Assembly: GCA_003833135.1 (NCBI GenBank)
Contig: QZLH01000031.1
Location: 1 to 64,000 of the forward strand
Direction of reading: 5' to 3'
Length of the DNA: 64,000 bases
Origin: Oehlia diaphana
Lineage: Eukaryota > Glomeromycota > Glomeromycetes > Glomerales > Glomeraceae
This document shows, one piece after another, positions 1 to 64,000 of this stretch (within the stretch, counting starts at the first letter, position 1; the number at the start of each line of letters is the position of its first letter). The position numbers and the translations under genes were made by a program. The notes under the pieces were generated by a model. That model saw only the letters and a list, made by a program, of their open reading frames with translations, made no database searches and was not told the origin of the DNA.

Positions 1-243
1 AATGATATACACCTGATTTATCGGAATATTATAGTCATATCGGGATGCTTAGATTCCTCCTGGTTTTGGCATTAAACTTACCGATATTCTCTAATCTGAT
101 AGCCATGTTATTTATCCCTGATTTACGCCAAAAATCGGTTAAATTTCATATAGGCCTGCCAGATTCTATTCAAAGCGGAATCGATGGAAAAACATAGGGC
201 TATCAGGTAATTGAAAATCACCTGATAGCCCTTTATTCGACCT
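1..243. other. No gene recognised; 5' flank of the retrotransposon fragment
   Basis: No coding frame here continues into the retrotransposon ORF; the frame used downstream is closed by a stop at 73-75. The only structure I see is the perfect inverted repeat at 196-232, just before the coding similarity begins. Confidence 0.4.
196..232. repeat. Perfect 13-bp inverted repeat with 11-nt loop
   Basis: Arms AGGGCTATCAGGT (196-208) and ACCTGATAGCCCT (220-232) are exact reverse complements. The hairpin lies at the apparent 5' truncation point of the LINE fragment. It could be a remnant of an earlier element or a structure linked to the truncation; I cannot tell which. Confidence 0.75.
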
Positions 244-1419
244 GTGAAATACAATGATATGGCAGACACCCTGGCCAAAAATGGTCGTGACTTACATGAC
301 CCTATTTTGATTAATCATAAATTTTTTATCTCATCATCTTTGGGTTTTATTAATTATAATAATATATATATAGTCGATCAAAATATTCGAAAATGGAGTA
401 ATGTACCTATACATTCACAAATTTTCAATATGGCCATGAATAATTTCCCGTTAAGACCTATCAACTATTTAATACGGGAAGGTCGTATCGATTGGTCATA
501 TACAAAAAAATGGATTAACCACAACCCGACAGACACTTCAACATCCGACAAGTTATGAAAAATCCATGCAGAAAAAGTCAAAAAATCCACATTTAACTAT
601 GCTACGGGTGATACACTTCGACGTAATTACCCAAACTTATATCCACCAGGCCAAATCTTATGTACAAATTGCAATATATACGAGGATACAAACGTACACA
701 TAGGTTTATGTCCATCACACCGATCAAATATTTCAGCCATTTTAAATGAATACAAACAAAAACTTTCTGTTTTAATTAAAACAAAAAACACCAGTAGTTT
801 CACCTTCGATATAGACTACAATATCAACAACTCCAACATGTTCAAACTATTACCTGACACGATAAACAAAGTGTTATTACAACAAACTAATCCAGCAACC
901 CCGCATGATGGTACATATATACCGAGAGAACAACCGTGGATTTTACTTTTATATCACCTAATCCCGGCAGACTTAACTGAATTATTCTATATGTACTTCG
1001 GTCAACAAAAACTTCGTGACCAACTATTAATACAATATGTTGCTGATCTTACTGCAGCTCTAAAAATGGCTACTTGGATGGTACGAGCTCGAAATTTTAA
1101 AAAATGGGAGAAATCCCTAAATATCACTTCAAAGAAAAAGAAACACTATCAACGACACAAAATATGTAATTCGAAAAACACTTCAAATATAATTCATTCT
1201 AATACGACTAATACAAGTTCACGAGGCCGTTATTCAGCCTATTATTACAATAAATCCTTACCTTACTTCAAACATTTAGTCACCCTTGATGACTCCGCCA
1301 GTATACGGTGGACTACCTGTAATTTTTTGCATAGTGGAACTTGGGAATCTTATAGAGACACTCTATCGTTCAATAATTTTGATTATTTACCTGATCTTTC
1401 TTTCATCCGATCCCCATAG
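244..1419 (+). pseudogene. LINE-type retrotransposon ORF2 C-terminal part, RNase H tail plus CCHC-like region, one nonsense codon
   Basis: One reading frame runs from 244 to 1419 and is broken only by TGA at 556-558; the residues after it continue the same protein, so this is a decayed single ORF. The first residues, YNDMADTLAKNG, match the end of an RNase H domain of a non-LTR retrotransposon polyprotein. After the stop a zinc-binding pattern CTNCNIYEDTNVHIGLCPSH is visible, then a basic C-terminal tail. The reverse transcriptase and endonuclease are absent, which is typical of a 5'-truncated copy. The LINE assignment rests on these motifs and on the A-rich 3' end that follows; the exact clade is not determined. 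Confidence 0.75.
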
Positions 1420-1665
1420 TTCACATACCTTTTTATTTTTTAACCCCACAGCCCCTTTTCCCTAGTGTAGTCAGTTCATAGGTAGGTGATGCTTCGGTTG
1501 ATCCTCCACGGTTTAACATATTCACACCAGGGTGGCACCGCCTTCGGAAGGTTTTGATTATAGCGTAGTTTTAGATAATGATTTAACTTCTTGATGTAGT
1601 TCCTAATTATCTTTCTGTAATCTAGTTCACATGGTTTTAAAAATAAAAAAATAAAAATAAAATAT
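1420..1665 (+). mobile_element. LINE 3' untranslated region and A-rich tail
   Basis: Non-coding sequence follows the ORF stop and ends in an A-rich run with AAAATAAAA units at about 1636-1662, as expected for the poly(A)-like end of a target-primed retrotransposon. The segment at 1480-1560 is GC-richer than its surroundings and looks conserved. The end point is approximate because no target-site duplication could be paired with the truncated 5' side. Confidence 0.55.
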
Positions 1666-2378
1666 TGTGATGTAACGATAGAGGGAATAACTAATAAGGG
1701 AAAAGGAAAGAGGAAAAGCGAGGACACCAACCCATACAATCCAACCATCAGTAAATTCTTTGGTGCATAGATCCGTATGTATTCCATAAATTACTATAGA
1801 TCCTTAGAGATCCAGTATTTTATGGATTCCTTAAAAATTCTTTAATAAATCTTAAGAATCTTTTAGGATTCTATAAATTATAGGATTTTTAAAGTTTCCT
1901 AATAAAAAAACTGTAAGGATTCTTTATTTTTAAAGTTTCGCGTAAAATGATCTATAAATCTGTGTTACAAAAATCATTTGCGAAACAAATTTATTTCAAA
2001 GTCATATGGCTTACCGCTTTTAAAAAAAGAAAAAAAAAATATTAATCTTATTAATGAAGCTTTTCCCCTTCATCGCGCATAATTTCCCCTTTCCCTTCGC
2101 ATTTTCTTTATCTTTTCCCTTCACACGTTTCTTTCTTTCCCCCTTTTACGCGTTCTTTCTGTACATTCTTTACCTCCCTCTTCACGCGTTCTCTTCCCCT
2201 TTCACATGTTCTTTCTTTATTTCCTTTGAATTTTTTTCCCTCCCATTCATTCACGTTAATAGAATATACCTATTTTTTGGAAAATGACTGTTGTATTTTA
2301 TTTTTCAAGTTAACAGTTAACTTTTTCGAAACTTTTTTTTTAAAGAAAATCTTTCTAGCGTTTTTTCCATTTTATAGG
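1666..2378. other. Intergenic: AT-rich segment and CT-rich tract
   Basis: No gene. At 1800-1925 several AGGATTC/GGATTCC-type words recur, resembling the words at 3745-3895 beyond the array. From about 2054 to 2290 the plus strand is almost pure pyrimidine with imperfect repeats of CGCGTTCTTTCT and CACATGTTCTTTC. The Phe/Pro-rich ORF it spells is most likely a composition artefact. Confidence 0.5.
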
Positions 2379-3520
2379 TCTCTTGCTCCTGTCAATTTCC
2401 AGGATCTAGGTGCGTATGGGTGTGTAGTGTGTGATATATGTGAGTGTGGGTGACAAAAATTATGACAAAAAGTTAATATTAACATTTTTTAGGCGGCTCT
2501 TCAGCATTTGAACACGGCATTTCAGTAGGTATATTTTCTTTATTTATTTTAACGAACTTTACTAATTGTTCGTTTTTTGCTTTTTTCTAGGATTTTTTTC
2601 GAGTCTCTAGATATGGAAACGTGGTAATTAGAAAATCTAAAAGTTTTTTTTGATTTTAACGAACATTTCTAATTGTTCGTTTTATTCTTTTTTAGGTATT
2701 TTTTTGAGTCTCTGGACGTGGAAATGGGTAAGTAGAAAAGAATCTGGTTTTTATCATTTCTAATTGTTGTTTTTCATTTTTTAGGTCTCAAGACGCGTGG
2801 GGATCTAGTAAGTATAAAAAAACTTTTATAATTTTTTTGTTTTAATTTAACGAACTAACTGTTTATTTCTTTTTTTAAGTGAGTTTTCAAGTCTCTGAGC
2901 ATGGGAGATCTGGTAAAGTAAAATAAAATTTTATTTTTCGGTTTTTTATTTTAACAAACATTACTAATCGTTCATTTATTTTCTTCTTTTTAGGCAGTTT
3001 TCGGGTCTTTCAAAAACTTTTTTTTCTAATGAACATTACTAATTGTTCATTTTTTTTTTCTTTTTTTAGGCGTTTTGTTCAATTTGGAATATCGGTAAAT
3101 AAAAAAAAAAATTTCGATTTTTTTTTACATTAACGAATATTACTAACTTCGTTTTATTTATTTTATTTTTTTTTTAAGGTAATTTTTTAAATCTCTCTTA
3201 ATGTAGGACCAATAAGTAAAAAATATAATTTTGCATTTTTTTTATACCGACGAACATTACTAACCGTTCATTTATTTTATTTTTTTAGGCCGTTTTTCAA
3301 GTCTCTTTTTTTATATTAACAAATATTATTAATTATTTGGTTTGTTTTCTTTTTGTTAGCCGATTTTTTGGTTCTCTTTTAACGTGAGACCGGTAAATAA
3401 AAATAATTTTTTTTTCGTTTTTTATATAGTTGAACATTGTTAACTGTTCAGTTTGTTTATTTTAGATGACTTTTCGAGTCTCTCTTAACGCAGGACCGGC
3501 GAATAAAAAAATGTAATCTT
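2379..3520 (+). repeat. Degenerate tandem array of about 12 intron-like units (70-117 bp period)
   Basis: Each unit has the same order: a short core related to TTTTCGAGTCTCTGGACGTGG, a 5' splice-like GGTAAGTA, a T-rich stretch, the inverted repeat AACGAACA...TGTTCGTT, and a pyrimidine tract ending TTTTTTAG. The loop of the inverted repeat carries TTACTAAT/C, like a branch point. Copies of the inverted repeat or its equivalent start near 2551, 2658, 2750, 2849, 2953, 3028, 3132, 3249, 3318 and 3429. All units point the same way. No reading frame is conserved across the cores, so protein coding is unlikely. It may be an amplified intron-exon block, a minisatellite or a transcribed non-coding locus. 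Confidence 0.7.
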
Positions 3521-4769
3521 TTTTTTCAATTTTACTTTATTTGATATTTGATATTAGATATCGGCAACCTCTTAATATTATTTCTTTCGAGGGACAAGTG
3601 GGAAGTTTTTTATCATTATTTACAAATGTTTTAGTCTGTAATAGAATATATTCTTTAATGCATTTTATGTAATAAAATATATAATAATATTTTTAAGCAA
3701 ATGAAAATACATATGAAGTGAATAATTATTAAGTAAATAAATTAAATCCTTAAGGATTCCGTTAATGGTAAACCTTAGATCCTTAAGGATTCTATAGAAG
3801 TTTTTTCAATAGGGAATCCTCGTTGGTGGGAAAGGTTCCTTAGGGATCCTTATTAATTACGGGATTTTTGGAATCCCTAGGGATCCACGTCCCAAAAAAT
3901 TTACTGATGCAACCTACGCACCTAAAAGAAGATATAAAAAAAAAAGAAGACCTATACTTTATAAGAAAACTAATGTTCGTTAATATAAAAAACTGAACTA
4001 CTATCTACTAGTATCCCAAGTCGAAAAAAAGTCGAAAAAAAATTATTGAGACTCGAAATTGGATATATTTATATTATATACTCACGTTAAACGTTAAGAT
4101 TGTATTACATGACTATTACATGTCACAATGAATAAAGAATGATTTTTTTTATTCATATGACTGATATGAGTAATATACTGTATGTAATATATTTATCGCC
4201 GAAATTTTATAGATTTATATTTTATATTCAGATTGCCATCGAATTTTTACATCAGTTTTTAAGTCGGCATCACTAGGAATATCGGATATAATATTTTACA
4301 TATATAATATCATAGTATTTTCTCAAGCGTTTTGTGATATGATTCATTACTAATATGTAAATAATTTAACGATTCTGGGATTATTGGTATGAACGAACGA
4401 ACCATAATATTAATAAGATTTACTAACTTGTCCCCTGAGTTAAATAACCAGGGTTAAATCACTCCCCTCTAAAATTTATATTTTATATCAATCATTTTTT
4501 AAAAAAAAAATTATTTGTGTTATTATTCATTTCGCTTTATATATATATATTTTATTTATTTGGATATTATAGAACACAATGAACAAGTTTTCTTACATTT
4601 TTGACAATGACTTTTTTTTTTTTTTTTTGAAAATTATATAATTATATAAAACTAACTAGTAGGTGTTAAATCACCCAGGTTAAATCACCCTGGATTATAA
4701 TTAATACTTTATTACGTTCCGTATTTCTAGTAACACACTCGTGGTACTTAAGGCCGGGATAATGTGAGA
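3521..4769. other. Intergenic, AT-rich, with palindromes and short direct repeats
   Basis: No gene seen. Perfect palindromes AATCCTTAAGGATT (3745-3758) and ATCCTTAAGGAT (3779-3790) are followed by several GGATCC/GGAATCCC words up to 3890. The word GGTTAAATCAC occurs near 4450 and twice near 4665-4690, bracketing a poly-T-containing segment, which may be a small degenerate element. A reversed copy of the intron-like unit lies inside and is listed separately. Confidence 0.45.
3950..4065 (-). repeat. Inverted, isolated copy of the intron-like unit
   Basis: Read on the minus strand this stretch contains the core word TTTCGAGTCTC (near 4047-4057), then TTTTTTATATTAACGAACATTAG (near 3968-3990), in the same order as units of the array at 2379-3520 but in opposite orientation and about 430 bp away. 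The resemblance is in two separate words with correct order and spacing, so I call it a diverged copy with moderate confidence. Confidence 0.5.
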
Positions 4770-5640
4770 TTCAGCTGCATATTTTTTTTTAGTTAGAAAC
4801 TCAGCCTTCGTGCCGCAGCGATTTTATCTATGATCATCCCTCCAGTTATATAGTCGTACCGACGTAACAGATTAACAGTTATTTATTTGTAATCAACAAA
4901 GAACACGAAGAACATATACCATTTATCCCATTTATAGGAGCAAAATATCCAAAAAAAAATAATTAACTGTTAAATAAATATAAAATAATTTACAAAAGTC
5001 TTTTGATCAGTTGGACTGTATACTTTCTATACGATGATATGACTGGTTGGTTGGTATACGGTAGTTTTACAAAATATATGAAAATTGTAACAGATTATCT
5101 GTTGTAAGACCATGCATGATTAGTACTAAAAAAATAACTTCTTTAATTAACGATAATAAAGTAATAATCAATTTTAATAAAATTTTCAATAAAAAATAAT
5201 ATCCTATTAACGTATTCTTTTCAGAAATACTAAAAAATCTCAATTTTAATAAAATTTTCGATAAAATAAATATTCTTTTCAGAAATAATAAAATTTTTTT
5301 TTTTTTTTTTTTGTATCATTACAGTCTTTAGATAGGGCGAGAATTAAACGGATAATTTTAACAGATATTATTTGATCGGTCAGTCTATTAGGATCATCTG
5401 ATATTTCGCGTTATATTTGCAGTTCACCCAGTTTGTAATTACTTATTAAGGTTAGTTAAAAAGTTCAAGAAAAAATATTTAAAGGTCCAAAATTATTTTC
5501 ACATCTCTTGCATCAAAAAAAAAAAAAAAAATAAAATTAAAAATAAAATTAAAATTTTAAAAAAAAAAATGTCGACTCTTAAAAGATGTCATTTTACAAA
5601 TCTAAACAACGGGTTTAAGTGTGGCTGTTTAAGGTTTATT
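4770..5640 (+). repeat. Duplicated segment, copy A (promoter and start of the 5569 gene)
   Basis: Two blocks, 4770-5010 and 5390-5640, align in the same order with 8300-8520 and 8770-8990. Shared landmarks are TTTTAGTTAGAA..CTCAGCCT, ATTTATTTGT.AT.A, ATACCATTTATC.CATTT, TTACTTATTAAGGTTAGTTAAAAA and the coding words CTTAAAAGATGTCATTTTAC. Copy A contains the functional ATG. Confidence 0.8.
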
Positions 5641-6597
5641 CCAAAAAGTGCACCTAACGATGACGATTTCTGCAAAGGATGTGGACATCACCAATGCCAT
5701 CATGAAGATGATGACGATCTTTTTCAGAGTTTTAATAATCTTCAAAAATTATATGAAGCATTAATTTTCATATTAAATAATTTCAGTCAAAATAATCAAT
5801 ATAGAGCACCTATTCCTGTCCAACAAAACTTTGAAAATTGGGTTGAGCCTCAAGTAACTCTTCTTTCGAACGAGACCATGCATCAAAATACTCAGGAAAA
5901 TGACGCAAATATTCCTGTTCGTCATGGAGATCAGCAACAACATATTGGATCTCAACATCAATCTCTTAACGTGCTAAATCAATCTTCTACACCTATTTTT
6001 GAACAAAATTTTGTTCCCCAATCTCTTCCGGTCAATTATATATTAAATCCAATGCTTTCTGGTCAAAATTTTGATCAAAGTTACGTAAATCATAATATCG
6101 AAGGATCATCTTTTGCAAACGAGAAGTTTTACCTAATTTGTTTAGTTGGTAGCTTAAAAATACCAAAAAAGTAAGTATGTGTGTGATAAAATATAGATAT
6201 CATATTAAAAGTTAATTTAAATATTTATTAATTTTCTTTAGTTGTGCAATATTGGAGAAAGCTGGTTTAAAGAAAGAAATTTGCTATAATAATTATACTG
6301 ATGGACAGGTAAAGAAAGAAACTGAAGAAAAACTATACCCTCATTTAGAAAATGTAGATTGGATGTTTTATAAATGTGAAGCATTAAGACTTGTACCTGC
6401 TAATGATGTATTAGTTGATAAATGTCGTTATGATGATTTAAAAAGGTAAAATATCTACAATTTAATATATCAATTGACGATTTTATATCTTATTAATTAA
6501 TTATACTATTTATATCAATAGGATTTCAGGTAGCAGGAATAAGTTGTATATAGGAACAACAGATGGGCCAATTATTATGACTTTAGCAAATATTTAA
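5569..6597 (+). CDS. Protein of unknown function with N-terminal Cys/His cluster (293 aa, 3 exons)
   Basis: Exons 5569-6170, 6242-6445 and 6522-6597 join in phase through GTAAGTATG..TTTAG and GTAAAA..AATAG introns (71 and 76 bp). The start ATG follows a poly-A-rich leader. Residues 1-45 hold C7, C18, C20, C35, C38, H40, H41, C43, H44 and H45, a plausible zinc-binding cluster, then an acidic stretch (EDDDD). Residues 60-190 are Gln/Asn-rich and probably disordered. The C-terminal part (about 200-293) is mixed-composition and looks folded, but I recognise no domain. Promoter and first codons are duplicated at 8300-8990. Intact splice phases and clean ends suggest a live gene; the function is unknown. 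Confidence 0.75.
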
Positions 6598-8299
6598 AAA
6601 ATATTCAGTGCCTTTGTAAGAATATTTTATATATTTTTTTTATTTATAAATATTATATCATAGTGGAAATGTGTACACAAAATCATTATTAATAAATTAT
6701 AATATTGTATGCATATCATATGTCGGTAGTCGCGTGATGAATATTTGTGCATTTTCCTAAATCATTTTACAAAAATATTATTTACAATGAAATATTTTAT
6801 CAATTACACTAACTTTGTTATGGAACAAAATTATGTCGAATATACAAAAAGAGTTAAGATTTGAATTTTTTTGGTCGTTATTTGGTGACAATTTTTTGTA
6901 CTGATTATTATACATATATTATTTCTCGCTTAATAAAAAAAAATTTATCATTCTTGTCCGATGCAAATATTATATTATTTCTCATTCATCAATGCAAAAA
7001 TACGAAAAAAAAATTAAATTCGATCGGATATATTATATATTAAATGCAATAATGATTTTTTTATACTTTATAAGTCATAAAAATCATATTTAAATATTAA
7101 TTATATAACAATATCAAATTAAGGTATTAATTACAAATTTTATTAATTGTACGTCACAAAATACAAATAATAATAATAATATTTGTTGCTTCTGTAATAA
7201 AAGAACAGTTCTTCTATTTTCCGATATCCCTATTTAGTTAATCGATTTATCTGCATTGTAACACCAACAGATTTGACAGATAACTATAGAGTATTTTCTT
7301 GAGATTGATAAGATTCAATTGACTCGTTTAAGCATATAATCTCTCAGGAACATAACAAACAAAACATCTTGTGTCATGTTTTTAAAAGTTTTTAAGGTAC
7401 TATTTCTAATCTTATCGTGAGAAATTTCGTAATGTTCTTCTAACTATTCTTTTTTAAATTAAAAACAGATAATTTTAACCACTTTAAACGGTTGCATGAT
7501 TTAATTGTGAAATGAATTTATCGCAGTTATTAAATTTATGGTTGCACATAACATCTCAAAAGTTTGATTATTGACGTACAAAGTCCTTTACAATGAATCA
7601 TACTTTTTTTTTGGTGAGAATATTTGTTCCATTTAATTGGGTATTTAAATATTTTGTTGATATTAATATTAACAATTCAAAATATCTAAGAATAAAATTT
7701 CTGTAAAAAAAAAAAAAAATAATAATATTTGTCACAAATTCATCTGTAATTAATGAAATTAAAAAGGAAAACTTAATTAAAAAGTATTTAAATTACTATA
7801 AAATACTTTTAAAAAAAAAAGTTTCATCCTAGCTAAAAAATTCTGAAGATAATAAATATAATCCTTCACATACCAACTTCAATCTTTTTGTCGAAAAATT
7901 ATTTATGAAGGGACAATATACAGTATGTTCGATTTGTGCCCATCCACGTGATCAGCAAATAAAATCGCAAATTTTACAAATTTTTGCTCTTAGTTTTATT
8001 ATAAATATTATAATCTACAGAAATGAATATATGGAACTTAAATTAAACAGTTTAAAAATTGGCTTATCTATCTAACACGACTATCATCAAAAATATGTTC
8101 GGTGCTAATTTTGAACGAATCGTGTATAATTAACGAATATAATAAAATTAGCATTGATATCAAATATTCACAATTATCCGATCTAATAACCATATTAAAA
8201 CCCCTGCAATTAGTTTTTTTGAGTCCCCTGTGATCAGCGCTGAAAATTGTGAAGGTTGTGATTTATACGATTTACACGTATCATTTATTAGTCCGAAGG
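6598..8299. other. Intergenic, AT-rich, no gene recognised
   Basis: I see no splice-consistent coding sequence. A 60-codon open frame at 6861-7043 is compositionally AT-driven and lacks neighbours in phase. There are homopolymer A runs near 7705 and 7810. Part may be 3' UTR of the upstream gene. Confidence 0.4.
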
Positions 8300-8990
8300 G
8301 GGGTTGCATATGTGTTTTAGTTAGAACTCAGCCTCCCGTACCGCAACGATTTATTACATAGCCGTAACGACGTAACGGATTAATAGCTTGATTTATTTGT
8401 GATACACAAATGAACACAATGAACACGATACCATTTATCACATTTGTAGTAGCAAATGTCCAAAAGAATAATTTAATAAATGCTAAAGTAACTTACAAAA
8501 ATCTTTGAATTTTTTTGAGATTATTTTATATTTATTTGCATATACATACATACGTTTTTTAAAATATTGCAAATAAATAACCTTAATAATTCACGTGCGA
8601 TCAATGCGATTAAACAAATTTTTTATACTTTAAAATGTCCTCTTTTTGTTTAAAATTTTAAACCTATAATAGATTGGTTTTCAAATAAAAAAAAAATTTG
8701 ATGATTTCGTTGAAAATTTATAAATTTTTATGTATTGTGAAAAATTACCAAGCATTTAAGGAATCATATAGACTATAATAATATATCGGTTTACCCAATT
8801 TGTAGTTAGTACTTATTATTAAGGTTAGTTAAAAAATTCGGGAAAAAAATATATTCTATAAAAGACAAAAAACGAAAAAATAAAAATAAAAAAAAAAATA
8901 AAAAAAAAACCATTTCAACTCTTAAAAGATGTCATTTTACAAATCTTTACAATAGGTATAAGTGTATGAGGATTACGGAAAGTATAGTCT
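8300..8990 (+). repeat. Duplicated segment, copy B (promoter and start of the 5569 gene)
   Basis: Blocks 8300-8520 and 8770-8990 match 4770-5010 and 5390-5640 in the same orientation and order, with indels between the blocks. Similarity stops inside the first exon, at about 8965, after which the sequence is unrelated. Confidence 0.8.
8912..8990 (+). pseudogene. 5' fragment of the 5569 gene family, start codon lost
   Basis: The frame reads STLKRCHFTNLYNRYKC against STLKRCHFTNLNNGFKC in the upstream gene, but the ATG is ATT. The reading frame stays open for some codons but similarity ends abruptly at the second Cys pair. This is a truncated duplicate that still carries a promoter-like upstream block. 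Confidence 0.75.
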
Positions 8991-9462
8991 GCTCGTACAA
9001 ATTGGACAAAGTTTCACAAACAATACATTGGATATCTATTTATTATACGCATACACTTTAGTGTTAGAATTACAACTGGACAATCCGAAAGGAGAGGAAA
9101 TGTACTTTTCCCTTTTGTACAGATCGGTTCTCGTTAGATAATCAATCATAATCTTTTTTTAATTTTATTATAAACTATATTTTATTCGGGAGTGAACAAT
9201 TTTTTCTCTCACGAATGTGGATGGAAATAACAAGTGTAAACTGATATTAAGTTGTCATTCTGATAATAAAATGAATTTGTTTTTGACTGAGACAGTAAAT
9301 ATTATTAAATAGTCGACGTATAATGATTATCAAAATTTATTATTAAGTAATTGATTATAACGTTTAAATATACAAAATGGGATAAAATATTATATTTGAA
9401 ATTTACAGAACTAGTAATAATTAAAAAATTTCAAAATAAAAAAAAATACAGCATAAATATTA
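8991..9462. other. Intergenic, no gene recognised
   Basis: AT-rich sequence between the truncated duplicate and the 3' end of the secreted-protein gene on the other strand; it probably includes the latter's 3' UTR. Confidence 0.35.
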
Positions 9463-9777
9463 TTAGTTAACTAAATAAAAATTAGCTACAATTGAGAGAA
9501 TTAGTGAGATTGTTGATGAAGCTACCCCACTACTAGCAGCAGATGTTGCCCCACTAGATTTTCCACTACCGCTACATTCGAAGTTAGGTAAACAAGTTGT
9601 ACCATTTGAGCAACATCCTCCTTCTTTGTCTGCACATGCATAAGTTCCAGATGGGCAAGTACCAGCTCTTGCTACCAAAGATGAGCTTTTTTCAACGGGA
9701 GAAATACGCGGTTCATTAGCTGCAGCAAAAGTGCTAAAAGCTACAATGACGATAATAAACATTAAGATAAACTTCAT
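9463..9777 (-). CDS. Small secreted Cys-rich protein, possibly GPI-anchored (104 aa)
   Basis: Single exon. Residues 1-20 (MKFILMFIIVIVAFSTFAAA) form a clear signal peptide. The mature part carries C-x5-C-x7-CC-x5-C-x5-C at about residues 41-68, six cysteines that could form three disulfides. A Ser/Gly/Ala-rich linker follows, and the protein ends in a hydrophobic segment (SLILSIVANFYLV), the layout of a fungal GPI-anchored wall or surface protein. A TATATAA word lies about 25 bp upstream of the ATG. Such proteins are often surface proteins or effector candidates, but no specific function can be read here. Start and stop are unambiguous. Confidence 0.8.
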   Translation of the reverse strand: MKFILMFIIVIVAFSTFAAANEPRISPVEKSSSLVARAGTCPSGTYACADKEGGCCSNGTTCLPNFECSGSGKSSGATSAASSGVASSTISLILSIVANFYLVN

Positions 9778-10876
9778 GATGACTTTGAAAGTGGAGTGAT
9801 TATATAATTAATATTTTGTAGAGTTAAATTTAAATTTTATCGAATGAAGATAAGAATGAAAAAAATTCTTAATTATATGTTTGATTTTTTTCTTTTTTTT
9901 TTTCGTAAATTAGAAATCAGTGCCTTTATAAAAGAAATTTTGTTGATTGATATGCACTATGGCAATAAATTAAATGAAGTAAATAATTAATAAAATAAAC
10001 AAGATACGGAATTAGCTCCGTAAAATATAAATTGAAGATGAAATAAATTCAAACATTCCTACCAATTAAATGTATCAGTGTTTTATTTGGTATATTTGGT
10101 ATTTTTTCTTAAAAAATACTGATAATTGTTATTGAATGATGCGTTGTCAATCGGACCTTTCATATAAATTGCTTTTTCTGTGGTATCATGATCAAAATAA
10201 TCGAAATTAAACTAACCAATTTAATATTAACAAAGGGTGACCAATAGTTCTAGGCATTAAGGTCCGAATTATTAAAAGTAGTTTTATACAAAAAAAGAGA
10301 AATATGCAAATCAGATTACAGATAAACAAAAAATAATGGCAGCGAATTGAATTATGATTATTATGATTATAGGAAATTACCAACATTATCGTATTATATG
10401 TACTACACTAATTTAATTATGACTATTTTTTTTCAACCCTAAAAAATAGTTTAGCGATCGGTAAGTAATTTATCCGTAATCTGCAATGTTACACAACATT
10501 ATTATCCTTCATTATCTGAAACAAAAGGACAGAAGAAAAAAATCTTTTTATGGACAATCATAATAATAATATTACACGAATTCACCTTGTATCATACCCA
10601 AGCCATTTTTTATCAAGTTATTTTACTTGTTTGCTCATTATATTTCCGCTCGTGACTTAAAATACTACACAATGTATTCAAAAAAGGAATACAGTAATTA
10701 TTCGCGTCAAATGCTTTCTTCTCTCAAATCGGCAATAACTTTTAATGTCACATCATCACAGTATCCTTTAATAATATACGCACCTAGGATTAAAAAAATA
10801 TTCGTGTTCGATCAAATAAAACAAAATACGTAAGTAAAATTCGAAGAGTTCCAACATTAATACTATATACTTATTG
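9778..10876. other. Intergenic with one weak ORF
   Basis: Mostly AT-rich. A frame open from about 10570 to 10830 ends just before ACGTAAGTAAAA, a good donor-like word, so it could be an exon, but its composition is not convincing and no partner exon was found. I do not call it a gene. Confidence 0.35.
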
Positions 10877-11010
10877 TATAGTATTTAGGCAATAACGTGC
10901 TGTTTCGATTGAGGCCTTTTGATTGGCTCAGATTGTGCCACGAAGTGGTACAATCTGACCGATCAAATGGCTGAGATCGAAAACAGCAAAGTATTGCCTA
11001 AAGACCTATA
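10877..11010. mobile_element. Foldback (hairpin) MITE, about 134 bp
   Basis: Left arm 10877-10941 and right arm 10945-11010 are imperfect reverse complements around a 3-nt apex (GAA at 10942-10944). Near the apex CAGATTGT.CCAC pairs with GTGG.ACAATCTG, and the outer ends are TATAGTATTTAGGCAATA and TATTGCCTAAAGACCTATA. The GC content is higher than in the surrounding DNA. It has no coding capacity. Confidence 0.75.
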
Positions 11011-11033
11011 CGACTCTCACAAGTCACGAAATG

Positions 11034-11095
11034 GCAAACAGCAAAGTATTGTCTAAAGACCTATACGGCTCTCACGATCACACTATTAAATCAGT
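11034..11095 (+). repeat. Partial direct copy of the foldback element's right end
   Basis: GCAAACAGCAAAGTATTGTC..TAAAGACCTATACGGCTCTCAC repeats 10981-11020 almost exactly, including flanking bases outside the hairpin (CGACTCTCAC). The copy therefore arose by local tandem duplication after insertion, not by a second transposition. Confidence 0.7.
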
Positions 11096-11390
11096 CACGA
11101 GTTAATTTATAATCTATTTAAGGTTTATTGTATAAAAATCTAATTTTTATTATGTAATTGTACAGTATTCATTTATTATATATATCATCAATAAAGCTAT
11201 TCAATAAATGTAAAAAAAAATACAGTGTGATCCTATAAGGATATATAATAAAATAAGTTCCAAGCACATAATTTTTTATTCGAACTAACTCTTGCCAACG
11301 CATTCAAAGTTGCTTGCATAATGTAACAAATATTTTAAATTAACTCTTCTGTGATGCGTAGAAATTGGTTAATTCTGGACTGTTCGTTGG

Positions 11391-11585
11391 ATCTTCCCCA
11401 GTATCACCGACACTTTTTCCACCCCCACGTGATTTTGTAAAATTCATCATCGGCATCACACCCCACCGCGGTTTCACTGTTTATATTTATCTGAGGGACA
11501 GCTTCACAAATTATATTTTTCACATTCCTTTAAATGTCACCGGTCACGTGGGGTGGAATTTTAATTATAAAAGTGTCGGGTAAAT
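11391..11585. mobile_element. Putative 195-bp MITE with 10-bp target duplication
   Basis: Inverted arms CCGACACTTTTTCCACCCCCACGTGA (11407-11432) and the reverse complement of TCACGTGGGGTGGAA..AAGTGTCGG (11544-11579) face each other. The direct repeat TGTTCGTTGG occurs at 11381-11390 and 11586-11595. A small open frame inside spells no recognisable protein. Confidence 0.5.
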
Positions 11586-11595
11586 TGTTCGTTGG

Positions 11596-12599
11596 TTCAT
11601 CATGTGATTTTTGTGAGACACGCGATTAGTCATTTCATGTTCAGATAATTATGTTGATCGGAAATATAATTAGACAATTAGCTAACGTCCTCTTAAAAAT
11701 TTTTGAGGCAAACTAAATACTTAAAATCACAGAGTGGTTTGTGTCATATTATGTTATAAATGAGGTTATAATTACATACCGGAATTATCGTATAATTCTG
11801 AAATTAGGCACTCCCAGGACAAACATAATTAGGCCAAAAATTTTCATAATTCTGCCCAGGATTCTTATGTTGATTATATGGTATGACGTAACTTTCTTTG
11901 TAAATGAAGACAATAAAACAAATTATCTGTTATTATAAACTGGCAAAGCTCATTACAACCAAAGATTGACATTTCGTTTCCAAGAAATATTTTTATAATT
12001 TTATACGTAAAGTACCATCACCTAATAAATCAAAACATGTAAAATATCATATTATTAGAGATTTTGAAATGGTTTAATTTATGCCGGTTATGAATTGAAT
12101 ACAGGGTATTTTAGATTCATTCGAATTTTTTATCTTATTTTCTGGATATTATAAATTACATCTCGGAAAGTTGCGCACACTTTGAAATAGAAGCTATTAA
12201 AATTTCCGAAATTTTAAAAAATTCGATGAACCATTCTTTGTGCAATTTACCTCGCTTTTTTGAAAGTACTAAAGAGAAACATTTCTTTTTTTCTTATTGG
12301 GAAGTATCTAAAAAAGCTAAAAAGGCTTGAATTATTTATTTATTTATTTATTTTTTTTGAAAAGGGAGGTATCATATGAAAAAAAACTAATTGGAGCGTT
12401 CTCACAGAATTTGGAATGAAAACAATAAGAAGAATCTAAAGTTATGGACGTGTGAATTTTAACAGGATTATAATGATTGTCAAGAAAATCTCTAATAATA
12501 AATTTTTATATTGAATATAATTAGTTGATGGTCCCAATGTAACGTGGTAATATTTTTTCATATCATATGAAGGTTGAGAGATTAATCAGCTTTAGTTAA
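11596..12599. other. Intergenic, no gene recognised
   Basis: AT-rich. A 65-codon open frame at 11741-11938 has no recognisable features. The stretch nearest 12599 is probably the 3' UTR of the F-box gene. Confidence 0.35.
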
Positions 12600-13481
12600 T
12601 TAATAATATAACAAATTTCTAATTTTTAATCGTCTTATCTCATCTCTTATTCTTATTTCATGCAATGGTTCATAATCTTCCTTTCTCATTTTTCCTTTAA
12701 CATAAACCATTATTGATTTAAAATTCAATTTAAGTGAATATAAGAATGAATAAAATTGTGGCGAGAGTATTGAATTAGTTTTTAAATAGATGAGATATTG
12801 AATGTAAATGTAATTTAAAGTATTTTTCCAGAAATAATAAGAATTATTGTAATATATGTATGGAATCGTTACGATTAAACCCTCTGGTATAGTATCTCCA
12901 CAATTTTTTAATAATTCGTTAAGACTACAATTTTTATTAATTATTAATAAAAAAATTATTTTAAAATTAATTAATAAATTTCAAATATCGATATATGCAT
13001 AATAACATCATAAATACCTTATTGTATTTTTCATTAAACATTCATGACAACAACGAGCCTTAAATTGCCAATAAATTTCAACCCTAAATATATTATTATG
13101 CCCACAAAATTGGCAAAATCCTCTATAATATAATAGTTTGGTATATTCTCTTTCAGACATTTCTTTAGGTGGATTCGATTTATCTTTTAAAAATTCTTTT
13201 CTAGCATTTCTCCATATTTCTTTTGTAGTAGATGATTTTGGAGCATCAAGAAATTTATTGAATCTAACGCATGTCTCACGAAGTAAAAATAATTCGTAAG
13301 GTGACAAATATGAAAAAATTTGTATTAATAATTCGGATGGAAGTAATGTTATTTTACATGGCGTTGTTGTATGTGATTTTTGTAAAAGTGGTGGAAGAAC
13401 GATTTTTTGTAAAGTTGGTCGTAGCGGTTGCGGCGGCAGTAGTGAAAATTCTGGAATAAAAGGCGAAATTTTGCTATACAT
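12600..13481 (-). CDS. F-box protein with C-terminal Cys pairs (262 aa, 2 exons)
   Basis: Exon 1 is 13481-13018 and exon 2 is 12924-12600, joined through a 93-bp GTATTT..TTGTAG intron in phase. An F-box motif, LPSELLIQIFSYLSPYELFL, sits at about residues 46-85 after a Pro/Leu-rich N-terminus. It predicts a role as a substrate adaptor of an SCF ubiquitin ligase through Skp1. Residues about 120-150 carry CQFC and CCHEC, a likely zinc-binding pair. The second exon, which is easy to miss because it has no early Met, adds about 107 residues rich in Tyr, Asn and Leu and ends in a basic helix. Family members of this layout are common in fungi; the target is unknown. Confidence 0.8.
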
Positions 13482-15745
13482 TTCGATAAACTATTAAAGT
13501 CAAGAAAGAAGTAAAAGGAATGAAACAACTGCATGTAAGGACATAATATAGTCTTTTCTCCGAAAACATGGTACGACGGAAACAATCAGGTTGTGTTACA
13601 CAGTTGGCAGAAAATCTCATCACTATGAATTGCCCAATTCACTTAGGATAATGCAACAATAATTCAATTTAACCAAGCTGCTTTTTCTCGTCCTTTAAAC
13701 TTTATTGGCAGTAACCAGTAACCACCCTTTGAGTAATACAGTACGATATTAGTCTAGTAGATTTATATATTTTTTGCAGATCAATCGTTTTGATTTAATC
13801 AAAAGAATTGATATAGTGTCGTTTACAAAGGAGACTACATAAGAATGTACTAAACTACACAAAAAAAGTTGAAACATATAAAGCGTTAAGCGTATTTACT
13901 CTTCAGTTAATTATATTATTTGGATATTATTCCAACAGGATCATTATTTATTATAGTCTTCGATCACGTAAACAATGGTTTTCAGAAACTGAAAATAAAA
14001 TAAATTCGCCACTGCCAATCATATATTTGCGAGTCACTCAAAAAAAAAAGACCTGTTTATGAGTACACGCATGTTATAATTAAATATTTTATGCATGTGT
14101 TTTATTTTTGATTTTCTATAGAAAATCATAAAATTGACCATTATAAAGAGTAAAATATATTTATGTTTGTAAAAAAAAAGACGTAAATTTTACAGAAGTT
14201 TCTTTTTTTCTAAAAAAAAAAAAATAGTAAACATATTTAATTGGCACTTCAACGTCAAATACTGTGCAACAAATTTCTTTGAGTGAGAATTAGGAGCGAT
14301 TTTTTTCCTTTATAAAGGAATATTTAATCATGTCAGTAAATGCAATCTATTTCCTTTTTTTTATAGGAACAGTTCAGTTAAATTATTAACTGTTTTGTAG
14401 AAACCTCAATGATGCATGCTAGATTATGAAAGACAAATTCTAATAATTGTTATAATCTCTGTATCATTTTATGAACTATTAATAAAGATTCAAAAATAAA
14501 AATCTTTATTAAGATACTTTATCTAAACATAAATTTTAAATAAATAAATAAAATAAAATCTTCTTCTCTTTGTAATGTTCTCAATTTTTGTAATTCAAGT
14601 TCAAATTAAATATGACGAATATAAACGACTTTTGATAACTATCACGAACTTTCAACATAAATGTCAATACGCTAGCGTTTTCAATCTTTGTCGAGAAGCT
14701 TGAGGCCATGTAACTCTAAATTTTTATGATCTTCCATTCTTTAAACTGCTGTTATAAAACTTTTCATTATAGTCAATAGTCAATAAGAAACTATAATGAA
14801 ATTTACATTAAAAATAGTCATGGTAGTAAACTATAGTCATAAAAATACTTTTTGTGATTTGTAGGCATTCAATTTGTAGGTACTTGAATTCACTGAGAAA
14901 GTCACAATAAGAAAACTCCCATAAATCAAAAGATCATTATAAACTACGAGCTTAAATTCTTTATCGAAGGAAATATCATATGCCAAGGTCTCTCTTTTGC
15001 GACCCATGTAGGAGAAAGTCAGCTCGTCATTACTTCGATAATACAGGTTAGGATCTAATCGTCATTCAGAAAAATTATATCTTTTACACTGTCCTTATTT
15101 GAACCGAAACCTGCTTTTGGAGGTTTAGGTCTCTTTAGCTATATAATATACATTATTTTTCTTTACGTATTATACAACATTTCAGTCAAATTATCTAAAT
15201 TATATACGATTTTATGGAAAGTAAAATAAGCACAAGAAATATTTATGTATGTAGTCAACGAGTTATCGATCCGACTAATTTTATATAATAAAAAATTATA
15301 CCTTTTTTCGTTTTATTTTCAAGCGTGCAACAGAATTTTCTATAATTTTAGATATTCTAAATGCATAGTCAATTAAGGCGAACAAATTATTTTTGGGACA
15401 ACTCGTGACGCGCTATAATGATCGACGATCAACTGTATTTCTTTGCAATTGGAGGTCAAAAATTTTCAGAGTCGGAATTACGATAATGTCAGCTAGTGTT
15501 TAAAAATAACAAAACTTTTAGCCAGAACTATCTGTATTTCTTTTCGTACGTATTATTAAGGATTTATTTCATGTTGATATGGAATTTTGGTATTTGATTT
15601 AGATAATTTTTCTTTTTTTTTTTACATGATTTGTGAATTTACATTAAATATTAACGTGATGATATTATAACATTAATTTCATGAGTAAAAATACAATATT
15701 ATATATAAGATCTATGTATGATAGATAGTCTTTTTTTTATGATTC
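13482..15745. other. Intergenic, no gene recognised
   Basis: About 2.2 kb of AT-rich DNA between two minus-strand genes. It should hold the promoter of the F-box gene (near 13500-13700) and the 3' UTR of the channel gene. I found no conserved coding frame, tRNA-like sequence or strong repeat. Confidence 0.4.
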
Positions 15746-18700
15746 TTACTTGCTTTGCTTACTTTCAATATTATCTAATTTTTTCATGAATACTGTTAAT
15801 AGTTCTTGCATGCTATTTATAGTATTTTGTACATCAGTTATTTGATTAATATTTTGGTCCATGTTAACTAATCTATCATTAACTGTACGTTGAAAATCTT
15901 TAAAAGTTTCATCTAAAGGTAAAGAAGAACCCGGTACAATATTACCATCATCCGTGATGGAGGATATTGATGAATTAGTATCTTTTTTATCCATTTCATA
16001 TTTTAATAAAGAATATTTATCATTTGAATCCTCCTGAAATCTATATCTTTTATATGATGCCTTATTTTCATATCTTTGATATATACAACCTTTGAATTGT
16101 TTTCTATCTTCTGTCCATTCTTCAACACTTTTTGAATGTCCCACGTAAAATATAAATTGTGGATCTGGCTCTGGCGGCCAAAATCTTATATCTTCTAATG
16201 CTTCGTAATCAGAGATAAGAGTTGCTCTATATCTTAATAATGCATCTCTACCTTTTTCTGCCGCTTCTTCGTATACACCACTATTTTTTTTAATTAAAAA
16301 AGAATTTATTTTAATATTTGTTAAAGTATAAAAAGAAAAAAATTATTGTTGATGATGTCTCTCGAAGTTTCATCCTAAAATTTATCGCCATGGCCTCATC
16401 AAATAATACTTAAATGAAAGACTAATGAACGTAACCCTAGCGTTATATGGTAATGACATGGCGGTAAATTATAAAATTCCAAAAAAAAAATTATATATAG
16501 CATTACCTTCGCCGTCCACAACTTTTTAATAAAAATAATTACTAATCCAAGAAAACATCAATCACAACCAAACTTTAAATAAGACAATATAAAATAGGAA
16601 AAGGTAACTTACCCCATAAAAGCAATTAACATATTTTGTAATATAGTAACTATAAAGACACTTCCCAATAATGATAAAACTTCAACGGCCCAATAATTCC
16701 AGTCATCTCTTTGTGGCCATTCACCATTAATCCAGAAATACGTTGCTTCAACTGATGATAAAAAATTTGAAAACGGGTTATCTGAAGCTGATGAAGGATC
16801 AAATTGTGAATCCATTTCCATATCTATTGGTTCATGTGTTGTAGTATTCACTATGGAAAAACTATTAACTTTTTGTTTTACGGTATTTAGATCCGGATTT
16901 GATAATAATAAGAAAACTAAAAATAAACAAATAAATAAAATAAGTTAAAATATATTTATATTTATACTTATTTACAAAAAACATTATGTGAAACTTTAAC
17001 ATACAGGCATGAGCGAAAGCCATGATTACACAGGCCATAAATATAAGGAAGGGAAATCTTTAATAGAAAAGAATTCTTTTTAGCATTAAAACAATTTTTT
17101 AAAAAAAACAAATAAATACTTTGAATGTATTTTGACTCACACTGTAGAGAATATTATAATGACATAATAAATGTATATAGCCATTTCTTTAAAAAAAAAA
17201 TAAATAAATAAAAATCGTTAATAATTTTTACTATAACATATTTTAAAATAAAATTTAAAATAAAAAAATAATGTCATATACCTGATAATAATCTTAAATA
17301 CAAAAGCTATAATATAACAAATAAATAAATTATTTAGTTGTTTTTTTTATATATAAACAAGATAATTTTGTTACTTTTTTTTTTACTTACCATTTCACAC
17401 CAAAGTAATAACATCGTAAAAGAAATGCAAACAATAATTCCTGTACTAGTTTGAACCTTTGCAAATCCGTCAGAAAGTTGAAATGAACTTGCCACAAAAA
17501 TTGACATAACTATGCAAGGTGTAATGATTGAAATTATATCAAATAAATTGCTAACATTTAGAGATGCTCTTAAACCATGATGCCATGCTTGCTTAACTTC
17601 AACAGCTATTAAATAATAAGCCAGATAATAAAAACACATCATCACACAAATCAAAAAAGTCCTAAGATTTCCTGTGACTTCAAGTCTTGACATGTAGGCC
17701 CAACTTATTACACCAAAACATACCGCATATGCTATAAATGCAAGAAATATTTGTAAAAAATAATTTCTTGCTTGCCTCCATCTAAAATCTATGACTGCTT
17801 CCATCGCAGGATTATCAAAAATATTATTGTCTTTTTCATACCTAACAACTTGTACAAAGGGACTTAATAAATTTCTATCTTCTCTACCTATTATATAACC
17901 TCTCGGAATAATAATTATTTTTAAAAGTCTTAATAAATTTGATTTCCAAGTATACTTTGCCCGAATTTTTGGAATATTGTCAACCGTAAAATTTGGTAAT
18001 CTAAATATAAAATACACAGTTATTAGTCTTTACTTTTTTTTTAAAAAAAAAACAATCATAATTATAATTATAATTATAACTCACGGAACAACTCTTAAAG
18101 CCACAGGAGGAGGAGCACGATCATTATCAAAATTATCAATAAAGCTCGTAATATATCTTGGAAATTTAATGATTATAAATTCAAATATATTTTGGAGTAC
18201 TGGCTTATGATTTTTATCTGAAACTAGTTTAGTATTGGGTTTAAAAGCCTTAAAATCTTGCGTTTTATTTCTTCTTGGTTTGCTGTGTTCAGGAATTATT
18301 TCAGACGGATCATATTGTGTAAGTTCCTTGTCGGCAAAACAATCTTTATAGAATAATGGTTTTACATAATAATCTAAATTTTTTGAAAAAAGAGATTAAA
18401 ATTATTGAAAATAATAATATAATCATTACTAATTATAATTAATACCAACCCAAATTGTATCTATACAATAATGGCAGTGCTTTTGAAATTGTCGTCATCC
18501 AGCCAATGTGATGTAATGCATTTTCAGAATAATATTCTAATAAATAACCAACCATAACAGCATCCTTTCTTTCTTTGTCTATTATAAAAGAAAAACTTTT
18601 AATAATAATTAGGATAAATTTCAAAATAGAAAAATTGGCACATCGTTTACCTTTACAGTATTCAATAGCCCATTCTAAATCCGTGCTTGGTCTCACATTG

Positions 18701-21700
18701 TTTTTGGGATTCTTTTTAATTTTCCTCTCTTTTTTTTTCTTCTTCTTACATGATATGAGTGCGAAAAACCATAACATTATTGCACGTATAAGAGAGAATA
18801 ATTGATGAAGAAAAGTTTTGGATTCCAATTTCACTTTTATATGTCGTTCTGGTTCAGCCTCACTTATCCATTGTTTTGCTTTTGGCAAATGTAATATTTG
18901 CTTATTTTTATGAGAATCTAGTTTAATGTCATTTTCTTTTTTCTTTTTCTTTGATTTTTTACCATTTTTGGATTCTTCAAGCGTCATTTCGCCAAAAAGA
19001 ATAAATTTAATTAAATAATTACAACCACCTCGTATTAAATAGGACATTACATTGTATCGAACATCCATCAACTTAAAGATTTCAGGCTTTTTCTTTACAA
19101 ATCTCCATACAATTCTATTTGTATTTTCTACCAATCGTTCAAATTCTACCATTTTTTTATAATCTATTATTTTGTTTTTTCGATTATTCAAATGTTCAAG
19201 AGCTTTACAAGCGTGTAAAACCGGAGTTACATGGCCGTCAGCATAAGGAAATGAAAGAGTTTCCGTATTATTTACAACTCTACTACCTTCATCATATTTC
19301 CAATATACTTTAAGAACAAATGAATTATCACCAATCCACAAATCTTTTATCTGTAATCTTGAATTATCGATATCATGTTCAAATGGAATATTATTAGCCC
19401 AAATATATTCAAGAACAGGTTCTTTCTTTTGTTGATTGCCCCCTTTTTTATCAGATTCTTTCTGCTTTGGTAACTTCCGCCAAATTTGCACTGTACTATG
19501 TCCAATTATAAGTTGTAACGTTTCGTCCTCATCAAGAAATACTGAAGTACGATGATAATTATTCATATAAATCCATGGTTCCTTATTGTTAACAATAACC
19601 TTATAAATTCCGGAAGTTCTGAATTCTTTACGACAATATACTTTGTGCAATTTTACATCAACTTCATCATTATTAGCGTATACACATGACATTTTGTCTT
19701 TTTGATCTTGTGTAGCTTTGAAATCATAATAAATATCACATCCAAAATCTCTCGTTAAATCGCTTTCCTCTCCTTTTACAAGGTTTACAAAACCATCATG
19801 CTCTAAAATTGAGAACACACTACCATCATCTTTCATATGATAAAGTGCACCAGGAACTCGTGCCAAATGAGAATGATAATTTTCTTTTGAAGGAAATAAA
19901 TCACCAGTCATTCCAGTACGAATAGCATTATCCGCTGAACTAAATAAATCCCATACCATAATTTTCGTCACAACAGACTCAGCAATATCTTTACAAGAAC
20001 TTCTTCTCCTTGCCATTCTCGGCTTTAAAAGATTGTCATTTTTTACTTTTTCTTCTTTCTCCTCAATAACTAACTTAACTTGTTCAACCTGTTTCATTTT
20101 ATCATCTGAATTCTTTTTTTCTTCTTCCATAATTGTAGAAAGCTTGTCATAATTCATATCATTTTCAATCGATTTTTGTTTATAATCTGAATTATTTACT
20201 AATATATCGTGTTTCTCTCCATTCACGGGTCTAATATCTTCCTTCGTACAAGTCTCTTCAGTAATTATAAGTAATTTTTCATCACTCTCAATAAATTCCA
20301 AATAAAGAATTTTTGTCTCAGTCCCAAATTCTTTTACCCCTATATCAAGACCATTTTCTATCCAAAACAAAGTTACAGATCTTTCACCATTACTACAAGC
20401 GATTAATTGTTTATTTTGTGAAACTGCAAATACAGATGATACATTTTTTGAAGTATGCGACACGGTTTCATCATGACGAATTATAAAAATTTGTTCTTGT
20501 TCCATTGTTGAAAGATTGTACATATCTATCGTATGAACACTATCTTTATATTGGTCCACAAAGAAATAATGATGATAAATACATGATAAAAGACGATCCA
20601 TACAATGTTTTGATCTATACCAAGATTTTAATTCTTTTTCTAACCTTTTGGGAAAAGAAAACTTTTCTTCTTTTATTTTACTATTAGAATTATTAGGAAT
20701 AGAATAATTAACTTTGTAAATTCCTTCAGCATTAATTATAAAGCAACTTGTTTTGATAAACATTTCGGTTAAATATTTATGTTCAGTTTGTTCATAATAT
20801 TGAACGTAATGATTATTAGATTCTTTTTTAACAAACATTACTATTCCAGCAACATCATGACAATTGTATTGTTTGATACAAGCAGGCTTTTGAATTAAAC
20901 TATTATATCTTAATCTAATACGATATATTGCAGTTTTTCCTTCAGTTAAATCGGGATGAGATGGTTTAATCTTTGGTTCGTCATCAACTTCTTCTTCTTC
21001 TTCTTCTTCTTCATTATAATCTATTTCATATTCATCATTATTATATCTATTTCTATTTGGATAAAGACGATTAATTTCTTCTTCATCTTCTTCATTCACT
21101 TTTTTTTTCATGTCTGCTTCAATTACAGCAGATATTGCAACAAAAATGACATGTTCACCCTGATGTTCCATCTTATTTGATATTGCTAAAGACCACGATG
21201 GAAAACTTCTAGATGTAACACCTGGTATGTGATCCTCTTCCTTTCTTTTACTTTCTGTGCTAGTTCTATTAGATTTTTCATCCTCTTGAAAATTTTTTCT
21301 TCCAGAACCGTATTTTTTATCAAATGCTTCACTATGCATATATACATGTAATGCTCCATATTCAATTCGGTAAGGGACCAAATTATCATTTTCAGATGAA
21401 TTAGATGAACTTATTTTTGGAATTTCCACGAAGTTATTTGCGTCTTCCTCTGAAATAGAACTTTTATCGAAAAAATTTATAGTTTGATCTGATTCAAAAA
21501 TTTTAAATTCAAGTCTTTCTAATGATAATAAAATAAATAAAATAAATAAGAATTTAAATAAACATTCTTTTTTTTTTTGTATCGTGACACAAAATAAAGC
21601 AGCTTTATAAAAAAGAAAACACTTACTACAATTAAGAGTACATATATATTGACCGTCAGGACTTACCGCAACATGAGAAGCGAATTTTTCATTTGGGTCG

Positions 21701-21990
21701 TATGAAATATAATCCTCATTAACAGGAGACATAGTCATAGATTGTATATGACTGTGTGATTTTTTTTGAAAAATATTACTAATAATTGAACGTAAACTTC
21801 TTGAACTTCCATCTGATTGATCCGAATTATAAGAAGGTTTTTTCAATTTATAATGATCATTATTATTAATAGCTAATTCTGTATCATTATTTATATTAGA
21901 AACATGTTTTAACTCGTAAGAACTTTTCTTTTTAAGAATCGAATTTCTAGTAGAATCACTAAGATTACTTATATTCTTTTTTTCAGACAT
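15746..21990 (-). CDS. TRP-like six-transmembrane cation channel with large N-terminal repeat region (1740 aa, 10 exons)
   Basis: Exons on the minus strand: 21990-21627, 21518-18651, 18578-18450, 18373-18085, 18000-17391, 17306-17282, 17186-17141, 17057-17005, 16916-16613 and 16280-15746; all phases agree (5223 nt). Residues 1-70 are Ser/Lys-rich. Residues about 80-1000 include SPDGQYICTLNC and other WD/beta-propeller-like strands, with acidic linkers near 300 and 610. Hydrophobic segments S1-S4 lie at about 1300-1420, S5 at about 1423-1465 (FPFLIFMACVIMAFAHA), and S6 reads LGSVFIVTILQNMLIAFMGG, a TRP/polycystin-type pore helix. The pore region holds FSNFLSSVEATYFW. The tail has a coiled coil (VNMDQNINQITDV). 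The likely role is a non-selective or calcium-permeable channel; ligand and membrane are unknown. The GTTGGT donor at 18449 is atypical, and the last intron (332 bp) is much longer than the others. Confidence 0.85.
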
Positions 21991-24334
21991 TTAATATTTC
22001 TAATTATTCGACATGGAATTTTCTAATAATATATTATTTATCCTGATCATAAAAGAAATCACGGGAATTTTTTTTTATATTGTAAATCCCCCTTTTTTTT
22101 TTCTTAGAAGAAAAAATTTTTTTTTTTTTCATCAAAAAAAAAAATTCTAGATTTTATTTGTATCAACGGTTTCACACGAGTACTTGCAGTTCTTAACTTT
22201 TTTAAGTAGTTATAAATACGGCTTCGGATGCACTTTTCCCCTAAAATTGATTGTTGTTTTTATAAATTTGTCGCCACACCCTATTAATTATCATATGAAC
22301 ACAGTGAAAAAAAAACTATTATTGTGGCTAGAAGAGTATTTTCATTAAAGTATACAAATATGTTGTATTTCTCATACTAAACTGTTGTACTTTGTACTCT
22401 CAAAATTTTCTTTGTTCTTGTGTATTCTAATCTTCTTTGAGAAATTTGGTTTCTTAATATTTTTTTAACTAACCGAATTTAGATTTATTTTTTTCTTTTT
22501 CATGATTGTTACGATTATTTTTGTCTTGATTAGAAACGAATTATTAATTATAATTAAACATTTTAAATTAAGATAAATATCGGAAACAAAAATGATAATT
22601 AATATCTCAAGACAAACGATAACACACATTCACATGTCGAAAACTGTCGAAACGATTTGGAATAAAAACCGTAAAATGAAAAGTTTTGACCCAAAAATTT
22701 GAGGATTAAGTTGAGAGAACAAATTGATCTTTTTAGGGTTTATAGACCCTATAGAAATTTTCTAAAATTGGAAAGGCTTCAGGAGATGCTTTTAACATGT
22801 GTCACATTTGAGTTGATCTTTTTGTAAACCCTAAAAAAAGCCTACTAAAAATCAAAATGTACCACCAAAAGATACGCCAAGTACCAATGTATTGTCTAAT
22901 ACAGGATGTCAAATTGTGTACGATTACTGCGCCACGCATTATCATTATAAAATAGATCTTTTTTATCGACGCGTATTACATAATTTATGATGCTTAAATG
23001 CTTTAACCTATATTAGGTATGGATTGATCAATTACGTGGATCGTGAATCTAAACATAAAATCGTTTCGTTTTATTAATATTACATTATTACCTAATTATA
23101 GTACTTTATAAAAAGAACGAAATGATTTAACTTTGTTGTAGTATAAATAATATAAATTTTCATCCTATCAAAAGACGTTTCAGATATTAAAAATATTAAC
23201 CAATTTAAGTTCTGTTTTAATTTTTTTTAAATAATTAGACATTTCTATAATTAACAAAAAAGACATTTCTTAGCCTGGCTTTATTTTTTTTAAAAAAATA
23301 AAAAGTTGATGAAAAATTGCTTATGTAACTTATGAGATATTTTTCAACGAAACTGATGAGGTATATTTTATAATTGAGCGAACAATTCTCAACGATAAGA
23401 CGATAAGCTTTGTTTTTAAAACCTTCTGTAATATGTGTAATAGTACATGTGCAATTGACATATAAGTATTGTTTTGGATCGACTGAGACTAAAAACAATC
23501 AGATCAATAAGAAACCGGAGTAACCGGATGACAAAGTTCAATGCGGCTTGAATTCAAGTTTCAAGCCCAAATTCCCAAATTAGTCCCATAATATTTTAAT
23601 TTTGGCGACATCAATAATCACAATGACTACAATGGCATAGTCAAGTCATACAACCCATCGACTTTGTTGAATCGGATCGGACCATTACTTCAAATTAGAC
23701 TGGTTCAGTCCAATTTGGATTAACAATAAATTATTTCATAAAGAAATAAATTTTGAATTTAATATTTAAGGATTCCTTAATATTCGTTATCCATCAATAT
23801 AAGATCGATATAAAGTATTGAATAATTTATTGAATTCGATATTAATCATGTGATAACAATTGAATCACATGATAAAATGGTGATCAATATATTGCTACGA
23901 GATCACATAACTCAAATTTTACAATATTAGAAAATACTGTGATTACAGAATAATTCAAACACGGGTATTAGATTAAATTTATTCGGTAATGTCTCTATGA
24001 AAATAAAATAAATCTATATTCTTTTTGATAAAAGCGAAAAAATGAATATTTTAAGGAATGCACTGTATATATATTTGAAACAGTGATCTTTGTAAATATT
24101 TAAAAATCTATATATTTTATTATAATAGAATTTATTTTTCTACAATTTGAAAATAAATATTAAAGACAAATTAATTGTTCTTATTTAAAGTATCACCTAT
24201 TATTAAAACTTATCAAATAGGTTTAAAAGTGATGAGCTAAAAAATACCATGTAAAATTCATCCAAAAGATATGTATATACTGTATATATATATATATTAA
24301 AAAAAGATTTAAAACCTTTCAAGAAATACTAACG
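21991..24334. other. Intergenic; promoter of the channel gene and 3' side of the kinase gene
   Basis: No gene supported. An 87-codon frame at 23235-23498 (-) has no recognisable features. Around 23680-23720 the words ATCGGATCGGACC and GACTGGTTCAGTCCAATTTGG resemble subterminal words of hAT-like elements elsewhere in the window (48040-48110 and 29545-29580). A (TA)n run lies near 24284. Confidence 0.4.
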
Positions 24335-25755
24335 TTAAATATCCTCATCCATATATAAAGAACCGGATGTACCAATACTATAAGAATTATGATTAACATA
24401 TAAAGGGGATTGTTTATAAATTTCTTCTTTGATTTCAGAATTCATTTCGCCTGTATTAAGACTATACGTATAAGTAGAATTATGTATTGGAACAGGTGGA
24501 ATTAATAAACTATTTGATAGATTTGATGGATTTGATGGATTTGATGTATTTGATGTATTTGATGAATAATCATCTGTACTATTCTTAATAATACTTTCTA
24601 AAATTTCAACAACATCTTCAATTTTAGGACGCTCTTCGGGTTCTTGATTCCAACATTCTGTATAAAGCCTAAAATACGATTCAGGCGTTCCTTCTACCAT
24701 TTTTTCTCGAATCCCTTGAGAAATTTTTAATACAACTTGAAAATCCTTTTCACCAGCAAATGGCTCCCTTTCGCTTGATAATTCCCATAAGATCATTCCA
24801 AAACTAAAGATGTCAGATTTTTTACTTCGTTTATATTTATCTTGTATATGACATTGAGGGTCAATATAAGCAGGTGTTCCTTTTACAGAAGAATTTGATG
24901 ATGTTGAGGATTCTTCCTTTGATAAACCGAAATCTGCAATTAACATATTGCCTTTATGAACCAAAACATTTTTAGGATGCTAATATAAAGAATAAAAAAT
25001 ATTAATCAAATTTTTTTTTTTTAATATATAAAAATACAAATATTTAACTAATATGATTAATGAACTTACTAAATCTCTATGAAGTATGCCTTCCGCATGC
25101 AAGCATAATAATCCTTCGGCTATCTCAAGAGCAATACGGTATTTTTCAGGCCATGTTAACGGGTTTACAGATTTTCTTATATAATCTCGAAGATTTCCAC
25201 CGTCAGCGTATTGTAATACCATCACATAATTAGATTTAGAATCTAATAACAAAAGTTTAAAGTTAAAAAAACAAGATGATGATTTATTATTGAAAAATAA
25301 TCTCTGAAAATGACCTTTTGTTATTCCTAGAAATTGATTAATTCGATGATGATAGAATACATTTCTAAGTAGTCTGAGCTAAATAAATAAATTTAAACTA
25401 ATTATTAAAAGAAATTAAAATTAAAGGATCATTAAATAAATAAAATAAAATAAAATAAAAAATTTACCTCTCTAACAAATTCACGAGTCGTTTCATCGGG
25501 TATCGCTTTTAAAGCTTTTAAAGCAACTGTCATTCTACGGCTTTTCCAATATGCTTTATATACATTACCATAACCTCCTTCACCAACCCTTACTATGTTT
25601 GAAAATTCGGCATGATTAAAAGATTTTATACTATTTGCTTCTATTTGCGCTTCAAGCCAATCTTTATCTTTCTTAACTTTATCATCTTTCTTAACTTTAT
25701 CATCTTTATTATCTTTATTATCTTTATTATCTTTATTATCTTTATCCATACTCAA
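24335..25755 (-). CDS. TKL-like protein kinase (389 aa, 4 exons)
   Basis: Exons 25755-25468, 25378-25315, 25242-25070 and 24979-24335 join in phase with introns of 89, 72 and 90 bp. A Lys/Asp repeat head (NKD units, residues 6-30) precedes the kinase. The glycine loop VGEGGYGNVYKAYW, the ATP-binding Lys in VALKALK, HRDL joined to HPKN across the exon 3/4 junction, DFG in IADFGLS, the APE-like GTPAYIDPQC, SDIFSFGMILWELSS and RPKIEDVVEIL are all present, so the enzyme should be catalytically active. Sequence style is tyrosine-kinase-like Ser/Thr kinase. A Ser/Asn/Pro tail with FDGF-type 9-nt repeats follows the domain. The GTCATT donor of intron 2 is unusual but is forced by phase and by motif continuity (ITKD). 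Substrate unknown. Confidence 0.85.
25668..25747. repeat. TTATCTTTA-type microsatellite within kinase exon 1
   Basis: A run of ATTATCTTT units (minus strand GATAATAAA) encodes the NKD/NKDDKVKKD head of the kinase. It is in frame, so length variation would change only the number of Lys/Asp triplets. Confidence 0.7.
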
Positions 25756-26426
25756 CTTTATTTGAATAATTTGAATAATAAAAATTACTTTTGCAAAAAG
25801 TTTTTATATTTGATCGTCGTTACACAATATGTCTATTTGGCGCACATCGCACAACGAGTGTGTAACATCAGTTATGCAGAAATAGATGAAAGAAGTCCAT
25901 ATACTGATTGATTCCTTTGATTTCTTAACTTGATTATAAGGTTCCGTCAAATTTCATATTAGTCCAAACTTGGATTCTTTAATGCTATAAATCGTTAAAA
26001 ATTGTTTTTTAGGGATTAAAACGCTTATTTTAAAATAAAGAGATTATAAGGGGGAAGGGAAACAAAATTGTAGGCATTTATCGATCTGCATACTCACCTG
26101 AAATCTCGTGTTTAACTGTGCACTGATCGATTTTAAAAACTAGTTCGATCTACCATGAGTCGACTTAAAAATTAAACATCTCAAGCTTAATAAGGCAAGT
26201 CATGAGAAGACGTATTCGAGTTTTTTTAAACTACAAGGAAACCATTGTCCGGAGCAACACACAGTAACAATCACGTGTAGAATAATCACGTTACTTAGCG
26301 CTTCCGCCGCTCCGGAGTCCGGAATAATAAATAATAGACTTTAGACAAGTGTTTCCATATTTAAAGTAGGAAATTGTAGAGAAATTAATATGTATTTAAT
26401 AATAACTAAACATTATATTCAATTAG
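25756..26426. other. Intergenic, no gene recognised
   Basis: Contains the kinase gene's upstream region. Locally GC-richer around 26240-26330 (GCTTCCGCCGCTCCGGAGTCCGG), but I see no coding frame. Confidence 0.35.
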
Positions 26427-26566
26427 AATATGGTTGATAGAATTATGAAAGAATTCCCTAAATCAGTTATATGGATAACAGGACATTTACTTGGCGGAGC
26501 ACTTTCTTCATTAATAGGACTAACGTATAATATACCCGCAGTAGACTGCCAGCACGTAGATTAGGT
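26427..26566 (+). pseudogene. Fragment of an Atg15-like class-3 lipase, catalytic Ser lost
   Basis: After a TTAG acceptor-like word the frame reads MKEFPKSVIWITGHLLGGAL, then SSLIGLTYNIPAV. Class-3 lipases of the autophagic-body type have GHSLGGAL at this point; here the nucleophile Ser codon is TTA (Leu). Directly after PAV the expected short segment is missing and another frame gives RLPARRLG before GTAAGA, consistent with a small internal deletion. No further exons are recognisable on either side, so this is a relic of one exon, not a working gene. Confidence 0.7.
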
Positions 26567-28372
26567 AAGATCAGATAATATGGTCATGGTTATATTCAAC
26601 TGAAATGACTTCACAGTAATTGTAAAAACTTATTTAGTATATTATCAAAAGGGATACATAGTAAGTGTTTTAATCATATGAAACTAGTTAAACAATTTAT
26701 TTCATTTATCGGCACGTAATTATATTTTAACCAATAAATCACTTTTTTTTTGTATTTTGAAGCTTTTTTAAATTTAGTAAGCACTTTGAAAAAGTTACAG
26801 AAATTGATGGACTCACCTAGTCAAAAGTGTAATATTGTGGAAAAGACATTATTGATTTAATTGATCGATTAAATCATTTGATGAAATTTAAGAAGATTTA
26901 AAATTAATAATAAAATGCTTAAATTTTTATTGCAAATATGTATTACGTAATAAAGGTTAGTAAAGTGCTTAATGTTTTAAAACATGTTTTTTTGGCATCC
27001 CTAATAATAATGTTTGGAATTCTTTATTAAAAGGATATTATTATAAATAATTATTTAAACCATTGTTTCAAGTGATACCTAATACTTGCCGTCGGAATTA
27101 ATTTCGGAATATGAAGTTTATACCGTAGATAATTTGTAATCCGTAAATCTATAATGCTGATCTTGATGATAAACCCATAAATTCGTAATTGGAAATTCCG
27201 CCCCCGAATAAAAAAAAATTGGATCATTAGAAGTTAGAACGTTTGCTTAACGTAAAATTAATTTATGATATTTGCCAATGTTGCACCAATAACAAGCAAT
27301 AATACGAAATTTCATAACATTTCATAATGACAAATGTCATTAATTTGTCATTTTGTCAATTACTTAACCTGCCAAAATTAAAAGTAAAATTCCTATAGTC
27401 GACAGCATTAAGATCACATGATTCAAATAATTGCTCACAATAATGTCATGTGACAATTGTGACATACATGATTTTCATTATTTAGTTACTTATTATTCTC
27501 TCTTTTTACATTATTTTCTTTTTGTAAATTGCCTTAATCCCGTAGAATATAACTTGCATAGATTATAACAAAAAATATTTTCATTCTAATTATTTTTTAC
27601 ATTTATTATTTAATGTCATATCGTCCTACTCTTCCTATATTACATATATTGGGGGAATGAAACCTAAATAATTATTCAACCTTCGCTTTTAATTTCTGGT
27701 ATCTCCATTGCATTTATTTATTTCTTCAATATTGGCCCCTGATATTACAATTTACTCAAAGCTAAATATGTATGTTATCATTTTTTTTTCTCCTTTTTTC
27801 CTTATCATTTTCTTCCTTATTCAAAACGGACATATATTTATAAGTTGATCTACCGGTAATGTTTCGGCATGTGAACTGAACTTTTCGTAGTAATAATTTT
27901 GATCTTTTGTTAATCGCGAAAAAAAAATGTTTCTCGGTAAACTTATACTAATTAGGTAATCATTCCTAATTTGTAAATTCATAATATTACCGCATGATTA
28001 TTGAGATTCCTTTTTAATAAAAAGTTTTTTTTAGTAACAGATTCGAAAATCATATTAAAAGTAATCTGAAACTTGTATATACTATTGACTATCTTTTGTC
28101 GATCATTTTTTCATTTAAAATGATATATTTCCCGTCATAAAAAATAGGTTCGTCAAATTTTTTCAAAAAAAAAAAATAAAAAATAAAAACGAATTCTCTT
28201 CTTTAATAACCAAAGATTATATCTTTCGGTTTATTCGTTAATTTTTTTTTTTTTAAGTAGCTATTTGAAAAAATCTATTATTATAATGCTTATTATTTAT
28301 TAACGAAATCTTTAATAAATTTATTCACATATAAACTTTTAATATTTTAAAAAATAATATAATTAATAAAAG
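26567..28372. other. Intergenic, no gene recognised
   Basis: AT-rich, without coding similarity. At 27300-27420 the words AATGTCATTAATTTGTCATTTTGTCAATTAC form a short local repeat of TGTCA. The part upstream of 28373 should carry the promoter of the membrane-protein gene. Confidence 0.35.
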
Positions 28373-29012
28373 ATGTCAAATATACAATCCCCAGTACTTA
28401 CGTCAGATACAAAGGATCAAACGGAAAAAGTTAATAGTTTTAATCTGTCAATGCTAATTGGCTTATTGATTATCACGATAGCTGTATTAATTATCGTGAG
28501 TATAATTATGAATATTTGGATGAAAAAAAAGCAATCAAGAATTGTGGTAAGTAAAAAAAAATAATTTAGATTTTGTCATCTTAATTCTTTTTTCTAACTT
28601 TTTTTAATCATTTTAGCCATATGTTCATGAGAAACATTTACCTACCGTTACAAGTAAAGACAGTAAAACTGATAAACTTTTGTCATTACACCTTTTAACT
28701 CCACCAAAACTTGTATTTAATAAAGAAACAACATTACCAGTTTATCGTAAAACTGATACATGGGATCGATATCTTAAAATGATTCAATCCCCTGCTAAAT
28801 TAAATGATATTGTACGTACAATGAAAATTGAACATTCTCCTTTAAGTAATGTTGTCAATAACTTCCCAGAAAATACAGAAAATATTAATACAAATGATAA
28901 TGGAAAAATTTCTTATGATAATAATAAAAATTGTTATGATCATATTCTTCAACGAGAGCCATTGCATTTACAACAAAAAACATATAATCTTAATGATTAC
29001 TATTATATTTAA
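28373..29012 (+). CDS. Single-pass membrane protein of unknown function (189 aa, 2 exons)
   Basis: Exons 28373-28546 and 28617-29012 join in phase 0 through a 70-bp GTAAGT..TTTTAG intron. Residues 1-25 are polar, residues about 26-48 (MLIGLLIITIAVLIIVSIIM) form a transmembrane helix, and a basic stretch (MKKKQSR) follows, so by the positive-inside rule the long C-terminal part should be cytosolic. The tail contains TDTWDRYLKMIQSPAKLND and an Asn-rich low-complexity region. There is no cleavable signal peptide. I recognise no family; the layout is that of a small anchored adaptor, which is only a guess. Confidence 0.75.
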
Positions 29013-30012
29013 TTTTGGAGGTTAACCTCTTTTTCTTTATTCTTGATCTATTTATAATTTTGGATCAAATTCAATAATTACTAATTTGTGAAATAATTTA
29101 ATAATTTAATCTATTTGTAATTTTTTTTTAGACAAAATATCTATAATTTAAAATAATTTTCCATATTTTTTCAAATCAAAAGACAATCGGATAATTTCTG
29201 ATTGGATAAGTTATTTTTATCTTTATTTGAAAGAATGATGAAAACCAAAATTAAATCTTTTAATAATAAAGTGAGATTTAGTTTAATAAAAAAAACTTAC
29301 TATTTTTAATATAATACATAAATAAATTTCAAAAAAAATAAAAAAATAGTAAAAGAATAAATTTATAATTCTAATATGTAATATTTTGCATTTAAAAAAT
29401 TTTTTAAATTTTGATGTCATATGTCTGAAATGAGATCTCCCTAGCAATTAAATCACGAGATGAGTTACTAAGGATGTATTGCCAATTTTTGAAATGATTT
29501 TTTTAAAAAAATTATAAACCTTTAGGTACAGTAAGTGAAATTGCTTCCGGACCGATTTGGACCGATCGGACCGAACCGATTAAACAGATTCAAATTTATT
29601 ATTCTGACACGAAACATTTACTCGTAAATCAAATTAATATGCATAAAATGTGATCGCTCTTTTTGAAGCGTGAACTTTTTTGTCAATTTTTGAGATGACC
29701 CTTAAAATTTCTCAAATTCATTATTAAGCAGCCGAAAAACTATTTGCAGTACGATTATCGAGCAAATTCAAAACGCGTTTTACATATTTTTAAGATTTTA
29801 TAATTGCTCACATTAATTAATCGTTTCGCAATTCACATTATCAAAGAAATTAAACCACCCTCCTTTTTGAGTCTTTTAATAATTAACTTTCATGTTACAA
29901 ATTGATTAATATCAAAAATCTTTAAAAAGGAATGAATCTGAGTAAGAAACTCCATATAATTTCATTCATAAAAAAAACTCTACTTGCTAATTAAATAAAA
30001 ATAAAAGTAATC
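29013..30012. other. Intergenic with a short GC-richer repeat
   Basis: No gene. At 29545-29580 the sequence GGACCGATTTGGACCGATCGG and following bases form overlapping repeats of GGACCGA, similar in style to subterminal repeats of DNA transposons in this window. CATATAA about 60 bp before 30013 may be a TATA-like element for the next gene. Confidence 0.35.
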
Positions 30013-30487
30013 ATGGATCGAAATTTTATTTTTGTATTCATTTTATTGGCTACGTTTACCATTATCAATGCCATTCCGTTTTATAAAAGAGCGGCCTCCT
30101 TTGGTCCATGTCCTAACGTAGTAGATACATTCTCTGTAAAAATAGACCCTGATCCACTTAAGTCTCCACATCTCACAACTTTTACTATTACTGGAAAAGG
30201 GGTGACTGGTCTAATTATCGGCCCACTTGCCTCACTTGTTGTTACAATAGGTGCTACAGTTCAAGTACAAACTCCCAGTGTATTTCCTGTTTGTAATGCA
30301 ACTAATTGTCCAATTTTTTCTGGAACCGAGTATACTTACATCAGGCACATTTCTACTAAACGCCATTATACCTCCATCATATCAAATTGTATTGACTATT
30401 GGAAATTTAAATAGTAGTTCACCACAAATGTTATTTTTAAATAATCAAATCCTCGCTTGTGCAATGGCTAATATTAAGAATTCTTAA
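30013..30487 (+). pseudogene. ML-domain (NPC2-like) secreted lipid-binding protein with one frameshift
   Basis: Residues 1-20 (MDRNFIFVFILLATFTIINA) are a signal peptide. The following sequence, with GPCPNVVDTFSVKIDPDPL and VFPVCNATNCPI, fits an MD-2-related lipid-recognition domain, a family that binds sterols or phospholipids. After EYT the similarity continues in the +1 frame with TSGTFLLNAIIPPSYQIVLT and ends LACAMANIKNS at 30487. The two halves overlap around 30335-30345, where one extra T would explain the shift. An intron cannot explain it, since the space is too short. It may be a true mutation or a base-call error; if an error, this is a normal gene of about 157 residues. Confidence 0.75.
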
Positions 30488-31052
30488 ATTTAATTTAGTT
30501 TATTTTATAAATTATTTTTGAAAAGTTCATCTTTTTTCCGAGACTGCTCATCAATGTAATAGGCTTTGGTGGTAAAGGAGGAGGAGTCAAGGAACGTGAC
30601 TTATCCATCCATCCAATCCTGCTTGTTTATATGTAGTGTTGATGCATCTCTCGAATATAGTTTATTATCGGCGTAAATGCCAAATTTATTTGTAATATAA
30701 TTATTATCACAAAAGTGAATATACAGTTAAACTTCGAGTACCGATATTCTTATACACCAATAAATGGTCAATTGTCTTTTCATAATTAATAAAAGAATTT
30801 TGTTATACCGATATTACATGTAATGATACTGACTACCGATAATCTAAGTTACACCAGCATGTGACTTAAACTGCTTTTTAAATACGTAACCTTTATGTCA
30901 TTTTACAAAATTTCGATGCTTTTTTTGGTTAATTATGTGACACAAACTTTTCCAGTCATAGAAGGTGAGTGACATAGCCATATATTTATAGATAAAATTA
31001 ATGATTGCCTCTCGTTTTTATTTTGATATTAATGTAAAAAAATTTTTTAAAA
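30488..31052. other. Intergenic, possible small element
   Basis: ATACAGTTAAACTTCG at 30721 and the reverse complement of GTGACTTAAACTG at 30861-30873 could be decayed ends of a small pogo-like element, but the inverted similarity is weak. Otherwise nothing is recognised. Confidence 0.3.
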
Positions 31053-33939
31053 ATGAATAATGAACCAGAAAAAGCTCCGGAAAAACTTCCGGAATTAATT
31101 TGTGACTCTCCGGATTATCCTAAATTAACAATACGATGGTAATGAATGATATCATTATGACTTCATCAAGTTCATCCTTGATCTAATTCTTTAAATTCTA
31201 AAGAAAGTTTTTATACCGTAGGTTTCACGCGGTTGATATTCCAATATTTGATCCAAATAAGCCGAATGAACAATGTGATGATAAAGATCCAGTTGAATGG
31301 ATACCATTTTCTAAACGCGATTCTAAAGCACTAGAAAAAGCATTTAAATCTGGTCAAACCGACAAGGAAGTGCTAGTGAATGAAGATTTTTTGTTTGCAG
31401 TTGATATCGAAAGTCGAGAAATTAGTCCAGTATGTAACAAATTAAATAATATCAAAAAAAAACTCGTTAAATTTCGTTAAATTAAATTAAACTTTTATAA
31501 TAGCTTTACTGGTCTGGTCCTGTCTATCCGGTAGCACGTGCAACGTGGTTTTATCAGAATGAATCAAGTAAAATTATTCCCTGTGATGAAAGTTTAGCTA
31601 TACAAATAGAACAAGGATATATGTGAGTAATATAAATTTATTTTCTTTTTTCCCAACTAATAAATGCAAATTATGTTTACTATAGAGAAAATAAAGCATG
31701 GGAACCACCTGTAGAAATTATAGGACCCGATGGAAATATTAAAATTATACCAAGTCCTGAAAAAAGATGGAATTTAACCGGAAGATTAGAATCCCGACAT
31801 GTTATTTATTCTACGCCAACGACTGCATGGTTAATAACGTAAGTTTTTGAATCATAAAATTTAATTATAAATTTGGTTTTCGATAAAAAAAAAAAAAATT
31901 TGTTTTTATAGAGATGGTATGGCAGGAAAGTTATCAAGGTCGATTTTTTCAACATTTACCAATGGGAAAAATTTAGGAGGATTAAGATTAATTAGAGGAT
32001 ATGAAGAATTAGTGAACCTTATTTCAAATGTTGATACAAGTAAAGACAAACGTAGAGAAGAATATTATTCTTCCCTTGATAGAGATCAAACACCTGAAGC
32101 AAGAAAAAGAGCATTGGAAAGAAGACGACAATTACAAGAAACTGAAGATTATGATAATGAAGAAAGCGATGGGATTAGAGAAATTGATCATTTAATTCTA
32201 GTTATTCACGGGTAAGTACTGGATAGTTTTATGTTTTATTTTACTTTTTTATGGTGTCAATATGGTGTATTTATTTAGTGTTGGACAGAAATTGACCGAA
32301 CGAGCTGGATATACGAATTTCGTTCATGGTATTTCGACTTATTAAATAATCAATTTTTTTTATATGAAGCATTTATTGATTTATAATACCAAAAAAAATT
32401 TTAAACATGAAGATGTGAATATCCTTAGAAAAACCTTAAAGAACGTATATTCTAATAATCCACCACCAGAATGTAAAAGCAGACTTCCACCAAACTTTGA
32501 TAAGAAAAAAGGTTCTCAATATGGCAACGGAGTCCAGGTACTTCCTGTTCATTGGAGACAAGAAATCAAGGTAATTTAATATTTTTATCTTATAAAATTA
32601 AAATTCCATTTAGTAATAAAGTACTTTTTTTCTATAAAAAAAAGTTTGGAATAGCGTCGGAAGATGAAGATATACAAGATTTGGAAGGAGAGTGTACACT
32701 TGACGATATTACATTAGATGGAGTTCCAGGTTTAAGAGTTTTGATTTCTGACGTGTTAATGGATGGTAGAAATTAATTCTTATTGTGGACTTGATATCGC
32801 TATAATATTGGTGTTTTTTAACTTTTTTTTTTTAAAAAAAAATTTCTTTGTGTAGTTTTATTATATATGACACCAAAATATAGACAATTAATTGTACGAA
32901 CGGTAACGGAAGAAATAAATAGAGTATATCGTTTGTTTATAGAACATAATCCAAATTTTGAAAAAATAGGGGGAAAAGTATCTATGTACGGACATTCTCT
33001 TGGATCGATAATAGCATTTGATGTTTTGTGCCATCAACCACCATTATTTAATTTATCAAATGCTGTATTTGGAATATTTGATGATAAATTTCAAGAGGAG
33101 AATAGTAATGATGGAGGAGAGCAAATTTATGAAGATATTATTAAGTTGGATTTTCCTGTTTGGAATTTTTTCGCTGCGGGATCACCTATTGGTTTGTTTT
33201 TGATGCTTAAAGGACTTAAGATTGGTTCTAGAAAATATTTGATTGATGCAGAGAAAACTAATAATAAAAAATCCAAAATTACGACATCGATTCCTTATTG
33301 TTATCCCGCTGTTAAAAATTTATATAATCTATTTCATAGAGCAGATCCAATTGCATATAGAATAGGTATGTTCAATTAAATTTGTTTTCTTAATATCTCT
33401 TATTATTATGACACTAATTTTCTTTCTTTTAAAATTAAAAAGAACCTCTTGTATCTCGTAGATATACAACATCCTTAAAGCCGGCATCAATTCCGTATCA
33501 TAAAGGTGGTCTTAAAGGAGTTACAATAGGGATTACAAGTATGATTTCATCAGTTTTTTCTAAACGAAAAAAATCAACAACATCAAGTAGTTCATCATCT
33601 GCCACAAATTCAAGATCCGGATCAATGGATGTTTCAAGAAAATCAATAGATGAAAGTCAAATAACTACAATTAATACACAAACAAATTCTAGTAGAAATA
33701 TAATTATTAATTCTCCAATTAATAAATCATCATCATCATTTGAAGATTTAAACGGAGCTGATAAAATTAAAAGTTTAAATTCTACAGGTAGAATTGATTA
33801 TTGTTTACAAGAAGGTATATTAGATGTTAGTTATATCACTGCTATTTTTGTACATCTTAATTATTGGAGTGATAGTGATATTTCTTATTTCATCTTAAAA
33901 GAAATTTATGGGAACATTTATGATGAAGAAAATGATTAA
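31053..33939 (+). CDS. DDHD-domain phospholipase A1-like protein (733 aa, 10 exons)
   Basis: Exons 31053-31138, 31222-31429, 31504-31622, 31686-31838, 31912-32211, 32279-32328, 32413-32570, 32645-32765, 32856-33365 and 33443-33939 agree in phase (2202 nt). The N-terminal part has RWFHAVDIPIFDP and YWSGPVYPVARATWFY, typical of the phosphatidic-acid-preferring PLA1 family. A first lipase block has LILVIHGVGQKL, then MYGHSLGSIIAFD at about residue 430, the GxSxG nucleophile elbow. The DDHD region follows: FHRADPIAYRIEPLVS, then DYCLQEGILDVSYITAI and FVHLNYWSDSDISYFIL near the C-terminus. The family hydrolyses phospholipids on cytosolic membranes and acts in mitochondria and ER-Golgi traffic. All motif residues seen look intact. 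A Ser-rich insert lies at about 570-650. Confidence 0.9.
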
Positions 33940-35329
33940 ATTTATTTACTATGCTAACATATAGTATATACTGTATGGTTGTATATAATTGCATTAGCAA
34001 ATGGAATTTAAGGATAATTGGGATTGAAAAATTTGTTATATATCATGTCTTTCCCATTTTTCTCTTTTTATTTTTTTGTATTATTTAATAATATGATCTT
34101 ATTTTTATCTATTAAAAAACAGTCAACTATATAATATATAATCTAATTATTTCTAACAATAAATTATGGAAAAAAAAATATTTAAAAATATATATTTAAA
34201 TTTAATATATGAACTAATCTATCTAATAATAGTTTAATTCTAGTTTTTTTTTTAATTTAAATTTATTTAATTTTCTTAAAATAATAATTAATTATTAAAT
34301 TTATTAATTATTAAACTAATTTTTTTTTTTATAATTAATATATATAAAAATAAATAAAACAATAACTATTATTACAAATTATACAATTTTTATAAAATAA
34401 TAATAATATAATAAAAGTTAATTTTTGTAAAACCTTTCAGTTAATATTTATAAAAAAAGAATTTTCCACCTTTTTTTTACTATAATAATAAAAAAAATTT
34501 AGTAGTAAAAATATTTTAAAATAATAATATTTATTATAATAAATCTTATAAACTAATTCATTATAGTGAGAAAATTAATTTATTTATTAAATATAATAAA
34601 TAAAAATAAATTTCCATTAAAAATCTTATAATTATAATATATATTTTATCTTTTATAATTATATCAGTTAAATATTTAAAATATTTTATTATCAGTTATT
34701 AAAATCTATTTTAAACAATTGAAATCTATAGTTACTATTATACTTATCCTTAAAAATCTTATCAGTTATATTAAATAGTATATTTATAGTTACAATTACA
34801 GTTAACCCTTATTATAACAAACTTTAGATTCCAAACCTCAACTTCACTATAAGGCTATGATAAAGATTTTAAGAGATTTGATTGGTTAATTCATTATAAC
34901 AAAGGGAAATTTATTATAGTTGTAAAAAATTTACTATATCAAGAGTTCAATATATTATGATTTATCTGTATATAAAAAAAAATATTTTTTTTTTAATTGC
35001 AATATATTTGGTAATTTATTAAAATTAAATAAAATTAAAAATAATTTATAGAAATTTAATAATCATCTTAATCCAATATTATTAATTACTAAACTATTCA
35101 TTATATTATGAATAAATATTTCATATGTATATTATCAAGTAATAATTATTGTTCAAAAAGTTTATATATTTAATTATGAAAATTTGTATTTTATACATTA
35201 TGCTTATAATGCATCCATATGCAATTTTTTTAAAAATTATTAAATTTATTTTTAATAGATGTATAATCAGCGTCCATGCATAATTTTTTAATGTGCAGTC
35301 AATAAGGTTATTTGCCAAAACCTAGGGGT

Positions 35330-35520
35330 CTAGACAAGATGGCATTTTGCCGAAAAGTAAAATTCAGCCAAAATTATATTAAAGTTATATTAAAAAATTG
35401 TCAAAATTCTGGAAAAAGGCAAAACTGCTGAAACTTATTATAAATATTGAAACTGCTGAAACTCTGCCAAAATTATAATAAATTTATAGTAAAATTTTAG
35501 CGAAACTAATCGTCCTTAGC
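35330..35520 (+). repeat. Dispersed repeat, copy 1 (related to 52020-52185)
   Basis: Shares ordered words with 52020-52185: TAGACAAGAT.GCATTTT, AAACTTATTATAAATA.T, AAACTGCTGAAA.TCTGCCAAAATTAT and AAATTTATAG.AAAATTTT. Same orientation, roughly 75-80 percent alike by eye. Non-coding, with a CTGCTGAAA-type internal repeat. Confidence 0.7.
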
Positions 35521-35902
35521 AGTTAAAATTTTTATATACCCATTTAGACTATTTTGATCAACAATAAACTATATTATTTCTCACACTTTTTTTCTCTTTC
35601 ATTTACTTTTTTCTTATCTTCTTTTCTTCTCATTAAATATTACTATCCTTTACTCTTTTCTTTTCTATAAATACAATTAATATAAATGATTCAGAATTTT
35701 TTTTAAGTAATGATGTTAAAGTTGCCATCTGAAATTAAAGAATTTCACTATTTACCAAAACTGAAATGGTGAAATTAATTTAAAAAAATAGTTAATTCTA
35801 AAATGCTAAAACTATTCAAAATTCTGATTGGCTATTATAAGATCATGTGACTAAAATTAAATTTTTACCAGTATTATAACTGTATTTTAATTTCATAATT
35901 CT

Positions 35903-36072
35903 GGCTCTATAACAATCTTTCTGATATATGTAACTTTGATTTAAGCCTATGTTTGTTTTATGTAATATATATACTATGTAAAGAATTTATGCATTTTTAT
36001 GTACTAATATTATACAAAGTGAGCATAGATTTAAAACAAAGTTACATGTATCAGAAAGATCACTACAGAGCC
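35903..36072. mobile_element. MITE of about 170 bp with long terminal inverted repeats
   Basis: Left terminus 35903-35938 (begins GGCTCTATAACAATCTTTCTG) and right terminus 36037-36072 are inverted copies over at least 36 bp with few mismatches; weaker pairing continues inward (TTTAAGCCTATG against CATAGATTTAAA). No target duplication is obvious. Non-coding. Confidence 0.7.
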
Positions 36073-36873
36073 ATATATGGACTGATCATACATATTTCAT
36101 TAAGTACATTTGTGATATAACCTGATCTGTACTATTAAAATACGAGATAACTCAAATTTAGATTTAATCATCATTTTAATTAATGAGAAAATTTTTTTAT
36201 TATTAAAATCGCAAATTTTAGATTAGTTGTAGATTAGTTTGAAAAGGTTAATTATGAAATCAAGAAATATTGAAAATTTGGAAGAAGTTGTTTTTGTAAT
36301 ATTTATTGCTTTTTTATTTTTACTTTCAAGTTTAAAGATTTTTAATAAAAAAAAATAAAAATTATATAAAAGACCTTTTTATAATACTTTAATCAGTCTT
36401 GGATATTATTCACAAAATGTCAAGTATACATAAAAAGTTGTCAAAGCGTTATTCAATATCAAATTCCTAATGGAGTAATGGATACTATTAATGAATTTTT
36501 TGAGACGTAAATCAGCATAGATCTGCAAATAATATTTACTACTATTTCTATACAGATTTATGACTTCACTAGAAAAATTTGAAAAAAAAAATTTTATTAT
36601 GATTTTTGGTAAAATTTCAGAAAATAAAAATTCAAGAATAAAATTCTGCAAAAATCTTCAAAAATTAAACATATGAAAAAATTCAAGATTAAATTCTATG
36701 AAAAATTTAAGAACAAATTCTGCAAAAAAATTTAAGAATAAAGTTTTGCAAAAATTTTCAAAAAAAAATAAATTATTTACTGATCACCACAGTCATTATT
36801 ATATATTATATTTTTTTAATATACAGTGGACGTCAAAACAAATGCACCAAAATTTACAAATTACTAAATCACA

Positions 36874-37064
36874 TGGTATTTAATCATTTATTTATATATC
36901 AACGTTATATTTACTAATTATTTAACATATCATATGATCTTCATATTACATCAATTTTAATAATAATTATTAAACCAGATTTTTTATAATCACATGGTTT
37001 TTGTTAAAATATTGGTGCATTTAATTTGCCGCTTTATTATATATTACGAATTTATTAAAAAAAA
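36874..37064 (+). repeat. 191-bp sequence identical to 37523-37713, left of the gap
   Basis: By eye every base from 36874 to 37064 matches 37523-37713, offset 649. The copies abut the two sides of the N run. This is best explained by two overlapping contigs that were scaffolded with a gap instead of merged. Confidence 0.85.
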
Positions 37065-37522
37065 NNNNNNNNNNNNNNNNNNNNNNNNNNNNNNNNNNNN
37101 NNNNNNNNNNNNNNNNNNNNNNNNNNNNNNNNNNNNNNNNNNNNNNNNNNNNNNNNNNNNNNNNNNNNNNNNNNNNNNNNNNNNNNNNNNNNNNNNNNNN
37201 NNNNNNNNNNNNNNNNNNNNNNNNNNNNNNNNNNNNNNNNNNNNNNNNNNNNNNNNNNNNNNNNNNNNNNNNNNNNNNNNNNNNNNNNNNNNNNNNNNNN
37301 NNNNNNNNNNNNNNNNNNNNNNNNNNNNNNNNNNNNNNNNNNNNNNNNNNNNNNNNNNNNNNNNNNNNNNNNNNNNNNNNNNNNNNNNNNNNNNNNNNNN
37401 NNNNNNNNNNNNNNNNNNNNNNNNNNNNNNNNNNNNNNNNNNNNNNNNNNNNNNNNNNNNNNNNNNNNNNNNNNNNNNNNNNNNNNNNNNNNNNNNNNNN
37501 NNNNNNNNNNNNNNNNNNNNNN
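37065..37522. other. Assembly gap, 458 N
   Basis: Unresolved bases. Because the flanks are identical, the true gap is probably absent, and the element should be about 650 bp shorter than drawn. Confidence 0.95.
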
Positions 37523-37762
37523 TGGTATTTAATCATTTATTTATATATCAACGTTATATTTACTAATTATTTAACATATCATATGATCTTCATATTACAT
37601 CAATTTTAATAATAATTATTAAACCAGATTTTTTATAATCACATGGTTTTTGTTAAAATATTGGTGCATTTAATTTGCCGCTTTATTATATATTACGAAT
37701 TTATTAAAAAAAAAAATAAAAATATTTAAATTTTTTTAACTAAAAATATATTCAAATATTTT

Positions 37763-38791
37763 TTACCATTGGATATATCCCCCCTTTGCTTTAATTACAT
37801 CATTAATTTGCTCTGGCATTGTTTCTATTAATTTAGAACATGCCTCCAAAGCTGTTTCATTCTATACCTCAGAAACTTGCTCCCATAACATGTCTTTTCC
37901 TCTAATTTCAATTTCTGAAGCTCTGAGATGACGATCAATATCGTTCCAAAGATGTTCTATAGGATTAAGGTTAGGAGACTGAGGCAGCCATGACAAAACT
38001 TCTATTTCATTATCTTCAAACCACTGCTTAGTATGGGCTGCTGTGTGCTTTGGATTATTATCTTGTTGAAATATAACATTATTAGTATCTAAATCATAGT
38101 AGTGAAGGATGCTCATAAGGTCCTCTTCCAATATCTTGCAATATAATTCTGCGTTCAGGCCACCCTCTATTCTTACCAAATATCCTACACCCAAAGAAGT
38201 AAAACACCTTCATACAAAAATATTACCTTCTCCAAATTTAATAATAGGCTTCACATGAGCATCTTGAAGTGGGTTTTTTGGATGTTTCCAGCAATATTAA
38301 TGGCCATTAGAGCCAAATATTTGAAATTTTAACTCATCAGATCACACCACCCTATTCCAATCATTTACTGTCCAATTTTTGTATCTTTTCGCAAAATTTA
38401 GACATTTTTCACAGTGTTTTTTGAATAGTAACGGCTTCTTACACTTTACTTGAGCTGCTAAACCATTTCTTTTTAATGCTCTACGTACTGTACTTAAGCT
38501 CACCTCAATATTTTCATTGACCTTTAAAGATTTTTGAATTTGAACGGCATTGGAACATTCTCTTGTCATTATACTTCTTACAATATTGCGTTCATCCCGT
38601 TCATTCAGCTTACGTGGATGGCTTGAACTGGGTTTATTTTGAACGTTATCTGTCTCCTCATACTTCTTTTTTAATCTTACAATGGTTGTGTGACTTTTAC
38701 AACCAACTTTAGCAGCAATTTCTCTTGTTGTATATCCTTTTTCAAGCATCATAATAGCTTGAGCTCTCTTTTCAGTAGATAACTGTGTCTT
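37763..38791 (-). pseudogene. Tc1-type transposase (DD34E) with four in-frame stops
   Basis: One minus-strand frame from about 38791 to 37763 reads through a helix-turn-helix (TTREIAAKVGCKSHTTIVRL), a second one (STVRRALKRNGLAAQV), the first catalytic Asp region (NDWNRVV..SDE), then IFQQDNNPKHTAAHTK and PNLNPIEHLW. From the second Asp to the Glu there are 34 residues, the DD34E signature of Tc1. Stops lie at 38342-38344 (TGA), 38297-38299 (TAA), 38210-38212 (TGA) and 37862-37864 (TAG), at places where Trp or Gln codons are expected. There are no frameshifts, so decay is by point mutation only. The true start is uncertain. Confidence 0.9.
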
Positions 38792-39128
38792 AAAAGTAAA
38801 TAATAAAAAAAATCATTTTTTTTAAAAAAACCATATGTGAAGGAAATAATTTTGTAAAATTACTAATATAAAATATAAAAAAAAATTTTTTATGCTTTAT
38901 TTTTTACATTTTTTACAAAACGTCAAAATAAACGCACCATAGTTAAGAGAAAAAAAATTACATAATGGTAAATTGTGTAGTACAAAAAAGAGGTAATATT
39001 TATAATCTTAAAGATCGACATCTATATTACTTATTTAGAAAATATTAAATCAATTAGATTTATTTTGATTGACAAACACGTGATTTAGTAATTTGTAAAT
39101 TTTGGTGTGTTTGTTTTGACGCCCACTG

Positions 39129-39305
39129 TATATTTTTATTTACAAATAAATTTGTCAAATAATAAAGCTGCAAAATTTCAAATATAACTAAATAAATTTA
39201 TAAATTGAAGAATTTTAAATATAACTAAATAAATCTAAATTAATAAAATATAACAGAAAGAAAAATTAAGAAAAAAATCTGGCATATGCTAACTTATTAT
39301 CATCT
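39129..39305. other. Short AT-rich spacer
   Basis: Nothing recognised between the Tc1 element and the decayed gene that follows on the minus strand. Confidence 0.3.
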
Positions 39306-40418
39306 TTCAAATAACTCATCTGTGTCAGAAGTTACATCCAAATTATTTTGCTTTTGCTCAGCCAATTCTTCTATTATCTAAGATGTTACCTTAATCTTAT
39401 TATTAAACAATTTCTAATAATTAATTATATATTAATTTTTAAAAATTTTTAACTTCAAAATACTATAGCAAAAATCATTAATTATTTACCACAAAAAAAT
39501 CTATCTGGTATTTAATGGACTTGTCATTGTATTTAATACTTGAACTTTTGAAATTTAATATGATATCACAAATTGAAAGTACATAAGCGAAATGTAATAA
39601 AGTAATATCATTGTCTTTCTGTAATTTAAAGACAGAAGTAGTTATTTTCTGAAGGATTTTACGATTACTAAAGAGTTTATTGAATGTTTTTTGTATTTTC
39701 ATATATTTTTCCATTTAGTGATCTTTAAGGAGAATGCATTGCTGTCTACTCATTTCAATTTTTATTTTTTAAAATTAAAAAATATAGTATTTCAAATATT
39801 TGCAGCAAAATTATTTCTTTTACTTTGACATTTACTTTTTATCTAAAAAATTTAAAAATTTAAAATTTTCAGATTTTTTTATTTTTTTTTCTTTTTAATA
39901 ATTATTAATAATTTCACATACTTCTGGTAATAATTTATTCTAAACTCATCCATTTTTTCCAATCTCTTTAATATAATGTTTAGCATGTTTGGTAAGATAC
40001 TTCTTTAAAGTAACGTGATATTCACTCATTATCTGAGGGAATATATATAACAGAACCTGATCTTTACCTATTTCTTTGTAAGTAACCTGTAAAAACAATT
40101 AGCTATTTTAAGTGTTTTAGTCAAATAAAGTTATTAAATATATTAAAGTAACTTATATTTCAAAATTTATCAGATAATTTATTGATAAATGATAATAGCA
40201 AGTTTTTATATGGTTTATAAATTCTTTTACTGTTGATCGCTAATATGTTGTAAAAGTTTATATATTGAATTTATTTTTCTGTCTAATAAATTCATTGAAT
40301 AATTAAATTGTTTAATTATTAAGTAATATCTATTGTGAGATTTTTCATCATACTTGTTATAAATTTTATCATCTAAATTATCATTGACTTGCATAATTGC
40401 ATAGATGTAGAAAATCAA
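39306..40418 (-). pseudogene. Decayed multi-exon gene with coiled-coil N-terminus, function unknown
   Basis: Minus-strand coding-like blocks occur in order: 40418-40227 (MQVNDNLDDKIYNKYDE..., ending in a helical LLDRKINSIYKLLQHISDQQ), about 40090-39900 (VTYKEIGKDQVLLYIFPQIM, then two stops), 39714-39478 (RKILQKITTSVFKLQKDNDI and following) and about 39375-39306 (EELAEQKQNNLDVTSDTDEL). Blocks are separated by AT-rich intron-like stretches. In-frame TGA and TAG codons in the second block indicate decay. The blocks have protein-like composition unlike random AT-rich ORFs, but I know no named domain. Confidence 0.5.
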
Positions 40419-41304
40419 GTAGAAGTGTGGGTTCTTATTGGACTTTTAGTTAAAAATCTTAGATTATCACAAATTTCTACAGAACAAATTTTTAATATGA
40501 AAGTTAAAGATCTTTCTTTAGTAGTGAAAGGTAAGAGTTTTTAGTATATAAAGAAAAATTATCTAATATAAGCATGTTCTGATTTGTATTAGTGTATAAA
40601 GTTTAAGTTTTAGTGTTATCTTTAGTAGGTTCTTTATTGGCTATTATAATGCAAAGTTAATTATAATATTAAATTTATATAATAAATTCTTTGATTATAC
40701 CTGATAAAATTTGTTAAAATTTACTTTCATTAACTTTAGTTTGTTTTGTTTGTTTTTCTGAAATATCCTGTGAAAATTTACATTTTTTTATATTCTTTAA
40801 TTTTTTTTGACATCATATTAACGAAGAAAAAATTAAGCTAAAAGATTTGTAAAAAAAATTGAAAAATCTGTATAGAGAAATAAAAAAAACTGTAAGTTCG
40901 TGAGAAAAATAAAAAAAATTGAAATTTACAAATGAAGCTTAAATAATTGTTAAATTATTACAGGATTAAATATTTGCCAAAATCTATTAAAAGCCAAGAA
41001 TAGTTAAATTTAATTTATAAATCAGTAATTAGTAAATCACTATATTTTATTTAAAAATATTTAAAATATTTGCAAATTATCTAACAATTAAAAAATTATG
41101 TGATTTTTAACAAATTCGTTTTCTTGTCTTTTTGTGACATTAATTAATATTTTCTTAATTGTTAATAAATCTGCCAATCAAATTAATTATTAGTAAATCA
41201 GTAAATTATGAATTAATAAAGAAATAAATAAAACAAATTTTACATTACTGCAAATATGTTCTTGTAACTCATTTTCTTTACAATTAACTATTTTAATAAT
41301 AAAA
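40419..41304. other. AT-rich intergenic, no gene recognised
   Basis: Homopolymer-rich sequence without supported features; it may hold the upstream region of the decayed minus-strand gene. Confidence 0.35.
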
Positions 41305-41414
41305 ATGGTCAGATATCAATGCCAAATTTGCAGGAAATATTTTACAATTTACGGCAGTTTAATACAATATGCCAGTGCTAGTAAGCACCATAAATATTAT
41401 TATATTTTGCTAAG
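41305..41414 (+). pseudogene. C2H2 zinc-finger-like first exon, isolated
   Basis: From ATG at 41305 the frame reads MVRYQCQICRKYFTIYGSLI and continues to a His pair (SKHHKYY) before AAGGTAACT, a donor-like word. C-x2-C and two His are present but the spacing to the first His is odd; a Tyr sits where a His would be expected (QYAS). No following exon was found. I read it as the start of a decayed zinc-finger gene. Confidence 0.5.
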
Positions 41415-41924
41415 GTAACTAAATTTAATTATTTAATATTTTTAATACTATTATAATTAAAACTAATAAAAATATTACTGTTACTAATTTCCCTCTTTAC
41501 CTAGGTTTTTACTTCTTTAGGTTAGTTTTCCTAAAGTTTATATTTTTTCTTATTTTTTGATAAATTTTTTTTGTTTTTCTTTTTTGCCTTTTACTTTTTG
41601 AAGTTTTTCTGGGGTAGAGAGGTATTCCAAAATTGATCAATATCAGATGGTTTGGTGATTATTTCTTTTGAGAGAGTTAGGTATAATTTAAGGAGGATGC
41701 AGATCTTGATAGTGCTCTATATGAGCTGAGCTAGCTTATGAGCTGGCTCAAGCTTTTCAAGCCAAGTCAAGCCAAGCCATGATTAAATTGGTTTAGTGGC
41801 TCATGAGCCAGCTTGAAAGAGCTCAAGCCAGTTATTAGACTCAGCTCAAAAAGCTCAAACCTGTAACAGACTTAGCTTAAAAAGCTTGAGCTAGTTCATG
41901 AGCTAAATGAGCTATTATACAAAA

Positions 41925-42228
41925 AAAAGAAACTGCCAGAACTAATAATTCTGATATTTTTACATGTATAATCAAAAAAAAATACTAAAATTATCAGTTT
42001 TAGCATTTTTACATGTATAATCAAAAAAAAATGCTAAAATTATCAGTTTTAGCATTTTTACATGTACAATTAAAAAAAAAATGCCAAAACTAATGATTCT
42101 GGCATTTTTATATGTAAAATCGAAAAAAATGCCAAAACTATTAAAATGCCAAAACTAATAATTTTGGCATTTTATATGTAAAATCAAAAAAAAAATACCA
42201 GAACTAATTATTCTAGCGTTTTTACATG
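41925..42228. repeat. Tandem hairpin units, array 1
   Basis: About six units of 45-60 bp. Each is an inverted repeat such as AATGCCAAAACTAAT/ATTCTGGCATT followed by TTTACATGTAAAATCAAAAAA, itself containing the palindrome TTTACATGTAAA. Confidence 0.8.
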
Positions 42229-42719
42229 GCTCCTGAATATGAACAATTTTTACATAGTGAACTCCGTCTGAGTTCTGAGAAATTGTCAAAGTGTACAAAA
42301 AAATTTTGCCCAAATGTATGACATCAGCAAGAAATTTTTTATTTTGTATGACAAATGTTTAATATTCATATCAAAATTTAGCTAAAATGTACATTCAAGA
42401 TAATTAAATAAAATTTTATATATATGTAATTAAATAATATTTTTTCTTATTTATTATAATATAAAAGATGCTGAACTAATAATAGTTTGGCATTTTTATA
42501 TATAAAATCACAAAAAAAATACCAAACAATTATTATAGTTAAAAGTGTACACCTAAATTTTCTTTATTATAAAATAAATGTATGACAAAGCTTTTTTTTC
42601 ACTGACTATAAGTGTATGACAAAAGTAGCTACACGTGATCGCCTAAAAAGGAAATTTGTATCACAGTATGATGAAACTTTTCAAAATTTTTTAAAAGTAT
42701 ACGACATGGTTTTTAATAG

Positions 42720-42960
42720 TGTATTCCAGGATCTTGTTTTTACATGTAAAATCAAAAAAAATGCTAAAACTATTAATTTTGGCATTTTTACATGTAAAAT
42801 TAAAAAGAAAAATACCAGAACTAATTATTCTGGTGCTTTTATATGTAAATTCAAAAAAAAAAATGCTGAAACTATCAGTTTCAGCATTTTTACATGTAAA
42901 ATTAAAAGAAAAAATGCCAAAACAAATAGTTTCAGCATTTTATATATAAAAATAAAAAGT
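42720..42960. repeat. Tandem hairpin units, array 2
   Basis: Four to five more copies of the same unit (AATGCTGAAACTATCAG/TTTCAGCATTTTTACATG). Because units are multiples of three in places, an artefactual repeat ORF appears across them; I do not regard it as a gene. Confidence 0.75.
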
Positions 42961-43364
42961 ATAAAATGTTTTGCAATATTTTTAAATAATTTAAAGTAAA
43001 AATGTTGCAAAAATGTTTGTTTAGTTAAAAATAACATTTCACAACATTTTTTTAATAATTTAATGTAAAAATATTACAAAACGTTATATTTTACATTAAT
43101 TTAATTAAAAAAAATGATTTACAACATTTTTTTTAATAATTTAAAGTAAAAATATTGCAAAAATATTTTTATGATAAAGCTCGAGCTAACTTGAGTCCAA
43201 TTTGGCTCAAGCCAGGATTTTCATAGTTCAGTTTGGCTCAAATCAAGCTAAGCCAAGATTTTTTATGGCTTGGCTTATTTCAGACTTGGCACAGATCTTT
43301 AAGCTGAGCCAAGTCAGACTGTAACTTGGCTCAAGCCAACTCATGTAGAGTACTAGATCTTGAT

Positions 43365-45192
43365 GATTAGTTTTTGGTCATATGAGGTCAAGGTGGTACA
43401 TGTTTAGACTAACATAGGTTTTTTACTGCAGTTTAGTTTAAATTGAAAGGATCATTTAAAATGAAGTGGATGTCCTTTTGGGAATTGCATAACACTAAAA
43501 GTTTTCCTTTAGTTTACTCTTAGGTAGTTTATTAACTCTACTAGTAATATAGTCACTTGAAGAATTTATTTTTATCGACTAGTATAGAGTATTTACCAAC
43601 TAAGGGCTGGCAAATTTAGTCTGATAATCTGCAAAATACAGGCTTTATTTCACCTGGTCTTATTAACTGGTATATCAGAGGTAGTAGACTTTTTAGGTTT
43701 TTGTGCTATGAGGTGAATTTTTCCTTATACTTTACATAGTATCTTCTTCCTGTTAAATGTCCACTAGTTTGAGTAGATTATTTTTTGCAATATAGCTTAT
43801 TAGTACCTTTTCAATTTTGAATTATATGTAATTTTTTACTTAAATTCACATCCATATTAGATATCTAACTGGAATCCATTAATAAAAATAAAAATAAAAA
43901 TACTACAAAAATACTACAATTTTATTTCATTTTAAATTTTTGTATTCACTAACTATTACTGTTTAATAAAAATACTACAAAAATACATTTAATACATCAA
44001 AATATTTTATTATATTTTTGTTATTATTTTGTAATTATATTGTATCTAGGTCTATAAAAATAATTCAATTATTATTTTATTATTATAATATAATTAACTT
44101 TGATATTATTTTAATATTTTAATTTTAAAAATACCTCAAATATATTTTAATATATTTTAAAAATTTCACAAAATAATTGCACAATTGTTTTGAAAGCCAT
44201 TATATCTAGGTCTATAAAAATATTCAAAAAATTGGCCATTTTTAGTAAAGTAAAATTATCATAATCTTAATATAAAAAATAATATATTAAAAATCAAAAA
44301 CATCTTCAGTAAACTTACCACATCAGAAATTAATACCAAAATCACCAATGAACTTTCACACATCTCTCTGAAGTTAATTCTTCTTTTACTATGAAGCTTA
44401 GCAAAAATAATAATAAACTTACCACAAAATCAAAAAGATCAATTCATGTGATGCTGGATATATCTCTGAGGCGCAGAAAATTTTATTGATGTGACCACAA
44501 GATTTGATAATATTGAAGAAGACTGCCATAATAATTTTGGCAACATTTCATCTGAATTCACTTTGATTAAAACCTCTATTGAAGCTCTCTGAAATGAAAT
44601 GATCTAATGTTATGCAATTGCCCAAAGGCTTCAGGTTGATTTTGATCAACTGAGTGTGGCCAACCATTTCTAGTAGCGAAAGTTCTTCTAGTCTATTATT
44701 TGATTCATCTCTCAAAGAAATAGGAACTGCTTAAAGCATATTTTTAATTCAGTAAAGGAAGTGGGGAATACTATGGATTATGCATTTGAAAATATTAGAT
44801 GTGAAATTCATCAACTTACTGGGAAAAAGATTGGGAAGAAACTGTAAAAAATTTTTATTATGGCAAGGGGATCCAAAGTTTAGAATAGTAATGTCAATTA
44901 TGAGATTGAATTTTTTAAACATGTGTGCATGTTTTATGTGTATATACATTCTCAAATATAAATTGTGTTCGCTTATCAAGCAAAGAAATAACTTGATGCT
45001 GTGACTCACATTAAATTGTTTAGAATCCCTCTTTGATAGCATCATATGTTTCTTTTTCTAACTCTCTTTTATTATTTAATAAATATGTATTAGGAAATAA
45101 GTTGTACAAAATATATGAATTTATTACATTTTATGATTTAAAATGAAAGTAATATATACATTGTAGCTTGCAATAATAAATTCATTTATTCT
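43365..45192. other. Intergenic with a decayed coding-like block at 44495-44690 (+)
   Basis: Most of this stretch is AT-rich. At 44495-44690 the plus strand reads DVTTRFDNIEEDCHNNFGNI and, after stops, RLQVDFDQLSVANHF; stops are TGA, TAA and TAG. It looks like the remains of an exon, but no family can be named. Confidence 0.35.
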
Positions 45193-47265
45193 TCATCTAG
45201 TGTGACAATGCGGTATAGTCCTATGCGTCCAAATATTTATAGTTTTAAAAATTTTTTTAATCTTCTTTCTTCCTGGCGCAATTTCGGCGACTCACTACCC
45301 ACGACCTCACTCAAGCCAAAATCAATAAAAAAGTAATGGCGACTCTTTGGTTCATATAGAATATTTTTCTCCGAGATATCATTGTGTAGAACAAACACCA
45401 CAATTATGTATTGACTTTAGCTGATTGACTATTAACTTTTTTTCCTCTTTAGTGAGTCTTTCCGGATCAACGTGATGGTCGCCCTCAATTAATTGTAACG
45501 CTAACGCAAAAAGATATCCGTCATAAATGTAACCGTTGTAGAACAAACGTGGAATATCACGAACTAATATCAATATTGCAATAGACAAGTTAATATTATC
45601 CAAAAATATTATGAATGAAAAAAAATGTACCTTGGCATTCTTTCAAAATAGAATATATATGAGCTTCATGCTTTAGCGTTTTCATCTCCTCTTGCTTCTT
45701 ATATGCATCACAAGTCTTCCATGCTATATCTTGATTATCATAATATCCAGAAAAAACTTTTCCAAATGATCCGCCACCTATGTACTTAACTACAGTAGTA
45801 ATTCCCTTGGATGGACTCGCAATTGGTTTACTACTGCTTTTTGATGTTCTCTTCCTCTTCCATAAACCAGCATAATCATCACCACCATCATCAGAGCAAT
45901 CAGAGTCATCATCATCATTAGATGAATAACTGTCAAGCACTACACGTCCCAATCTATTACCAACATTATCATTAATGGCAAGTTGGCTGATATAGTAAAC
46001 GCATTCGCGTAAAATCGGATTAATATCAGTGGGTTGAACAACACGGGAAATATAAAGAGTGGTTGGATTTGTTTCTTCTCGCTTGAGAAAATATGTATCG
46101 CTATAATTTGATAAAATTCCATAATGGAGGCCATTACAGGCCATTTCATCAAATATCTGCGATAGGATACGTTTCTTGAATCTAAAATTTGGATCGAATA
46201 TACGCTGGTCACTAAAATTTGGATCCATTATTCCACGCCGGTCGTTATATCGATAAATATCCCAGAAATTACGTAAATCAAGATTGTGGCACGTTTTCAT
46301 TTCCACCGGCATCTTGGCCACTGTGGAATTATTAGTGCATAGAACATGATCAAATATTGCTCCTTGTGGTAATACTGCTTCGACAGGCAATAAAACATTT
46401 TCTCGTAAACGACTTTTTGCATTTCCTTCAATTCTGAGAGGTGCTACACTTGTGAATCCAATGGGGGAAATGACCTGACCTTCCGGAAGGGGAAATTGCG
46501 TACCAACAAGTCTAACAGCTCGAAAGAATCCGATCCAATCCCTCACGTTGTCTGGAAATCGTGGGTAAGCAGGTATTGTTGAAGTTGTATTAGGTGATCC
46601 ATTGGCAAACTGGAACGACTTGACCTAGTAATTGACCTGCTGTTTGAGCCATTAATAGAAGACTATTAGAAGAACCAGAAGAAAACTATCGTAAAATAAT
46701 CGTTATATATACAAATCATTAACTTTTTGATTCAAATTCCGAATCAGTTTTATTTGATAAAATCATTGCCGTCATACAATAGATCCTGTGCGACAGAAAA
46801 GTTTCACAACTAAGCCACCTTAATTTGCGCAGACGATTATCCATATGGTTGTAGACTTCGCTCATAGTTAGATTTTTCATGTAATTCCAGATGAATAAAA
46901 TTATATTCGAAAAAATAATAACGAATTGCAAAAGCGTTTAAAGTTTAGAGTTTACTCAACAAGACCTAATTCTCGAAGATGTTCAGGAATAACTACATAT
47001 GGGTCTTCGTAATACCAAACATATCTTAAAACAATCGAATTCTTCTCGCAAAGTTCTTTTTTGAGCTGATCACGCATCAACTGTTTCTCAAACACTTCCG
47101 GGTCTTTGTGAAAAAACTTCTAATACTCCTTGCACGGCATGACCAATGGTTCAGAATCCACTGTCCTTGACAATACAGCCATCAAATCGAAGTTATCAGG
47201 GTATCGCTGGCCATGCAAAGACAGAATCCACTGTCTTCGTGTGCTCCAAGGAAGGTAACGTTGAT
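45193..47265 (-). pseudogene. Decayed PD-(D/E)XK-nuclease-like plus protein-kinase fusion (Crinkler-like architecture)
   Basis: On the minus strand, 47265-46950 codes for a conserved-looking head with one TAG (near CKEY); 46620-45631 and 45563-45193 follow. At about 46330-46270 FDHV...PVEMKT fits a D..ExK nuclease core. Then an acidic linker, a glycine loop (YIGGGSFGKVFSGYY), the kinase Lys (IAWKTC), a 67-bp GTACAT..ATTAG intron, a His-Asn-Asp catalytic loop and DFG follow. The catalytic loop is reached only after a 4-bp GTTT insertion, and DFG after a further one-base shift; the N-terminal part before 46546 also needs a frame change. Nuclease-kinase fusions of this order occur among Crinkler-type proteins. 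No N-terminal Crinkler header is visible. Not functional as assembled. Confidence 0.65.
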
Positions 47266-47609
47266 GAGTGACTGTTGATGTTCTATTTGCTGATTATCAG
47301 TTGATTATCATTTATTGGAAATCTGCACGTGTTCCTCATTACGTGCCAATAATTTTACGCGTTATTTTTTTTTCTTCGATACAAACTTTGTCTCGCAAAT
47401 ACGTAATTTATTTTTAAAGAAGTTTAATTTCCAGTTTTAAATATATATTTGGTATTATATATAAAAAAAATTCTTAATCACTAATAAAAAAACATTGTGC
47501 TTATTAAGATAGATTCTCCATTTTCTTCGTCACTCAAAACTAAAAAAAAAAAAGTGATAAAAATATTTTTATTTAATTTATAACAACAACAACAAAGACT
47601 CAACAAATA
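47266..47609. other. Divergent intergenic space
   Basis: Lies between two decayed genes pointing away from each other; AT-rich near 47400-47600, with no recognised site. Confidence 0.35.
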
Positions 47610-48033
47610 ATGTCTAAGTCCGTCCTTGATTATGTTCAAAAGAACCTTCACGATATTAATTTCTTCACCTTTGCTAGAAATTTCAAAATTCAAATACCAA
47701 AAAACAGAAGAAAATTTGGCATGGAGTCATTACTTGAGCGCCTTGGGAATTTTGTCTAATGCTTCCGACAGTGAGATTAGAACTTATGCCAAAAGGAGGA
47801 AAGAAGAAGCCATGGTAAGTTGGGCATTCGCGTATATATCTTGTTATAATCCAATATTGAAATTTCAGTTTTTTTTTCGTAGTCATTGAAGTTGCGTAAG
47901 GGACAACTTGAGAATTTCTGGTTAAATGTTGAAATTGAGAACGCTCAGGCTTCTTTTAAAACGGGCATGCGCTGTATTCAGGTCTTAAAATTTTTTTGAT
48001 TCATTTGTGATATTCCTTCTATTGACTGACACC

Positions 48034-48777
48034 TAGGGTTGGATTAGTCTGGTCCAGTTTGGTCTCAAAAAGACTGGTCTTTCAACTTGGACCGGACTGA
48101 ATGGGAACTGGACTGATTTAAATTTAAGAAATTTATCCCTATGATTTTAAGCCTCTAAATTTCACAACATTTTTTTATTAAAACAGTTAAAGAACGTTGC
48201 AGAATGCTTTTTAACATGTAATTCAACAAATGAAAAAACGTTATGCAACATTTTTTATTAAAACAGTTAAAGAGCGTTGTGAAACATTGTTTAACATGCA
48301 ATTTAACAATAAAAAACCTTTACAGAAACTTCAAGATTGTAGCGATAGCTTAATGCGCAGTAATTGCGTTATAAATACATAGTGACCACATTATGTAATT
48401 GTAAAGAATATGCAGTTACTGCGCATTAAGCCATTGCGAAGTTTCTGTAAAGGCATTTTGCAATATTTTTTTATTAAAACAGCTAAAAAATGTTGTGAAA
48501 TGTTTTTTAACATGTAATTTAACAAATAAAAATGTTTCACAACATTTTTTATTATTTTAACAAAAAATGTTGCAAAAACATTTTTTATTAAGCAATTTAA
48601 TAAAATAAACTAATTTTGCATGTTTTTTAATTATATTAACGAGTCATTTTTATTGGATATTAATCATATGAATCAGTTTCTGATCCAGATTGGTTTTCAG
48701 ATCTTGAATTGAAGATCGTGAAGACTGATTTTAAGACTGATGCAGGACTGGTCTTTATTAGGATTAATCCAACCCTA
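48034..48777. mobile_element. 744-bp non-autonomous hAT-like element in an intron
   Basis: Ends are TAGGGTTGGATTAGTC (48034) and, inverted, TAGGGTTGGATTAATC (to 48777). The flanking 8-mers CTGACACC (48026-48033) and TTGATACC (48778-48785) differ only by two C/T changes, as an aged 8-bp hAT target duplication would. Removing the element and one 8-mer leaves a 67-bp intron, exactly the size of other introns here, which independently supports the boundaries. Subterminal GGTCCAGTTTGGTC/GACTGGTCTTT words repeat at both ends. The interior carries hairpin repeats (AACATTTTT..GTTAAAGAACGTTG) like those at 42960-43180. Confidence 0.85.
48317..48453. mobile_element. Nested 137-bp MITE
   Basis: Inverted termini CCTTTACAGAAACTTC...GCTTAATGCGCAGTAA (from 48317) and the reverse complement of TTACTGCGCATTAAGC...GAAGTTTCTGTAAAGG (to 48453) sit inside the hAT-like element and interrupt one of its hairpin repeats, so it inserted later. 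GC-richer than its host element. Confidence 0.8.
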
Positions 48778-50935
48778 TTGATACCATTCCATTCCTATAG
48801 CTAAAGAACCAAGTTGTTGATGCCAAAAGGTATAATTGCCAATTTAGTAGTTCAACAATCACAAATGTCATAGAGGAAGACAACATATTACCTACAAAAA
48901 AGGCAATGATCCAAAATGCATATTCTTGTTAATAAAAGAATATATCCTGAAACTGAATATATATACTATCATAAACAAAAGAAGCTACTCCTTAATTATC
49001 ACTTGTTATTTTATTCCATTGCACTATATTGACCTTATATTTCTGTAGAATTTGAATGATAAAATAGATAATTTCTTTTAAGGCAATCCTAAATAAAAAT
49101 CAACCAAGAAACAGTAGAAGTCAAGCAATAAATGAAGTTTAAGTGAAGTGAGCAATAAGAAACACAAGGTATGGTATATTGAAACAAATTGTTTAGATAA
49201 TATAATATTCTGGCTATTCATAGCATTCAAAAAGCTGAATAATTACTAATTAATAAGATTATTTTTAAATAGAGTCTGAAGCACAAGACCCCATTTCTAT
49301 ATTTGAGGAGTATGATGACTCAGATTCTACACTACCTGAGAAGAAAGAAGATTTAGATTACGTATCAAGGTATTATATAATAATTCTTTTTCTTCAATTT
49401 TTTTTCTTAAGCTTATAGTAATTTTACTTCTATTCATATTAAAAGTGATGATGAAGATTAAAATCCTCTACAAGGACCTATTTACAAATAAAGAATGAAG
49501 GAAAATATGCAGTGAAATCAGAAAATTATTAAAGGTTGATGAAACTTTTATTAATTCAATATTGCCATGATTTGATGTAAGTTGAAAATACAATCATTTT
49601 TTTTTAATTTGTCTAATTTATTTATGATATTACTGACATCAGGTCAAAATAACAGGCAAGATAAGAAACGTCTTAAAAATAATATTTTACCAAAACTTAA
49701 ATGAGCCATATGATCAAGAGAAACACTATGATGCAGAATGGGTAGATATATAATGAGAAAATAATAAGTACATGCATATTTTTTATTTATGATATTGCAA
49801 GAGCTTTAATAATATATACATCTCAAAAAAAGCCTTACAGATAACAAAGATCCCAATAGAATGCTACATAGGTTATATTTTAAATCTTGACATGATATTA
49901 ATATATAGTTGCAGGATTCTGCTTACTTATAATAAAGGTCACTGAAACTCTAAAGTAAAATTACTAAGAAAAAAATTTTGATGATCCTATTATAAATAGA
50001 TAAATTATATTTAAAAAAAGAAATATTACACTGCATTATTATAATTTTTTTCCTTTTAAATTAATTAACCAATAATATTAAAAATTAAAGTAAGGTAAAA
50101 TTACTAGTAAATTTAAAATTTTTTCTAAAGACCTTTATTAAAAGTAAACAAGATCCTATAATCGCTAATAATGATCATAGTCTTCAAATTTAATTAGAAT
50201 AGAGACTGCCAGATAAATTCTTACTATGATTATTTCTGTATATTTTTGAATTTTTACTTACTTGTCTCATAGAAAGAAATCTTCAAATGAGGCAGTATCT
50301 GCAAGAAAAAATTAAAAAAGGGTACGTATACATCATAAAAATATAAAATGTAAGAAAATAGTATCTTATATAGATGGAATATTCAGAACGTATGTCAATG
50401 ATATTAAATATGAAATGATTGAGATAGCTAAGAAATTTGATGAAACTAAATTATTGCCTGACAGATATAAACTGAGTAAAGCAATACACAATATATTAAT
50501 ATACTTTAGTAAAACTAAAAGTCGCTAGTATGCCTCACTTAGATAAATAAAATAAGAATTTTTGCATTATAATATTAATAAACTAAATTAATTTGAATTA
50601 TAGGTCTTAAAATACAAGTTTTACATCTGAATAGTCCTAAAGGATAAGTGTCAATATTAAAATGAGAAAAGCTCTTTGAGATGCCAGTTGCAGTCAAAAA
50701 AATACAGGATCTTATCAGGATGTTGACAAATGTATAAATGCTAAAGGTAAATCCATTATCTTCATTTCTCATCATGAAGTATTCTATTTCATTAACTTAC
50801 TTACCTTTATATACAGAAAATGATTGTAAATTGCGTAAACATAGTGAACTCACAAGTTTAAAATCTAACAGATTTTAAGCAAAAACTAATTGCTATAGAC
50901 ATAGGAACTCTATCATCCTTAATTATTTTGCTATA

Positions 50936-51690
50936 GTTTTATGATACAAAATAAAGATACTGTAATTAAGGCAGATAAAAAGGGCATCATTATCAAGAAG
51001 TTTGTTTGATGATATTATTTAGCAATTATTTTAATTTTCATTTTGAATCTAAAATAATATATTATATAACTTTATGCTTCTTGTTTTACAAAATTGATAA
51101 TGCTTATATATTAGTATTAGTTTAACAGAGTTTAGATTTTATCAATTATATCTTTTTAATATGTATATTTTTCTGAGACAGCTCGTCCAGAAGTTATCAA
51201 TAATAATGATTTGTATCATGTAAATTTCTTAATTGGCCAGATGTGATGTAACTCACATATAAATTTATCCTTTCTTGATCTATTGATCTGCCTATCTAAT
51301 TTTTTGAATGAATATGAGAAAAAATGTATATAAACTTTTTTTGCGCAAAACTATATCTACAATGCTAATAAAAGTAATCAGAATTGCAAAAAATACAATA
51401 ACTGAGAAACTAGTAATTGAAATTGCTTCAAATTTTACAAATTTGTTATTAAATAGATTAATATTAAAAGTATATATTTTTGGCTTTTTATCTTATTTTC
51501 TTGTCCCACAATTGATTTTTTTTTCAAAAAAAAATATTAAAAATTTAAAAGCAAGATAAAAATTTAATAATGATTTAATATTATTCTTAGCCATTAATAA
51601 TCAACATGTATAATTTTTTTTTCTAATAAATTTTTCAATTTTACCTACTAATTTTATCTATTTACTTGCATTTTCTTGTTAAAGTAAAAA
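50936..51690. other. AT-rich intergenic, no gene recognised
   Basis: An 83-codon open frame at 51308-51559 has AT-driven composition and no partner exons. Nothing else is supported. Confidence 0.35.
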
Positions 51691-52019
51691 TAAATTTACA
51701 GTTTTTAAGCTTCATAATGCTTCATTGATATGAATGATTTCCACTTTAGAACTATTATTTACTTCATCTGGATGATTAGTAGACCCACTTTAAACATATC
51801 TTCAAATTCTGAAATATTAAGAAATTTATATATTATATCTTCTTCAGAAATAGTTAGAAATTCTTTTACTTGTATCATATCAGAGTTTCAATTATTCTAT
51901 TAAGTTCACTATCAATATTTGAATCATCATTTTTATCATTATCTTTAGATATAACATCTGAAAGGATTTTAATATGATTCAAACAATTTTAATAATATCA
52001 GTTATAACTTTATTTCAAC

Positions 52020-52185
52020 CTTAAATAAGGTTTAGACAAGATAGCATTTTATCAAAAAGTGAAAAAACTGGCGAAACTCTAAAGAAAAGCAAAACTGAAA
52101 AAACTTATTATAAATACTAAAACTGCTGAAATTCTGCCAAAATTATATAAATCTATAGCAAAATTTTGATAAAATTAATCATAGG
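52020..52185 (+). repeat. Dispersed repeat, copy 2 (related to 35330-35520)
   Basis: Ordered similarity to the earlier copy, lying within the decayed pogo-like element, so it may have inserted there or be part of the same old element family. Confidence 0.65.
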
Positions 52186-54032
52186 ATTTTAAAGAGGTTT
52201 AAGCAGATAACCTTAACCTTGAATAATATATAATATATTGAATTGCTTGCAAAATATTTATTTTTAAATCCTGTATAAACTGGCCTACTTCAACTTGTTC
52301 TAATATCTATCTAAAATAAAATATATATATTAAATTAAGAATTCTGTAAAACTAATATAAAGGTTATAATAGACTTTTGGTTAAAAATACCACATTTTGC
52401 CAAAACTTAAAAAATTATTTTTTATAAATATCTTATTATCTAGTAGTTTAATTTTGATAAACTTTTTTTATTTTGTAAGCCTCATTTAGCTCTTACAATT
52501 TAAAAAAAAATTTATTGAAATTGGATTACTGGATATTGAAATATTTACAAAAAACAATTTTTTAAACCTTAAAAAATGGGTCAATTTGCCAAAAATATGA
52601 CTTATGATAGTATATAAGAGAATTCTGGGGTCTTATTAAATTTGAATTATAGCAAAATAATAAAAGATTTGAAAAAAATTAACTTATTAGATGTGGTAAT
52701 ACCAATAATGCTTTTAAAAGATGTAATTATTTTAAAATTCATTGGTTAAAATTTTAAAGTTGTATTTGATGGCAAAAAATAAATTTCAACATTTTTAAAA
52801 ATTAAATTATTTATTTTATAGCTTATATAATAATTATCAAGAAGTAATAAAACACATTGCTTATCATATTTTATGCTAACTTAATAATCAAATTTTTGAA
52901 GTCATTCTTAAAAAATGGTTGTTAACATTCAAGCTTTAGAATTATTCCAGTAGGATATTGAAAAATTGCCAATATTAATATTTTTAAAGCATTGAGGATT
53001 TGCTTATTTGCCAATTATTAAAAGAGACAGCTTATGTAATTCATCAGCATTTGTACATAAAGCAATTGATAGCTATTCCTTACTTTTTTTACACCAAAAA
53101 GCTGCTTTGTAACTAATGTTTGGTTTAGTTCTAACTTAAAGAATATGTATTATTAATTATTAATAATATAAAGAGATTACAAATATAATATATAAATATT
53201 AAATATTTATTGATAAAAAAGTCTTGTTTCATCTATATTGTAAATATAATCAGAAGGATATTTTGCATATATACTTTGTAATATAAAAGGTAAAACTTCA
53301 GCAATAGTATTTTTATTAGCAAAATTTGCCTTTTCATGAAGCTTTACTTGACAAATACTATTATGTTTCCTAAATTTTTAAAGTCATCTGTTAAAAAACT
53401 ATAAATAAATAATAAAATAATGATTAAACAAACATTATAATAAATTATTAAATAATTATTAAAAAAAAATTTTTATCTTGTAATGTTTTTTGAGAAATTT
53501 CCAGTTCATTAGCTAGTAATAATTTAGCTTTTTTAATTAATATGTCATTACTTAAAATTGTTTTATGCTGATAATATAAAATAAATTTGTTCAAATTTTA
53601 AGATAACAATAGGTTTATGACATTTTGCTTCTAGATTTGTAACTTCTGTAATAAGTTGTTTCTCTTTACTTTGCAAGGTTTTTGTAATTGTAGATTCATT
53701 AACTCTTACCTTTCACTTTTATTCAATCCAGTTCATATACTGAGTTCTAGTTTTCTTGTTATCATAAGCATAAAGATAAAGCTTATATTTCTGAATATCT
53801 GATAAAAAAATGTTTATTTTAGGATAATGAGAATGCAAAATGTTAATCAAACTGCATATACTGCACATATTATACATTATTATATAAGTTCAGATTTTGG
53901 AAGGTTCGGAAGATTATATACATACATTTATGAAAAATAGGACAATATAATTGTACTAAAAAATCATTGCACATGTAAAGTACAAAGGGTGTGCAATTAA
54001 TATTAAACCCCAAAGTTGGGACTGAACTAAAA

Positions 54033-54139
54033 GGTGCAATTATAAAGGGTGCAATTATAAAGAGTGCAATTATAAAGGGTGCAATTATAAAGGGTGCAAT
54101 TATAAAAGGTATGCAATTATGGAGAATGCAATTATGGAG
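54033..54139 (+). repeat. 15-bp tandem repeat, about 7 copies (GGTGCAATTATAAAG)
   Basis: Five near-identical 15-bp units run from 54033 to 54107, followed by two variants (ATGCAATTATGGAGA). The last variant merges into the terminal sequence of the pogo-like element, so the array seems to be an expansion of its subterminal sequence. Confidence 0.85.
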
Positions 54140-54479
54140 AGTTGACTGTGTATATATCAATAAATGCTATTTTGGTAAGCATTGTAAGAGAAAAAAAAGA
54201 AAAAAATTTGAAATATTTTAAAGATCAATTTTTTATATGTGAAAATTAATTTGTTACACAAGTAGTCCTACAGATTTACAGCTGTATTGGGCAGTGTATC
54301 ACTTATTATATTACATTCACTTTAAAGAGGATCAGAAACATGTTAATTTATGTTGCACAAGCAAATATGTATTGTGGCTGGACAATATATTATTTTATTT
54401 ATTCATTTTGCAAAAAAAAATGTTAAATGTTATTCCAATAAATTGTGTTATATCAAGAAAGTAATTGTCTATTTTTAAA

Positions 54480-55268
54480 ACATTTCTCAGAATTAGTCAG
54501 TTAAACAATTGTGATTTTTGTCCCATCTCTTAATTTTAATGCTGGCTGATTAAGATAGTTTATGAATGATAGTAAATTATTTTGTTTTGTATATCAAGAT
54601 AAGATAAATAATCCCTTTGGGAGCTGATAGTGATAAGAAGTTGGTGAAATCATTTCTTGCTTGGCAGGTAAAATACAAGCTGGCTCAAAATTTGGAGCAC
54701 TTGGCATAGTATAGTTGTTTTAGCTAAAAGGTAAGCTTTATAGCCAGTTAAATGACCATCATAATCATATGATACTAATGCCAATTTATCCTTTTCTGAA
54801 TGTGGAGTAGATTAGGATGAAAGCCGGCCTCTTCTTGTAATATATACTGTTTATACTGCCAGATCTGAAATTTCCTCCTATCAATAGCTTGGAGAATTTC
54901 TTTTCTTTTTACATGTTCGATTGGGTTAGTTTTGCTAACAATACATCTCTTCAAGTGGCCATCTTGATAGAAAAATTCGCCTATAAGCCTTTCAGGGATG
55001 AATACTAGGGAGTCACACACACTACAAAATATATAATTTGTTAGATTTCCGCTAGGATGGAATCCCTTTACCATCTTCATAAAACTTTGCATACATGCGA
55101 ATATATCCATTCTTAGAAAAGTATTTTTCTAAATGGACCACAAATATGAGAGCACCACATTTCTGGTGTTTCATTATCATGTTTATATTGTAAAAGGTGT
55201 ATCGCTTTTATTATCTCATTATATCTATCATCACGACAAAGCTAATAGTAGGCATTACTATCTAAATC
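54480..55268 (-). pseudogene. Heavily decayed gene with nonsense codons, family not named
   Basis: From ATG at about 55268 the minus-strand frame reads MDLDSNAYY, stop, LCRDDRYNEIIKAIHLLQYK, then HDNETPEMWCSHICGPFR and several stops. Similar protein-like blocks continue to NYTMPSAPNFEPACILPAKQ and LKLRDGTKITIV near 54500-54720. Stops are TAG, TAA and TGA at positions that could have been Gln, Arg or Trp. A 111-residue open frame at 54775-55110 overlaps in another frame and is less convincing. Confidence 0.45.
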
Positions 55269-56199
55269 CATCTTTATAGCGATAAAATAGTATTTTTAGT
55301 GATTTATATCGTTTATAGTGATCTATAGTGATTTACAGTATATCAAGTATATTATAATATAAAATATCAGATTCATTTTTATTCGATTTGTTCGGGGTGA
55401 AAAATTTTTTCCTGATGGTATGATTCGGCTAAATTAGATCTGATTCCCATTGACGGCTAAATTATGCACAGCGCCGTCGGCTAAAATTTGTATCACATAT
55501 GATCTCCCTAGTTCCCTCGATAGTTCTAGGAGAGTTCCAGGAGCTGGAAGTTTCCATAAATCATGAGATGATCGTGAGGGCAGTTTAATTCCTCATATTT
55601 ATTCGAAAAAAAGATAATCTACTATCAGATCAAGTGAGGTGGTATACTATTAAGGTAGGTCATCCCCGCAGTATCAACAAAATTGTCCACTAATTATGCG
55701 GTGTCAGACATGCATGTCTTCTAATATGCGGTGTTATCGATCAAAAATCTGGACATGCGTGTCACTAATCAAGTATCAATCAAAAAATATTATAACACAT
55801 GGAAAAAATGAATGGCCGAACTGGCTATAAATATATTTTTTTAGATATTGCTGGACATGCATGTCCTGGCGCAGTAATCTATGGCGTAGTACACTATCCC
55901 CGAGCAATTACATATTTAATGTCATCCTTATTTATAGTTGATAGTGAAAAGTTTTTAATCCTTCCTATCATAGCCCTACCCACATTGAAGCTGTCTTTCA
56001 AGCCAGAGAAGCGTTACCAATGGTAACGGTTTTTGCCAAGAAAAATTCACATAAGTTAACTGACACAAAATGTATTCCTGATTTATTGATATAAAAAATC
56101 AATTACAGGATTCGGTAATACATGAACTTGTTTTACTACCTATATACTCTAATCCGTCCCCAACATCGGTATTCTGGATAAAATGGTTGTCAGTTATGC
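55269..56199. other. Intergenic, no gene recognised
   Basis: At 55285-55345 the word ATAGTGATTTATA recurs three to four times (TTTTAGTGATTTATA, TATAGTGATCTATAG, TAGTGATTTACAG). Two copies of ATGCGGTGT with GGACATGC/GACATGCATGTC lie at 55695-55760. A 75-codon ORF at 55799-56026 contains GHACPGAVIYG but has no support. Confidence 0.35.
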
Positions 56200-56420
56200 A
56201 TAGAACATGTAGAGTCAGAAGTAAATTAACAATGTTAAAACTCACCGAAAAGTCTATGTTCTCCGCCTAATAAGGTCCTCGAAATTTCTGATATTAACTT
56301 TGCGAGCTCTGAGTCGCTTCCTTGCAAATGCACAACCACAACCGAAAATATATTTCATTCATACCTTAATTTCTTGCAAGCTGCGATAGGTCGGTTGGTT
56401 CATGCTCGGAGAAAATAGTA
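56200..56420 (-). pseudogene. Duplicate of the 3' part of the NTPase gene at 58980-60285
   Basis: The minus strand reads VVVVHLQGSDSELAKLISEI then SRTLLGGEHRLF. Its DNA aligns with 59165-59045 through shared words GTTGTG, TGCATTT, GAAGCGACTCAG and TAAT, so it is a second, separated copy of that tail, with a different frame favoured. A donor-like GGTGAGTTTT follows. Confidence 0.5.
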
Positions 56421-56790
56421 CGACGGCTTGGAGAAAAAAAGCCCCCACTGATTAGTCAAATACGGTCAATCGTACGACCACTTGTACGTACGACATGAAA
56501 ATCACGTAACTTTTTTTAATAAATACCCCGAATGTCTTGAGTCATTTGATTAATTTAAATAATTTACAATCTGAGTATTAAGCTGTCACTACAAGAGATG
56601 TATTCAGAATGATACACCTGACCTAGTAATTTAATTAGTGATGTATCATGTATATCATGTATCAATAAGCCGATTTTGATCAAATTAAAGGATCAACTTT
56701 TTTGATTTCAAAACAAGGAACAAATTCTCTTCTTTTTATCTTTTTTTATCTCCCAAGAAACTCTCTCAAACTTCTTTTATATTCGTTCTA

Positions 56791-58350
56791 ATGTCTTCCT
56801 TCATTAATAATCAAATACGATGCAAAGAATATATACTTATATTACGTTTATTTTTATGTTTTTGACGTTGCATCTTTTTTCTATTTTTATTCCTCGAAAT
56901 CATTTACAAACTCTTCACCCATCCGCATCTCCTAAGCGTCTTTTTTGTCTATTTTTCTTTCCGGTGTGGTGGGCCTTTTGGTATCTATTCTTCTCCTTTT
57001 TGTATCAGGAGATGTCATATACGCTTGTTGTCGTAGCAAGTATAATGAGAATCTTTTAAACAAAACCGTGGAAAAGGCACTCGACCTAAAATTGATATCT
57101 CAGATGATGAGTTCGTTTCTCGACCTCAAGTTGTAGAACGGTTTAAAATAATTCTTCAACCACATAAAATCATTCGTATTATCATTTGATCTGTGGTGAA
57201 CACGGGACAGGGAAAACTACATTAGCCAGGATCGCTTCAAGTGAGGTTGGGTGTGGCGTTATATATGTTGATATCCCCGCGGATTAGATGAGACTTTTGG
57301 AAAAGCAATTGATTTCGCATTTGAGAAAGTTTCTGTTACTGGACAATGGTTGCGTAAAATCAAATCGGATGGTAAGTTTCCATTATTACTTTATTGTTAA
57401 TAATAACCATTTTGATTCCTATTTTCTTTTAAAGTAGATACACCTAAGCTTTCTGAATGTGCAAAAGCTTTGAAAACCTTCAGACACGCTAGCGAAGGTT
57501 ACAAAGCCAAGCATGATAAGCCAATGGTTATTGTTTACGACAATGTTAGTCACTTGGTTCATAAAGATCCAGAAATCCTTGACATTCTCCAGGATGACGC
57601 GAAGCACAGGGCTGATGATCAAAAATATATCGCTGTATTTGTCTGCAGCGAAGGAGTGTACCTCAGAGAATGGAATGTAAGTACTAACATGATTTTTTTG
57701 TGTTCTTGAAAAAATAGTATTATTTACAAATCATAATTCTTATTTTAGCTCGCAGTGCCTGGTCACGTGCAAAAACGCCTGTAATGGAAATTGGCGACTT
57801 TAGCAAGGAAGTATCGATGGAATATTTGATTAAGAAGCGCAATATAAAGGAAGTAGATGCGAAAAAATTATTTGATTTAGTTGGGGTCGTATCATAGAGC
57901 TAAAGACTGTGGCGGATGACTTCTTGGCTGGACAAGAATTCAAAGGTAGTATCATCATTTTACAATTCAAATTTACACAATTTTGTTCTGGATCAATTGC
58001 TTAATAATTTCTTCTGCAGTCGTTAAACAACAAGTCTTAAACAAAGTTGAAAAAAAATTTCGACCTTCAGAACTCCTTCCTAATGATTTATATTACGAAG
58101 TGGGAAAAAGTATTATCGGTGATTTGTTGAATTCTAAAAAAAATCTAATGAGCTTAGCTTTTTAGATTTTAAAAAATATTTTGATAAGACTGAGAAATTA
58201 AATGAAGTGTTAGGAAGCAATATATTTTCATATCATCCCGAAAAAAACATTGAGACTTTCCAATCTCAATCAGTAAAATTTTATATTCATGAAAATGCGG
58301 ACATATTCTCCGTATCTGGTTCACATATTAAAATTATAGAAGTTAACTAG
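56791..58350 (+). pseudogene. P-loop NTPase with N-terminal membrane segment, broken by several one-base shifts
   Basis: From ATG at 56791 a hydrophobic segment (GVVGLLVSILLLFVSGDVIY) and CCRSKYN are visible, then in a shifted frame PKIDISDDEFVSRPQVVERF, Walker A in CGEHGTGKTTLARIASSEVG, VIYVDIPAD, shift, ETFGKAIDFAFE. After a GTAAGT intron come VDTPKLSECAKALKTF and Walker B MVIVYDNVSHLV with HRADDQKYIAVFVCSEGVYL. Later blocks: SAWSRAKTPVMEIGDFSKEV, IELKTVADDFLAGQEF, PSELLPNDLYYEVGKSIIGD and, shifted, NIETFQSQSVKFYIHENADI to the stop at 58350. At least four shifts are needed, three of which look like single-base losses in T or G runs. STAND/AAA-like ATPase by Walker motifs; the role is unknown. 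Confidence 0.75.
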
Positions 58351-58447
58351 AAATTTTCAAAATGACATATGTACAAATAATGTAATAATGCATAATGCAA
58401 TAAAAATAAAATTCAAATTGAGTAATATTTTATTAATAATTTTTAGA

Positions 58448-58850
58448 AGCAAATGAAATATATGATGCTATCAAAGAGGGAGGGAGTACGCGGATTAATG
58501 CGAGTCAGGAGAAGAGTAATATGCCCGTTTTATTTTGGGACTTCTATAGAGGCGGGAAAATCGATTAACATTGTGATGACATGTTTCAAGAAGCTAGCCG
58601 AGCAACAAACTAACTTACTTTATTATTTACTTTGCGGAATATGCGAGTTCGTTTTGATTGTTAATTTAGATGATGTTAATAATAAATTTTATTTTTCGTT
58701 TGATTTTTGCTTTAGTTGCGCAATGCAGATAAAAGAGTTCACTAACCGGGACGTCACCTTTTTAAATGATTCGCAGGATCGATTTTGGAATACGTTTTTG
58801 AGGCAAATTACGTTAATATGATTACATCACGAAAACCTGATCAACGGCCT
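58448..58850 (+). pseudogene. Coding-like fragment, possibly continuing the upstream NTPase region
   Basis: The frame from 58448 reads EANEIYDAIKEGGSTRINAS and MPVLFWDFYRGGKID before a stop at about 58577. A different frame (58453-58821) is open for 122 codons but reads as Arg/Met-rich noise at its start. Relation to neighbours is unclear. Confidence 0.35.
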
Positions 58851-58979
58851 CTCCTTAATTTAATAATAGTATATAAAGATCGTCAGGGAGAGTTTTTATT
58901 AATAACTAAATTTCATTGAGTACATGCAGGAAAGTTCGAGAACAAATGCTATACTACGGTTATAAATAAGTTATAACTA

Positions 58980-60285
58980 ATAACTGTAGATACTGCGATC
59001 TATACAAAATAAATTACAAGAATCAAGAGCTAATCTGTGATATATGACAACTAATACAATATCCTATGTTTCATTATGATCCTCAGAACGGAAAATACCA
59101 TTAGCTTGTAATCCTGAGTCGCTTCATTGAAATGCATAGACACAACCGGAGTTCCCACCTTAATTGCACAATGTTTCGTATGAATTTTTTTTTCACCAAC
59201 ACTTTTTTCATATTGCGGTACGATGCAAGAATATCATACTGCGCATTTCAGGTGATCAGTCTCACATGACGGAGTTTCTATGCTACAAGCAAGACAATAT
59301 TCTGTTCCATTTTTATACCATTCGCCATGTAATCCGTAATTCCCATGTTTTCCATCACAGATAGGGCATGGTGAGCTCCACGGCTGAGGTGATGCAATTA
59401 TAATTATCAATCCCTCTAAAACTATTTCGGAATTTCAGGTATGTGAAATGCTTTCAGACTTGATAATTAATTCTGGATCGGGTTTGATGATAGGCTTGAA
59501 ATCGGAGGCTTGAGGTTTTGCTGACATATTTATCACAACTTTTGGTAATTGCCATGGCTCATTTCCAGTTTCTTTCTTATATGTTTTATATAATTTGGAG
59601 CGAATTTTATCTGTCAAAACGCTTAGTAACCTACTTAATTTGTTATGCCCATCTAGATATTCGAAGGTTAGTATTTTATCAGTCTTGGACATATATTAAT
59701 TTTATATGATTGCGAGTCAATTTAAATCCCTTTTTTCTCATATAGATCTATTCGTTCAAAAAAAAGATTAAAATTCCCAGATGGATTATCACCCCAAAGA
59801 GTTACCCAGACTATTGTAAAGCAACTATGCAACTATCTCAATTTCGCGCTGTTTACATTCAAATGATAGTCCAGAAAAAGAGGTTTGAAATTGCCTCTAG
59901 TCGTTACCTCATGAACCAGGGAAGTTTTCCCAGAACTAGGAGGATCTAGAACGACATGAAGCTCCGGATCACCACTACATGCTTTTTCAAACTTAGTAAG
60001 TTCTCGTTTACGACATATTAGCCCTCATAATATTCTAAGTATTATTATAGGTTCATAATTAGGAGATGCTGAAAAATATCTCTTAATAAGACAGGTTCTA
60101 TCAATCAATATTGTATTTACATTAGCAAATCTTCTATAAAAGAATACTATGAAATTGGAAAGATTGAAAAAGGTCTTTTCACCAGTAACTTGTGTTATAT
60201 AACGAGCGACACAACCAGTTCTAAGTGTATTTGAGATACAACTACCGCTGGTAGGCAAGCGTTTAGTTAAACCGAAAACGAGCAT
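58980..60285 (-). pseudogene. Second P-loop NTPase gene with zinc-binding C-terminal part, degenerate
   Basis: From ATG at 60285 the minus strand reads MLVFGLTKRLPTSGSCISNT, a basic N-terminus, and LIDRTCLIKRYFSASPNYEP; then TGA near 60026. After it, ELTKFEKACSGDPELHVVLD and PPSSGKTSLVHEV give a Walker A motif, and FKPLFLDYHLNVNSAKLR follows before TAG. Later blocks are MSKTDKILTFEYLDGHNKLS (59692) and, at about 59375-59200, CPICDGKHGNYG..CLAC..SC, a plausible zinc site, then VGTPVVSMHFNEATQDYKL. Stops and frame changes separate the blocks. This gene converges on the 56791 NTPase gene. Walker B is not clearly visible. It may be partly functional if the stops are introns or errors, but I consider it a pseudogene. 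Confidence 0.6.
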
Positions 60286-60573
60286 GGAATTTTGCGGAAA
60301 ATTAGTTCCAAGACGATTGACAGAAACATCGCGATTAAGTAAATTTTCCGGTTGTGGCTACTTCAGATTTGTCATATCTCGTATAGTATGACTGACAATG
60401 AAATATCTTTTTGTAAAGCAAATATACATAGGCAAGAATTAATGATTTGTTTAGTTGCTCCCTAGGGGGCTTAAAACTTTTCAAACAACACTGGCACAAT
60501 AAACTTCGAATATTTAAATCTAATTTTATTTGTAATATAATAATAATGCTAATATTCGATCATCCTAATCATC

Positions 60574-61989
60574 CTAATCATAATCATAATCATCATCATT
60601 ATTTTCATCTCCACTAATAAAAGGAAAATAATGCAAAAATCTAATAAATATAAAAAAATAATTTAGCTGCCTTTTGATCAATGTATGTTAAAACAATTCA
60701 TTATACGAACCCCCCATGCCCAGAATGTCTTGAAAAATAATCAAAGTCTATAGAAACAGCAGCTGCTAATATAACAGCACGTTCATCCAATGACAAATGT
60801 TTAGAACTGCTTTGTGCAGAATCCATTCTTATTACATATTGTCCTGTATCGGTAAAAATCTTGAATGATTCATTAATATAATGTAAAATAATGATAATAA
60901 ATTTGCAATTTAGACGGGAAAAAAATCAATTACCTCTCTAGCAAAACCTGAAAAATTACGATTAACACTTCCGAGAACATCACCGCGTTCATCTTCAATG
61001 TTGAAGTCCCATGATAAGAAACCAGCATCAATCCTTGCGAACTGTTTTTGACTTGAGAATCAAATAATAAATTATTATTAATGACCACTTTTCCTTCTCA
61101 GGAAACCTCCTTAACAATACTAACTTCTCTATTGTTAAAAGTGACTTAAATATGCTATATTTACTTGATAAACAAATTATATCGTCTTCGCCATAGATGC
61201 CATTGTTGATGGACTTCTCCGATTAAGTATTCATCGTTAGTACTGATAAATATACGAGAATTGATCCACGCAAATGGTCTTCTAATCTTCAAAATCAATT
61301 GACCATCCAAGTCCATAATCATGGCATTAAACTTTCGGTGTGTTCTAAACAGTTGTCTCAAAATAGTAGAAGCAAAAGATTCCTCTTCAACAATATACCC
61401 TACGTGATTTCCGTTGGGATCAAGGATAGCATATTTATTTGCTTGTTCAAATCCCTTCGTTTTAATATTTACATTAGAAATTAATGGTTAATTTTAAAAA
61501 CTTCAATGCTTCAAACAAATACATCAAAAATACCATAAAGACATTAAGCATTTCTAATTGTCGAGCTACTGCTAGAGCCGAGTTTTGTAAAATTGTCGCC
61601 GCTGGATGAGAATAATTTAGAACTCCAAAGGATTTTTGGATAATATCCGGTTGTATTTTATTATATTCAGAAGATGCATCCTTTTGTTCTCTTTTTCTAG
61701 ACAACTTTTCAATATAATTGTTTGCATTAATTCTATTAATGCGGCTAACTCCCGGTCCTTAAAGTTCGGTAAACAAAAAGTTCTAAAATCGTGAATATAA
61801 TTTGTCTTCGAGTTTATCAATGTACTTACCTTTTGAATTTTGTCGTCGTAAAGATGTAAAATATTGGTATAAACTTAAATCTTTATTACATTTGTAAAAT
61901 GCAAAAGAAAAATTATTAACGAGAAATTTATTTACGATATTGAAAGAATTTGCAAAACTTTTCGAACGATATTGTCTGCTTGTCCACAT
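60574..61989 (-). CDS. Phospholipid scramblase family protein, probably mitochondrial (335 aa, 6 exons)
   Basis: Exons 61989-61830, 61757-61534, 61454-61165, 61051-60934, 60859-60711 and 60640-60574 agree in phase (1008 nt); introns are 70-113 bp. The N-terminus (MWTSRQYRSKSFANSFNIVN) is rich in Arg, Ser and Asn without acids, like a mitochondrial presequence, as in yeast Aim25 and animal PLSCR3. The scramblase domain is recognisable from YAILDPNGNHVGYIVEEE, RQLFRTHRKFNAMIMDLDG, IRRPFAWINS, WDFNIEDERGDVLGSVNRNF and the C-terminal DERAVILAAAVSIDFDYFSRH. Such proteins are linked to bilayer lipid movement and mitochondrial function. The last donor (GTTCGT at 60710) is unusual; using GTATAA at 60705 instead would change the last residues to IFALFSFY. 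No stops or shifts, so it appears intact. Confidence 0.85.
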
Positions 61990-62409
61990 AATTATGGTGG
62001 AAAATAAAATTTAGAAAGAATGAGATTATCTCCAAATACTTAACAGGAAAGGATTGGCATCGAAGGTAACCATTATGAATGCAGACATTATGAATCTAGC
62101 GGTAATCGATATAAAGTACATTAAAAAAATATATTTTCTATTTTACTATTTCATCAAGCTTTAATCAAATGTTTATCTCACTATCTAAAAAAAATATTAA
62201 TGTCATCCATACATCCATAACAGACTAACTTATAATCGTTTAATAATTAATTAAATTAGACATTTTAACCTTATCAAAGTATTTACACAAAGTTTATTAC
62301 TAACTGCTAAATAAAAATAATATTAAATAATTGTACAAAAATATAATTCTATATAAACATTAATTCAATCACAATTTTTCTCTACTTATTTTATTTCATA
62401 TAAAATAAT
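61990..62409. other. Intergenic between two minus-strand genes
   Basis: It should contain the scramblase promoter and the 3' UTR of the SH3 gene. AT-rich; no site recognised. Confidence 0.4.
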
Positions 62410-64000
62410 TTACCGTAAGATTTCAGTATAATTACTTGGGAACAAACCTCTATTTCTTCTCGTATCATCTAATATCTCTCCTTCCCACCAACCATCACTA
62501 TGGGTATTTAAAACAGCTATAACATCGTTAGCAGTAAATGAAATTTCTTCGGGTATAGTTTTTTGATAATCATATAATGCTTTAACTACATTATTAATAA
62601 GTAAAAATTTTTAATGCATATTTAGGTGAAGTTGAAGTAACATTATTTGTAAGGTTATACATACCATAGAATTCAATTGGTTTACCATCTTCAGTACGCT
62701 GTCGATTGTCTATAGGAATAATAGATCTTTGTAAAATTGGTTGGTGACCATATTGTAATTGAATTCCTCTCGCCATTGATTGTTGTAAGCCAAATTGAGG
62801 TAATTGTCTGTGTAGGTGATGCTGCTGAGGTACTTGTTGTATTTGTTGGAACCCTTGAACATTTGCGCCACCACCTACAGGAGGTCTTTGATATTGAGCT
62901 TGAGCCATTATAGGACCAGTATAGAAATTTTGATCCTGAAAATTAAGTTGATGCTGAGGTTGTCCAGCAAGTTGACCTCCAACAAGTGGCTGCTGTTGTT
63001 GTTGAACACTAACAGATCCTTGTAAAGTAGTTCTTGGGTTACCTTGTTGTTGTTGATGATGAAAAGCACTAGTCAAAGTGGAATTTGAATTAAGAGTATT
63101 ACTTCTATTCAGTTGTTGTTGCTGAACTTGTTGCTGAACTTGTGGGGAAATAATTTGTTGCTGCCTAACAACCTGCTGAGGTTGACCACGAAATGAAGAC
63201 TGATTTATTGGTAAATTATAATTATTATGTTGATATACTTGTTGTCCTTGTGGAGAAATTTGACCTTGAGAAGATATTTGCTGTTGTACACCTTGAGGGA
63301 TACCTTGCGAGTTCATTTGAAATCTAGCAGATTCAGGTGGTAGTCTACCGCCATTAATTACAAAACTCTCAGCTAAATCATCTTGTTTAACGCGACCAAG
63401 TACATCTAATTGTATACCTAAAGAATTATTACTACTATTAGTGGAAGTAGTACGTAAAGTATCTGATCTGTTTAAATTGCTGCTGTTATTATTGTTATTA
63501 TTGTTATTTCCTTGAGTGGGAATTTGATCTTGTGAGATCATTTGTCCTTGTATTTGTTGTTGTTGATATCCACCTTGTTGAGGTACCTGTGTAAGTGTTG
63601 GCGAAGAAGAATTTGTATTAGACAATCTTCTAATATCACCAGGACCCTGTTGTTGCTGACTATTTCGATTGGACTGAGGTTGAGATGATGGTCTCATGTT
63701 CATATTTTGAGAAATTTGTTGTTGTTGTGAAGAAATAGGTCCATTGTTATTGGAATCTGAAGATTGTCGTCTTAAGTCTCCCGGTCCATTTATATTTATA
63801 CCACTATTATTGGCGATTGTAGTGGGAGTTGGAGAATTATTGCCATTTAATTGGTATTGATTAAATTGTATTCGAGTTTGTGAATTATTGTGTTGATGGT
63901 GAGGTATATTACTTATCTGCTGTTTTTGCTGCTGTTGCTGTTGCTGCTGCTGCTGCTGTTGGATAATAGTTTGATCGCTTGGAAGTAGAGGCTGTGGTTT
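62410..64000 (-). CDS. Gln-rich protein with C-terminal SH3 domain (5' end beyond window)
   Basis: Exons >64000-62665 and 62585-62410 join through a 79-bp GTATGT..TGTAG intron. The visible part is about 503 residues. The first 440 are Gln/Asn/Ser-rich low complexity with a polyQ run of ten near 63930-63960 and two GPGD(I/L)RR motifs (near 63770 and 63630). A more conserved-looking island reads LGRVKQDDLAESFVINGGRL. The last 58 residues are an SH3 domain: VKALYDYQKTIPEEISFTAN, DVIAV, DGWWEGEI and GLFPSNYTEIL, with the ALYDY, WW and PSNY ligand-binding residues intact. The protein probably binds proline-rich partners in actin, endocytic or polarity assemblies. The frame is open to the window edge, so the start is outside. 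The specific family is not determined. Confidence 0.8.

What the first reader, a model, noticed from the sequence alone, without database searches (positions are those of the whole stretch)
2379..3520. Tandem array of intron-like units with a hairpin that displays the branch-point word
About 12 same-direction units of 70-117 bp each carry a donor-like GGTAAGTA, a TTACTAAT/C word in the loop of an 8-bp inverted repeat (AACGAACA/TGTTCGTT), a pyrimidine tract and a TTTTTAG acceptor, separated by 25-40 bp cores related to GAGTCTCTGGACGTGG. Several parts of a splicing signal set are kept while the rest drifts, which is not what a neutral minisatellite would do. It could be a tandemly amplified intron-exon block, an introner-like element array, or a non-coding RNA locus with many micro-exons. 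I know of no description of this arrangement, but I could not search.
Basis: partly seen in the sequence, partly recalled or inferred. Interest (0 to 1): 0.75.

Follow-up and report, generated by a model that had tools for sequence, protein, structure and literature searches.

The report
Decayed tandem intron–micro-exon array
In the genome of a root-symbiotic fungus (Rhizophagus), this stretch is one worn copy of a dispersed family of repeats built of tiny non-coding exon-like pieces and short intron-like pieces whose splicing branch point sits in a small hairpin; it looks like the remains of heavily intron-packed units rather than a working gene.

Summary
Only 2 of 10 keep the perfect 8-bp stem; two lost the end of the core and the donor. 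The host is a Rhizophagus. The array is not unique: five DNA queries match 112 contigs of the 108.8-Mb assembly, and arrays that I read share leader exons or a 3' tail. The palindrome is centred on the branch word in both subfamilies tested and is not enriched around such words elsewhere. Arms of an intron match each other even when transitions are hidden, so pairing was kept or regenerated in the past; within a subfamily covariation is weak or absent. The 29 cores tested are non-coding; 16 of 68 profile-aligned donors lack GT/GC; in three recent duplicate pairs the arrays are not clearly more conserved than their flanks. Best reading: an old tandem expansion of a spliced, non-coding micro-exon/intron module, dispersed in larger segments and now mostly decaying. 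Transcription and splicing could not be tested. My nine literature searches found no description of this arrangement.

The parts
2111..2313 (+). CT-rich stretch upstream of the array, shared with another array locus (L012)
   Evidence: blastn 77.9% over 213 nt to L012 4490-4691; read
2493..2524 (+). leader exon; related exons lead the arrays in L012, L014 and L018
   Evidence: side-by-side reading
2525..2590 (+). intron-like unit 1, donor GTAGGT, hairpin 2551-2574 with one mismatch
   Evidence: fold from 2526: -6.6 kcal/mol, z -1.68
2591..2695 (+). core and intron-like unit 2, donor GTAATT at 2624, perfect 8-bp hairpin 2658-2681
   Evidence: fold from 2625: z -2.54
2696..2784 (+). core and intron-like unit 3, donor GTAAGT at 2728, left arm of the hairpin lost
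   Evidence: branch hairpin absent from fold
2785..2879 (+). core and intron-like unit 4, donor GTAAGT at 2808, hairpin loop shortened by deletion
   Evidence: branch hairpin absent from fold
2880..2993 (+). core and intron-like unit 5, donor GTAAAG at 2913, stem with mismatches
   Evidence: branch hairpin absent from fold
2994..3069 (+). unit 6, end of core and donor deleted, perfect 8-bp hairpin 3028-3051
   Evidence: z -4.98
3070..3178 (+). core and intron-like unit 7, donor GTAAAT at 3095
   Evidence: z -0.56
3179..3288 (+). core and intron-like unit 8, donor ATAAGT at 3212 (first G lost)
   Evidence: z -0.22
3289..3359 (+). unit 9, end of core and donor deleted; stem differs from the consensus on both sides at two pairs (by reading)
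   Evidence: z -1.11
3360..3465 (+). core and intron-like unit 10, donor GTAAAT at 3393
   Evidence: z -0.37
3466..3526 (+). last core and donor remnant GCGAAT at 3499; no branch hairpin follows

Best explanation
The array is a decayed member of a large dispersed family in this Rhizophagus genome. In the ancestor a short non-coding exon (about 30-40 nt) plus a short spliceosomal-type intron (about 57-98 nt) was duplicated head to tail many times inside a transcribed unit with its own leader exons and 3' tail. Each intron carried a donor, a branch word centred in a small hairpin, a U-rich tract and AG. Transcription would have given a pre-RNA in which the branch points were offered in apical loops and many micro-exons were joined into a non-coding RNA. 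Whole arrays were then copied elsewhere with flanking DNA and now mostly decay by C-to-T/G-to-A changes and deletions. Shown: the array, the dispersal, the centring of the palindrome, arm matching beyond transitions, non-coding cores (window type), donor loss, no clear extra conservation in recent duplicates. Inferred: transcription, splicing, the order of events, and what kept or remade the hairpin.
For: Dispersal: five DNA queries match 112 distinct contigs of 1672, the window's own included (counted in 82). Shared leader exons and 3' tail by reading. Signal set: in 76 profile matches the branch T and branch A are 74 of 74 each, 2 rows gapped; AG after pyrimidines follows in 70 of 76 (chance rate of that AG not measured). 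Conservation in the same profile: donor 0.86 (A/T) and 0.84 (G/C), hairpin 0.89 and 0.74, exon 0.70 and 0.58, spacer 0.76 (A/T only). Centring: perfect stems of 6 bp or more peak at one offset, 18% of 83 branch words in 9 L032-type arrays and 21% of 47 in 8 window-type arrays, against 1% in shuffles. Arm matching with transitions hidden: 187 introns, mean 7.11 against 6.06 (sd 0.11, maximum 6.35 of 400) when right arms are swapped within a locus; 829 control words elsewhere 5.51 against 5.49. Non-coding: stops in 14, 15, 13 of 29 cores by frame against 13.4, 13.1, 12.8 in shuffles; lengths 11, 7, 11 modulo 3. Decay: 16 of 68 donors neither GT nor GC; array identity 0.861, 0.942, 0.928 against flanks 0.892/0.905, 0.938/0.958, 0.906/0.957. 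Expansion before dispersal: 6 of 62 units in multi-unit loci have their nearest neighbour in the same locus; mean identity 0.676 within and 0.664 between loci.
Against: No RNA evidence. Inside one subfamily (23 introns) covariation is at most weak: cells paired reached by 18 of 500 shuffles, covariation score by 47, cells changed on both sides by 258, pairs changed on both sides by 415. Window-type arms: 269 of 336 pairs against 261 (sd 4.8) permuted, reached by 1279 of 20000; within locus by 4997; only the pair next to the loop matched clearly (1 of 5000). Template switching could make matching arms without RNA selection. Related introns are counted repeatedly, so the excess is not a probability, and with Watson-Crick pairs the control words also show a slight excess (3.29 against 3.245 within and 3.23 across pieces, sd 0.029). 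The conservation profile was built from and finds conserved units, which may favour its middle. Donor T2 is the least conserved donor base (0.64); two of the 16 deviant donors may be one-base alignment slips. The last branch position is A, not a pyrimidine, in 10 rows. In L032/L043, six script-picked introns (some mis-cut) show donor identity 0.967 of 30 sites, which would favour constraint, and branch-word identity 0.80 of 25, which would not. Nearest neighbours often fall on a few partial rows.
Confidence: 0.57

Rival explanations
1. A living non-coding RNA family: some arrays are transcribed, spliced and selected today; the hairpins and micro-exons do work in the RNA.
For: Strong folds in some members (L047 intron -22 kcal/mol, z -5.93, with a 12-bp donor-side and a 7-bp branch-side hairpin; L050 z -3.95; L014 z -3.65); shared 3' tail; high donor identity in one recent pair, few sites.
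Against: Three recent duplicate pairs show no clear extra conservation of arrays; frequent donor loss and deletions.
Confidence: 0.16
2. Decayed protein-coding gene with a repeated exon, like other tandem-repeat genes.
For: Some cores in L032 read as similar short peptides in one frame (my reading; not tested systematically).
Against: Stops at chance level in all frames and mixed lengths for 29 window-type cores; longest ORF 78 aa in L043 and 73 aa in L047.
Confidence: 0.12
3. A DNA-level palindromic minisatellite; splice words are a by-product of AT-rich sequence and the palindrome is remade by template switching or recognised as DNA.
For: Palindromes also lie elsewhere in the repeats (donor side, some exon ends; reading); no clear covariation inside a subfamily.
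Against: Complete donor-branch-tract-AG order at steady spacing; branch T and A 74 of 74 while neighbours vary C/T and A/G; the main palindrome peak lies on the branch word.
Confidence: 0.1
4. Introner-like elements that inserted one by one.
For: Similar introns at many loci with inverted-repeat structure, as others report for fungal introner-like elements (PMC8469720, passages).
Against: The cores are homologous and repeated together with the introns; window-type cores are non-coding.
Confidence: 0.05

Closest known systems
Introner-like elements of fungi (PMC4457414) and introners (PMC9860276); passages seen
   Same: many similar short spliceosomal-type introns dispersed in one genome
   Different: here exon cores repeat with the introns in head-to-tail non-coding arrays; insertion into unrelated coding genes was not seen; the palindrome surrounds the branch word
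Internally symmetrical stwintrons of Hypoxylaceae (PMC8469720); passages seen
   Same: proliferated fungal introns with symmetrical sequence
   Different: there terminal inverted repeats of 45-55 nt; here the main palindrome is about 20-24 nt and centred on the branch word
Tandem exon arrays such as insect Dscam clusters (recalled, no call)
   Same: tandem duplicates of exon plus intron
   Different: coding, larger exons, chosen one at a time; here non-coding micro-exons
Unclassified repeats of Rhizophagus irregularis (PMC8647823; passages seen: 24% of that genome remains to be characterised)
   Same: same genus, repeats outside known classes
   Different: the passages that I saw do not describe this structure

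Membership tests
U2-type spliceosomal intron | GT-AG (or GC-AG) ends | tested here: inconclusive
   donors GT 40, GC 12, other 16 of 68; 8 of 76 rows gapped; AG after pyrimidines in 70 of 76
U2-type spliceosomal intron | branch word YTRAY with fixed U and A | tested here: met
   of 74 rows: Y 65 C and 9 T; T 74; R 70 A, 3 G, 1 T; A 74; last Y 42 C, 21 T, but 10 A, of 73
U2-type spliceosomal intron | removed from RNA | not testable with these tools
   no RNA data
Introner-like element | similar introns at many loci | tested here: met
Introner-like element | inserted in unrelated coding exons | tested here: not met
   cores homologous and repeated with the introns; window-type cores non-coding
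Introner-like element | target duplications or terminal inverted repeats | not tested
   element ends not mapped
Symmetrical stwintron | terminal inverted repeats of 45-55 nt pairing the intron ends | tested here: inconclusive
   main palindrome peak at the branch word; no self-reverse-complement alignment was run; in 2 of 10 window introns the fold pairs the 5' end with the tract near the 3' end
SP7-like effector gene | repeats that encode protein behind one conserved intron | tested here: not met
   an intron-like piece between every core, cores non-coding; the paper says a conserved intron precedes the first repeat (PMC11333574); that the repeats lie in one exon is my inference
Rfam families | score above the gathering threshold | tested here: not met
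   6 loci scanned; 4 matches at E up to 1, all far below gathering scores

The most novel reading that the evidence does not exclude
A previously undescribed kind of intron-proliferating repeat: whole exon-intron modules multiply head to tail and then spread as arrays, and their introns present the branch point (and in one subfamily the donor as well) in RNA hairpins kept through compensatory change, in effect a non-coding RNA built of dozens of hairpin introns.
Probability: 0.25. Interest if true: 0.85.

Novelty: new variant of a known kind. Interest (0 to 1): 0.58.

Why it matters
If spliced, these arrays would be a rare case in which introns multiply together with their exons, and in which a branch point is regularly shown in a hairpin loop with matching arms. 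That would give a natural test set for how RNA structure helps the spliceosome find the branch point, and for where new introns come from. It would also name part of the large uncharacterised repeat fraction of arbuscular mycorrhizal fungal genomes.

Tried and rejected
SP7-like effector gene: considered because SP7 has tandem repeats; rejected because here an intron-like piece separates every core and the cores are non-coding (PMC11333574, passages). Compensatory change inside the window subfamily: looked convincing by eye in three units, but 42 rows show mostly independent C/T and G/A changes. Pairwise double-change count: 29 of 250 changed pairs in ten array comparisons and 4 of 60 in the controls, 3 of those 4 from one palindromic repeat; not used as proof, because stems were counted from both sequences and palindromic CpG sites tend to change in step. 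Generality of branch hairpins in the genome: not found (11 of 288 TACTAA words in 226 kb outside arrays have stems of 5 bp or more, against 4.6% of 19145 permuted words; 829 words). Donor hairpin as a class: weak (at most 7% of 164 donor-like words at any offset in L032-type arrays and 12% of 33 in the window type, shuffles about 1%). Rfam and tRNA: nothing above threshold. Low-stringency all-against-all BLAST was mostly AT-rich noise, its output was cut, and it was not used. RNAalifold on 36 window-type hairpins: 4 pairs, -0.23 kcal/mol. Model R1 could not be run on the genome; model R2 was not used.

Rows left out: one search used 30 array regions (29 of the 44 regions fetched, plus the window; left out L013, L022, L024, L025, L026, L028, L031 and L035-L042); one search used 42 of 54 rows; one search used 29 of 30 segments, its exon ends were picked by a score that favours GT, and a few of its short cores are probably mis-cut.

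Literature: 9 full-text searches and passages of 8 papers (PMC11333574, PMC3886924, PMC8786786, PMC9860276, PMC8469720, PMC4457414, PMC8647823, PMC10234402); no description of such arrays was seen, but only open-licence papers are held and no paper was read whole.

Full report
What is there. The array runs from a leader exon at 2493-2524 to about 3526. Cutting after each acceptor gives ten branch sites with spacings of 69-117 bp. Five units keep an exact TTACTAAY, two keep the full 8-bp stem, one keeps an exact GGTAAGTA (reading), and two have lost the end of the core and the donor. The hairpin consensus does not occur in 100 shuffles of the window.

Where it is. The ORF at 18439-21990 (minus strand) is 87% identical over its whole length to a Rhizophagus irregularis protein and 97% identical over 75% of its length to one of R. 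diaphanus (where only 7979 candidates were scored). The assembly held for the window has 108.8 Mb in 1672 contigs.

It is a family. The window array matches 24 contigs, its own included. Queries with related arrays gave 8, 40, 34 and 40 contigs; the union is 112 contigs. Each has at least one DNA match to an array query at E up to 0.001. I fetched 44 regions and read 17 of them line by line, so the number of true arrays is not proven to be 112. In three queries only 40 candidates were scored, of 42, 102 and 50, so the counts are lower bounds. Leader exons are shared in order by L014, L018 and L029, and one of them also by L011, L012 and the window. L032, L043, L047 and L049 share a 3' tail after the last unit. 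Recent copies share 2-3 kb including flanks, so spread is by larger segments.

Anatomy. A unit is: U-rich tract and AG; a core, mostly 23-41 nt; donor; A-rich then T-rich spacer; branch word between inverted arms; U-rich tract and AG. The 29 window-type cores tested are non-coding by stops and by length; cores of the L032 type were not tested in this way. In the L032 type the donor often lies in or next to a second hairpin (reading); one L047 intron folds into two strong hairpins at -22 kcal/mol, z -5.93. As a class the donor hairpin is weak in the offset scan, at most 7% of 164 donor-like words at any offset, perhaps because donor types are mixed there.

The hairpin. Perfect stems of 6 bp or more peak at a single offset from the branch word: offset 0 in 18% of 83 words in nine L032-type arrays, offset +1 in 21% of 47 words in eight window-type arrays, against 1% in shuffles. 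In 226 kb outside arrays the same word is not in hairpins more often than other words. Is the pairing kept? Inside a subfamily the evidence is weak: arms vary by C/T and G/A, often at CpG, mostly independently on the two sides, with one pair next to the loop as an exception. R. irregularis methylates CG sites (PMC8647823, passages), so deamination is a likely cause here (inference). Between introns of different types the arms differ by transversions and small indels and still match. Coding bases as purine/pyrimidine hides transitions; then 187 introns from 30 array regions match their own other arm over 7.11 positions on average, against 6.06 (sd 0.11, maximum 6.35 of 400) when right arms are swapped within a locus. 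With Watson-Crick pairs the means are 3.83 against 3.41 (sd 0.09, maximum 3.71). The 829 control words show no purine/pyrimidine effect (5.51 against 5.49) and a slight Watson-Crick one (3.29 against 3.245, sd 0.03). Related introns are counted more than once, so the excess is not a probability. Either pairing was selected, or palindromes were remade by template switching.

Selection on splicing. Over 76 matches of a unit profile in 29 places, the branch T and A do not vary in the 74 rows that hold them; donor and hairpin are more conserved than core and spacer; but donors are GT in 40, GC in 12 and neither in 16 of 68, two of the 16 perhaps by a one-base slip of the alignment. In one recent duplicate pair (L032/L043) the array is more diverged than both flanks, and in two others (L033 with L041 and L042) it lies between its flanks. 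In the L032/L043 pair six script-picked introns gave donor identity 0.967 of 30 sites, AG 0.917 of 12 and branch word 0.80 of 25, against 0.847 between introns; these few sites point both ways. Of 62 units in loci with more than one unit, 6 have their nearest neighbour in the same locus (window 2 of 10, one of them without a usable identity); several neighbours are partial rows. So the tandem growth looks old and earlier than the dispersal, and constraint seems lost in most copies examined.

Reading. The best account is an ancestral non-coding transcription unit dense in short introns whose branch points sat in hairpins, multiplied as exon-intron modules, spread with larger segments and now mostly fossil. 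What is shown is the sequence pattern; transcription, splicing and the role of the hairpin are inferred. A living RNA, a decayed coding gene, a DNA-level palindromic satellite and one-by-one introners are the rivals; the last fits worst because the cores repeat with the introns.

Known kinds. It is built like spliceosomal introns and resembles introner-like elements in copy number, but fails their defining insertion into unrelated coding exons. Whether its introns have the end-to-end inverted repeats of symmetrical stwintrons (definition from PMC8469720) was not settled: the main palindrome is at the branch word, and in 2 of 10 window introns the fold also pairs the ends. I file it as a new variant of a known kind (proliferating spliceosomal-type introns), not as a member of either family.

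Changes on checking. The confidence of the best explanation was lowered from 0.58 to 0.57 and that of the living-RNA rival raised from 0.15 to 0.16, because the donor identity in the recent pair had been left out.

Noticed in passing
L047, L048, L049, L050 (arrays of the L032 type): Donor-side hairpins: GTAAGTTTYRCAAC...GTTGYRAAACTT after the donor, or exon end and donor forming a hairpin with the donor in the loop (CAAAGG-TAAAA-CCTTTG). Some exons look palindromic too.
   Followed up: partly
L010, L011, L014 and other arrays: GC donors (GCAAGT) recur in related arrays (reading); 12 of 68 profile-aligned donors are GC.
   Followed up: partly
window 1747-2008 and 3740-3876: Palindrome-rich dispersed repeats (ATCCTTAAGGAT type) flank the array on both sides; relatives lie in L013, and in L014 and L011.
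   Followed up: no
window 241-1419: Upstream of the array, a stretch with a 193-aa ORF (838-1419) looks like a degraded retroelement reading frame by eye; no Pfam hit.
   Followed up: no
L024 1848-1880 and L026 4951-4983: Two repeats alike at about 85% over several kb hold one branch-hairpin word each (RAACTTTACTAAAAGTTC), perhaps the same intron kind inside another repeat.
   Followed up: no
window 41956-42206 and 42738-42958: Tandem repeats of about 49-65 bp holding TTTTACATGTAAAA-like palindromes.
   Followed up: no
L032 and L047, downstream of the array tail: A further degenerate direct repeat around TTTTTGCAGAACTTT follows the conserved 3' tail.
   Followed up: no
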